Part shown: positions 1-42,400 of the stretch, piece by piece
How positions within the stretch are numbered: position 1 is the stretch's first letter
Layout: every line of letters begins with the position of its first letter
Source of the DNA: Ferrithrix thermotolerans DSM 19514
Lineage (GTDB): Bacteria > Actinomycetota > Acidimicrobiia > Acidimicrobiales > Ilumatobacteraceae
DNA length: 42,400 bases
Direction: 5' to 3'
Assembly: GCA_945861025.1 (NCBI GenBank)
Contig: CAMASN010000026.1
Location: forward strand, 1-42,400
Position numbers and translations under genes: made by a program
The notes under the pieces: generated by a model
Database searches by the model: none
What the model was told of the DNA's origin: nothing
Seen by the model: only the letters and a program-made list of their open reading frames with translations

Positions 1-629
1 GCCCAGAAATAGATTCCCGACAGCCAGTTCGGAGCGTCCATCACATAGGTGTTACCGCTGGCCTCGGTCTGAGCAACCTTGATGAAGTCAGCCCATGTCT
101 TGATCTCGGTGCTGATGGCCTGCTTGTCGTAGATCCAGCCAGTTGTGCCCCAGTCCTTACACACGCTGTACTTATTGCCCACGTCCCATGGCTGATTGAT
201 GTTCAGCGGGTCAATATTTGAGATGTTCGGGAGGCGGCTTTTGTCGAGCTCTAGGAGCATGCCAGCCTTGGCAGCTTGCGGTATGTACAAGCCGGTGAGC
301 ACCACGATGTCGAAACCCGACGACTCACCGCCGCTTGCCAGCGTTTCGATGGCCTCTTCATTCGAACTGATGATGGTGACGCTGATGTCGCCCCAACCCT
401 GCAACAACTCGGGATCGTGGTAGTCGGCCCAGCTCAACAGGCTGAGATTCTTGTCGAACTCCTTCGGCGCTGTCTTGGCTGGAGCGCTGCTTCCGCACGC
501 GCTCAACGCGGCCAGCGCCGCAGCACCTCCGCCCAGCGCAAGAAAGCGACGACGATTGATATGTGTCGCCAAGCGCTGCGCTGCCTCTTGTGAAAGCAGA
601 ATGCGAGTGGTGTTGTCTGAATGACCCAT
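1..629 (-). CDS. PotD-like polyamine ABC transporter substrate-binding lipoprotein, C-terminus cut by window edge
   Basis: The minus-strand frame is open from an ATG at 629 to the window edge, so about 209 N-terminal residues are present and the stop lies outside. The N-terminus has an RRR basic patch followed by a hydrophobic stretch and the lipobox-like LSAC, with the candidate lipidated cysteine at residue 45; export as a lipoprotein, possibly by Tat, is expected. The mature part aligns by eye almost position by position with the complete protein at 35465-36607 (shared SGFD, YIPQ, KAGML, WGTTGWIYDK and TWADFIKVAQTEASG), including the same Cys45. By family knowledge it binds putrescine, spermidine or a related amine and delivers it to a PotBC permease. 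Its own permease genes, if any, lie to the left. Ligand differences from the second copy cannot be judged from the truncated sequence. Confidence 0.88.
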   Translation of the reverse strand, partial: MGHSDNTTRILLSQEAAQRLATHINRRRFLALGGGAAALAALSACGSSAPAKTAPKEFDKNLSLLSWADYHDPELLQGWGDISVTIISSNEEAIETLASGGESSGFDIVVLTGLYIPQAAKAGMLLELDKSRLPNISNIDPLNINQPWDVGNKYSVCKDWGTTGWIYDKQAISTEIKTWADFIKVAQTEASGNTYVMDAPNWLSGIYFW

Positions 630-698
630 GTGAATCTCCCTCGTAGCAAGTGGCGTGACGATAGACCAGTTCAGGCCACGCAAACGCCATGCTCGCAC

Positions 699-761
699 TC
701 GCCATCCGAAGTGGCGGCGTACACGCCCTTCACGGGCGTCAGCGCCGCAAGTTCGCGGCGG
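699..761 (+). repeat. 63-bp structured direct repeat, left copy
   Basis: Matches 3020-3082 at 61 of 63 positions, in the same orientation. GCGGCG at 714-719 can pair with CGCCGC at 743-748, enclosing ACGCCC (723-728) paired with GGGCGT (734-739) around a 5-base loop. The same CGCCGC can instead pair with GCGGCG at 755-760 around AAGTTC, so two hairpins are mutually exclusive. One of the two differences between copies (729) lies in a loop and the other (707) lies outside the stems, so all stems are conserved. Confidence 0.93.
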
Positions 762-787
762 CCGGGCCGGTCAACGGCGTCACGCCG

Positions 788-1135
788 TCACGGATGTAGG
801 TGCCAGACTTCGGGGGCGGGCGCCCATTGCTCGCCGTCGGGCGTGCCGACAACACGTTCTTGGCACGGATCGGTGAGTGCCCACCATCGCTGGGTCGCGG
901 GATCCGCTGCCAGTGTTGCCATGTCGACGGCATGGTCGTCACCCAAGTATTCGTAATAGCCGATCAGCAAATCCTCATGGAGAAAGATCGAGTAATTGCT
1001 GATGTTTGCGGCGGTGATCGCCGCGCACACCTCGGGCCACACCTCGGCATGAAGCTTGAGGTATTCCTCACGGTGCTCAGCACGGAGTCTGACAACAGAG
1101 GCGAAACGCTCGAGGTGTGACGGTTGGTTCGACAC
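788..1135 (-). CDS. L-rhamnose mutarotase-like protein (RhaM/DUF718 family)
   Basis: A 115-residue protein starting at GTG (1135), preceded at a good distance by AGGA. A much longer upstream reading is possible but looks non-coding. It has the family's small alpha/beta-barrel features: HREEYLKLHAEVWPEV near the N-terminus, the NYSIFLHEDLLIGYYEY stretch and the closing WWALTDPCQ segment. Length is close to the usual ~104 residues. RhaM interconverts the anomers of L-rhamnose in the cytoplasm and normally sits with rhamnose catabolic genes. None are present here; its divergent neighbours are a DUF2256 protein and a photolyase, so the true substrate is uncertain. It lies in the GC-rich, repeat-bounded block and probably arrived with it. 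Confidence 0.8.
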   Translation of the reverse strand: MSNQPSHLERFASVVRLRAEHREEYLKLHAEVWPEVCAAITAANISNYSIFLHEDLLIGYYEYLGDDHAVDMATLAADPATQRWWALTDPCQERVVGTPDGEQWAPAPEVWHLHP

Positions 1136-1247
1136 TGCTATTCCTGTTCTCCGCACGAGACCCGAATCCCCGGAGCACTGCGCAGCTTGGCCATGCGGCA
1201 AACGTACGCCACTAACTGAGATTTGTCTTGAACTTCTTTGATGGATT

Positions 1248-1282
1248 CCGAGTTGGCACCACTCGGCTTCGAGTCGGCGAGT
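1248..1282. promoter_or_regulatory. Cluster of CGAGT/ACTCG repeats between divergent genes, candidate operator
   Basis: In the 243-bp gap between the rhamnose-mutarotase-like start and the DUF2256-DUF3253 start, CCGAGT (1248-1253) is inverted as ACTCGG (1261-1266). ACTCG (1261-1265) is also inverted as CGAGT (1270-1274), and a further CGAGT follows at 1278-1282. Several evenly spaced half-sites in a divergent intergenic region suggest a regulator binding site. No clear -35/-10 pair was recognised. The role is an inference. Confidence 0.35.
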
Positions 1283-1378
1283 AGAGCCCGATCGTGCACC
1301 AGTCGGCGGGGTACGGCACACTGAGAACATGGTGGAGTCGCTAACGCCGACGGTGTGGCCGGCATCGGCTCGTGGGCG

Positions 1379-1774
1379 ATGACCGACCGAGCACCCAAGA
1401 CCTGCGTCGCCTGCGGTCGTGCTGTCGAGTGGCGCAAAAAGTGGGAACGTAACTGGGAGTCCGTGCGCTACTGCTCGTCCGCCTGCCGCCAGCGAGGGGT
1501 TCGCAATGTCGACCAGGCACTCGAGTCGGCGATCACGACGCTGCTCGACGAACGAGCCCGTGGCGCAACGATCTGCCCGTCCGAGGCAGCCACGCTCGTG
1601 GCGCACGGCCAGGGCATTGATGACGACCGTTGGCGGAACCTGATGGAACCAGCGCGAGCCGCTGCGCGCCGTCTGGTCGCAGCCGGCGAGGTCGAGATCG
1701 TGCAGCACGGGCGTGTCGTCGACCCGTCGACAGCCAAGGGTGCGATCCTGATCCGCCGTAGGGACCCTCGATGA
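1379..1774 (+). CDS. DUF2256-DUF3253 fusion protein
   Basis: A 131-residue protein if it starts at ATG 1379; a GTG at 1355 would add eight residues. Residues ~5-42 form a DUF2256 zinc-ribbon-like module with CVAC, the EWRKKWERNW signature and a YCSSAC pair, four cysteines that could hold a metal. Residues ~48-131 match the DUF3253 winged-helix-like pattern: an ICPSEAA motif, WRNLM, an RAAARRL helix and a QHGRVVDP ending. DUF2256 proteins are commonly found beside cryptochrome/photolyase genes; here the stop overlaps the photolyase start by four bases (ATGA), so the two are translationally coupled. Function is unknown. A zinc-ribbon plus winged-helix layout would fit nucleic-acid binding, but that is inference. 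Confidence 0.85.
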   Translation: MTDRAPKTCVACGRAVEWRKKWERNWESVRYCSSACRQRGVRNVDQALESAITTLLDERARGATICPSEAATLVAHGQGIDDDRWRNLMEPARAAARRLVAAGEVEIVQHGRVVDPSTAKGAILIRRRDPR

Positions 1775-3003
1775 CGTTGCTCCCGTCGCCCGGTCTGGGC
1801 CGCGTCGCGGCCGAAGCGTTCGTTGCGCAGCACCTTTCCCATCTCGCGTGCGATGGTGTCCAGGGTTCTGGATCGTTTGCGGGCGGCCAGTTGGCCGCTG
1901 ACTCGGCGCTCGCTGCCTTCGACATCACCGGTTACGCCACTCGCCGTAACGAGGTGTACCCGCCGTCGAGGCGTGGTGCCTCTCGACTCTCGCCATACAT
2001 CCGCCACGGCCTGCTGTCACTCGAGGATGTCTGGGACCACGTCGCCCGTGGGCCCCGCCGCGACGTCGAGAAGTTCCGCGATGAACTGCTCTGGCAGGAG
2101 TACGCCCGGCACTGGTACGCCCGTCTCGGAACCCGGACTCGCCACAACACTCGCCATCGCCTCCCGGAGTCGGATCTCGCATCTGGCGTTTCGGCCGACA
2201 ACGGATGGTCGCGGCGGCTGTCCTGTATCGATCTTGCCGTGTCGGAGTTGGACCGCGACGGGTGGCTCGTCAACCAGACCCGGATGTGGCTCGCGGGCCA
2301 CTGGACAGTTCGCGAGGGCCTGCGGTGGAACGACGGCGAGGACCACTTCTTTCGACATCTACTCGACGGCTCACGGGCTGCCAACCGACTCGGCTGGCAA
2401 TGGGTGACCGGCGCCGGGTCGTCGAAGCCGTACGGGCTCAGCCGACATCAGGTTGAGCGACGCGCCCCGGGGATCTGCATGTCGTGTGAGCTCCGCGATG
2501 CGTGTCCGATCGAGGGTTGGCCCCGGGATCCGGTGTTGGAAACGATCGAGCGAGTCGACCGGCTCCACGTCGGCCCTTCACCCGCTGTCTCGGCGGGCCC
2601 GGTCGGCGTGGTCGCCAACGAGACCCCGGACGCCGTCTGGTTGACGGCCGAGTCGCTCGGCCATCGCGATCCGGCGCTTTCGGCCCACCGTCACCTTCCG
2701 GTCCTGTTCGTGTTCGACGAACGTCTCCTGGGATCGCTGCGGTTGTCTTCGAAGCGCCTGGTGTTCATGACCGAGACGCTCGCTGAGCTCGGGGTCAAGC
2801 ACGACCTTCGAGTGTCGCTCGGCGACCCGGTAGAGATTCTCGCAGACAGGCAACTCGCCGTGACGTTCGCACCGGTGCCCGGCTTCCGACGGCGGGCTGA
2901 ACGCCTGCAGCCCGCCGAGCTGCACCCGTGGCCGTGGCTTCGCCGCCCGACCGCAGGACCGATCGAGTCGTTCAGCGCCTGGCGACGCTCGCTCGGCTGT
3001 TGA
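1771..3003 (+). CDS. Cryptochrome/photolyase family protein with reversed domain order
   Basis: 410 residues. The FAD-binding photolyase domain comes first: SRLSPYIRHG at 71-80, ELLWQEYARHWY at 105-116, the GWLVNQTRMWLAGHW core at 164-178, and DGSRAANRLGWQWVTGAG at 199-216. In ordinary photolyases this domain is C-terminal. Here a shortened copy of the alpha/beta antenna domain follows at ~286-375: VWLTAESLGHRDPAL resembles the usual VWFRRDLRLHDNPAL start, then PVLFVFDE at 310-317 and SLGDPVEIL at 349-357. This looks like a circular permutation. Cysteines 236, 239 and 245, with Cys152, recall the ligand spacing of iron-sulfur bacterial photolyases (PhrB type), so a [4Fe-4S] cluster is possible. 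Light-driven pyrimidine dimer or 6-4 repair is likely but unproven. The gene is coupled to the DUF2256-DUF3253 gene and lies in the GC-rich island. Confidence 0.87.
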   Translation: MTLLPSPGLGRVAAEAFVAQHLSHLACDGVQGSGSFAGGQLAADSALAAFDITGYATRRNEVYPPSRRGASRLSPYIRHGLLSLEDVWDHVARGPRRDVEKFRDELLWQEYARHWYARLGTRTRHNTRHRLPESDLASGVSADNGWSRRLSCIDLAVSELDRDGWLVNQTRMWLAGHWTVREGLRWNDGEDHFFRHLLDGSRAANRLGWQWVTGAGSSKPYGLSRHQVERRAPGICMSCELRDACPIEGWPRDPVLETIERVDRLHVGPSPAVSAGPVGVVANETPDAVWLTAESLGHRDPALSAHRHLPVLFVFDERLLGSLRLSSKRLVFMTETLAELGVKHDLRVSLGDPVEILADRQLAVTFAPVPGFRRRAERLQPAELHPWPWLRRPTAGPIESFSAWRRSLGC

Positions 3004-3019
3004 TTCACTTGAGCGACTG

Positions 3020-3082
3020 TCGCCATCGGAAGTGGCGGCGTACACGCCCCTCACGGGCGTCAGCGCCGCAAGTTCGCGGCGG
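3020..3082 (+). repeat. 63-bp structured direct repeat, right copy
   Basis: Second copy of 699-761, differing at 3028 (G for C) and 3050 (C for T). Hairpin arms are conserved: GCGGCG 3035-3040 with CGCCGC 3064-3069, ACGCCC 3044-3049 with GGGCGT 3055-3060, and the alternative CGCCGC 3064-3069 with GCGGCG 3076-3081. It starts 17 bp after the photolyase stop and ends 24 bp before the tRNA-Ile2 gene. Confidence 0.93.
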
Positions 3083-3106
3083 GCAGCGTCGCACACACGC
3101 TGGTAG

Positions 3107-3179
<73 letters not shown>

Positions 3180-3220
3180 GTATCGCCAGCATTGCTGACG
3201 CGATTTGTGCTGGGAAATAC

Positions 3221-3250
3221 AAACGGGGCCCGCGAGCACGGGCCCCGTTT
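3221..3250 (-). terminator. GC-rich hairpin after tRNA-Asn, likely terminator
   Basis: A perfect 12-bp stem (3221-3232 with 3239-3250) and a 6-base loop between the two tRNA genes. The arms end in A/T triplets, giving a short T run (TTTGTATTT) on the minus strand, the direction of tRNA-Asn transcription. Confidence 0.7.
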
Positions 3251-3252
3251 TG

Positions 3253-3325
3253 CTCCGAGGGCAGGGCTCGAACCTGCGACCCGCTGATTAACAGTCAGCT
3301 GCTCTGCCAACTGAGCTACCTCGGA
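3253..3325 (-). tRNA. tRNA-Asn (anticodon GUU)
   Basis: A 73-nt minus-strand cloverleaf: acceptor TCCGAGG/CCTCGGA, D arm AGCTCAGTTGGCAGAGC, anticodon stem CTGA/TCAG with loop CTGTTAA (GTT), T arm GCAGG/CCTGC and discriminator G. No encoded CCA. It is upstream of tRNA-Ile2, with a strong hairpin between them. Confidence 0.95.
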
Positions 3326-3416
3326 AAGGCATGCTGAGATTAGCACCACGGCCTGAGATTTCCTCGGAACTTGAGGGCTTCATCACGATCGAAATGTGTG
3401 ATGCGCCGCACGCCGA

Positions 3417-4733
3417 TCACTCGGGGTCGAGAAAATCCTTGAGTCGCTGACTGCGCAACGGATGGCGCAACTTGGCAAGCGTTTTGGCCTCAATCTGACG
3501 CACGCGTTCGCGGGTGACGCCGAACTCTTTGCCGACTTCTTCGAGCGTGCGGGCCAGACCATCGTCGAGACCAAAACGCATCCGCACAATCTCTTGCTCA
3601 CGCTCGGACAGCTCGTCGAGTGCCTCGTTCACCGCAATGCTCAGCATCTTTCTCTCGGCCTCATCGTCGGGCGCGATGACAGAGCCGTCTTTAATGAAGT
3701 CGGCCAGGCTTGAGTCGTCTTCTTCGCCCACTGGAGTGTCGAGCGATAACGGATCTTGGGAGATACGCAGGATGTCGCGCACCCGCTCAACCGACATTTC
3801 GCAACTCACTGCGAGCTCCTCGAGCGTTGGCTCACGTTTGAGATCCTGATGCATCTGGCGCTGTATACGCAACACGCGGTTCATGCTCTCGACCATGTGC
3901 ACCGGGATACGAATGGTGCGCGCCTGATCGGCGATGGAGCGGGTAATGGCCTGACGGATCCACCACGTTGCATAGGTGCTGAACTTGAAACCCTTTGAGT
4001 AGTCGAACTTGTCGACGGCTCGCATGAGACCGAGGTTGCCCTCTTGAATCAGGTCGAGGAACAACATGCCACGACCGCTGTAACGCTTGGCAATGCTGAC
4101 CACGAGGCGCAAGTTGGCCTGAATGAGATCGCTCTTCGCTTGTTGGCCAGCCTGCACGGCCCGCATCAAGCGGCGGCGATCGGCAGCATCGAGTTCGGCG
4201 TCGCGCTCGTCGATCTCGGTCGCGGCCCAGTTGCCGGCCTCGATGTCTTGAGCCATGCGTCGCTCGTCGTCGGCATTCAGCAGACCAACACGGCCGATCT
4301 CTTTGAGATACATGCGAACGGTGTCGCCAGTAGGGCCAGTCTCGTACTTCTCGCCCAAGCGGGTCGCACGGCGACGGCGGCGACCAACGAGCCCGCCAGC
4401 AGAATCGTCGGGCTCGTCGAGGACAACGGGGCGCACCATGCCTTGCGGGACGGTCTCATCGATGGGGTCGTCAACCGTGTTGTCGATGTCGATGCCGCGA
4501 TCGGCCAACGCCTCGGTGAGCTTCTCGAGAATGGTCGGGGTGAGCTCGATATCGAGCAACACCTCGGTGACCTCGTCGGCATGAACCACGCCGACGGTGG
4601 CAGCACTAGAAACAAGCGCATCCCATTTGAGTACATCAACGCCGGCGAACGGTGGCTGCACCCAGTCAGATTCAGTTTCTGGTGTTACTTCGTTCAAAGT
4701 GTTCCGTGTTCCTCTGTGCGCAGCTCGAGCCAC
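3417..4733 (-). CDS. rpoD: Primary sigma factor RpoD/SigA
   Basis: A principal sigma-70 factor that directs RNA polymerase to housekeeping promoters. In order: a region 1.1-like N-terminal domain (~40-90), region 1.2 ([15 protein letters not shown]), region 2 with [16 protein letters not shown], the [19 protein letters not shown] core and [11 protein letters not shown] for -10 recognition, region 3, and region 4 ending with the helix-turn-helix [20 protein letters not shown] for -35 recognition. The longest reading is 438 residues from GTG at 4733. A TTG at 4697 that overlaps the dnaG stop (TTGA) gives 426 residues and has GGA at a plausible distance; I cannot decide between them. It is transcribed with dnaG, like the dnaG-rpoD part of the classical macromolecular synthesis operon. 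Confidence 0.96.
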
Positions 4734-6445
4734 CTTAGCAACGCGACCGCAGCGTCGTGTTGGAGGCCCCGAACCGACAGACTGTCGAGTTGCTTACGTG
4801 CTTCGCTATCTGCGCGAATCTCATCGTGGTCCGTGATTCGCAAGCGTGTGCCAAGCCTACGGCGCACAGCGGCCGCAATCAGGTTGAATGCCTCAATTTC
4901 CGGATCGGCATCGAGGTCTGCCACCGCTGCTCGTTCGAGGATCTCGCGCGCTTCTGGGTCGGCCAATTCAAGCGCAGCATCAAGGCCACCCTCCGAGGCA
5001 GCGACCGCCGCAAACGCACGTCGATGAACATCGGTGGCGAACAGTTCTTCGGTGAGCCACCCAGCGATGCCGTCCCAATGCTGTAGCAGCAACGACACAG
5101 CCACGAACTCGCCGTTCTCAGCGGCGCCTACGGTGCGAGCCGGCGCCACGTTGAGCGTGGGTTTGCGCTTGGGTTGTTCGGCCACCCGCACGAGGTCGAT
5201 CACTGGCAGCCCGGTATGGCTGGCTACTTGCCCGGCGTAGAGTTTGCGCACATTCAGATCGGGGTGCTCGTTCACAACGGCCATTGCCTGCTCGGCGAGA
5301 CGAGCCTTGGCCTCGGGTGACTGCACCGACTTGCCGACCATCACGCGCTGCAGTCGGAAACCCAAGAACGGCAGCGCAGAGTTCACGGCGGCCACCAGTG
5401 CCTCAGGGTCGCTGAGGCTCAAATCGCCAGGATCTTGTCCGTCGGGGAACCGAGCCACTGCCACTTGAACTTGATACTTCTGCTCCCACTCGTAAAAACG
5501 CTCGGCCGCGCCCTGGCCTGCTTTGTCGGCGTCGAACGCCAACACCACGCGACTCGCGAACCGCTTGAGAATCTGCACGTGCTGTTCGGTGAGCGCCGTG
5601 CCACAAGTAGCCACAGCACGCTTCACGCCAGCGCGGTGAAAGCCAATGACATCGGTGTAGCCCTCGCACACAATGACCTGATCGTGGGCCACGATGTCGG
5701 CCTTGGCCCAATTGAGTCCATAGAGCGTGCGGCTCTTCGCATAGATCGCAGTCTCAGGTGAGTTCTTGTACTTCGCTGGGTCTTCGGAGCCTGGCAAGAT
5801 ACGCCCGCCAAACGCCACCGGGTCGCCGTTGTCGGCGAAGATGGGGAACAGCACCCGACCGCGAAATGAATCTTGTAAACGGCCGCGCTTGTTGGTGAAG
5901 GCAAGCCCAGTATCACTGAGCAGATCGCCCGCAACACCAATGTTGTTGCTCATCACATCCCAATCGTCGGGCGCCCAACCCAAGCGAAACGTGCGTGCAA
6001 TATCGCCCGACAAACTGCGTCGCCGCAGGTACTCGCGGGCCTCACGCGCATCGGGCGAGGTGAGCAGTCGTTGGTGATACCACTCGACCGCTTGCTCCAT
6101 TGCCTCAATGAGCTTCTTGCGGCGCAGACGTTCTTTGCTCTCGCCGCCCGTGGTGTACTGCAATTGCATGCCGACCTTGGTGGCCAACTGCTCGACCGCG
6201 CCAACAAAATCGGTGTGCTCAATCTCTTGCACAAATTTGAACACGTCGCCCGACGCACCACAGCCGAAGCAGTGATAGCGGCCCATCTCTTCGCGCACGG
6301 TAAACGACGCGCTCTTCTCGGCATGAAACGGACACAAGCCGCTCCAGTTGCGGCCAACCTTGCGCAACGCCACGTAGGCCTGAACGATGTCGACGATAGA
6401 AACGGTGCTGCGCAACCGCTCGATGTCTTCGTCCACGATTGCCAT
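4694..6445 (-). CDS. dnaG: DNA primase DnaG
   Basis: 583 residues from ATG 6445; an upstream in-frame extension to 6547 looks non-coding. DnaG makes the RNA primers for lagging-strand synthesis. The N-terminal zinc-binding domain has CPFH and CFGC (Cys38, His41, Cys59, Cys62). The TOPRIM catalytic core carries [12 protein letters not shown] and AFDADKAG with the metal-binding acidic residues, and the C-terminal helical region (~430-583) would contact DnaB helicase. The stop overlaps the possible TTG start of rpoD, and the GTG start lies 40 bp inside dnaG, so the two genes are co-transcribed. Length is normal for the family. Confidence 0.97.
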
Positions 6446-6480
6446 TGCGCCGAGGATACCCGGCGCCGGGACTGTGGGCG

Positions 6481-6735
6481 TTAGCGCTCTTGAGGTGGCG
6501 GCGGCGCTTCGGTGCCGATGAGCTCGATCTGATCTGCCACAGCGCAATCACCCCCAAGCACTGAGTCGACAGCAAAGAGCACATCTGGGTGGTCTCGCCC
6601 AACACCAACACAGCGAAGTACGTGAACATGAGAGCCCACACAAACACGTTGTCGATGGCCAAGCTGTATTCGATGAGGCAGCCACTGAAGTACTCGCTAC
6701 CGACGCGACCGCCGAAGGCCACGAACCTTGACGCT
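6481..6735 (-). pseudogene. Decayed TerC-family membrane protein remnant
   Basis: The 334-bp space between dnaG and the pyruvate phosphate dikinase gene contains two TerC-like pieces on the minus strand in different frames. The upper piece reads GSEYFSGCLIEYSLAIDNVF, then VWALMFTYFAV (compare the TerC pattern GEYLTGYLIEKSLSVDNVFVF...FSYFAVP). A second piece in another frame reads DHPDVLFAVDSV (compare TDVVFAVDSIPAI) and ends at a TAA at 6481. The normal protein has over 100 residues between these motifs, so there is an internal deletion plus a frame change. TerC proteins are membrane proteins linked to metal (manganese) export and tellurium resistance. A non-functional relic is the best reading. 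Confidence 0.72.
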
Positions 6736-6779
6736 ACGCGCCGATTGCCCCCTCGTTTGGCAAACCTCGAAGCGAGGAA

Positions 6780-9452
6780 TTACTTGGTGTCGTTCTTCGA
6801 TTTTGAACCCGACGCGTTGATCACAGCTTGCGCTGCGGCAAGACGAGCGATCGGCACGCGAAACGGGCTGCAACTCACGTAGTCGAGACCGGCGTTGTAG
6901 AACAACGTGATGCTCTCTGGATCGCCGCCGTGCTCGCCGCACACGCCAATCTTGAGGCCCTTCTTGGTACTCCGGCCACGCTGCACGCCCATGCGCACAA
7001 GCTCGCCCACGCCACCTTGGTCGATGGTCTCGAATGGGTTGCGCTTGAGCAGGCCCTGCTCGAGATACGCCGGCATCATCCGACTCTCGACGTCGTCGCG
7101 GCTAAAGCCGAACGCCATCTGGGTGAGGTCGTTGGTGCCGAAGCTGAAGAAGTCGGCCTCTTCGGCGATCTCGTCGGCACGGATTGCTGCTCGTGGCGTT
7201 TCGATCATGGTGCCGATGGTGACGTTGGGCTTGTTCTTCATGCCCCTGACCGCAAGGTCGATCTCGGTCTGCACCCAACTACGTGCCAATGCAAGCTCTT
7301 CACGGGTGACCGTGAGCGGAATCATGACCTCGACGATTGGGTTGTGGCCCCGTGCTCGCAGTGATGCCGCAGCGGCCATCAGCGCACGCACCTGCATGGC
7401 ATAGAGACCTGGCTTCATCACGCCGAGGCGCACACCGCGTGTGCCAATCATCGGGTTGTGCTCGGCCCACTCTTCGGCGGCCTTGAGTTCGGCCTTCTCA
7501 CGCTTGTTGAGACCAGTGGTGGCGGCCTTGATGCGCAGTTCTTCGATCGAGGGCAAGAACTCGTGTAGCGGTGGATCAAGCAAACGAACCGTTACTGGCA
7601 GACCATCCATGGCCAACAGAATCTCTTCGAAGTCGATCTGCTGCACGCGGCCGAGGTCGGCCAACGCAGCGAGTTCCTCTTCGGGAGTGTCGGCGAGAAT
7701 CATCTCGCGAACCACTGGCAAACGGTCTGGAGCCAAGAACATGTGCTCGGTACGGCACAGCCCGATGCCCTCAGCGCCAAGGTTGCGCGCGTTAGTGGCA
7801 TCTTCGCCAGTGTCGGCGTTGGCGCGAACGCCAAGCTTGCCCTTACGAACCGCATCGGCCCACTCGAGGATGGTGTTGAACTCGGCTGGCGGCTCAGCGG
7901 CCGCTAACTCCATTGCACCAACAATCACTTCGCCGGTGGCACCGTCGAGGCTGATGACATCGCCCTCTTTGACAACAACGTCGCCGACAGAGAACTTCTT
8001 GCCATCGATCTTGATGGCGTCGGCACCCACAATTGCGGGCGTACCCCAACCGCGCGCCACAACGGCAGCGTGACTCACGAGACCACCGCGAGCAGTGAGG
8101 ATGCCTTGGCTGATCATCATGCCGTGCACGTCTTCGGGGCTGGTTTCGCTACGAACGAGGATGACCTTTTCGCCACGCTCGTCGGCCTTCACAGCGTCGT
8201 CGGCAGTGAAGTAGACCTTGCCCACAGCAGCGCCGGGCGACGCAGCGAGGCCCTTGGCCAACACCTTGCCCTTTCCAGCGAACTGAGGATGCAACACCTG
8301 ATCGAGATGCTCGGCGGCAACGCGGGTGATGGCTTCGGTGCGGCTGATCTTCCAGCGCTGATCGCCCTTGCCAGTGCCCTTGGTCATGTCGACGGCCATC
8401 TTCAGCGCAGCAGCACCGGTGCGCTTGCCGACACGGGTCTGCAGCATCCACAACTTGCCCTGCTCAATGGTGAACTCGGTGTCGCACATGTCGGTGTAAT
8501 GACGCTCGAGACGCTCGAAGATGGTCATCAGCTCGGCATGAAGCACAGGAAAGTGACCCTTCATGTGATCGAGGTCTTCGGTGTTGCGAATACCGGCAAC
8601 AACATCTTCGCCCTGGGCATTGATCAGGAAGTCGCCGTATGGCTTGTTCTCGCCAGTGGCTGCGTTACGGGTGAAGCCAACGCCGGTGCCGCTGTTCTGG
8701 TCGCGGTTACCAAACACCATGACCTGTACGTTTACTGCGGTGCCGAGTTCGTGGCTGATGCGCTCACGAACGCGATATGCAATCGCACGAGCTCCGTTCC
8801 AGCTGGTGAACACGGCCTCAACCGCGCCACGCAACTGCTTCACGGGATCTTGCGGGAACGCTTTACCAGTGGCCTCTTTCACAATGGCCTTATACGACTG
8901 ACAGAGTGCCTTGAGTGCTGCTGCTGGGATCTCGGCATCGGTCTTGACGCCTGCAACCTTCTTCGCTGCTTCGAGTTCGTGTTCGAAGGGCTCGCCCGAC
9001 ACGTCGAGCACAATGCGGCCGTACATCGCAATGAAGCGACGGTAGCTGTCGTAGGCGAAGCGCTCGTCGCCGGTGACGCGGGCCAGACCCTTGACGCTCT
9101 TGTCGTTGAGACCAAGGTTCAAGACGGTGTCCATCATGCCGGGCATCGAGAACTTGGCGCCCGAGCGAACGCTCACGAGTAACGGATCGTCGGCATCACC
9201 GAGATTGCGCTTCATGGTCGCTTCGAGCTTGGCCACTTGCGTGGCGATCTCGGCATCGAGGCTCTTGGGCCAGCCACCGTGCATGTACGCACGACAGGCA
9301 TCGGTGCTGATGGTGAAACCCGGCGGCACCGGCAGTTTCAACACACTGGTCATCTCAGCGAGGTTGGCACCCTTTCCGCCAAGGAGGTCTTTGTACTCCA
9401 TGGGGGGACGGCGATGTTTGTGGGAGAAAGCGAAGACATACGACACGGGCAT
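6780..9452 (-). CDS. ppdK: Pyruvate, phosphate dikinase
   Basis: 890 residues, the usual length. PPDK interconverts pyruvate + ATP + Pi with PEP + AMP + PPi in the cytoplasm and can serve gluconeogenesis or reversed glycolysis. The N-terminal ATP-grasp domain opens with KDLLGGKGANLAEM and has SVRSGAKFSMPGMMDTVLNLG. The central phosphohistidine domain has the catalytic-histidine motif GGLVSHAAVVARGWGTPAIVG, with GLVSH in place of the more usual GMTSH. The C-terminal PEP/pyruvate barrel has GTNDLTQMAFGFSRDD and the catalytic-cysteine segment GVCGEHGGDP. The ATG start at 9452 is 115 bp from the divergent M50 peptidase gene. Confidence 0.97.
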   Translation of the reverse strand: MPVSYVFAFSHKHRRPPMEYKDLLGGKGANLAEMTSVLKLPVPPGFTISTDACRAYMHGGWPKSLDAEIATQVAKLEATMKRNLGDADDPLLVSVRSGAKFSMPGMMDTVLNLGLNDKSVKGLARVTGDERFAYDSYRRFIAMYGRIVLDVSGEPFEHELEAAKKVAGVKTDAEIPAAALKALCQSYKAIVKEATGKAFPQDPVKQLRGAVEAVFTSWNGARAIAYRVRERISHELGTAVNVQVMVFGNRDQNSGTGVGFTRNAATGENKPYGDFLINAQGEDVVAGIRNTEDLDHMKGHFPVLHAELMTIFERLERHYTDMCDTEFTIEQGKLWMLQTRVGKRTGAAALKMAVDMTKGTGKGDQRWKISRTEAITRVAAEHLDQVLHPQFAGKGKVLAKGLAASPGAAVGKVYFTADDAVKADERGEKVILVRSETSPEDVHGMMISQGILTARGGLVSHAAVVARGWGTPAIVGADAIKIDGKKFSVGDVVVKEGDVISLDGATGEVIVGAMELAAAEPPAEFNTILEWADAVRKGKLGVRANADTGEDATNARNLGAEGIGLCRTEHMFLAPDRLPVVREMILADTPEEELAALADLGRVQQIDFEEILLAMDGLPVTVRLLDPPLHEFLPSIEELRIKAATTGLNKREKAELKAAEEWAEHNPMIGTRGVRLGVMKPGLYAMQVRALMAAAASLRARGHNPIVEVMIPLTVTREELALARSWVQTEIDLAVRGMKNKPNVTIGTMIETPRAAIRADEIAEEADFFSFGTNDLTQMAFGFSRDDVESRMMPAYLEQGLLKRNPFETIDQGGVGELVRMGVQRGRSTKKGLKIGVCGEHGGDPESITLFYNAGLDYVSCSPFRVPIARLAAAQAVINASGSKSKNDTK

Positions 9453-9567
9453 TGAGTGTAGAAGATTGAGCCGCTAACACCGGAGATACGCAGCGGATTC
9501 ACCCCCAACCGCGCCCCGAACTCACCTGCGCGCTCGAATACCAACGCTTGAGTCGTAGGCTCGCAGG

Positions 9568-10797
9568 ATGAGCACCGCTCCAAGCCTGCGCATATTTGGG
9601 TTCCCTGTCGATATCCGTCCTGGCTTCGTGATGTTGCTGGCACTGTTCGTCTTCCTGAATCCCGGCGAGGTGGGCCTTTGGCTTGCCGTCTGCGTTGGAA
9701 TCTTCACCCTCATCCACGAGCTGGGTCATGCGTTCGCTGCTCGCGCCACCGGCGCCGAGGCCAGTATTGCGCTCGACTTCTTAGCGGGTTACGCATCGTT
9801 TCAACCCACCCGTGCGCTCAAGCGTTGGGAGCGCGCCGGCATCTCGGTGGCCGGCCCAGCGGTGCAGATTCTGCTGGGCATCATCGTGCTCGCAGCGTTG
9901 GGCACGAGTCCGTTCGATGTCGACTACATTCGCAGCACTGCACCAACGTTGGCGGTGTGGTGGGCCGGACCCATCATCGGCCTGGTGAACCTGTTGCCCA
10001 TCTTGCCGCTTGATGGCGGCAACATTGTGATGAGCGGCCTCGACGCCATTATCCCCGGCCGCGCTCGAGTAGCGATGATCTACTTCAGCATCGCGGTCAC
10101 GTCGGGCGGAGTCGTTGTGCTCGCTCTCGGCGACCACCCAATCGGCCCATTCTTTTTGATCTTCCCGCTGCTCACCCAGCTACAGATGCTGCAGCATCGC
10201 AAAACGCAGACGGCGCTGGATCGGCACGGCAGTTGGCAACAGTGGGCGGTCAGTGCCGAACGCGATGCGTGGACCACTGGCAAACCTGGCGCATTCCCAC
10301 CGGGTATGAACGTGTCGCCATGGTTCCGTGCAGCCGAACTGGCTCGGGTGGGCAAACTCGACGAAGCCTCACGCCTACTCACCGACGACTTCACTGGGCG
10401 CCAGACCGCGAACTGGATGACACCAGATGCAGCGAGCCCCGAAGAGCTCGCCGCGCTCGTTGGGTTGTTGCCACAACCATTGCCTACCGGTAACGCCTAC
10501 AGCGAATACGTGTTGGCTACCGCTCTCGTGCGGCTCGGTCAGTTCGACCTCGCTGCCCGATACGCGGCCGATCTCTATCGGCGCTCGCCAGGCACGATGC
10601 CCGCAGTGATTGTTGCGCAATGCGCTGCAGCACTCAATGACAATGAGCTCGCCGTGAAATGGTTGCAGGCCGCCTTTACCAGTGGCACCAACCTCGACTC
10701 TCTCGCCGAGGCGATCGATCAGCTCCCCGAGTTCGTACGCCTACGCGATCATCCCGAGATCGCGATTCTGCGCAGCGAGCTTGCGCTAACCCTCTGA
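9568..10797 (+). CDS. Site-2-protease-like M50 membrane metallopeptidase with C-terminal helical repeat region
   Basis: 409 residues. The first ~210 form a multi-pass membrane domain with the zinc motif HELGH (His50, Glu51, His54) in a transmembrane helix and the third ligand in NLLPILPLDGG (Asp149), the two hallmarks of intramembrane site-2 proteases. Residues ~230-409 are soluble and look like TPR-type helical pairs (PWFRAAELARVGKLDEASRLL, then YVLATALVRLGQFDLAARYAADLY, then AALNDNELAVKWLQAAF), probably a substrate- or partner-binding module. No PDZ domain is seen. Substrate unknown; families of this kind act in regulated proteolysis of membrane-bound factors. Its last 12 bases overlap the convergent ygfZ-like gene. 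Confidence 0.87.
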   Translation: MSTAPSLRIFGFPVDIRPGFVMLLALFVFLNPGEVGLWLAVCVGIFTLIHELGHAFAARATGAEASIALDFLAGYASFQPTRALKRWERAGISVAGPAVQILLGIIVLAALGTSPFDVDYIRSTAPTLAVWWAGPIIGLVNLLPILPLDGGNIVMSGLDAIIPGRARVAMIYFSIAVTSGGVVVLALGDHPIGPFFLIFPLLTQLQMLQHRKTQTALDRHGSWQQWAVSAERDAWTTGKPGAFPPGMNVSPWFRAAELARVGKLDEASRLLTDDFTGRQTANWMTPDAASPEELAALVGLLPQPLPTGNAYSEYVLATALVRLGQFDLAARYAADLYRRSPGTMPAVIVAQCAAALNDNELAVKWLQAAFTSGTNLDSLAEAIDQLPEFVRLRDHPEIAILRSELALTL

Positions 10798-11631
10798 GGG
10801 TCGGGCTGCGAGCACTGTCACATCGTGGCCGAGTACCTGCACCACGCCGCTTGGCTGCACCGAGCGCGCAATCAAGGCGAGCGCCGTCCACTCCCCCGAT
10901 TCGACCTGTTGAGCGGAGCTCGTGATGCGGCCAACCACCGCTGCTGCGTGAGTGACGTCATCTCCAACATTGAGCGGCGTCGAGCTCTGCAGAAGCCTCA
11001 CGAACCGAGGCGCTTGTGATCCGCGGCTATCCATGCGCTCGACGAGTTCCTGGCCGGGATAGCAACCCTTGGTGAAGTTCACGGCCTGAGCCACAACACC
11101 GGTCTCGGCTGGGATGGTGACGTCGGTGATCTCGCTACCCATCGCTGGCCATCCAGCACGGATGCGGGCGAGTTCAAGCTCGGCAGGCGAACCCTCACGC
11201 ACACCTGCAGGCGCTTGCGGATCGGATCCGATGAGATCGAATGCGTCGGCGGTACCCCATGCAGGTGCGCCATGACCGATGCCATCGGCTGCGTAACGCA
11301 CCGATATGCAGCGCCATGGAAGCGAAGCAATATCTACCTTTACGCGAATCTTGAACCGATTGAGTCGCGCCATCAACGGCTCGCCGTAGCCGTGGTCTGT
11401 GTCGATCACGAACTCTTGGTCAGCCACGCGGGCGATACGAATGAGTGCGTCGATCTTGCCGATGGGCTGCAAGACAAAGCTGTAGGCCGACGCGCCGACG
11501 GCGAGGCCCCGGATGTCTTGGCTGATCTGGCTCTGCAGATAGGTGAGCGAATCGTCGCCCGACACGTGCACGACGTCACGAGGTACTTCAGTCCAAAAGG
11601 CAGTCACGTCCTTAGTGTGGCGCGCGATCAC
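10786..11631 (-). CDS. ygfZ: Folate-binding YgfZ/GcvT-like protein
   Basis: 281 residues from GTG 11631 (a GTG eight codons on is the alternative). The family signature KGCYPGQE is present as NFTKGCYPGQELVERMDSRG. The fold is that of the glycine-cleavage T-protein, and YgfZ proteins use folate in the assembly or repair of certain iron-sulfur enzymes. The N-terminal VVHVSGDDSLTYLQSQISQD segment is typical. The gene starts 26 bp after trpE ends and is probably the last gene of the groES-like/hisI/trpE run. It converges on the M50 peptidase gene with a 12-bp overlap. Confidence 0.88.
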   Translation of the reverse strand: MIARHTKDVTAFWTEVPRDVVHVSGDDSLTYLQSQISQDIRGLAVGASAYSFVLQPIGKIDALIRIARVADQEFVIDTDHGYGEPLMARLNRFKIRVKVDIASLPWRCISVRYAADGIGHGAPAWGTADAFDLIGSDPQAPAGVREGSPAELELARIRAGWPAMGSEITDVTIPAETGVVAQAVNFTKGCYPGQELVERMDSRGSQAPRFVRLLQSSTPLNVGDDVTHAAAVVGRITSSAQQVESGEWTALALIARSVQPSGVVQVLGHDVTVLAARPSEG

Positions 11632-11657
11632 TCATTGTCGTCGATTTGTGCTCAGTC

Positions 11658-13187
11658 TTAGGCGACTGTTCCTTGCTCGCGCCGCCTTGCGGTCATGCGC
11701 CGAGCAGCAGGGATAGCGGCCAAGAACGCCGATGCCTTGTTGACGCACTCAAGGTCTTCTTCTTCTGGAATCGAGTCGGCGACAATGCCTGCGCCCGCTT
11801 GCAGATGAGCGCCGTGCGAGCTGACAAACATTGTGCGAATGGCCAGTGCGGTGTCGAGGTTGCCGCTGAAGTCGATGTAACCCACGACGCCGGCGTATGG
11901 CCCACGCTTCGCTGGCTCGAGCGAATCGATGATCTCCATCGCACGCACCTTTGGAGCGCCGCTGACCGTGCCCGCAGGCAGTGTTGCGCGCAACACATCG
12001 ATGGGCGACTTGCCGGCCACCAGCGAACCAGACACTTCAGAGGTGAGGTGCATCACGTGGCTGTACTTCTCGAGGGTCATCAGTTCGTCGACATGCACCG
12101 TGCCGAACTTGGAGACGCGGCCCACATCATTGCGGGCCAGGTCGACCAGCATGATGTGCTCGGCGATCTCTTTGGGGTTTTCGCGCAGCTCGCCGGCCAT
12201 GCGCCGATCGTGTTCTTCGTCGCGGCCACGACGGCGTGTGCCCGCGATGGGACGAGACACGACCTTGCCCTGCAACAGCTGAACCATCGGCTCGGGCGAC
12301 GAGCCCACCAAGGTCATCTCAGGATGACGCAAGAAGTACATGTAGGGGCTCGGGTTAATCTGGCGAAGCACGCGATACACGTCGAACGGATCGGCCTGAA
12401 GATCGATATCGAAACGCTGCGACAACACCACCTGGAACACATCGCCAGCAAGGATGTGCTCCTTGGCAACCTCGACCGCCTGTTGGTACTGACCGTTAGG
12501 CATCGACGAGGTCATCGCCGGCAACGCCTCGCCCGACTCGGGCGGCGACACCGGCGCATAGGCCAGCGGTCGCGCAAGATCAGCAACAGACTGCTGCACG
12601 CGTAGCGCAGCCGAGTCGTAGGCGGCATCAAGGTCGGCGGCGCTGAGGTTGAGCACCGGCACGCTCTCGATGAGGTACACACGCTGACGCCAATGATCGA
12701 ACGCCGCGAGCGAACCAATCACGCTCATCACTGCGTCGGGCATGCCGCGATCATCGGTTGCTGCGTTGGGCAGGTGCTCAACTTCGCGAATGACGTCGTA
12801 CCCCAAAAAGCCCATCAACCCGCCCTGCAGCGGCGGCAGGTCGGGGAAGAGCGGCGCCTTGTAGTGCTTCAGGATGCCTTCAAGCGCAGCGAGGATGCCT
12901 TCGTCAAGCGGCACGTCGGGGGGCAGCGAACCTTCGACGGTGATGGTGCCGTTACGCAACAGCAGCGAGGCTTGCGGCGAACGACCAACAAACGAATAGC
13001 GACTCCAACGTTCGGCGTGCTCGACCGACTCAAGCAAAAACCCATTGCCCTCGCCCACCAATTTCACATACGCGGCCACAGGGGTTTCAAGGTCGGCCAA
13101 CAGTTCGGTCCACACCGGCAACACGGTGTGCTCGGCTGCGAGCGCGTGGAACTCTTCACGCGTGGGACGGATGCGGAAATCGCTCAT
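11658..13187 (-). CDS. trpE: Anthranilate synthase component I
   Basis: 509 residues. TrpE converts chorismate to anthranilate with ammonia supplied by the TrpG glutaminase, the first step of tryptophan synthesis. The N-terminal domain has the LLES allosteric motif in GFLLESVEHAERWSRYSFVG, so tryptophan feedback inhibition is expected. The C-terminal chorismate-binding domain shows RPIAGTRRRG, VDLARNDVGRV and TVSGAPKVRAMEII. trpG is not adjacent. The gene starts 6 bp after the hisI stop, so histidine and tryptophan steps are in one transcript. No leader-peptide attenuator is possible in that gap; regulation would act at the upstream promoter. Confidence 0.97.
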   Translation of the reverse strand: MSDFRIRPTREEFHALAAEHTVLPVWTELLADLETPVAAYVKLVGEGNGFLLESVEHAERWSRYSFVGRSPQASLLLRNGTITVEGSLPPDVPLDEGILAALEGILKHYKAPLFPDLPPLQGGLMGFLGYDVIREVEHLPNAATDDRGMPDAVMSVIGSLAAFDHWRQRVYLIESVPVLNLSAADLDAAYDSAALRVQQSVADLARPLAYAPVSPPESGEALPAMTSSMPNGQYQQAVEVAKEHILAGDVFQVVLSQRFDIDLQADPFDVYRVLRQINPSPYMYFLRHPEMTLVGSSPEPMVQLLQGKVVSRPIAGTRRRGRDEEHDRRMAGELRENPKEIAEHIMLVDLARNDVGRVSKFGTVHVDELMTLEKYSHVMHLTSEVSGSLVAGKSPIDVLRATLPAGTVSGAPKVRAMEIIDSLEPAKRGPYAGVVGYIDFSGNLDTALAIRTMFVSSHGAHLQAGAGIVADSIPEEEDLECVNKASAFLAAIPAARRMTARRREQGTVA

Positions 13188-13193
13188 CGCCGC

Positions 13194-13556
13194 TTAGTCC
13201 TGCGCGCCAAAGCGGCGAAAGAAACAGCTATAGGCACCGGTGTGACAGGCGCCGTTGCCTTCTTGCTCTACCTTGAACAGCAACACATCGGCGTCGCAGT
13301 CGTAATAGGCCTCACGCACAAACTGACAATCGCCGCTGGTGTCGCCTTTTCGCCACACCTCTTGACGGCTGCGGCTCCAATAGACCATGCGTCCCTCGGT
13401 GAAGGTCATCTGCAAGGTCTCACGGTTCATCCACGCAACCATCAATACGTCTTTCGTGGTGATGTCTTGAGCGATAACCGGCACCAGACCGGCGGCATCG
13501 AATTTCACCGCAGCGAGTTGGTCGGAAGTGGCGTCGATCGGTACTCCGGATGGCAT
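13194..13556 (-). CDS. hisI: Phosphoribosyl-AMP cyclohydrolase
   Basis: 120 residues, matching the stand-alone HisI form without a fused HisE domain. It opens the purine ring of phosphoribosyl-AMP in histidine synthesis. Seen: [37 protein letters not shown], and the zinc/magnesium ligand segment [10 protein letters not shown] followed by NGACHTG. It is separated from the hisCBHF operon by about 2.5 kb and is grouped with trpE, which follows 6 bp later. The groES-like gene ends 41 bp upstream. Confidence 0.97.
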
Positions 13557-13597
13557 CCGGCCATGTTAGATGCGAACGTCTCAACTCGTCTGATCGA

Positions 13598-13924
13598 TTA
13601 GATGTAGAGGCCTGTGCTGCTCTCGTTACGCGAGGCCGCTACTGCGTGCAGATCTCGTTCGCGCAGCATGATGTAGTCCTTGCCGCCCACCTCGACCTCG
13701 TAGCGATCGTCGGGGCTGAACAACACTCGATCGCCAACTTCGGCGCTGCGAACATTTTGCCCGAGTGCCACAACCTCGGCCCACACCAAGCGCTTGGCCA
13801 GTTGCGCAGTAGCCGGAATAAGGATGCCGCCCATCGTGCGACGCTCGGAATCTTTGTCAGGTATGTGCACCAGCAGACGATCGTTCAGCATCTTGATCGG
13901 GAGCTTGGTGTCTTCGTCGGCCAC
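13598..13924 (-). CDS. GroES/Cpn10-family co-chaperonin-like protein
   Basis: 108 residues from GTG 13924. The fold pattern of Cpn10 is clear: LNDRLLVHIP at the start, a mobile-loop segment ERRTMGGILIPATAQ with the hydrophobic GroEL-binding tripeptide (ILI), GDRVLFSPDDRYEVEVGG and the closing YIMLRERDLHAV. GroES caps the GroEL folding chamber. There is no groEL next to it, and this sequence departs from canonical GroES in several places, so it may be a second, specialised copy. Its start is only 23 bp from the divergent hydrolase start. Downstream genes hisI, trpE and ygfZ follow on the same strand. Confidence 0.8.
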   Translation of the reverse strand: MADEDTKLPIKMLNDRLLVHIPDKDSERRTMGGILIPATAQLAKRLVWAEVVALGQNVRSAEVGDRVLFSPDDRYEVEVGGKDYIMLRERDLHAVAASRNESSTGLYI

Positions 13925-13947
13925 AGCACGACGGTACCGTCTAGGGC

Positions 13948-14568
13948 GTGCGGATTGAAACTGTGATGCTCGAGGCGCTTGACGGCGCCCAGGTAGAAGC
14001 CGACCTTGTTCGCGTCGATGGCGCCCGCGGCTCTGTGGTGCTCGCTCATCCACATCCGCTCTTTGGCGGTGACAGGTTCAACCCTGTGGTCGACGCCTTG
14101 TTCAACGCATTGGTAGACATTGGTTTCACCACACTTCGGTTCGACTTTCGCGGCGTGAACAACTCATCGGGCAATCACGATGGCGGCGACAGCGAACGCC
14201 TCGATATCGTTGCGGCGATCGAACTGCTCGAGGTCATCGACCCCGATGCACCCATCTGGTTGGTGGGCTATTCGTTCGGTGCGTTCGTGTCGCTCAACGT
14301 GGTGGATCCACGCGTTGCCGGATGGGTTGGCGTCGCTCCTCCGCTGGCCGCAATGAACGCACGTTGCGTGGCCGACACCGATCACCGATCAAAGCTGCTG
14401 CTGGTTCCAGAGCACGATCAGTACAGCACGCCGGCCGCCACCGCCGACTTTACGGCATCGTGGGTGTCGTGCACGCAGAGCACAGTGGCGATGACCGATC
14501 ACTTCCTCAATGGCCAGCTCAACGTGATGGTTGAAGCCGTGTGCGCCCACCTTGAGGCGAGTACATGA
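13948..14568 (+). CDS. Alpha/beta hydrolase (HPHP-type)
   Basis: 206 residues from GTG 13948; an ATG six codons on is the alternative. Features: AHPHPLFGGDRFNPVV near the oxyanion region, RFDFRGVNNSSG, and the nucleophile elbow GYSFGAF. An aspartate in PEHDQYSTP and a histidine in MTDHFLNGQ complete a likely Ser-Asp-His triad. The protein is cytoplasmic with no signal peptide. Substrate unknown; this compact family is often annotated as esterase or dienelactone-hydrolase-like. The stop overlaps the next start by four bases (ATGA), so it is coupled to the SnoaL-like gene. Confidence 0.84.
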   Translation: MRIETVMLEALDGAQVEADLVRVDGARGSVVLAHPHPLFGGDRFNPVVDALFNALVDIGFTTLRFDFRGVNNSSGNHDGGDSERLDIVAAIELLEVIDPDAPIWLVGYSFGAFVSLNVVDPRVAGWVGVAPPLAAMNARCVADTDHRSKLLLVPEHDQYSTPAATADFTASWVSCTQSTVAMTDHFLNGQLNVMVEAVCAHLEAST

Positions 14569-15014
14569 TCGTCAACGATCAGCTTGATCGCCTGCAGAGT
14601 CACCACGACATCCGTCAACTCATCGCCCGCTACTGCTGGGCGCTCGACACGCTTGATCGTGAGTTGTTCACCACGGTGTTTGCCTCAGACGCAACCGCGC
14701 GCCTTGGTCGCGGCACCCAGCACGGACCCGATGAAATGTGGACGTTGATTCACAGCGTGTTGGCAACGCTCGACCTGAGCCAGCACTTGGTTGGCTCTCA
14801 GCTCATCGATCTGCACGCCGATGGCGCAACGGCCACGAGTCGTTGCCACTTTCACGCTCAGCATGTGCGCGCCTCAGCCGAAGGAGGCTCGCAGTACCTA
14901 ATCGCTGGTCGCTACGACGACAAGTTGGTGCGCACCAGCCACGGTTGGCGAATCGCCCATCGAAAGCTCACCATGTTGTGGAACACCGGAAATCCAGCCG
15001 TGATTGGCGCCTGA
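14565..15014 (+). CDS. SnoaL-like (NTF2-fold) protein
   Basis: 149 residues. The pattern of a SnoaL-type NTF2 fold is seen: [32 protein letters not shown], the [28 protein letters not shown] strand pair, and [21 protein letters not shown] at the end. Members include small-molecule cyclases, isomerases and hydroxylating enzymes; the [12 protein letters not shown] start and the closing W are common to the polyketide-cyclase-like subgroup. Coupled by ATGA to the preceding hydrolase, suggesting one small pathway. The substrate cannot be read from sequence. Ends 7 bp before the convergent aldo/keto reductase stop. Confidence 0.82.
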
Positions 15015-15021
15015 GTTTCGC

Positions 15022-16002
15022 CTACTTGGCGATGGCCGCGTCGACGCGCTGCTTGAGTTCGGGGGTGAATACCTCGAGCACTTCGAGCGCACCCATGTTG
15101 TCGACAACCTGCGAAGCGCGGCTTGCGCCAGTAATGACGGTGGTGACGTTGGGGTTCGAGGCGCACCATGCAATGGCCAACTGCGCCATCGTGCAGCCGA
15201 TCTCTTCAGCGATAGGACGCAGGCGCTCGACCCGGTCCACTTCGGCCTGATCAGTGAGACGCTTGGCCAACCAGCCGTAGCCGGGCAACGCCGCGCGGCT
15301 GTCTTCGGGCACGCCGTCTCGGTACTTACCCGTGAGCAAGCCAGAAGCGAGCGGGCTCCAAATTGTGGTGCCCAAACCAATGTCTGAGTAGAGCCGAGCG
15401 AACTCGACCTCGACCTTGCGACGCTCCATCATGTTGTACTGCGGTTGCTCCATCACGGGCTTGTGTAAATGATGACGCTCGGCAATCTCATACGCGGCGC
15501 GAATCTCGTCGGCGGTCCACTCGCTAGTGCCCCAGTAGAGCACCTTGCCGCGCTCGATGAGGTCGTGCATTGCCCACACGGTTTCTTCGATGGGTGTGTT
15601 GGGGTCGGCGCGATGGCAAAACAACAAGTCGATGAAGTCGACGCGCAACCGATCGAGACAGCCCTCGATGGAGTGATGCAAGTACTTGCGGTTGAGTGTG
15701 TTCGCCATGTTCGGCATGTTGCCGTCGATGCCCCAAAACACTTTGGTGGAGAGCACGTAGCTCTGACGCTTCCAGCCGAGTTCTTCGATGACACGGCCCA
15801 TGATGGCTTCGCTCTCGCCGCCTGCGTAGGCCTCGGCGTTGTCATAAAAGTTGCAGCCTGCATCGTGTGCGGCCTGCATGCATTCGAGCGCTGTGTCGTC
15901 TTTGAGCTGGTTATCGAACGTGACCCACGATCCGAACGACAGAACCGACAACTGCAGACCTGAGCGACCAAGCCGACGAAATGGCATCTTTGTTTGAGGC
16001 AT
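15022..16002 (-). CDS. Aldo/keto reductase, potassium-channel beta-subunit-like family
   Basis: 326 residues, an NADPH-dependent carbonyl reductase with a TIM-barrel fold. The catalytic tetrad is visible: Asp54 and Tyr59 in FYDNAEAY, Lys87 in LSTKVFWG and His130 in [20 protein letters not shown] and the C-terminal [13 protein letters not shown] are the cofactor-binding hallmarks, and the layout is that of the Kv-beta/YghZ group (AKR6/AKR14). Physiological substrate unknown. It starts 20 bp after the hisF stop on the same strand, so it is probably the last gene of the his operon transcript. Confidence 0.92.
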
Positions 16003-16022
16003 ACCTCGACCGTACAGCGAGA

Positions 16023-16790
16023 TCAGCCGGGAGGGCGAACAGTGACCCCTGCGTCGATGAGCGCCCGTTTTGCGTCGGCGATGGTGAACTCGCCGAAGTG
16101 AAAGATCGAGGCCGCGAGCACTGCATCGGCGTGACCGTCGACGATGCCGTCGACAAGATGCTGCAACGTGCCGACGCCGCCGCTGGCGATGACCGCCACG
16201 TTGACCGAGTCAGCAATGGTTCGCGTGAGGTTGTTCTCGAAGCCTCCGCGGGTGCCATCACGATCCATTGAGGTGAGCAAAATCTCGCCTGCGCCCAACG
16301 CCGTTGCCTGCTGTGCCCACTCAACCGCGTCGCGACCCGTTGGGGTGCGGCCGCCATGCAAAAACACTTCCCATCCGCCGCCAGCAGCATTGGCTCGAGC
16401 GTCTACTGCGCAGACCACGCACTGCGACCCGAACTCTGCGGCGATCTCGGCAATCAGCTCGGGACGTTCGAACGCAGCGGTGTTGACGCTGACCTTGTCG
16501 GCCCCGGCACGCAACATGCGTCGCGCATCTTCGACACTACGAATACCCCCGCCGACAGTGAACGGAATGAACACTTGCTCGGCCACGCGACGGACAACCT
16601 CGGCCATGGTTTCGCGACCATCGGACGACGCAGTGATGTCGAGGAACACCAACTCGTCGGCACCTTCTTTGTCGTATCGAGCGGCGAGTTGTACTGGGTC
16701 TCCAGCGTCGCGCAGACCAACAAAGTTCACGCCTTTGACGACGCGCCCGTTGGTGACATCGAGGCAAGGGATAACGCGGGCGACTTTCAT
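16023..16790 (-). CDS. hisF: Imidazole glycerol phosphate synthase cyclase subunit
   Basis: 255 residues from ATG 16790; the frame stays open upstream but that part overlaps hisH and is not coding. HisF uses ammonia from HisH to close the imidazole ring, giving imidazole glycerol phosphate and AICAR. The catalytic aspartates are at the canonical positions: Asp11 in IPCLD and Asp130 in [32 protein letters not shown] and [13 protein letters not shown] are phosphate-binding loops of the barrel. The start overlaps the hisH stop by four bases, fitting the stable HisH-HisF complex. Confidence 0.98.
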
Positions 16791-17416
16791 GCTGCGGCCG
16801 CTTTCACGAAGTTGGCGAGCAACGCAAGACCCGAGGTGCCCGACTTCTCGGGATGGAACTGCGTGGCGAACACGTTGCCGTTGCGAAACGCAGCATTGAG
16901 TTCGGTGCCGTATTCGACGGTGGCCGCCACCATCGCTGGGTCGTCGGGAACACCATGCAGCGAGTGCACAAAGTACATCCACGAGTCGTTGCCCAAGCCA
17001 GCCAGCATCGCGTCGTGCGAGTTGGTGATACGCAGCTTGTTCCATTGCATCTGCGGGCGTTTCACACCAGTAGGAATCCAGCGCACCACACCAGGGAGCA
17101 CGCTCAGACCTGCCGCATCGGCAGTCTCTTCGCTTGAGTCGAACAACATCTGCATTCCTACGCAGATGCCGAGGAACGGGCGACCCGATGCAACGGCGTC
17201 GTGCACGCTGTCTTCGAGATTGGCGGCACGAAGAGCGTTCATGCACGCCCCAAACGCGCCAACGCCAGGAAGCACAACAGCATCGGCTTCGCGAATAAAC
17301 CCGGGGTCGACGCTGAGCGACGCATCGCCGCCGACGCTCTGAAGCGCCTTTTCAGCGGAGCGCAGATTGCCGATGCCGTAGTCGAGAACAGCAATAACCG
17401 GACGACGTGCGGTCAC
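16787..17416 (-). CDS. hisH: Imidazole glycerol phosphate synthase glutamine amidotransferase subunit
   Basis: 209 residues from GTG 17416. A class I glutaminase that hydrolyses glutamine and passes ammonia to HisF. The catalytic triad is visible as Cys85 in GICVGMQM and His188/Glu190 in FHPEKSG. The N-terminal DYGIGNLRS and LPGVGAFG are typical. It overlaps hisB upstream and hisF downstream by four bases each, so the operon is tightly coupled. Confidence 0.97.
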
Positions 17417-18003
17417 AACACGCCCTTGGTGGTGGGCAACGACGAGCCCTCAATTCGCACGGCGTCGCGGAGGCAACGCGCCAAGCCTTTGAACGCGGCT
17501 TCGATGATGTGATGGGCGTTGGTTCCGCGCCGCAACGACACGTGCAGGGTGATGCCTGCGGCCGTTGCAAAGCTGCTGATTGCGTGCTCGGCCAACTGCG
17601 GATCGAACGCAGGATTGCCAAGCGGCAGGCACTCGAGCGTGGGCACATCCCAGACCATGAACGGACGCCCCGAAAGGTCGAGGGCAACTTCAACGAGTGC
17701 TTCGTCGAGTGGATACAAACCGCTAGCAAAACGGCGCACACCAACCTTGTCGCCAACCGCTTCTCGGAATGCCTCGCCCAAGGTGATGGCCACATCTTCG
17801 ACCGTGTGATGGGTATCGATGTGCAGATCACCGATGGCCTGAATGGTGAGATCGAAACCGCCATGGCGACCAAGCTGATCGAGCATGTGGTCATAGAACG
17901 GAATGCCGGTTGAGATGTTGGTAACACCGGTGCCGTCGAGGTCTATCGACATCTCGATCGATGTCTCCTTGGTCTTGCGAACACGGCTTGCTGTGCGAGT
18001 CAT
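17413..18003 (-). CDS. hisB: Imidazoleglycerol-phosphate dehydratase
   Basis: 196 residues from ATG 18003, the monofunctional form without a phosphatase domain. It dehydrates imidazole glycerol phosphate to imidazole acetol phosphate. The two manganese-binding histidine clusters are present: IDTHHTVEDVAITLG and TNAHHIIEAAFKGLAR, with FYDHMLDQLGRHGGFDL before them. The start overlaps the hisC stop and the stop overlaps the hisH start. Upstream frame extension to 18420 is within hisC and is rejected. Confidence 0.97.
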   Translation of the reverse strand: MTRTASRVRKTKETSIEMSIDLDGTGVTNISTGIPFYDHMLDQLGRHGGFDLTIQAIGDLHIDTHHTVEDVAITLGEAFREAVGDKVGVRRFASGLYPLDEALVEVALDLSGRPFMVWDVPTLECLPLGNPAFDPQLAEHAISSFATAAGITLHVSLRRGTNAHHIIEAAFKGLARCLRDAVRIEGSSLPTTKGVL

Positions 18004-19061
18004 GCCAGAACCTCCTGTAGTGCGGCGAGAAATGCGTCGTTCTCTTCGGGTGTACCCACGGTGACCCGCAGACAGTTTTCGAGGCGTGGCCATCCGCTGC
18101 AATCGCGAACGAGCACGCTGCGATCGACGAGGCGACGCCAGACATCTCGTCCGGATATCGACGTAGGCCTGAACAGAATGAAGTTTGCGCCGCTGGGCCA
18201 CGAGTGCACCGGCATCGAGGCGAATGCCGACTGAATGCGTTCGCGCTCGGAGACGATGAGGTCGATGCGCGCCTGCATCTCGTTCACGTAGCGCAGCGCG
18301 AGGCGCCCTGCGATCTGCTTGGCAGTGTCGAGGTGGTACGGCAAGATCACCTTGTCGAGTTCGGCCACCAACCACGAAGGCCCAACGAGATAACCCAGCC
18401 GCGCGCCAGCCATCGACCATGTCTTACTAAACGTGCGGCTGACCACCAACGGTGTCTCTTCGTCGATCAGATCGAGCGCAGTCCAGTCGGCGAATTGGCC
18501 GTATGCCTCGTCGACCACAACGAGGCCGGGCGCCATCGCCATGACCTCGCGAACGTTTGACTCTGGTTCGACCAATCCGGTTGGGTTGTTGGGCGAGCAC
18601 AAAAAGGTGATGATCGGATTGCCGGTCTCGCACACTCGCCGCGCCTCAGCAAGATCGAGTGTGAAGTCGTCGTTGCGTTCGCCTTCGATAACCGTGGCTC
18701 CGGTAAGCCGAGCGATGTGGGCATGCAATTGGTACGTGGGCTCGAACGTGGCGACGGTTCTGCCGGGGCCGGCGTATGCGAGCAGCAACGTTTGCAACAC
18801 CTCGTTGGAGCCATTGGCCACAAACACCTGGTTCGAATCGACACCGTGCAGGGTGGCAATGGCAGCACGAAGTTCGGTGGCTGCGCGGTCGGGATAGCGA
18901 TGCCACTCGATCCGTGAGACCTCGGCGACGAACGCATCGCTCCATGCCGCGGGGGGTGGCGTGGGCGACTCGTTGGTATTGAGACGCACACGAACCGACA
19001 CATGCGGCGAGTGGTAGCCCTCGAGAGCCTTGAGATCATCACGAACAGCTATGCGAGCCAC
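18000..19061 (-). CDS. hisC: Histidinol-phosphate aminotransferase
   Basis: 353 residues. A PLP-dependent fold type I enzyme that transaminates imidazole acetol phosphate with glutamate. Lys213 in SRTFSKTWSMAGARLGYLVG is the PLP Schiff-base lysine, with Asp184/Tyr187 in VVVDEAYG and the SPNNPTG loop at ~156-162. It is the first gene of hisC-hisB-hisH-hisF; its ATG is 95 bp from the divergent small protein. The operon promoter should lie in that gap. Confidence 0.97.
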   Translation of the reverse strand: MARIAVRDDLKALEGYHSPHVSVRVRLNTNESPTPPPAAWSDAFVAEVSRIEWHRYPDRAATELRAAIATLHGVDSNQVFVANGSNEVLQTLLLAYAGPGRTVATFEPTYQLHAHIARLTGATVIEGERNDDFTLDLAEARRVCETGNPIITFLCSPNNPTGLVEPESNVREVMAMAPGLVVVDEAYGQFADWTALDLIDEETPLVVSRTFSKTWSMAGARLGYLVGPSWLVAELDKVILPYHLDTAKQIAGRLALRYVNEMQARIDLIVSERERIQSAFASMPVHSWPSGANFILFRPTSISGRDVWRRLVDRSVLVRDCSGWPRLENCLRVTVGTPEENDAFLAALQEVLA

Positions 19062-19156
19062 ACGGGCAGGCTAGCGAGCATGCCGTTCAACACACGAACA
19101 CATTGTTTGCAGCGATGCGTCGCGGATCGAGCCACTGCGTGCGCCAGAATGCCGAC

Positions 19157-19351
19157 ATGAGTTCTTCATCGTCCGCCGAGATCAGCGTGATCGCCGATGG
19201 CATCAACATGTATCGGGTCCGGGTGGCGGGTCTGGCCGAGCCGTTGATTGGCTCGCCACAAGACGATCTGATCGCCGCTCTGTATGAGACCGAGCGAGCG
19301 CTGCGCAACGCTCATCGAGCCATGCAACGAGCAATGAAGTTGGCCCGCTAA
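19157..19351 (+). CDS. Small conserved-looking hypothetical protein (64 aa)
   Basis: 64 residues from ATG 19157; an in-frame start at 19103 is possible but adds an unlikely tail. The sequence alternates a beta-like first half (ISVIADGINMYRVRVAG) and an amphipathic C-terminal helix (LIAALYETERALRNAHRAMQRA). No membrane segment, signal or metal motif. Divergent from hisC. The regular hydrophobic pattern and codon composition suggest a real gene, but I do not recognise the family and give no function. Confidence 0.55.
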   Translation: MSSSSSAEISVIADGINMYRVRVAGLAEPLIGSPQDDLIAALYETERALRNAHRAMQRAMKLAR

Positions 19352-19398
19352 GCCGCTCGGAAACTGGGCAGTTGCATCACTGGGGCGAAAAATGACAA

Positions 19399-19416
19399 CG
19401 ACCCCTTGCGGGGTCG
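19399..19416 (-). terminator. Candidate rho-independent terminator downstream of nth
   Basis: CGACCCC (19399-19405) pairs with GGGGTCG (19410-19416) around a 4-base loop. On the minus strand it is followed by TTGTCATTTTT. It lies in the ~210-bp space between the convergent small CDS and nth. A second, weaker 6-bp hairpin (19554-19559 with 19564-19569) overlaps the nth stop. Nothing else is seen in this gap. Confidence 0.55.
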
Positions 19417-19564
19417 CTGCGCTGTGAAGCCAGGCGGCGGATCCCGGCAACACCCACAATCCAGGTCGCAAGACCCAGTTGGTACATGCATTGTTGCACT
19501 GGACATCCATCTGCGCAAGAAAAAACTCGACGCAATTTGAGCCTCGAAAGCCGCGTAGCGGGGG

Positions 19565-20254
19565 CTACGTCGCTTGTGCCTTTGCCGAGGCCGCACGCTT
19601 GCGTGGCAGCAGCGACGAGGGACACATGTCCTCGAGCACGCACTCAGCGCATTTTGGCTTCTTGGCATCGCACACCCGGCGACCATGCAAGATGACCCGC
19701 AAGCTGAAATCGCCCCATTCGGCCGGCGGCAGGAACTCATTGAGCTCACGCTCGACCTTCACGGGGTCTTCGTGCTCGGTCAGGCCAAGCTTGCGGCTGA
19801 GCCGGCCCACATGGGTGTCTACCGGCAGGCCTGGCAGCTTGAACACAACGCTACGCACCACGTTGCCGGTCTTTCGACCAACGCCCGCCAGCGTGACGAG
19901 ATCTTTCAGTTCGGTGGGAACCTCGCCGCCGTATTGATCGACCAACGATTGCGCCATCGAGATGATGTTGCGGGTCTTGGCCTGATAGAAGCCAGTTGAG
20001 TGAATCATCACCTCGACGTCGGCGGGGTTGGCGGCGGCCAGGTCATGCGCCGTTGGATAGCGATCGAAGAGCGCTGGGGTGACCATGTTGACCCGAACAT
20101 CGGTGCACTGCGCCGCCATGATTGTGGCCACGAGCAACTCAAACGCATTGCGGTGATCAAGCTCGCAGACAGCTTCGGGGTATTCGACGGCGAGGCGACG
20201 CACTACTTCTTTGGCGCGGCCTTTGGGGGTACGTGGTGAACTCACGTCGGTCAC
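19565..20254 (-). CDS. nth: Endonuclease III
   Basis: 229 residues from GTG 20254. A bifunctional DNA glycosylase/AP lyase that removes oxidised pyrimidines in base excision repair. The helix-hairpin-helix LAGVGRKTGNVV carries the catalytic Lys128, and VDTHVGRLS carries the catalytic Asp146. The C-terminal [4Fe-4S] loop has Cys195, Cys202, Cys205 and Cys211 with the canonical C-x6-C-x2-C-x5-C spacing. Length is slightly above E. coli Nth owing to short tails. Divergent from mshD, 49 bp apart. Confidence 0.97.
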   Translation of the reverse strand: MTDVSSPRTPKGRAKEVVRRLAVEYPEAVCELDHRNAFELLVATIMAAQCTDVRVNMVTPALFDRYPTAHDLAAANPADVEVMIHSTGFYQAKTRNIISMAQSLVDQYGGEVPTELKDLVTLAGVGRKTGNVVRSVVFKLPGLPVDTHVGRLSRKLGLTEHEDPVKVERELNEFLPPAEWGDFSLRVILHGRRVCDAKKPKCAECVLEDMCPSSLLPRKRAASAKAQAT

Positions 20255-20303
20255 CCTAGGGGCTTCCCTTCAGCAGTTGGGGTGACGGGCTATCCTCACC
20301 CCG

Positions 20304-21254
20304 ATGCAATCGATTGATGTTTCGGCGCACCTTGATGCGACGGCGGCATCGGCCGTATTCGATCTCATCGCTCTTGCCGAGGCCGCCGACGGATACCGCC
20401 CCGTGTCCGACCAGTTCTGGGTAGACCTCACCAGCGCGACGCGCAACGATCTGCTCAGGATTCGGCTCACCGAATCAGGTTCCGAAACGGACTCCACCGT
20501 TCTGGTTGCCTATGCACAGGCATCGCCCACCGCAACCTCGTGGTCGGTCGAGCTTGTTGTACGACCCGATCGCCGCCATGACCTCGAAGCAATCGCCCGC
20601 ACGATGATGGACGCCGCCATCGTCGCAGTGAGCGCGAACGCTCGCGAACCAATCGAGCTGAGCTGGTTGGTCTACTCCCCCACCTCCTCGCACGAAGCCC
20701 TCGCAGAACACCTCGGCTTGGCTCCTCGCCGGCGGCTTTATCAAATGCGACGGTCGTTACCCACCAACATTGATTTCATACTGAGCACGCGTCCGTTCTC
20801 GGTAGGAGCCGACGAAGATGCATGGCTGTACGTAAATCGTCGCGCCTTTGCGTGGCACCCCGAGCAAGGCCAGTGGACCCACGACACACTCAACTCGCGA
20901 ATGAGCGAGCCGTGGTTCGACGCCACCGGGTTCCTGTTGCACGAGCACGACTCTCGCCTCGCTGGTTTTTGCTGGACCAAGATCCATACCGACACGACCC
21001 CAGCGCTCGGCGAGATTTACGTCGTCGCCGTCGACCCCGATTTTCACGGTCTCGGATTAGGGCGCGCGCTCACTCTGGCAGGCCTACAAAACATGGCCGA
21101 GCGCGGCATCACCGAGGGCATGCTCTTTGTTGACGCCGACAACACCGGTGCGGTTGCGCTGTACACCAAGCTTGGTTTCACGATTCACCGCGTCGACTGC
21201 ATGTATGAAGGCACTCTTGACGCCCGCCCGAAGCCCCAAGGAGACGCCCAATGA
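20304..21254 (+). CDS. mshD: Mycothiol synthase (tandem GNAT acetyltransferase)
   Basis: 316 residues with two GNAT domains. The N-terminal one (~1-150) is degenerate, and the C-terminal one carries the acetyl-CoA loop VDPDFHGLGLGRALTLAGL and DADNTGAVALYTKLGF. The segment AWLYVNRRAFAWHPEQGQWT, then EPWFDATGFLL, is characteristic of MshD, which acetylates Cys-GlcN-Ins in the last step of mycothiol synthesis. Mycothiol is the actinobacterial thiol buffer, so this gene is a strong taxonomic marker. The stop overlaps the next ATG by four bases. Confidence 0.93.
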   Translation: MQSIDVSAHLDATAASAVFDLIALAEAADGYRPVSDQFWVDLTSATRNDLLRIRLTESGSETDSTVLVAYAQASPTATSWSVELVVRPDRRHDLEAIARTMMDAAIVAVSANAREPIELSWLVYSPTSSHEALAEHLGLAPRRRLYQMRRSLPTNIDFILSTRPFSVGADEDAWLYVNRRAFAWHPEQGQWTHDTLNSRMSEPWFDATGFLLHEHDSRLAGFCWTKIHTDTTPALGEIYVVAVDPDFHGLGLGRALTLAGLQNMAERGITEGMLFVDADNTGAVALYTKLGFTIHRVDCMYEGTLDARPKPQGDAQ

Positions 21255-23062
21255 GCACCACAGAAGAACTCCCCCGTTGGGATGTCTCCGATGTGCACGA
21301 GTCGTTCGAGGCGCGCACGTTTCTTGCGGCACGCGAGCGTTGTGGCGCCGACACCGATCGACTCGAGGCCCTGTTCGAGTACCACGGGGTTCGCTCTGTA
21401 GAAGCACGCGCCGTCACCGCAAACGATGGCACCGCTGCCGACGCGGTCATTGCCGCAATCAACGATTGGCAGCAACAACTCGAAGAACTCTCCGTTTATG
21501 TCGAAGCCACCGTGTCCACCAACAGCTACGACGAGCAGGCTCAGGCCCTCGCCGACGAGCTGCAAACGCTGTACTCGCGCGGCAAGCCGTTGATGGCCCG
21601 TTTGGTCGACTGGTTCGCCGCACTTGGCGCTGAACAACTTGCGGCGGTCAGTGGGCAAGCCCACGAACATCTCGGCCCGCTCACTCGTTTGGCGGCTCGC
21701 GCCGAGCATCAGATGAGCGAGATCGAAGAAGGCCTCTACGCCGAGCTCTCGCGGTCCGGCTCAGCGGCTTGGGGTCGCTTGCACTCTGACGTCACCTCGC
21801 AATTGCAAGCCGATGTGCGCTCGGCCGACGGCCAGACCCAGCGTCTGCCCATGGCTGCGGTTCGCGGGCTTGCAACCCATGCTGACCCAGCCGTTCGTCA
21901 GGCGGCATACGACGCCGAGATGACCGCGTGGCCAACTGTTGCTGTCGTGTGCGCTGCAGCACTCAACGGCGTCAAGGGCGAAGCCAACGTGGTCAACAGT
22001 CGTCGGCGCTGGGCGTCGCCTCTCGACGCGTCGCTCTACGCAAATAGCGTGAGCCGCGCCACCTTCGATGCAATGCAAACCGCCGTGCAGTCAGCGCTTC
22101 CCGACTTTCATCGCTGGATGCGCGTCAAGTCTCGTTTGCACGGCCAAAGCAGCGCACTTCAGTGGCGCGACCTGTTTGCACCGTTGCCATTCGCCCCAGC
22201 ATCGATCTCGTGGCAAGACGGCCTCGGCATTGTCCGAAACGCGTTCGCGTCATACGGAGGCACATTGCACGGTCTTGTCGACCGTGCCATCGATGGCCGC
22301 TGGATCGATGCCGAGCCCCGCCAAGGCAAGAGCGGCGGCGCCTTTTGCGCCCCCTTCGTGGGCGATCGTTCGTTGGTGTTTCTCAACTGGACGGGCAGTG
22401 TCGATTCGGCGCAGACCACCGCCCACGAATTGGGCCACGCCTACCACAACACCCAATTGGCACATCGCACTCCGCTGCAGCGACGCCTGCCGATGGCGCT
22501 GGCCGAGACCGCGAGCATCTTCTGCGAAACGCTTGTGGTCGAAGAGGGCCTCCAACACCTTCAGGGCCACGACCGACTCGCACTTCTCGACGTAGATCTC
22601 CAGGGTTCGGCTCAGGTAGTGGTCGACATCCACAGCCGCTTCTTGTTTGAGACCGAGGTCTTTGCTCGTCGCCAGCGGCGCACCCTTGGAGTCACCGAAC
22701 TCAACGACTTGATGCTCGAGGCCCAGCTCACCGCGTATGCAGACGGGCTCGACCAAAGCACCGCACATCCATATATGTGGGCGGTCAAGGGTCATTACTA
22801 TGGCTCGCACTTCTACAACTGGCCCTACACCTACGGCCTGTTGTTCGGACTTGGCCTGTTTGCCCGCTACCAAGCCGACCCAGATCGGTTCCGCGGTGGT
22901 TACGACGATCTGCTGTCTCGGGCCGGCATGAACAGCGCCGAAGAACTCGGCCAGTCGTTTGCACTCGACGTGAGCGATGTCGGGTTCTGGATGGCCAGCA
23001 TCGATGTCTTACGTTCACGTATCGACGAATACGTACGTCTCAGCGCAGAGTTGGGCCTGTGA
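21251..23062 (+). CDS. M3-family oligoendopeptidase
   Basis: 603 residues, a cytoplasmic zinc peptidase of the M3 (thimet oligopeptidase/PepF) family that cleaves short peptides. The zinc motif HELGH (His392, Glu393, His396) and the downstream glutamate of LAETASIFCETL (Glu419) are present, with SGGAFCAPF and the C-terminal MWAVKGHYYGSHFYNWPYTYG. The N-terminal half is helical, as usual. It overlaps mshD by four bases upstream and rlmN at its own stop, so the three form one operon. Confidence 0.93.
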   Translation: MSTTEELPRWDVSDVHESFEARTFLAARERCGADTDRLEALFEYHGVRSVEARAVTANDGTAADAVIAAINDWQQQLEELSVYVEATVSTNSYDEQAQALADELQTLYSRGKPLMARLVDWFAALGAEQLAAVSGQAHEHLGPLTRLAARAEHQMSEIEEGLYAELSRSGSAAWGRLHSDVTSQLQADVRSADGQTQRLPMAAVRGLATHADPAVRQAAYDAEMTAWPTVAVVCAAALNGVKGEANVVNSRRRWASPLDASLYANSVSRATFDAMQTAVQSALPDFHRWMRVKSRLHGQSSALQWRDLFAPLPFAPASISWQDGLGIVRNAFASYGGTLHGLVDRAIDGRWIDAEPRQGKSGGAFCAPFVGDRSLVFLNWTGSVDSAQTTAHELGHAYHNTQLAHRTPLQRRLPMALAETASIFCETLVVEEGLQHLQGHDRLALLDVDLQGSAQVVVDIHSRFLFETEVFARRQRRTLGVTELNDLMLEAQLTAYADGLDQSTAHPYMWAVKGHYYGSHFYNWPYTYGLLFGLGLFARYQADPDRFRGGYDDLLSRAGMNSAEELGQSFALDVSDVGFWMASIDVLRSRIDEYVRLSAELGL

Positions 23063-23064
23063 AC

Positions 23065-24135
23065 ATGACCATCACCCGCACCCGCTACGACCTCACCCGT
23101 GCCGAACTCGGCGAGATGCTTGGCGGCGAACCACGCTTTCGAATCGACCAAATCTGGAAGGGTCTGTACGAGCAACTCAGCGAGCCCAGCGAACTCACCA
23201 CGCTGCCCAAAGCGCTACGTGCCCGACTCGAAGCCGAACTGCCCTCGGCGCTCACCACTGTTGTCGAACGCATCAACGACGACGGCGACACCGTGAAGTA
23301 CCTCTTCGAACTTTCTGGCGGCAGCCGTATCGAAACCGTGCTGATGCTGTACCCCGACCGAGTCACCGTCTGCGTCAGCAGCCAAGCCGGTTGTGCGATG
23401 GGGTGCGGCTTCTGCGCCACCGGTCAGGCCGGATTCACCCGACAGCTCACGGTCGGCGAGATCGTCGAACAAGTGGTGCGCGCCTCACGCAAAGCACGCG
23501 AACTCAACCGCCGCTTGGCCAACGTGGTCTTCATGGGAATGGGCGAGCCGCTCGCCAACGAGCCAACTGTGTGGGCAGCGATCGAGCGCATCAACAACGA
23601 CATCGGCCTGGGTGCCCGACATATCACAGTGTCCACCGTGGGCCTCGTGCCCGGCATCAAGCGGGTCACCGAGTGGCCGATGCAAGTGAACCTGGCTGTG
23701 TCGTTGCACGCCGCCAACGACACACTGCGCGACGACATGGTGCCCATCAACCGTCGGTACCCACTCGATGCGCTGATGGATGCGTGCGCCGATTATCTCG
23801 AGGCCAAAGGTCGCCGACTCAGCTTCGAGTGGGCGCTCATCGACGGCGTCAACGACCGCGACAGCGATGCGCGCGAACTGGCGGCGCTGTGTCGCTCGCT
23901 GCCTCTGGCCGCTCACGTGAACATCATTCCGCTCAACCCCACGCCGGGTTACCTCACGCGCGGAACACCGATCTCACGCGTTCACAAGTTTCGCGATCGT
24001 CTCGAAGAACTCGGCGTGAATGCAACAGTGCGCCGAAATCGTGGCACCGATATCGATGCCGCCTGCGGGCAGCTCGCCGCCGGACAACCCGTGCAACCGG
24101 TCAGCTTGGGTCGGCGTCCAAGTACTTCGGATTAG
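23065..24135 (+). CDS. rlmN: 23S rRNA (adenine-2503-C2) methyltransferase RlmN
   Basis: 356 residues from ATG 23065; a GTG at 23059 overlapping the previous stop would add two residues. A radical-SAM enzyme that methylates C2 of A2503 in 23S rRNA and A37 of some tRNAs. The cluster ligands are Cys110, Cys114 and Cys117 in AGCAMGCGFC. VFMGMGEPLAN, ISTVG-like HITVSTVGLVPGI and NIIPLNPTPG are family motifs. A C-terminal cysteine sits near the end of the core (AACGQL), as expected for the methyl-carrying residue. The last 35 bases overlap the convergent DUF6285 gene. Confidence 0.96.
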   Translation: MTITRTRYDLTRAELGEMLGGEPRFRIDQIWKGLYEQLSEPSELTTLPKALRARLEAELPSALTTVVERINDDGDTVKYLFELSGGSRIETVLMLYPDRVTVCVSSQAGCAMGCGFCATGQAGFTRQLTVGEIVEQVVRASRKARELNRRLANVVFMGMGEPLANEPTVWAAIERINNDIGLGARHITVSTVGLVPGIKRVTEWPMQVNLAVSLHAANDTLRDDMVPINRRYPLDALMDACADYLEAKGRRLSFEWALIDGVNDRDSDARELAALCRSLPLAAHVNIIPLNPTPGYLTRGTPISRVHKFRDRLEELGVNATVRRNRGTDIDAACGQLAAGQPVQPVSLGRRPSTSD

Positions 24136-24463
24136 CCACTGCAAGCTTGTCGCGCACGCTCTGCCACACGGCGGCGCGCACAGCTTCTTGTACCTCAATA
24201 GATGAATCGGTGCGGTCGTCGCCCTCACGAATAGCGCGTGACAGTTCTTCGTCGCTACCAAAACCCAACATCTGCAGCCGTTCGAGATGACGCTCGGCTT
24301 GCTCGGGTCCGAGTTCGAGTTCGCGCTCGACCATTAAGAGCACCGTGATGGCCACCCGAGTATGAAACTGCAGGCGACCCGAGGTGCCCGCAAGCACATC
24401 GCGCTCGAGCCACTCGCGCACGGACTCAACAAGTTGTTGAGCCGTTGGAACGTCGTGCGGCAT
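24101..24463 (-). CDS. DUF6285-like small protein, partner of the phosphotransferase
   Basis: 120 residues from ATG 24463, whose first base is the last base of the stop of the phosphotransferase gene (TGATG). Mostly helical: AQQLVESVREWLERDVL, FHTRVAITVLLMVERELELG, and VRAAVWQSVRDKLAVANPKYL. This matches the DUF6285 pattern, a small family usually encoded next to ACAD10-type phosphotransferases and acyl-CoA dehydrogenases. Function unknown; coupling suggests it acts with the kinase-like protein. Its 3' end overlaps rlmN by 35 bp on the opposite strand. Confidence 0.75.
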   Translation of the reverse strand: MPHDVPTAQQLVESVREWLERDVLAGTSGRLQFHTRVAITVLLMVERELELGPEQAERHLERLQMLGFGSDEELSRAIREGDDRTDSSIEVQEAVRAAVWQSVRDKLAVANPKYLDADPS

Positions 24464-25404
24464 CACCACTTCCCCTCGAGTGCCAAGAACAGATCGTGTT
24501 CGTTCTCGCACACACGACGACCAATGGCTGCCAGTTCGTGGCTGCGAGTGATTCGACCGAGATGCGACTGGGTTTGAATGATGCACATAATGCCCCATTT
24601 CAAGGTGCCAAGAACCTCCCACCAACGAACAACGTCGGCGTCAACAGCCACGTTGGCCGCACGCGCATACGCCTCGAAAAACTCGTCGTACTCACCGAGT
24701 CCCGCCACCGGCTTACGCACGCCAAAACGCCACGCCTTCACGCACAGCCAGCCGAGGTCTTCCATTGGGTCGCCGATGTGAGCGAGCTCCCAATCGAGCA
24801 CTGCTCGCAAGCCATCGGGTCCAACCATGATGTTGCCCAACCGAAAGTCGCCGTGCACGATGCAATGGGGGCCAACGGGCGGACGGTTCTGTTCGAGCCA
24901 GCGAAACACCAACTCAAACGTGGGGTGCGAGTACTTCAGCGCGCCGAGTGCCTCGCGGTACTGAACGACTTGATCCGTTGGCAATAGTGCCGGCGCTGCA
25001 GCGGGGTCGATGCTGTGCAACCGCGCCAACGCCACTGCGAAGTCTTGAGCAAGGTGGGTACGAGCCTCGGCGAACTGATCGTCGCGCAAGATCTTGCGGG
25101 CGATGGTCTCGCCCTCGAAGTGGCTCAGAATCATGTAGGCAGCGCCAAGATCGCTCTTGTCTGTGGATGCCGCAATCACTTCGGGCACCGGCACACCGCC
25201 AGCTCGGGCGGCGCGCAGCACAGCAAATTCGTTGCCCATGTCGCGAATGTCTCCGCCGCGTTGGCGCTGCAAAATCAGCATTCGCTCGTTGGCGCTGAAT
25301 TGCCAGGTCTCGCGTGAGGCCCCGCCAGACAGACGGGACAGATCGGCGACCGCTACACCGCCCAACACTGCAGACAACGACGCTGCAAGTTCCTCGTTGG
25401 CCAT
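24463..25404 (-). CDS. Phosphotransferase-family protein (APH/ACAD10-like kinase fold)
   Basis: 313 residues. The kinase fold is shown by HGDFRLGNIMV (catalytic-loop HxDxxxxN) and LDWELAHIGDPMEDLGWL (metal-binding Asp). The GGASRETWQF segment acts as the nucleotide loop. The ELAHIGDP-type ending is typical of the ACAD10/FadE36-like subgroup that works with acyl-CoA dehydrogenases, not of antibiotic-resistance kinases. The substrate may be a hydroxy-acyl intermediate by family analogy; that is inference. No acyl-CoA dehydrogenase is adjacent in the window. Translationally linked to the downstream DUF6285-like gene. Confidence 0.87.
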   Translation of the reverse strand: MANEELAASLSAVLGGVAVADLSRLSGGASRETWQFSANERMLILQRQRGGDIRDMGNEFAVLRAARAGGVPVPEVIAASTDKSDLGAAYMILSHFEGETIARKILRDDQFAEARTHLAQDFAVALARLHSIDPAAAPALLPTDQVVQYREALGALKYSHPTFELVFRWLEQNRPPVGPHCIVHGDFRLGNIMVGPDGLRAVLDWELAHIGDPMEDLGWLCVKAWRFGVRKPVAGLGEYDEFFEAYARAANVAVDADVVRWWEVLGTLKWGIMCIIQTQSHLGRITRSHELAAIGRRVCENEHDLFLALEGKW

Positions 25405-25449
25405 GTGGCTAGGTTCGCATAACGCGCTGCTCGCGCTGCAACCGGCTGA

Positions 25450-26658
25450 TTAGCAGTTGGCGCGAACCGTGGGATACGGGTTCACGGCCGGACCACCAAG
25501 CGGGTGAATCTCGAAGTGCAAGTGCGGCGTAGAGAAACGAGCATTGCCCGTTTCTCCCACGTAGCCAATGACCTCACCCTTGGCCACTTGACCAAGGGTT
25601 GCATACGCATCGAGGTGCGCGTAGTAGTACTTGTTGCCATCGGCACCGGTGAACCAGATGGTGGTTCCGCCAAGTTCGTTGCGCTTGGGTAGGGCGAAGC
25701 CATCGACCACGGCCACGATCAACGTGCCTTTCGAACTGATCAGGTCGACACCTTCGTGTTTACGTCCGCCAGATCTGGCGGCGCCCCACGTATCGCCGAA
25801 GGCCGTAGCGCCTTGGATGGGGCACACCCAATCGTCGCCGCTGCCGTAAATCTGATCAATGGTGACGCCTGGGCGCCCACCGCCGCCGCCTGATCCGGTG
25901 GTGCCACCCGCCGAGCCACCCGACGCCCGGTTGCCCGAGGTGACGCCATTGCCGATATCGCCGCCATCAGAGCCAGCGCCTACGGCCTCCGTCTGATCTC
26001 GCTTGAGCTTTTCGGCCGCCTCTTGGGCAATTTTCTCGTTGGCCTTCTGACGCTGAGCATCGAGCGCCTTCTTGACCGCCTCGCTCGTGAGGCGTGCCTT
26101 CTCGATCACCCGCAAGCGATCTACTTCGTCGAGCGCCGTTTGCTGCAACGCCTTGAAACTGATCTGCGCCGCCTCGAACTTCTTCGACGTCTTGTCGGCC
26201 GCCTTCTTCTTCTTGTCGAGCTTCTTGTGGATGTCGGCATACTCGTCGAGGCTGCTCGACGACGCCTCGTTAATGATGCCGATCAACATCGCTGTCTGCG
26301 CTAACTCTGTGGGGCCAGCAGTGCCCGTGAGCAAACCAATGCCTGTAGTTCCGGTGCCGATGTAGCGATTGACCGCAACCGACTCGACGGTGGTTTGCAG
26401 GTCGTTGGCCTGTTGCTGCAGCGACAGAACCTCTTGATCGAGCTTGATCTTTTCGTCTCTGATCACATCGAGCCTCGACTCTGCCTGCGTCCACGCCTCG
26501 GCGGCTGCGTTGGCTCGGTCTCGCGCTGCTGCAATCTCACGGGCTGCGTCTTGCGCTGTGCCACCGCCGGTAGCGGCATGAACAGCGTTGTACCCGACGA
26601 GCGGCAAGCCCATCGAAGACAACAAAATCACCACCAACATCCCACCAAATTTGCGCAT
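25450..26658 (-). CDS. Secreted M23 (LytM) peptidase with coiled-coil domain
   Basis: 402 residues from ATG 26658; an ATG at 26733 is in frame, but the signal peptide starts at the later Met (MRKFGGMLVVILLSSMGLPLVGY). Residues ~30-220 are rich in A/E/K/Q heptads (ANAAAEAWTQAESRLDVI, and HKKLDKKKKAADKTSKKFEA), a long coiled coil like that of EnvC/NlpD-type amidase activators. A Gly/Ser linker follows at ~230-265. The C-terminal LytM domain has HEGVD (first histidine and aspartate ligands) and HLHFEIH, so the zinc site looks intact. Likely cleaves or helps remodel peptidoglycan at division. Confidence 0.88.
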   Translation of the reverse strand: MRKFGGMLVVILLSSMGLPLVGYNAVHAATGGGTAQDAAREIAAARDRANAAAEAWTQAESRLDVIRDEKIKLDQEVLSLQQQANDLQTTVESVAVNRYIGTGTTGIGLLTGTAGPTELAQTAMLIGIINEASSSSLDEYADIHKKLDKKKKAADKTSKKFEAAQISFKALQQTALDEVDRLRVIEKARLTSEAVKKALDAQRQKANEKIAQEAAEKLKRDQTEAVGAGSDGGDIGNGVTSGNRASGGSAGGTTGSGGGGGRPGVTIDQIYGSGDDWVCPIQGATAFGDTWGAARSGGRKHEGVDLISSKGTLIVAVVDGFALPKRNELGGTTIWFTGADGNKYYYAHLDAYATLGQVAKGEVIGYVGETGNARFSTPHLHFEIHPLGGPAVNPYPTVRANC

Positions 26659-26747
26659 GACGAGGCGAATGGTACCTGTTGGCGCCGTTTGCTTGCCGTC
26701 ATTGCGGCAGCGCCAGATGTCACCACGTGCCATAGCCTGAGCGAACC

Positions 26748-27557
26748 ATGACGACTCTTTCTGGCAGTGAAGCCCTGCGTTTCGAACATGTCACGTTCAT
26801 CCGCGACGAACGCCGAATTCTCGACGACATCAATTGGTCGGTGAGATCTCACGAACGATGGCTCATCCTTGGAGCCAACGGTTCCGGCAAGACCACCCTT
26901 GTTCGAATGGCGTCGATGTACGAACACCCGTCGTCGGGCAGCGTCACTGTGCTCGGAGAAACACTCGGCAGCACCGATGTACGCATGCTGAGGCGCCGTA
27001 TTGGCGTGATGTCGGCGGCACTGGGCGCTCAGTTGCGGCCCCAACTCACAGCACAAGAAACGGTAGTCACCGCAAAGTACGCAGCGCTCGAAACGTGGTG
27101 GCACACCTACACCGACGCCGACTACGCCTTGGCCCGCGCATGCCTAGACCGCATGGGGGTCGAGCAATACGCCGAACGCAGTATGGGCACGCTGTCGTCG
27201 GGCGAACAGCAACGCGTCTTGCTGGCCCGAGCTTTGATGAACGAGCCCGGCGTGCTGGTGCTCGACGAGCCAAGCGCCCGTCTCGATCTTGGTGGACGCG
27301 AACAACTCGTGAACGCACTTGCCGAACTGACAACCGATCCCGCTGCGCCGCCGCTGATCTTGGTGACCCACCATGTCGACGAAGTACCCGAAGGCATGAC
27401 CCACGCAATGTTGCTGCGCGAGGGCAAGGTGCTCACCACAGGCTCTATCGACGCTGTGCTCACATCTGAGTCGCTGAGCGAATGCTTCGGCCTGGCGCTT
27501 ACCGTAGAGCGACGCAGCGACGGCCGACTTACGGCGTGGTCTCGCCGATCAGTGTGA
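26748..27557 (+). CDS. Orphan ABC transporter ATP-binding protein
   Basis: 269 residues. Walker A GANGSGKTTL, signature LSSGEQQRVLLARAL, Walker B VLVLDEPSA and the H-loop VTHHVDEVP are all present, so it is an active-looking ATPase. The sequence resembles the YlmA/iron-complex-like single-ATPase subgroup. No permease or binding protein is adjacent: the upstream gene is the divergent peptidase and the downstream one a convergent SRPBCC protein. It may partner with a permease elsewhere. Its 3' end overlaps the convergent gene by 29 bp. Confidence 0.88.
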   Translation: MTTLSGSEALRFEHVTFIRDERRILDDINWSVRSHERWLILGANGSGKTTLVRMASMYEHPSSGSVTVLGETLGSTDVRMLRRRIGVMSAALGAQLRPQLTAQETVVTAKYAALETWWHTYTDADYALARACLDRMGVEQYAERSMGTLSSGEQQRVLLARALMNEPGVLVLDEPSARLDLGGREQLVNALAELTTDPAAPPLILVTHHVDEVPEGMTHAMLLREGKVLTTGSIDAVLTSESLSECFGLALTVERRSDGRLTAWSRRSV

Positions 27558-28002
27558 GCAAGCGCTCACGGCTGGCAGCGATCTCATCTTCAAGCGCCCG
27601 CCCTACCAGCCCACCAACCCACATGCCGCCGCCGTAGTGCAGGTTCATCTCGAGGCGACTGCCGCCTGACGCCGCAGCCAACTGCACGCTGAGCCGCCAC
27701 ACGCTGTGCTTGCGCGCATCGGGCTCGCCGCGCTCGAACACCACGCGCCAATCGTCGGCCTCGCCAGCTTGAGCGATGTTTCCATATTGAGTACGCACCA
27801 TGGTGAGTCGTTTCGATCGGGCGAACGGCCCAAGCCGCGCCCTCAACTCAATGTTCCAAGTCGGGCGACCCAGGGCGTCGTCGTCGAGTGCCTCAGCGCG
27901 ATGTACGAGACCCATCCATTGTGGGTACACCGTGAGATCGTCGACCCACGCCACTAGCGCCGCTGGAGGGCACGCGGCGCTGAGGTCGGCGTTGATATTC
28001 AC
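27529..28002 (-). CDS. SRPBCC-family (START-like) protein
   Basis: 157 residues if started at GTG 28002; an ATG at 28092 would add 30 residues that do not resemble the fold and would run through the palindromic region upstream. The polyketide-cyclase/START-like pattern is seen: VAWVDDLTVYPQWMGLVHRA at the start, a WNIELRARLGPFARSKRLTM strand, VFERGEPDARKHSVW, and a C-terminal helix with GGLVGRALEDEIAASRERL. Such proteins bind hydrophobic small molecules. No catalytic residues can be named. Confidence 0.75.
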   Translation of the reverse strand: MNINADLSAACPPAALVAWVDDLTVYPQWMGLVHRAEALDDDALGRPTWNIELRARLGPFARSKRLTMVRTQYGNIAQAGEADDWRVVFERGEPDARKHSVWRLSVQLAAASGGSRLEMNLHYGGGMWVGGLVGRALEDEIAASRERLLTLIGETTP

Positions 28003-28030
28003 CCCAGCAGTATCGCCGGTTTGAGGTGCC

Positions 28031-28074
28031 GAAAGAAAACTTTCTAGAAACCAAACCATCGCCCAACTGGGCGA
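28031..28074. promoter_or_regulatory. Stacked palindromes upstream of the secreted-protein gene
   Basis: GAAAG and CTTTC (28031-28035 and 28040-28044), the perfect palindrome TTTCTAGAAA (28041-28050), and TCGCCC/GGGCGA (28059-28064 with 28069-28074) follow one another within 44 bp. A TATATG stretch (a possible -10) and a strong ribosome-binding site come after. Likely a regulated promoter region; the factor is unknown. Confidence 0.4.
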
Positions 28075-28110
28075 CGTGTCATCCTCGAACATCTATATGA
28101 GGGAGACACC

Positions 28111-28614
28111 ATGAAGTTCACATCAAAAGTTGCAGTAGTTACGTTGTCGGTTGGCCTGATGGCTCACGGCGGCGGAATCGCTTTCGGTAGCGGCAGCGGC
28201 CGCGGCGGCGTCGATGACAACCCGCGTACCAAGTCCAGCATTCCATCGTCGAGCAGCATGCCATCGAGCAGCGTTCCAACGTCGAGCAGCGTTCCAACGT
28301 CGAGCAGCGTCCATGAGGCAAACCACGAGGCTGGCGACTGCTACTCATCGCACTCGCCCGACCGTGTTGCTGCCCGCACCGCCCGCTTGAACAACGTGGT
28401 CACGAGCCTCACCGCTCGCATCACTTGGCTCAACGCATCCAAGGCAAACGCATCGTACAAGGCTGTCAAGAAGATCAATCAGCGGATCATGAAGCTGCAG
28501 CGTGACATCAACAAGACCAACGCTCGCATCGTCAGAGAAGTGCAGCGTATGCGCCCAGCGTGTACCCCGTCGTCAACGACCCCGTCGTCGACAACCCCAG
28601 TGTCGACACCATAA
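28111..28614 (+). CDS. Small secreted Ser/Pro-rich low-complexity protein
   Basis: 167 residues with a strong ribosome-binding site (GAGGGAG five bases before ATG). A signal-peptide-like N-terminus (KVAVVTLSVGLMAHGGGIAFG) leads into a PSSS(M/V)PTSS tract encoded partly by an 18-bp tandem repeat (28267-28302). The middle is a helical, K/R/N-rich stretch (LNNVVTSLTARITWLNASKA, then KKINQRIMKLQRDINKTNAR) that could form a coiled coil, and the tail is Pro/Ser/Thr. Two cysteines (DCYSS, PACTP) flank the helical part and might form a disulfide. Family unknown. Two strong hairpins follow the gene. Confidence 0.8.
   Translation: MKFTSKVAVVTLSVGLMAHGGGIAFGSGSGRGGVDDNPRTKSSIPSSSSMPSSSVPTSSSVPTSSSVHEANHEAGDCYSSHSPDRVAARTARLNNVVTSLTARITWLNASKANASYKAVKKINQRIMKLQRDINKTNARIVREVQRMRPACTPSSTTPSSTTPVSTP
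28267..28302 (+). repeat. 18-bp tandem repeat, two perfect units plus partial third
   Basis: AGCAGCGTTCCAACGTCG occurs at 28267-28284 and 28285-28302, then AGCAGCGT begins a third unit. It encodes SSVPTS within the secreted protein. Copy number could vary by slippage without breaking the frame. Confidence 0.9.
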
Positions 28615-28646
28615 GGCCATACCGACTGGGAACCCCAGCGAAGTTT

Positions 28647-28674
28647 CTGCGCCCCGAGCCTGGTTGGGGCGCAG
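28647..28674 (+). terminator. Hairpin after the secreted-protein gene
   Basis: CTGCGCCCC (28647-28655) pairs with GGGGCGCAG (28666-28674) around a 10-base loop. There is no T run, so it may act as a 3' stabiliser or as a partner of the stronger hairpin 18 bp on. Confidence 0.6.
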
Positions 28675-28691
28675 ATACGAAAGAGCAAGAC

Positions 28692-28731
28692 AGATCGACG
28701 CCCCTTTTCTGGTGGGGCGTCGATCTTGTTT
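28692..28731 (+). terminator. Strong rho-independent terminator
   Basis: A perfect 13-bp stem (28692-28704 with 28714-28726), a 9-base loop and a following TGTTTTT tract. It ends the secreted-protein transcript just before the convergent DUF3499 gene stop at 28737. Confidence 0.9.
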
Positions 28732-28736
28732 TTCGG

Positions 28737-29315
28737 CTAACCCTTGGCTCGCGGGTCGCGTTGCTGGCCACGGAACGCCCGTGACAACAACGGGCTCGTA
28801 GTCTTGAGCAAGCCATTGAGATCGTCGGCGTCGTCGAACACGGGACGCCACGGCATGGCACGGGTTTCGTCAGGGTCAGATGACACCAGCGGCACGAAGT
28901 CGCCGACCAACACTGGGGTCAGCGGCGGTAGTTCTTCGGGCAAAACCTGCTCAACGGCCGACGCATCGGGAACTTCGGTTTCATCTGACGACGCCTCAGC
29001 GTGAAACGCCAGTTGCGGCTCGACCGCCACCGCATCGTTAGGTTTACGAGCTGGTCGACGAATACGGCGCAGTTCGCTGGTGGCATCACGGTCGGCCACT
29101 CTGAACAAGCGCGGACGCGGTTCGCGGCGATCGTCGAGAGTCCACCCGCGCGGCACCACCATTGCATCGGCATGGCGACGGCAGACAACACCCGCACGAG
29201 GCGGCGGCGCACCATCGGGCACGGTATCGAGCCAGACCAGAAGGCGATCGGGGTCCATGCCATAGGCAACACCAGCCGGCACAGAGCATCCTGGACGTTC
29301 ACAGAGGCGACCCAT
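28737..29315 (-). CDS. DUF3499-family protein
   Basis: 192 residues from ATG 29315 (GTG 29321 possible). The N-terminal ~70 residues hold the recognisable part: LCERPGCSVPAGVAYG, a VWLDTVPDG strand, then CRRHADAMVVPRGW and DDRREPRPRLF. CxxxxC plus CRRH suggests a zinc-binding knuckle. The remaining ~120 residues are acidic and low-complexity and are probably disordered. DUF3499 is an actinobacterial family of unknown function. Convergent with the secreted-protein gene. Confidence 0.78.
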   Translation of the reverse strand: MGRLCERPGCSVPAGVAYGMDPDRLLVWLDTVPDGAPPPRAGVVCRRHADAMVVPRGWTLDDRREPRPRLFRVADRDATSELRRIRRPARKPNDAVAVEPQLAFHAEASSDETEVPDASAVEQVLPEELPPLTPVLVGDFVPLVSSDPDETRAMPWRPVFDDADDLNGLLKTTSPLLSRAFRGQQRDPRAKG

Positions 29316-29379
29316 GACCACAAACGTACTACTGCGCCGCAGCCGGTATGAGTTTCATCGACACAAGGTCGTGAGGTGC

Positions 29380-29928
29380 TTAGACCTGACGGCCAAGGAA
29401 GCAGAGCAACTGCGTCTGCGCATCGGCTCCGGCAGGCGCTTCGACCTTGGCACCGAACACGCCGGGCTGGCGAAGCATGGCGTCGAGCGGAAGCAGACCC
29501 GACAGGGCGCCTTCTACAGCACCCTGATCGAGCGACTCATCGCCGCCCACAGCGCGAGCCAGATCCCATGTGTGCACCAGCACGTCGTTGCAGATCAGCC
29601 GGCCGATGAGCTGCTCGGCAGGCATCGGACCAAATGGGCCGGGCACGTTCTGGCTCAAATCGCCGGTGCTGAGACCAGCGATGAACTGAGCCTGAGCGCT
29701 GGACCATGCTGCGGCAATATCAGCGTCAGCAGCAACCTCAACCGGGGCGCCGCTGGAGAGCACTGCACCGATGCGGCTCAGGTTGTTGGCCACATGCACC
29801 ACAACATCGCGAGCGGTCCAGTCGCCACACGGTGACTGATTGCCCCAAGCGCTCGAGTCGGTTGCGCGCACTCGTGCGTCGAAACCCTGAAGAAGACCTG
29901 TGACCCGCTGAATAACTTCGTTGCTCAT
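29380..29928 (-). CDS. TIGR03086/DinB-like metal-binding protein (mycothiol-dependent isomerase-like)
   Basis: 182 residues from ATG 29928. The mycothiol-dependent maleylpyruvate isomerase-like N-terminal pattern is clear: CGDWTARDVVVHVANNL near residue 35 and NDVLVHTWDLARAVG in the third helix, supplying the histidine metal ligands. This family (TIGR03086, DinB superfamily) is typical of actinobacteria and is often linked to mycothiol-dependent detoxification, which fits mshD elsewhere in the window. The substrate is unknown. Transcribed away from the ECF sigma gene. Confidence 0.83.
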   Translation of the reverse strand: MSNEVIQRVTGLLQGFDARVRATDSSAWGNQSPCGDWTARDVVVHVANNLSRIGAVLSSGAPVEVAADADIAAAWSSAQAQFIAGLSTGDLSQNVPGPFGPMPAEQLIGRLICNDVLVHTWDLARAVGGDESLDQGAVEGALSGLLPLDAMLRQPGVFGAKVEAPAGADAQTQLLCFLGRQV

Positions 29929-30046
29929 CCGGCCATCGTAGATCGTTGTGCGCACGAGGGAGCAACCCTTCGAGGGCATGGGCCGATCGACCCAATTTGC
30001 ATGAAAAGCGTTGCGACCAGAGCGCCATGTGCCTATCTTGACGCCG

Positions 30047-30577
30047 ATGAGTGATCTGGACCAGCGCCTGCGCCGTTATGTGGCTGCAGCAATTGAGGGC
30101 GACGACGTTGCCATTCGCGAACTGGTTCGCGCTACCCAGCCGATCATCTGGCGCATGTGTTCAGCGCTTGGGTCGCCTGGCGAAGAAGACGATCTCGTGC
30201 AAGAGACGTACATTCGCGTGCTTCGCTCGCTACCCAGCTACCGCGGCGAGGCCTCGGTTACTGGTTGGATGCTGGTCATTGGCCGGCGGGTCTGCGCCGA
30301 CCATGTGCGGTCTCGTCAACGCCAGCGCCGTTTGGCCGAGGCCCTCACGACCAATGCCACCGACAGCATTTTTGCCAACTCAGACCCTGCGGTCTGGGAG
30401 CTACTCAAGAGTATTGACCCTGATCGTCGCGAGGCATTCGTGCTGACCCAAGTGGCCGGCCTGTCATACGAAGAGGCTGCTGAAGCAATGGGTTGCCCCG
30501 TGGGAACCGTGCGGTCACGTGTGGCCCGCGCCCGGGCCGATCTGGCCACCCAAGTACGCGCCGCGCAGGCGTCGTAG
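30047..30577 (+). CDS. ECF-subfamily RNA polymerase sigma factor
   Basis: 176 residues from ATG 30047 (an earlier in-frame start at 30011 adds 12). Region 2 spans ~20-90 with EEDDLVQETYIRVLRSLPSYRGEASVTGWMLVIGRRVCADHVR. Region 4 spans ~115-170 with REAFVLTQVAGLSYEEAAEAMGCPVGTVRSRVARARADL, a standard helix-turn-helix. ECF factors switch on stress or envelope regulons. No anti-sigma gene follows: a terminator overlaps the stop and a tRNA comes next, so its control must lie elsewhere. Confidence 0.93.
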   Translation: MSDLDQRLRRYVAAAIEGDDVAIRELVRATQPIIWRMCSALGSPGEEDDLVQETYIRVLRSLPSYRGEASVTGWMLVIGRRVCADHVRSRQRQRRLAEALTTNATDSIFANSDPAVWELLKSIDPDRREAFVLTQVAGLSYEEAAEAMGCPVGTVRSRVARARADLATQVRAAQAS

Positions 30578-30601
30578 CCGCAAGAAACTGCGGCCGTTTT
30601 T
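30577..30601 (+). terminator. Rho-independent terminator overlapping the ECF sigma stop codon
   Basis: GCCGCA (30577-30582) pairs with TGCGGC (30589-30594) around AGAAAC and is followed by CGTTTTT. The first stem base is the last base of the TAG stop. The T run ends 1 bp before the tRNA-Val 3' end on the other strand. Confidence 0.85.
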
Positions 30602-30602
30602 G

Positions 30603-30675
30603 TGGGCGATACCGGTCTCGAACCGATGACCTCTACGGTGTGAACGTAGCGCTCTACCAACTGAGCTAATCGCCC
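30603..30675 (-). tRNA. tRNA-Val (anticodon CAC)
   Basis: A 73-nt minus-strand cloverleaf: acceptor GGGCGAT/ATCGCCC, D arm AGCTCAGTTGGTAGAGC, anticodon stem CTACG/CGTAG with loop TTCACAC (CAC), T arm ATCGG..CCGGT and discriminator A. No encoded CCA. It faces the terminator of the ECF sigma gene. Confidence 0.95.
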
Positions 30676-30748
30676 GAAGGCGCTCGTATGGTAGCAGCGC
30701 ATCGCCGTTGCGCCTACTCGTTGGCCAACGCTGCGGTCGTTGTTTGGG

Positions 30749-31366
30749 TCATCGCGACCCCGCCAATCGAACGCATACCTGGCCCATGCCCTGTCGGTCA
30801 CGGTGCGACTCGGTTCCTTGGGTGCACACCGCATCGAACGAGATCAGCGAGTGCACCACACCGTCGTTTGCGCCGTTACACAGCACCTCAATGGCATCGC
30901 CGTTGTCGGCGATATCAACGCACGAGCCGGCCTCGATGAGGTTGTCGGGCTTGAGCGGAGAACCCGGTTTCGTGAACGCCGCGTTGACCAGCACGAAGGC
31001 AATTCCGAGTACGCCCATCACCGCCAAAAATCGCCACGGAAACTTCGATGGCGTGGGCGCAATAACCAGCTGCTGCACCGCCGAGGCCGCGTTCGACGCA
31101 GACGCAGACGCCGACGCCGACCCGCCCGACTGCGCTGCGCTGCCGTAGGCGGACCGACGAGACCGTTCGAGGCTCAGGTCGTAGGCAGCACGCTTGGCAG
31201 GGTCAGAGAGCACCTTCCAGGCGTAGTTGATCTCAGCCATGCGAACAGCCGAGGACTCGCCTTTGGCGTCAGGGTGAAAACGCCGCGCGAGATTGCGATA
31301 CGCAACGCGAATGTCTTCGCGACTCGCTGCAGGCGATACTCCGAGGCATTCGTAATAGTCGACGAT
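30749..31366 (-). CDS. Membrane-anchored J-domain protein, start codon unclear
   Basis: The frame is open from 31375 to 30749 (a TAA stop precedes it at 31376-31378). From ~31363 it encodes VDYYECLGVSPAASREDIRV, a helix, the J-domain HPD motif in RRFHPDAKG, and NYAWKVLSDPAKRAAYD, a complete J domain that would stimulate DnaK. After an S/A repeat linker comes one membrane helix (FLAVMGVLGIAFVLVNAAF) and a ~75-residue exported domain with two or three cysteines. No ATG, GTG or TTG occurs in frame before the J domain. The first canonical start is ATG 31240, which would remove HPD. An ATC at 31366, or a one-base frame change after GTG 31370, are the options. Confidence 0.7.
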   Translation of the reverse strand: MVDYYECLGVSPAASREDIRVAYRNLARRFHPDAKGESSAVRMAEINYAWKVLSDPAKRAAYDLSLERSRRSAYGSAAQSGGSASASASASNAASAVQQLVIAPTPSKFPWRFLAVMGVLGIAFVLVNAAFTKPGSPLKPDNLIEAGSCVDIADNGDAIEVLCNGANDGVVHSLISFDAVCTQGTESHRDRQGMGQVCVRLAGSR

Positions 31367-31412
31367 GCACCTACGTTAGACAGCCAACGCCGCGAGCGCA
31401 TCGCTGAGTGGA

Positions 31413-32336
31413 CTAGTAACCGCGATCGTGGTGAACCGGGCCGATGAGCTCTGCGCCATCGGCGTACAACCGCACGTTTTGGGTGATGCGCGCCGACAGC
31501 AACGGCACCGCCATCTCTGGAGTGTTTGCCACATGCGGCGTGATGATGCAGTTGGGCAGCGACCACAACGGGTGCCCGTCGGGAAGCGGCTCAGGGTCGG
31601 TGACATCGAGACCGGCGCCGCCGATGATGTTGTTCTGCAACGCCCACACCAGATCGTCGGTGACAATGTGTTTGCCACGCGCCACGTTGACGAGCCACGC
31701 ATGCGGCTCCATCATCTCGAGTTCGCTGCGCGAGATCATGCCCTCGGTATCGGGAGTGAGCGCAAGCGCCAGCACTACAAGGTCGGCGCCTGGCAGGCAA
31801 TGCGCATACTGCTCGGGCTCGACCACGATGTCGGCGCCATCCATGTCTTGCACCTTGTTGCGAACCACGGTGACATGACAATCGAACGGCTTGATGAGAC
31901 GCAGGAACGCTTCGGCTATGCCACCGCCACCCATAATCGTGACTCGCGCTCCAGCAAGGTTGATGCCCTGTGGCCGGCTCCACGAGGTGGCTCGCGCATA
32001 GGTTCCGAGACCGCGCATGCCCGCCAACGCAAGCGTGAGAGCCATCTCGGCACAGGGCTCGGCGAAGACACCTTTGGCGCAGGTCCACAAGCGATCGGTG
32101 TCGATCAGATGGACAAAGGGCTCAATGCCGGCAAAGGGCAACTGCACCCAGCGAATGTGATCGGCGTCGGCGAGTGCGTCGGCGAGTTGGTTGGCATCTT
32201 TGCCGCTCGCCCAGACCAATGCTTCAGCATCGGCAAGGTCAACAACTTCTCCACCGCCGGCGATGATGGCATCGGCCATCCAAGACGGAGCAGATGTGGG
32301 CCCGAGCGCGACACGGGGCGCGTTGGTACTTGGCAT
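31413..32336 (-). CDS. D-isomer-specific 2-hydroxyacid dehydrogenase family protein
   Basis: 307 residues. The NAD-binding loop appears as VTIMGGGGIAEAFLRLI. The catalytic set is the Arg of NVARGKHI, the Glu of DPEPLPDGHPLW and the His of TPHVANTPE. The family oxidises or reduces 2-hydroxyacids with NAD(H). The substrate is not predictable. It starts 12 bp after the amine-oxidase gene and so belongs to the pot-linked gene run, where it might act on a keto or hydroxy acid from amine breakdown; that is inference. Confidence 0.9.
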   Translation of the reverse strand: MPSTNAPRVALGPTSAPSWMADAIIAGGGEVVDLADAEALVWASGKDANQLADALADADHIRWVQLPFAGIEPFVHLIDTDRLWTCAKGVFAEPCAEMALTLALAGMRGLGTYARATSWSRPQGINLAGARVTIMGGGGIAEAFLRLIKPFDCHVTVVRNKVQDMDGADIVVEPEQYAHCLPGADLVVLALALTPDTEGMISRSELEMMEPHAWLVNVARGKHIVTDDLVWALQNNIIGGAGLDVTDPEPLPDGHPLWSLPNCIITPHVANTPEMAVPLLSARITQNVRLYADGAELIGPVHHDRGY

Positions 32337-32348
32337 GATGCCGAAACG

Positions 32349-33674
32349 CTAGCGGTTCGCGAGGAGTCGCGACGCAACCGTCTCGCCGCTCTCGACTGCG
32401 CCCTCGAGGTAGCCCGTCCAGGTTGCGGTGTGCTCACCAGCAAAGTGAATGCACCCGTGAGGCCGACGCAGCACATCCCAGAAGCGAGTGATTTCGCCAG
32501 GACGGTACACGGCATAGCTGCCGCCAAATAGCGCAAGCCCCGACCATGCTTGCGAGAAGCCACCCAGCGGCGGCGGCAGTGCTGGGTACATCTCGCGTTG
32601 GCTGAGTTCGATCTCGCGCATGCGCTCGCTCTCAGCAAGATCAGCCAAACGCGTTCCGCCCTCACCACCGGTGTAGCCCATCAAGATTCCGGACTCGGCC
32701 GGATGCCCAACCGTTGGCTCATACACACGCTGCGCACGACCAGTTGTTGTGGCATAACCAGCAGGCCACACGCGCTCCGGATACTGCAAGGCTGTCTTGG
32801 TGACACGGCCGTAGCCAAGACCGTGCACGGCCGCAGCGAGTTCGGGGGGCAATGGTGGGTCGAACACCACAGCGCGCAGCGGCACCAAGGAGCAGGCAAG
32901 CACCACCTGGTCTGCGTGGTACGTGTTCGCTCCGGCGCGCACGTGAGCGCCAGTTTCGTCGATGGTGACTGCATCAACTGTCTCGCCAAAGCGAATCATT
33001 CCCGGCGGAAGTGCCTCTGCAAGTCCGGCCGTGACGCCGCTGACTCCCCCAATAATGCGCTGCGCCACGACCTCGCCATGCGGTGTGGCCGCTGCTTCGT
33101 ACAGCGCCCGCTGTTGAGCAACAAACAACGCCGACACTTCGTGCGGTTCGGCCGCGAACTCGCCCTGCATGTTTCGTGTGGCGAACAGGCGGGCGAGCTC
33201 ACCCAGTTCGAGTTGCTCGATAACAGCTGCTGCCGACAATGAATCGAACTGCGCCGCCTGCGGGTGCAGTGCGGGCTGCGACGCATCACTGATGCCCGCC
33301 GCGACTGAGGCAAAGAAGTCTTCGAACCGATCAAGTTCGTCACCTAACTGCGGGTCGATGCGGGCGAGGTCTGCTGGATCGAGCAGTGCTCCGTCGCGGA
33401 ACAACCAACGCCGGACGGCAGTCCACGTGGTGGCGTTGTCGTCCATGCGTAAGCCGAAACGATCGACGAGGGCGCGCATGCGGGGATGCACATTGTCGAC
33501 CCACTCGGCGCCCGCCTCGGCGGCTTGGCCATTGATGAACTCAGTGCTGCGGGTGTAGGCGCGACCGCCGACCCGATTTGAGGCTTCGAGCACAGCGACA
33601 TCGCACCCGGCGTTGTGCAACAACTCCGCGGCAGTGAGACCCGCGAGGCCTGCGCCAACAACAACAATTCGCAT
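32349..33674 (-). CDS. Flavin-containing amine oxidase
   Basis: 441 residues. The N-terminal FAD-binding dinucleotide motif VVVGAGLAGLTAAELL is followed by NRVGGRAYTRS. The C-terminal FAD-contact segment is GCIHFAGEHTATWTGYLEGAVESGETVA, typical of the monoamine/polyamine oxidase family. It oxidises an amine to an aldehyde with release of ammonia and hydrogen peroxide. Located 12 bp downstream of the potC-like gene in the same run, so the imported polyamine, or a derived monoamine, is the likely substrate. No signal peptide; cytoplasmic. Confidence 0.93.
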   Translation of the reverse strand: MRIVVVGAGLAGLTAAELLHNAGCDVAVLEASNRVGGRAYTRSTEFINGQAAEAGAEWVDNVHPRMRALVDRFGLRMDDNATTWTAVRRWLFRDGALLDPADLARIDPQLGDELDRFEDFFASVAAGISDASQPALHPQAAQFDSLSAAAVIEQLELGELARLFATRNMQGEFAAEPHEVSALFVAQQRALYEAAATPHGEVVAQRIIGGVSGVTAGLAEALPPGMIRFGETVDAVTIDETGAHVRAGANTYHADQVVLACSLVPLRAVVFDPPLPPELAAAVHGLGYGRVTKTALQYPERVWPAGYATTTGRAQRVYEPTVGHPAESGILMGYTGGEGGTRLADLAESERMREIELSQREMYPALPPPLGGFSQAWSGLALFGGSYAVYRPGEITRFWDVLRRPHGCIHFAGEHTATWTGYLEGAVESGETVASRLLANR

Positions 33675-33686
33675 CGCGAAGGCGGT

Positions 33687-34514
33687 TCAGTTGCCGGTGA
33701 AGGTGGCGGCGATTTCGGAGCCCGACTGGCCGCCCCGACGAAGCACCACCGCGACAATCGCAACGGCCAACAAGGTGGCGCCGATAAACAGCGTGGCCAT
33801 TGCCGCAACCTCGGGGCGAATGATGCCGCCCGACAACCCGAAGACATAGTTGGGGAAGGTGGTGACACCGGCAGGACTGACGAAGCTGGTGGACACAACA
33901 TTGTCAAGGCTGAGCGTGAATGCCAGCATTCCGCCCGACAACACTGCGGGCATCACCAACGGCAGCGTGATCTGCCAAAAGGCGCGCGCTGGAGTAGCGA
34001 ACAGGTCGGCAGCCGCTTCCTCGAGGCGAGCATCGAGTCCTGAAACGCGAGCACGCACGATGAGCGTGACCACCGCAGAACTGAACACTGTGTGCACGAG
34101 CACAATCGGCGTGAGGCCTTCGCGGAACGGGCCGCCGAGACGCACGAACCAGCTCAGCTGCCCAGCACCATCGACGATCTCGGGCGTGACCAAGATGAGC
34201 AAGATGATGCCAACGAAGCCAGCGGTCCACTTGCCGGGCTTTCGAGCAAGGGTCAGACCGGCCAACGTGCCGAGTACCAACGCAAGCAATGTGCTGATGA
34301 CCGCTACCTCAATGGAGACCTTCACTGAACTCGTGAGCGTGGTGTTGTCGAACATGCGCGACCACCACACCGTGGAGAAGCCGGTCCACCTGAAGATGCT
34401 CTTGAACTCGTTGAACGACATCGCCATCAAAAAGAAGATGGGCGTGAACAAGAACGCGATGACCACCGCTGTCCATGCACCAAGTGCATTGGTGATGCTG
34501 AGGTACTTCTTCAT
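33687..34514 (-). CDS. potC: PotC-like polyamine ABC transporter permease
   Basis: 275 residues with about six membrane helices (the first is AVVIAFLFTPIFFLMAMSF, the last MATLFIGATLLAVAIVAVVL). The cytoplasmic EAA-type loop for the ATPase reads EEAAADLFATPARAFWQITLPL. It is the second permease of a PotABCD-type importer; the start overlaps the potB stop by four bases. Specificity (putrescine or spermidine or both) cannot be read from the permease. Confidence 0.92.
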   Translation of the reverse strand: MKKYLSITNALGAWTAVVIAFLFTPIFFLMAMSFNEFKSIFRWTGFSTVWWSRMFDNTTLTSSVKVSIEVAVISTLLALVLGTLAGLTLARKPGKWTAGFVGIILLILVTPEIVDGAGQLSWFVRLGGPFREGLTPIVLVHTVFSSAVVTLIVRARVSGLDARLEEAAADLFATPARAFWQITLPLVMPAVLSGGMLAFTLSLDNVVSTSFVSPAGVTTFPNYVFGLSGGIIRPEVAAMATLFIGATLLAVAIVAVVLRRGGQSGSEIAATFTGN

Positions 34515-35461
34515 CGCGCTACGACCTTGACGGCGCGGTTTGCTTTGAGCAGTTTCGACATGAACCAGAAGCAGGTAGCCAGCACGCCGAGCACGAGCAG
34601 AATCGAGATAATCAACGACACCGCGATGGCAGAACCAGAAGCGGCGTCTTGCGCCTTGAAGTACTGGTTCGCAACCTCGGCTCCGATCATGTTGCCCTTG
34701 GCTCCACCGAGCAACGCTGCTGTCACGTAGTCACCCGACAACGGCACGAACACCAAGATCAAGCCAGCAACGATTCCGGGGCCCGCCAACGGAAGCGTTA
34801 CTTGGAGGAACGTTCGAATGCGATTCGCGCCAAGATCTTTCGACGCTTCGCGCAGGTGCAACTCGACCCGATCGAGAGCCACCCACAGCGGGAAGATCAT
34901 CAGCGGCAAGTAGTTGTAGACGATTGCAATCTGCACCGCAGTACGCGTATCGAGAATCTCGATTGGTCCGCTGCGCAATGCTTGGCCGAACGTAAACCAG
35001 TGGCCCGACTGCAAAAAGTTTGAGACGAAACCACGCGGTTGCAGCACGATGCGCCACGCGAGGGTACGCAACAAAAAGTTCGCGAAGAACGGCACCATCA
35101 GCAACGCCAGCACCGCGGTCTTTGCCTTCGGCCCAACCTTGAATGCCAGCAAATACGCCACTGGAAGGCTGACAACCAGACACAGCACGGTGCCAAGAAT
35201 CGATGTGTACATCGTCTGTTTCAGCAGCGAGCGGAATGACCCGCTGACAACCTCGCGATAACGATCGAGGCTGGGCGAACTGAGATCAACCGTGCCCGGC
35301 GACCCACTGATCTTGCGGCCGAAGCTGTTGACGATAACCAGGCCCACCGGCACGACGAACAGAAACACGTACCAGACAAACGATGGAATCGCGAGAAGGA
35401 ACTTCGGGGCGCGCAGCCACGTGCGTTGCTGCGGTGGCTGCGCTCCGAGTGTTGCCTCCAT
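34511..35461 (-). CDS. potB: PotB-like polyamine ABC transporter permease
   Basis: 316 residues. Six membrane helices are expected, with FLLAIPSFVWYVFLFVVPVGL near the N-terminus. The EAA loop is REASKDLGANRIRTFLQVTLPL. Forms the inner-membrane channel with PotC. It begins 3 bp after the potD stop and overlaps potC, so potD-potB-potC are cotranslated. Confidence 0.93.
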   Translation of the reverse strand: MEATLGAQPPQQRTWLRAPKFLLAIPSFVWYVFLFVVPVGLVIVNSFGRKISGSPGTVDLSSPSLDRYREVVSGSFRSLLKQTMYTSILGTVLCLVVSLPVAYLLAFKVGPKAKTAVLALLMVPFFANFLLRTLAWRIVLQPRGFVSNFLQSGHWFTFGQALRSGPIEILDTRTAVQIAIVYNYLPLMIFPLWVALDRVELHLREASKDLGANRIRTFLQVTLPLAGPGIVAGLILVFVPLSGDYVTAALLGGAKGNMIGAEVANQYFKAQDAASGSAIAVSLIISILLVLGVLATCFWFMSKLLKANRAVKVVAR

Positions 35462-35464
35462 TGG

Positions 35465-36607
35465 TCAGCCGCCAGCCTTTGCTTTCACATCGCTGTAGAT
35501 CTTGACCAATGTCTCTTGTGCCGAGTTCACATCGCCCGACTTCATCATGGCGACCTGTTCGTCGGTGAAGAAGACCATGTCCTTGAAGTCGATGTCGGCT
35601 GCCAATGCATCGACACCCTTGATGCCGGTGTTGTAGCCATGGAAGTTGAGGTCAGTCACGCTGTTGGCTGGGTCGAGGATGAAGTTGATGAAGTCGTACG
35701 CGGAGTCGCGGTTCTTGGCACCCTTGAGAACGCACCAGTTGTCCATCCAGAGTTCGGTTTCTGGCGAGCCAATGCCCCAGACATAGCGCTCGATATCGTC
35801 GCCTGCCTCTTTCACCCCGATGAGACCTTGACGGGCGTCGCCGTTCCAGACTTGAGACAGCGCATAGCTGCCCGAAGTGAGGTTCACGCCTGGGTATGAA
35901 TCGAATGCCTTGATGTGTTGAGCGAACTCATCGACCATGAACTTGGCGCAGGCATCGAGATCTTCCTGCTTCTCGGTGATCCACGAGATGCCATTGGCCC
36001 AGAAGTAGATGCCGGCCAAGTTCGGGGCCGTATCGAGCACGCTGGTCTTGCCGCTGGCTTCGGTCTGAGCCACCTTGATGAAGTCGGCCCAGGTCTTGAT
36101 TTCGGTGGTGACCACGCTCTTGTCGTAGATCCAACCGGTGGTACCCCAGTTCTTGCACACGCTGTACTTGTTGTCTGGGTCCCACGCCTGGTTGGCGTAG
36201 TTGGGATCGAGATTCGAGAAGTTGGGAAGCTTGGTCTTGTCGAGCTCTTCGAGCATGCCAGCCTTGGCCAACTGCGGGATGTAGACGCCAGTAGGCACCA
36301 CCATGTCGAAGCCCGACGAGCCGCCACCCTGAACGAGTTTCTGAATGGCCTCTTCGTTCGAGTTGAAGATGGTGAGGCTAATATTGCCCCAGCTCTTCAA
36401 CAGGTCGGGATCGTCGTACTCGGCCCATGTGAACATGTTGAGGTTCTTCGACTTTGAACTGCTGCTGCCGCCACACGCTGCGAGCGCTGCAACTGCGGCG
36501 GCTCCGCCGGTGAGCGCCAAGAACCGACGACGGTTGATGGTGGCGGCAACGCGCTGGGCTGCTTGTTTCGAAATAAGAATTCGAGAGGTGTCGTCTGAGT
36601 GATTCAT
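35465..36607 (-). CDS. potD: PotD-like polyamine substrate-binding lipoprotein
   Basis: 380 residues. An N-terminal RRR basic patch is followed by a hydrophobic run and the lipobox LAAC (Cys45), so it is exported and lipid-anchored; the arginines and their position suggest Tat. The mature protein follows the spermidine/putrescine receptor pattern with FTWAEYDDPDLL, SSGFDMVVPTGVYIP, WGTTGWIYDKS and DVNSAQETLVKIYSDVKA. It delivers the ligand to PotBC. Its N-terminal region matches the gene at 1-629 nearly residue for residue in places, so the two are recent paralogues. Starts 90 bp after potA stops. Confidence 0.93.
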   Translation of the reverse strand: MNHSDDTSRILISKQAAQRVAATINRRRFLALTGGAAAVAALAACGGSSSSKSKNLNMFTWAEYDDPDLLKSWGNISLTIFNSNEEAIQKLVQGGGSSGFDMVVPTGVYIPQLAKAGMLEELDKTKLPNFSNLDPNYANQAWDPDNKYSVCKNWGTTGWIYDKSVVTTEIKTWADFIKVAQTEASGKTSVLDTAPNLAGIYFWANGISWITEKQEDLDACAKFMVDEFAQHIKAFDSYPGVNLTSGSYALSQVWNGDARQGLIGVKEAGDDIERYVWGIGSPETELWMDNWCVLKGAKNRDSAYDFINFILDPANSVTDLNFHGYNTGIKGVDALAADIDFKDMVFFTDEQVAMMKSGDVNSAQETLVKIYSDVKAKAGG

Positions 36608-36697
36608 TGCGTGTGTCCCTTTCTGGAGACCTATTCGGCGTACTCGGCCAAAGTTGGAATGTAGGTGAGTTGTCTGGTTTGTCGGCGAACCGACGGG

Positions 36698-37819
36698 CTA
36701 TTCGAGAGCAATTTCCTCCGCTGGATCGGGCAGTACGAGATCGGCCTGCTCGGCAGAGAACTGGTACACCTCGGACTCATCCCAGTGGCAAAACACTGGA
36801 TCTCCGGGAGCCAGGCGCAGTGCGCCTTGCCGAGGAAGCATCGAGAGCACATCGCGCTCGGCGGTGCGCACCACGTATTGCAATACGTCGCCGTAATGCG
36901 AGACACCAGCAACCGTGCCGGCGATCACGTTGTGCGAGCGGCCGGGGTCGGCGCTGCTGAGTTGAATGCACTCGGGGCGGATCGCTGCAAGCGCTGGCTG
37001 GCCTTGAGCGACGCGCTCTTCGGGGCTTGATGACACGAAGATCGTGCCGTCGCTCGCACGTACGCCTTGGCCAGTAGACACACCACGCCAAAAGTTGTTG
37101 CGACCGATAAAACCAGCCACAAACGCCGAAGACGGCCGTTCGTAGACGGTCTCTGGGTCGGCGAGTTGTTCGATATGACCATCAAGCATGATCGCAATGC
37201 GATCGCTCATGCCCATGGCCTCTTCTTGGTCGTGCGTCACGAACACAAAGGTGATGCCGAGCTGACTTTGCAGCAACTTCAGCTCAATCTGCATTTCCTC
37301 GCGAAGCTTGCGATCGAGGGCGCCCAGCGGCTCGTCGAGCAGCAACACACTTGGTCGGTTCACTAACGCTCGAGCGAGAGCAATACGTTGCTGCTGGCCA
37401 CCCGACATCTGGCGGGGCTTGCGATCGGCGAGCTTGGTCATCTTCACCATGTCGAGCGCCTCAGCGACCCGAATGGCAATGTCGGTTTTGGAGACATGGC
37501 GTTGACGTAAGCCGTAGGCAACGTTCTCGGAGACTGACATATGGGGAAACAATGCGTACTGCTGAAAGACCGTGTTCACGTCTCGCTTGTATGGCGGCAC
37601 GCCCTGCACAAACTCGCCGCTAATGCGAATATGGCCTTCGTCGGGTTGCTCAAAACCGGCCAGCATTCGAAGCGTTGTTGTCTTGCCGCAGCCGCTGGGG
37701 CCGAGCAACGACAAGAACTCGCCGGCATGAATGTCGAGGTTGAGTTTGTCGACTGCGACCATCGAGCCGAAGCGCTTGGTTACGTCGACAAGTTCGACGC
37801 TGCCGCGGTCTTGACTCAT
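36698..37819 (-). CDS. potA: PotA-like polyamine ABC transporter ATP-binding protein
   Basis: 373 residues from ATG 37819; frame upstream to 37927 is not convincing. Walker A GPSGCGKTTT, signature MSGGQQQRIALARALV, Walker B VLLLDEPLGAL and H-loop FVTHDQEEAM are present. The C-terminal third is the TOBE/regulatory domain seen in PotA. It powers PotBC. First gene of the run potA-potD-potB-potC-amine oxidase-dehydrogenase, with a palindrome 22 bp upstream of its start. Confidence 0.94.
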   Translation of the reverse strand: MSQDRGSVELVDVTKRFGSMVAVDKLNLDIHAGEFLSLLGPSGCGKTTTLRMLAGFEQPDEGHIRISGEFVQGVPPYKRDVNTVFQQYALFPHMSVSENVAYGLRQRHVSKTDIAIRVAEALDMVKMTKLADRKPRQMSGGQQQRIALARALVNRPSVLLLDEPLGALDRKLREEMQIELKLLQSQLGITFVFVTHDQEEAMGMSDRIAIMLDGHIEQLADPETVYERPSSAFVAGFIGRNNFWRGVSTGQGVRASDGTIFVSSSPEERVAQGQPALAAIRPECIQLSSADPGRSHNVIAGTVAGVSHYGDVLQYVVRTAERDVLSMLPRQGALRLAPGDPVFCHWDESEVYQFSAEQADLVLPDPAEEIALE

Positions 37820-37841
37820 ACCCTCGCACCCCCATCTCTGC

Positions 37842-37862
37842 AGTGTCGACAGTGTAGACACT
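37842..37862. promoter_or_regulatory. 21-bp imperfect palindrome, candidate operator for pot/aminotransferase
   Basis: AGTGTCGAC, a 3-base centre, then GTAGACACT: eight of nine positions are symmetric. It sits in the 152-bp gap between divergent potA (start 37819) and the aminotransferase (start 37972), close to potA. The shape suits a dimeric regulator of the GntR or TetR kind. No matching site was found upstream of potD or of the aldehyde dehydrogenase. Confidence 0.5.
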
Positions 37863-37971
37863 ACGCGCGACCGCGAACGAACCATTCGATTGAGCAGCCG
37901 GGCCATTTCACGCTGCCGAAACACCACACTTCATTTGCCCTTCCGCAGCGAGAGGAGCAGTATCGGTAAAC

Positions 37972-39369
37972 ATGGATCCAGAGATCGCTCACGCCGACGA
38001 CAACGTTGAAGCATTGCAGCGAGCAGCGCGGCGCCATTTGTGGGGACACTTCACGCAACTCAGCGGGTTCCAGACCGAGCCAATGCCCATCATCATCCGC
38101 GGTGAGGGCAACTACATATTCGATCAGAACGGCCATCGTCTGCTCGATGGACTGTCCGGCCTATTTACGGTACAGGTTGGTCATGGACGGCGCGAGCTTG
38201 CCGAGGCAGCCACGCAACAAGCTGCCACCTTGGCCTACTTCCCACTGTGGAGCTTTGGCCACGAGCCAGGCATCCGGCTCGCTGCTCGCCTAGCCGAGTT
38301 GGCCCCAGGCGATTTGAACCGCGTCTTCTTCACCTCCAGCGGAAGCGAGGCCGTAGAAAGCGCATGGAAGTTGGCGGTGCAATACTTCGCCGAAATTGGT
38401 CAACCGATGCGGCGCAAAATCATCAGCCGACACTATGCGTATCACGGCACCACGCTGGGGGCGCTTTCGATCACAGGCATCCCAGCGATCAAGAATCCAT
38501 GGGAACCCTTGCTGCCAGGCGCCGTGAAGGTCGTGAACACCAGCAGCTATCGCTGTGGCATGTGCGCCGCTGCCGGATCATGCACCTTGGCATGCGCCGA
38601 CGACATCGAGACGCGCATCATCATCGAGGGTCCCGACTCGGTCGCTTGCGTCATTCTCGAACCGGTACAGAACACCGGCGGAGCGCTGGTGCCTCCCCCC
38701 GGCTACTGGAAACGAGTGCGCGAGATCTGCGATCGCTACGGCGTGCTACTCATCAGCGACGAAGTGATCTGTGCCTTCGGCCGACTTGGGCATTGGTTCG
38801 GTTGCCAGCGCTTCGACTATCAGCCCGACATGATCACCTTCGCGAAGGGAGTCACCAGTGGTTACGCCCCACTGGGCGGCGTCATCGTCAGCGATCGAAT
38901 CGCTGCGCCGTTTCTGGAAGAGGGCCGCACCTTTCTGCACGGCCTCACCTTTGGCGGCCACCCGGTGAGCTGCGCTGTAGCGCTCGCCAATATCGACATC
39001 CTTGAACGCGAAGACCTACCCGGAAATGTGTTGCGCAACGAAGCAATCTTCGACGACGTAATGGCCCGCATCGCAGCTACTCCAATTGTCGGCGAGGTTC
39101 GCGGCTGCGGTTACTTCCGTGTGGCCGAACTCGTGAAGGACAAGAAGAACAAGACCACGTTCACCGATGACGAATGCGATTGGTTGCTGCGCGGATACCT
39201 CTCGCCAAAGCTCTACAAGGCCGGGCTCTTCTGCCGCGCCGACGATCGAGCCGACCCGGTGGTGGTGCTCTCGCCTCCGCTCACCTGCGGACCCGACGAG
39301 CTGCGCTTCATCGGCGACACCGTGGTTGAGGTCTTCAATAATGCATGGGAAGCATTTCAGTCGCGCTGA
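37972..39369 (+). CDS. Class III omega-aminotransferase (putative polyamine/beta-amino acid:pyruvate type)
   Basis: 465 residues. PLP-binding Lys292 lies in MITFAKGVTSGYAPLGG, and Asp263 in LLISDEVICAFGR holds the pyridine nitrogen. LLDGLSGLFTVQVGHG and FTSSGSEAVESAWKLA are class III hallmarks. These enzymes move the terminal amine of putrescine, spermidine or beta-alanine to pyruvate. A four-cysteine stretch at 195-208 (RCGMC, GSCTLAC) is unusual and might bind metal or be structural. Divergent from potA and sharing its control region, so a role in polyamine breakdown is likely. Confidence 0.93.
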   Translation: MDPEIAHADDNVEALQRAARRHLWGHFTQLSGFQTEPMPIIIRGEGNYIFDQNGHRLLDGLSGLFTVQVGHGRRELAEAATQQAATLAYFPLWSFGHEPGIRLAARLAELAPGDLNRVFFTSSGSEAVESAWKLAVQYFAEIGQPMRRKIISRHYAYHGTTLGALSITGIPAIKNPWEPLLPGAVKVVNTSSYRCGMCAAAGSCTLACADDIETRIIIEGPDSVACVILEPVQNTGGALVPPPGYWKRVREICDRYGVLLISDEVICAFGRLGHWFGCQRFDYQPDMITFAKGVTSGYAPLGGVIVSDRIAAPFLEEGRTFLHGLTFGGHPVSCAVALANIDILEREDLPGNVLRNEAIFDDVMARIAATPIVGEVRGCGYFRVAELVKDKKNKTTFTDDECDWLLRGYLSPKLYKAGLFCRADDRADPVVVLSPPLTCGPDELRFIGDTVVEVFNNAWEAFQSR

Positions 39370-39452
39370 GCATCATCACTTTGACCCGAACGCAAGCACT
39401 AAGCATTCGTGAACCACGAGTTTGCCTGACTCTTGAGCGCAAAGAGGGCTGC

Positions 39453-39992
39453 ATGAGCACCACCGACCAACCGACGTTTGAGCAGCACTGTGAGGCATGT
39501 CGGATCATCGATCGATTCGATGGCCACGAAGACGGACAGATCGGCACACCCGCCCACTTCAATGTTCTTGATGAGCGGCGACTCGTTACAACGCTTCGCA
39601 AAGCCGAAGGTTCAATCGCCGACGGCGTCACCTCATTCGCCGGGTCGATGAAGTTCGTCTATATCCACGGCATCTGGTTCGGCATCTGGGTTGCCCTCAA
39701 CGTCGGCCTCGCCGGGGTGAGCCGCGAGTTCGACAAGTTTCCGTTTGGTCTCCTGACGATGATCGTGTCGCTCGAAGCCATCTTCCTCGCCACATTTGTG
39801 ATGATCAGTCAGAACCGCCAAGCCGCCCGCTCTGACATTCGTAGCCGTCTCGACTTCGAGAACAACCTTCGTTCACAGATCTGGTCGGTCCACATCGGCC
39901 AGGCACTCGGCATCGATGTTCCACATGTCGAGGACCTTGTGAAACGAGCGATCGCGGCCGCCGAAGAGCAACTGAATCGCGAAGTCGGCTAA
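39453..39992 (+). CDS. DUF1003-family membrane protein
   Basis: 179 residues from ATG 39453, with GAGGG four bases upstream. An N-terminal cytoplasmic part has a CEAC pair. Two membrane helices follow: [19 protein letters not shown] and [20 protein letters not shown], then the typical [20 protein letters not shown] of DUF1003 proteins. Function unknown; some homologues are annotated as cyclic-nucleotide-linked without proof. The stop overlaps the end of the convergent aldehyde dehydrogenase gene by four bases. Confidence 0.87.
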
Positions 39993-41416
39993 CTGTTGAT
40001 GTTGGCCATCACGTGCTTGATGCGCGTGTAGTCGTCGAGCGCATAGGCCGACAGGTCTTTGCCGTAGCCACTCTTCTTGTAGCCACCATGCGGCATCTCA
40101 GCAACGAGTGGGATGTGGGTGTTGATCCACACACATCCGAAATCGAGGCGCTTCGACATGCGCATCGCCCGACCAAAGTCGCGGGTCCACACCGACGACG
40201 CAAGGCCGTAGTCGACGCCGTTGGCCCAACGCACAGCCTCATCTTCGTCGGAGAACTTCTGCACGGTGATAACGGGTCCGAACACTTCGTTCTGCACCAT
40301 TTCGTCGGTCTGACGAAGGTTGGCCACAACAGTTGGGGCGTAAAAATAACCAGACGAACCAACGCGAGAGCCACCAGCAACGACGTTTGCGTGATCGGGG
40401 GCACGGTCGAGAAAGCCACTGACGCGAGCAAGTTGATTGGCATTGTTCACCGGGCCGTACAGCACATCTTCGTCGTCGGGCATGCCGGTCTTGATGCCAG
40501 CCGCCGCGGCGGCGAGGGCAGCAACAAACTCGTCGTACACGCCTGGGGCAACAAGCACGCGCGTGGCGGCGGTGCAGTCTTGGCCGGCGTTGAAAAAACC
40601 AGCGGTAGAGATGCCCTCGACGGCGGCTTCGATGTCGGCGTCGTCGAACACCACCACGGGAGCCTTGCCGCCAAGCTCGAGGTGAAGACGCTTCAGGCTG
40701 TGCGAGGCGGCCTCGGCTACTTCCATGCCTGCGCGAACTGAGCCAGTAATGCTGACCATCGATGGGATGTCGTGCACGACCATTGAGCGGCCTGTATCTC
40801 GGTCGCCGCAAAGCACGTTGAACACACCAGCGGGCAAGAACTCGGCTGCGATCTCAGCAAGCAGCGTTGCGCTGGCAGGCGTGGTGTCGCTGGGCTTGAG
40901 CACCACAGTGTTGCCGGCGGCCAGAGCTGGCGCGAACTTCCACACCGCCATCATCATCGGATAGTTCCATGGCGCTACTTGCGCACACACACCCACAGGT
41001 TCACGACGGATGTAGCTGGTCATGCCACGCATGTATTCACCAGCCGATTTGCCGTCGAGGTTGCGCGCCGCGGCCGCAAAGAAACGGATCTGATCGACCA
41101 TCGGTGGAATCTCTTCGCTGCGGGTGAGCCCGATGGGCTTGCCCGTGTTTTCGACCTCGAGCGCAATGAGTTCATCGGCGCGAGCCTCAACAGCATCGGC
41201 AATACGGAACAGCGCCAGCGAGCGCTCTGATGGCGTGCTGTCTTTCCAGTCTTCGAACGCTGCAGCCGCAACGGTCATCGCGTGATGCACGTCGGCTTCG
41301 CCAGACAGGGCGGCGGTTGCGTACTGCTGACCGGTTGCCGGATTGATGACGGTGGTGGTGCGACCATCGGCTGCATCCACATGCTGACCATTGATGAAAT
41401 TCTTGAAGCCCTGCAT
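39989..41416 (-). CDS. Gamma-aminobutyraldehyde-type aldehyde dehydrogenase
   Basis: 475 residues. NAD-dependent ALDH: the catalytic Cys281 is in [13 protein letters not shown] and the general base Glu247 in [14 protein letters not shown]. Asn151 in APWNYPMMM and Lys174 in VLKPSDTTP are the conserved active-site residues. The [12 protein letters not shown] form is typical of the PatD/PuuC-like gamma-aminobutyraldehyde and betaine-aldehyde group. It would oxidise 4-aminobutanal from putrescine to GABA, completing a pathway with the pot genes and the aminotransferase. The pathway assignment is inference from context. Confidence 0.92.
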
Positions 41417-41543
41417 GAGCTGAGTCCTCTCGGGGATAACGGATCCCAGCGACGACGAGACCCCGCAGAAAACTAGATCACTGCGGCACAGCGATCAACA
41501 CAACCCGTCACAGCACCCCTGCAAAACTTGGCAGTATGTCCCT

Positions 41544-42400
41544 ATGAGTAATCTCCCCACCGTTCAGTCCGGCCTCCGTAGTGTGGGCGTGCCACGCGAG
41601 ATCAAGACCGCCGAATACCGCGTGGCGATGACCCCCGACGGCGTGCGCGAATTTGAGCGCCACGGCATCGAGGTGTTCATCGAAACTCACGCCGGTGAGG
41701 GTGCCAGCATCGCCGATGCCGATTACGTGGCGGCAGGCGCAACCATTGTTCCCACTGCGGCCGACGCGTGGGCGCAAGAGTTGGTCGTCAAGGTCAAAGA
41801 ACCAAAGGCCGAAGAGTTCCAGTTCTTGCGACCCGACCTCACGTTGTTCACCTATCTACATCTGGCTGCGTATCCCGCAGTGGCGGCAGCTCTGTTAGCT
41901 GCCGGCACCACGGGCATCGCCTACGAAACGGTGCAAACCGAAAGTGGCGCTCTTCCGTTGCTGGCGCCGATGAGCGAAGTAGCCGGCCGCCTGGCGCCGC
42001 AGTTGGGAGCCCATTATCTCGAGCGACACAACGGTGGCCGCGGCGTGTTGTTGGGTGGCGCACCCGGCGTTCGACCAGCCAAAGTCGTGGTACTCGGGGC
42101 CGGCAACGTGGGCTGGAACGCGGCGTGGATCGCAGCGGGCATGGAGGCCGAGGTCGTGTTGTTCGACAAGAACATCGACCGCCTTCGCTGGGTCGATCAG
42201 ATCCAGAAAGGTCGCGTGGTCACCTTGGCCTCGAACCGCGGCGCAATCGAGCGCAACATCGCAGATGCCGACTTGGTGATCGGCGCAGTGCTCGTGGCGG
42301 GCGGCCGCGCTCCGGTTGTCGTGAGCGAAGACATGGTGCGCAGCATGAAGCCAGGCGCTGTCATTGTTGACGTTGCCATCGATCAAGGTGGCTGCGTCGA
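41544..42400 (+). CDS. ald: Alanine dehydrogenase, C-terminus cut by window edge
   Basis: About 285 residues are present from ATG 41544; the frame is open to the window end. The N-terminal VGVPREIKTAEYRVAMTP and GEGASIADADYVAAGA are typical. Arg26, Lys85 in VKVKEP and His106 in TYLHLAAY correspond to the substrate-binding and catalytic set. The NAD-binding motif is VVLGAGNVGWNAAWIAAGM. It catalyses L-alanine + NAD+ to pyruvate + ammonia + NADH, or the reverse. A transhydrogenase alpha subunit is related but less likely. Next to polyamine genes it could recycle alanine made by the pyruvate-linked aminotransferase. Confidence 0.92.
   Translation, partial: MSNLPTVQSGLRSVGVPREIKTAEYRVAMTPDGVREFERHGIEVFIETHAGEGASIADADYVAAGATIVPTAADAWAQELVVKVKEPKAEEFQFLRPDLTLFTYLHLAAYPAVAAALLAAGTTGIAYETVQTESGALPLLAPMSEVAGRLAPQLGAHYLERHNGGRGVLLGGAPGVRPAKVVVLGAGNVGWNAAWIAAGMEAEVVLFDKNIDRLRWVDQIQKGRVVTLASNRGAIERNIADADLVIGAVLVAGGRAPVVVSEDMVRSMKPGAVIVDVAIDQGGCV

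Follow-up and report, generated by a model that had tools for sequence, protein, structure and literature searches.

A conserved ATC codon behind a -10-like box as the predicted leaderless start of a membrane J-protein gene in Ferrithrix thermotolerans

How is a gene translated whose reading frame encodes a complete J domain and offers no ATG, GTG or TTG ahead of it? The question is raised by the minus strand of the window, by which we mean the whole 42,400-nucleotide stretch of Ferrithrix thermotolerans DSM 19514 analysed here. The initial annotation had put forward three answers, namely that ATC at 31366 is used, that a one-base frame change follows GTG 31370, or that the sequence is in error. 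Leaderless initiation is commonly taken to require AUG, with GUG as a second option in actinobacteria. We consider it probable, taking the explanation as a whole, that the gene is nevertheless expressed from a leaderless mRNA whose 5'-terminal AUC would act as a weak start, with low synthesis and restraint by IF3.

Reading frame and encoded protein

The open frame extends on the minus strand from TAA (31378-31376) to TGA (30751-30749) and comprises 208 codons. At the gene start the minus strand reads ...gtc TAA CGT AGG TGC ATC GTC GAC TAT TAC GAA..., and the codons leading from the TAA to the J domain (CGT AGG TGC ATC GTC GAC) include neither ATG, GTG nor TTG, at the coordinates given by the initial annotation. 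The first in-frame ATG lies at 31240, downstream of the HPD motif. That a complete J domain with its HPD is in frame with a membrane protein was likewise confirmed, by the Pfam DnaJ match and by the open frame itself (Table 1).

A fold search matched the J domain to known J-domain folds (best Z 12.0, rmsd 1.4-1.6 over 70-71 residues); its list was filled by J-domain matches and barely probed the fold of the C-terminal domain. The linker is of low confidence in the structure model. The four cysteines of the C-terminal domain are invariant among 25 aligned sequences, and the Septum_form profile (PF13845) matches this domain weakly in 4 of the 25 members (best E 0.0013), the window protein not being among these four. 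The weak likeness suggests that the outer domain could take part in envelope work with DnaK at the membrane. The window protein thus resembles DnaJ-domain (J) proteins in its complete J domain with HPD and differs from them in being membrane-anchored and in its weakly Septum_form-like, four-cysteine outer domain; no further DnaJ domain was matched by Pfam.

Directly downstream of the J gene, on the minus strand, lies a tRNA-Val (CAC) at window positions 30602-30675. An ECF sigma factor gene on the plus strand (window 30011-30577), distinct from the one treated below, converges on the tRNA and the J gene.

Table 1. Positions of the J gene, its parts, its neighbour and the related loci discussed in the text
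Feature	Position	Strand	Remarks
J-domain / membrane protein gene	30749..31366	minus	205 codons and a stop when counted from the ATC; open frame, DnaJ match
J domain	31178..31360	minus	residues 3-63; Pfam PF00226 (DnaJ), E 2.4e-19
HPD motif of the J domain	31276-31268	minus	
Predicted transmembrane helix	30974..31036	minus	residues 111-131; helix in the structure model over a hydrophobic stretch (sequence reading)
C-terminal beta domain with four invariant Cys	30764..30922	minus	structure-model strands 149-201
-10-like promoter box TAACGT (TANNNT)	31373..31378	minus	contributes the in-frame "stop" TAA
ATC start codon, predicted +1 of the mRNA	31364..31366	minus	same position in 8/8 genus loci
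D-2-hydroxyacid dehydrogenase-like gene, upstream of the J gene	31413..32336	minus	Pfam 2-Hacid_dh_C; ends before the J-gene promoter
SigM-like ECF sigma gene, predicted leaderless ATT start	G000:C2:62378-62974 (L261; start 62974)	minus	
Genus g4 orthologues with Shine-Dalgarno-like site and ATT/ATC	L118-L121, L127-L132, L134, L135		not the leaderless layout

The ATC codon and its -10-like box in the genus and the genome

A J-gene match at E 1e-16 is present in 8 of the 9 genomes of the genus. Comparison of the start region among orthologues, recommended by the initial annotation, located an ATC at this place in all 8 loci, with no canonical codon between the ATC and the stop; in G003, where the stop lies further upstream, none was found within the 14 codons before the J-domain anchor. 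The same ATC is found in G001, G002, G003, G004 and G007, which are diverged and have the full start region, and in a truncated copy in G005. The G008 copy is weak as independent support because its contig (L031) matches the window base for base along 2,267 bases and has 70 mismatches in the rest of its 3,316 bases; the contig may contain a recombination junction, be a mosaic assembly or be a mis-binned piece. Among the three options proposed at the outset, use of ATC 31366 is therefore the one supported by the 8 genus loci and by loci of other genera described below, and we regard this codon as very probably the start of the J gene, judging from the aligned loci.

TANNNT is the actinobacterial -10 box. 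The TAA that had been taken for a stop is the first half of a -10-like box of this form, a point that escaped the initial annotation along with the conservation of the region and the existence of a second gene, although it had correctly seen that a start codon is absent. When six genus sequences were compared, TA..GT alone proved constant within the 12 nt before the ATC, and its T, A, G and T always stand 6 nt before the ATC (box variants TAACGT, TAGCGT, TACAGT and TAAGGT), and no Shine-Dalgarno motif is common to the six.

To place this spacing in context, we use a leaderless scan of 1,552,673 bases of the window's genome (G000; ~54% of it), in which codon use identified 1405 genes. TANNNT occurred at spacings of 6, 7, 8 and 9 nt before ATG in 91, 77, 58 and 34 cases and before GTG in 54, 45, 26 and 19 cases, with a background of ~4-6 per spacing; before ATC the counts were 6, 3, 3 and 5, which is background. 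Within this ~54% of the genome, TANNNT at 6-7 nt was not enriched before ATC, ATT, ATA, CTG or TTG. We accordingly rejected the idea that this genome uses AUC starts generally, only ATG and GTG being enriched after the box in the part scanned.

Since ATG and GTG genes with a box at 6-7 nt are common, we read this spacing as a mark of leaderless transcripts, and the J gene shares it with ATC in place of the canonical codon. A chance pairing of box and codon is unlikely because just 94 of 54,899 ATC triplets (0.17%) in the 1.55 Mb have TANNNT 6 or 7 nt upstream. The J gene thus has a -10-like box within the ~6-9 nt before the start codon that characterize leaderless genes, and departs from the rule drawn from Mycobacterium smegmatis reporters that the 5' triplet be ATG or GTG. 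The box and its spacing make a leaderless J-gene mRNA highly probable. From a promoter TAACGT this near, RNA polymerase would begin the transcript with the A of the ATC, a placement of the transcription start based on the consensus box, and the resulting mRNA would have no leader and AUC as its first codon.

The scan returned 13 ATC or ATT codons with a box at 6-7 nt, 8 of which have no canonical codon in the 12 preceding codons. Two of these 8, the J gene and a gene for an ECF sigma factor, have coding signal and no canonical codon for the next 42 and 23 codons, respectively. Another (C4:488) has none for 28 codons, but its coding score is negative, and the other five have a canonical codon within 1-6 codons after. 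As a separate observation, at the start of the upstream dehydrogenase gene (window 32334-32351, minus strand) TAGCGT is followed by ATC ATG, with the box 6 nt from the ATC and 9 nt from the ATG.

Distribution across the family and alternative readings

J-gene matches at E <= 1e-30 were obtained in 158 of 221 family genomes, and start regions were read at 114 loci, two of which were assigned by eye (L101 to ATC, L011 to canonical). At 25 of the 114, ATC follows a box at 6-7 nt with no canonical codon nearby; the spacing is 6 nt in 15 and 7 nt in 9 of them, and the 25th (L101 in G142), anchored by eye, has 6 nt. A further 8 loci combine ATC and a box at 6-8 nt with a nearby canonical codon. Two g41 loci among these 8 (G165 and G166, box at 8 nt) look like chance occurrences, because the other 11 g41 loci are plainly canonical. 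Canonical starts occur at 69 of the 114 loci, and AUC is therefore not indispensable.

ATC with the box is present at 8/8 loci in g1, 8/8 in g36 (two with TTG or GTG further up), 2/2 in g39, 1/1 in g35, 1/1 in g8, 3/7 in g11 (two more having GTG nearby) and 4/18 in g34. Genome G235 (g43) has two J-gene copies (L098 and L103), one starting with ATG and the other showing the ATC layout with a TTG close by. Among the 14 canonical g34 copies, 5 have an ATG one or two codons before an ATC (four copies) or ATT (one copy) at the start place of the relatives, as if the ATG had been added to an older start. Outside the family, 14 loci were read, of which 1 (G400) fits a leaderless ATC, 10 are canonical and 3 are undecided.

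The ATC label has to change 7 times on a 125-row protein tree, and well supported branches force at least 5 of these changes. The tree left out L018 and L019 (short) and L161 (poor). The 30 rows labelled ATC include G400 (another family) and five that also have a canonical codon nearby; G159, G165 and G166 are not among them. The ATC state has therefore arisen or disappeared on several occasions and persisted between them. That relatives have long kept an AUC start suggests a deliberate brake on the amount of protein.

A Shine-Dalgarno-like motif at J-gene starts is confined, among the loci read, to genus g4. There, 11 of 14 loci have a non-canonical codon (9 ATT, 2 ATC) behind such a site with no canonical codon nearby, and 1 further locus combines the site and ATT/ATC with a canonical codon nearby; the motif is just AGGT in four loci, and G063, with ATC after GGGTG, was counted as canonical owing to a nearby GTG. 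Because g4 has swapped the leaderless layout for a Shine-Dalgarno-like site yet kept a non-AUG start, the weak codon itself would appear to be selected.

The same genus lends weight to the best surviving alternative, according to which AUC is the start but lies on a leadered mRNA, produced by read-through from the dehydrogenase gene and read through a weak ribosome site, with the box incidental or secondary. Besides the g4 pairing, an AGG upstream in the window copy and G-rich spacers in several relatives are in keeping with this alternative. We nonetheless deem it unlikely, as the four box bases and their 6 nt spacing are common to the six genus sequences whereas a Shine-Dalgarno motif is not, and as the other ATC copies that lack a canonical codon nearby likewise have a spacing of 6-7 nt. 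We thus retain the leaderless reading.

It is very improbable that translation begins upstream, at GTG 31370 or elsewhere, and reaches the J frame by a frameshift, whether programmed or fortuitous. GTG 31370-31368 does overlap the start region, one frame off, but a programmed frameshift calls for a conserved upstream start in another frame, and this GTG exists at only 2 of the 8 genus loci (G000 and G008), against 8/8 for the ATC. In G003, G004 and G005 a GTG occurs elsewhere, in a different register; in G001, G002 and G007 the 12 nt ahead of the ATC contain none. The frame change suggested originally fails on this ground. We give equally little credence to ATG 31240 as the true start; it is the first in-frame ATG, but it would yield a protein without HPD and reduce the upstream stretch to a relic, whereas codons 2-44, ahead of this ATG, have a mean pN/pS of 0.32 (uncorrected, 15 pairs of six genus genomes), by which measure the segment is under purifying selection, and the H, P and D of the motif are invariant in both alignments (13 and 25 sequences). 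Least probable of all is a sequencing or assembly error that took away a canonical start, as had also been proposed, because the identical ATC recurs in diverged genomes both within the genus and in several further genera, even if this is a draft genome of 104 contigs and single-base errors do happen.

Predicted AUC initiation, a possible role of IF3 and a second candidate gene

On the leaderless AUC mRNA, the initiator tRNA would pair with the first codon with a third-base mismatch, giving rare initiation, and IF3 would hold this initiation down, as for infC and sigR. By analogy with these genes, IF3 gating of J-gene translation is a realistic possibility, somewhat short of an even chance. 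A likely purpose would be that the membrane-anchored J-protein is kept scarce and released when IF3 or ribosome status changes. The passages of PMC5472188 that deal with these genes report that the GTC start of Streptomyces sigR is repressed by IF3 and that Streptomyces infC starts with ATC, and state that start-codon prediction assumes ATG, GTG or TTG. The sign of an IF3 effect on leaderless mRNAs is uncertain because the relevant parts of PMC9031893 report both directions: raised IF3 inhibits some leaderless mRNAs, and low IF3 enhances leaderless translation, which may need IF3.

Like sigR as described in those passages of PMC5472188, the J gene is actinobacterial with an unusual start codon that would limit translation, and the second gene found here also encodes an ECF sigma factor. 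The two differ in that sigR has GTC, an extensive ribosome-binding site and measured IF3 control, whereas the J gene has ATC, a predicted leaderless mRNA and an IF3 control that we infer. With infC (AUU/AUC/AUA start), the J gene shares an AUH start kept long in place of ATG, but infC has a Shine-Dalgarno-like stretch and encodes the factor itself, whereas the J gene is predicted to be leaderless. The J gene starts, as infC and sigR do, with a codon other than ATG, GTG and TTG, and its genus copies share no supporting Shine-Dalgarno motif. At the infC loci read here (L164-L190; frame alignment and our own reading), ATA stands at the expected start in 16/16 family loci, and five loci from other families of the same order have ATC there, one further locus being unreadable; a Shine-Dalgarno-like stretch precedes infC, ggagTGA in most loci. 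As infC has ATA in 16/16 family loci, AUH starts are likely used in the family.

In the M. smegmatis reporters without a Shine-Dalgarno sequence, as given in the pertinent passages of PMC4633059, only ATG or GTG initiated translation at the leaderless position, with 547 exceptions among 343,242 reads, and ATC served as presumed negative control; with a Shine-Dalgarno sequence, at the leadered position, ATT was enriched and ATC reached just 0.2%. By this rule, as far as those passages state it, the g4 form fits and the leaderless ATC form does not, and a conserved leaderless AUC is unexpected. The J gene resembles the actinobacterial leaderless mRNAs described there in having a promoter directly upstream and, as predicted, a 5' end that coincides with the start codon; those mRNAs differ in starting with ATG or GTG, with ATC treated as non-initiating.

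The excerpted account of the Staphylothermus marinus L12ae gene (PMC2678158) offers a parallel, since an ATC start was there too concluded from an alignment with no valid start codon present; that case differs in being archaeal and a single gene in one genome. In the portions of the texts concerned, the AUC start of Bacillus subtilis rny is a laboratory mutant (PMC10303841), and the phrase on an ATC start in Neisseria refers to a disrupted gene copy (PMC10210955). A literature search for leaderless mRNAs with an AUC start codon found no publication, and among the matches listed for ATC or AUC start codons, most concern mitochondrial genomes and no title refers to leaderless AUC starts. If the leaderless AUC is indeed kept across genera, the ATG/GTG rule would have natural exceptions, such genes would be liable to mis-annotation, and control by IF3 may extend beyond infC and sigR. 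The natural variants with ATC, ATT or ATG at one geometry would provide a test case for start-codon choice without a leader.

The SigM-like ECF sigma gene (L261) is the sole case besides the J gene, among the 13 boxed ATC or ATT codons of the scanned part, with coding signal and no close canonical codon on either side. Its best NCBIfam model is SigM, with a score below the model's cut-off, and by our own reading it overlaps a downstream gene for a protein resembling a membrane anti-sigma factor. Matches to this gene were obtained in 64 of 121 genomes, and the 32 family loci that we read come from among the best of them. ATC or ATT stands 6-7 nt from a box in 13 of the 32, and 9 of these 13 have no canonical codon within three codons on either side, although in some of the 9 a GTG lies at a greater distance upstream, nine codons away in L262 and L263. 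L266 has ATC at 5 nt from the box; the same geometry holds with ATG in three loci and with GTG in one, and 15 loci, including L338, which is cut by a contig end, are without such geometry. The case for a non-canonical leaderless start is weaker for this gene than for the J gene. We tentatively suggest, as a conjecture somewhat less likely than not, that the family has a small set of AUC/AUU leaderless mRNAs, comprising at least those of the J-protein and the SigM-like ECF sigma factor, both of which would be IF3-sensitive, so that the state of IF3 and the ribosome would act as one switch for envelope and stress genes in a leaderless non-AUG translational regulon.

A special initiator tRNA with a GAU anticodon was considered and, on the loci read, judged unlikely: the 30 tRNA loci read, out of 42 hits in the genome, contain one ordinary-looking Ile-GAT and three CAT tRNAs, one of which has initiator-like features by our own reading. 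The remaining 12 hits comprise three inside the loci read and nine not among them. Coding sequence preceding the first canonical start was indicated by a scan in 22 of 736 genes, including infC and the J gene. Such coding signal is also seen in an 84-codon ORF (G000:C10, minus strand) and in a 307-codon ORF (G000:C45, minus strand), which are possible additional cases of non-canonical starts.
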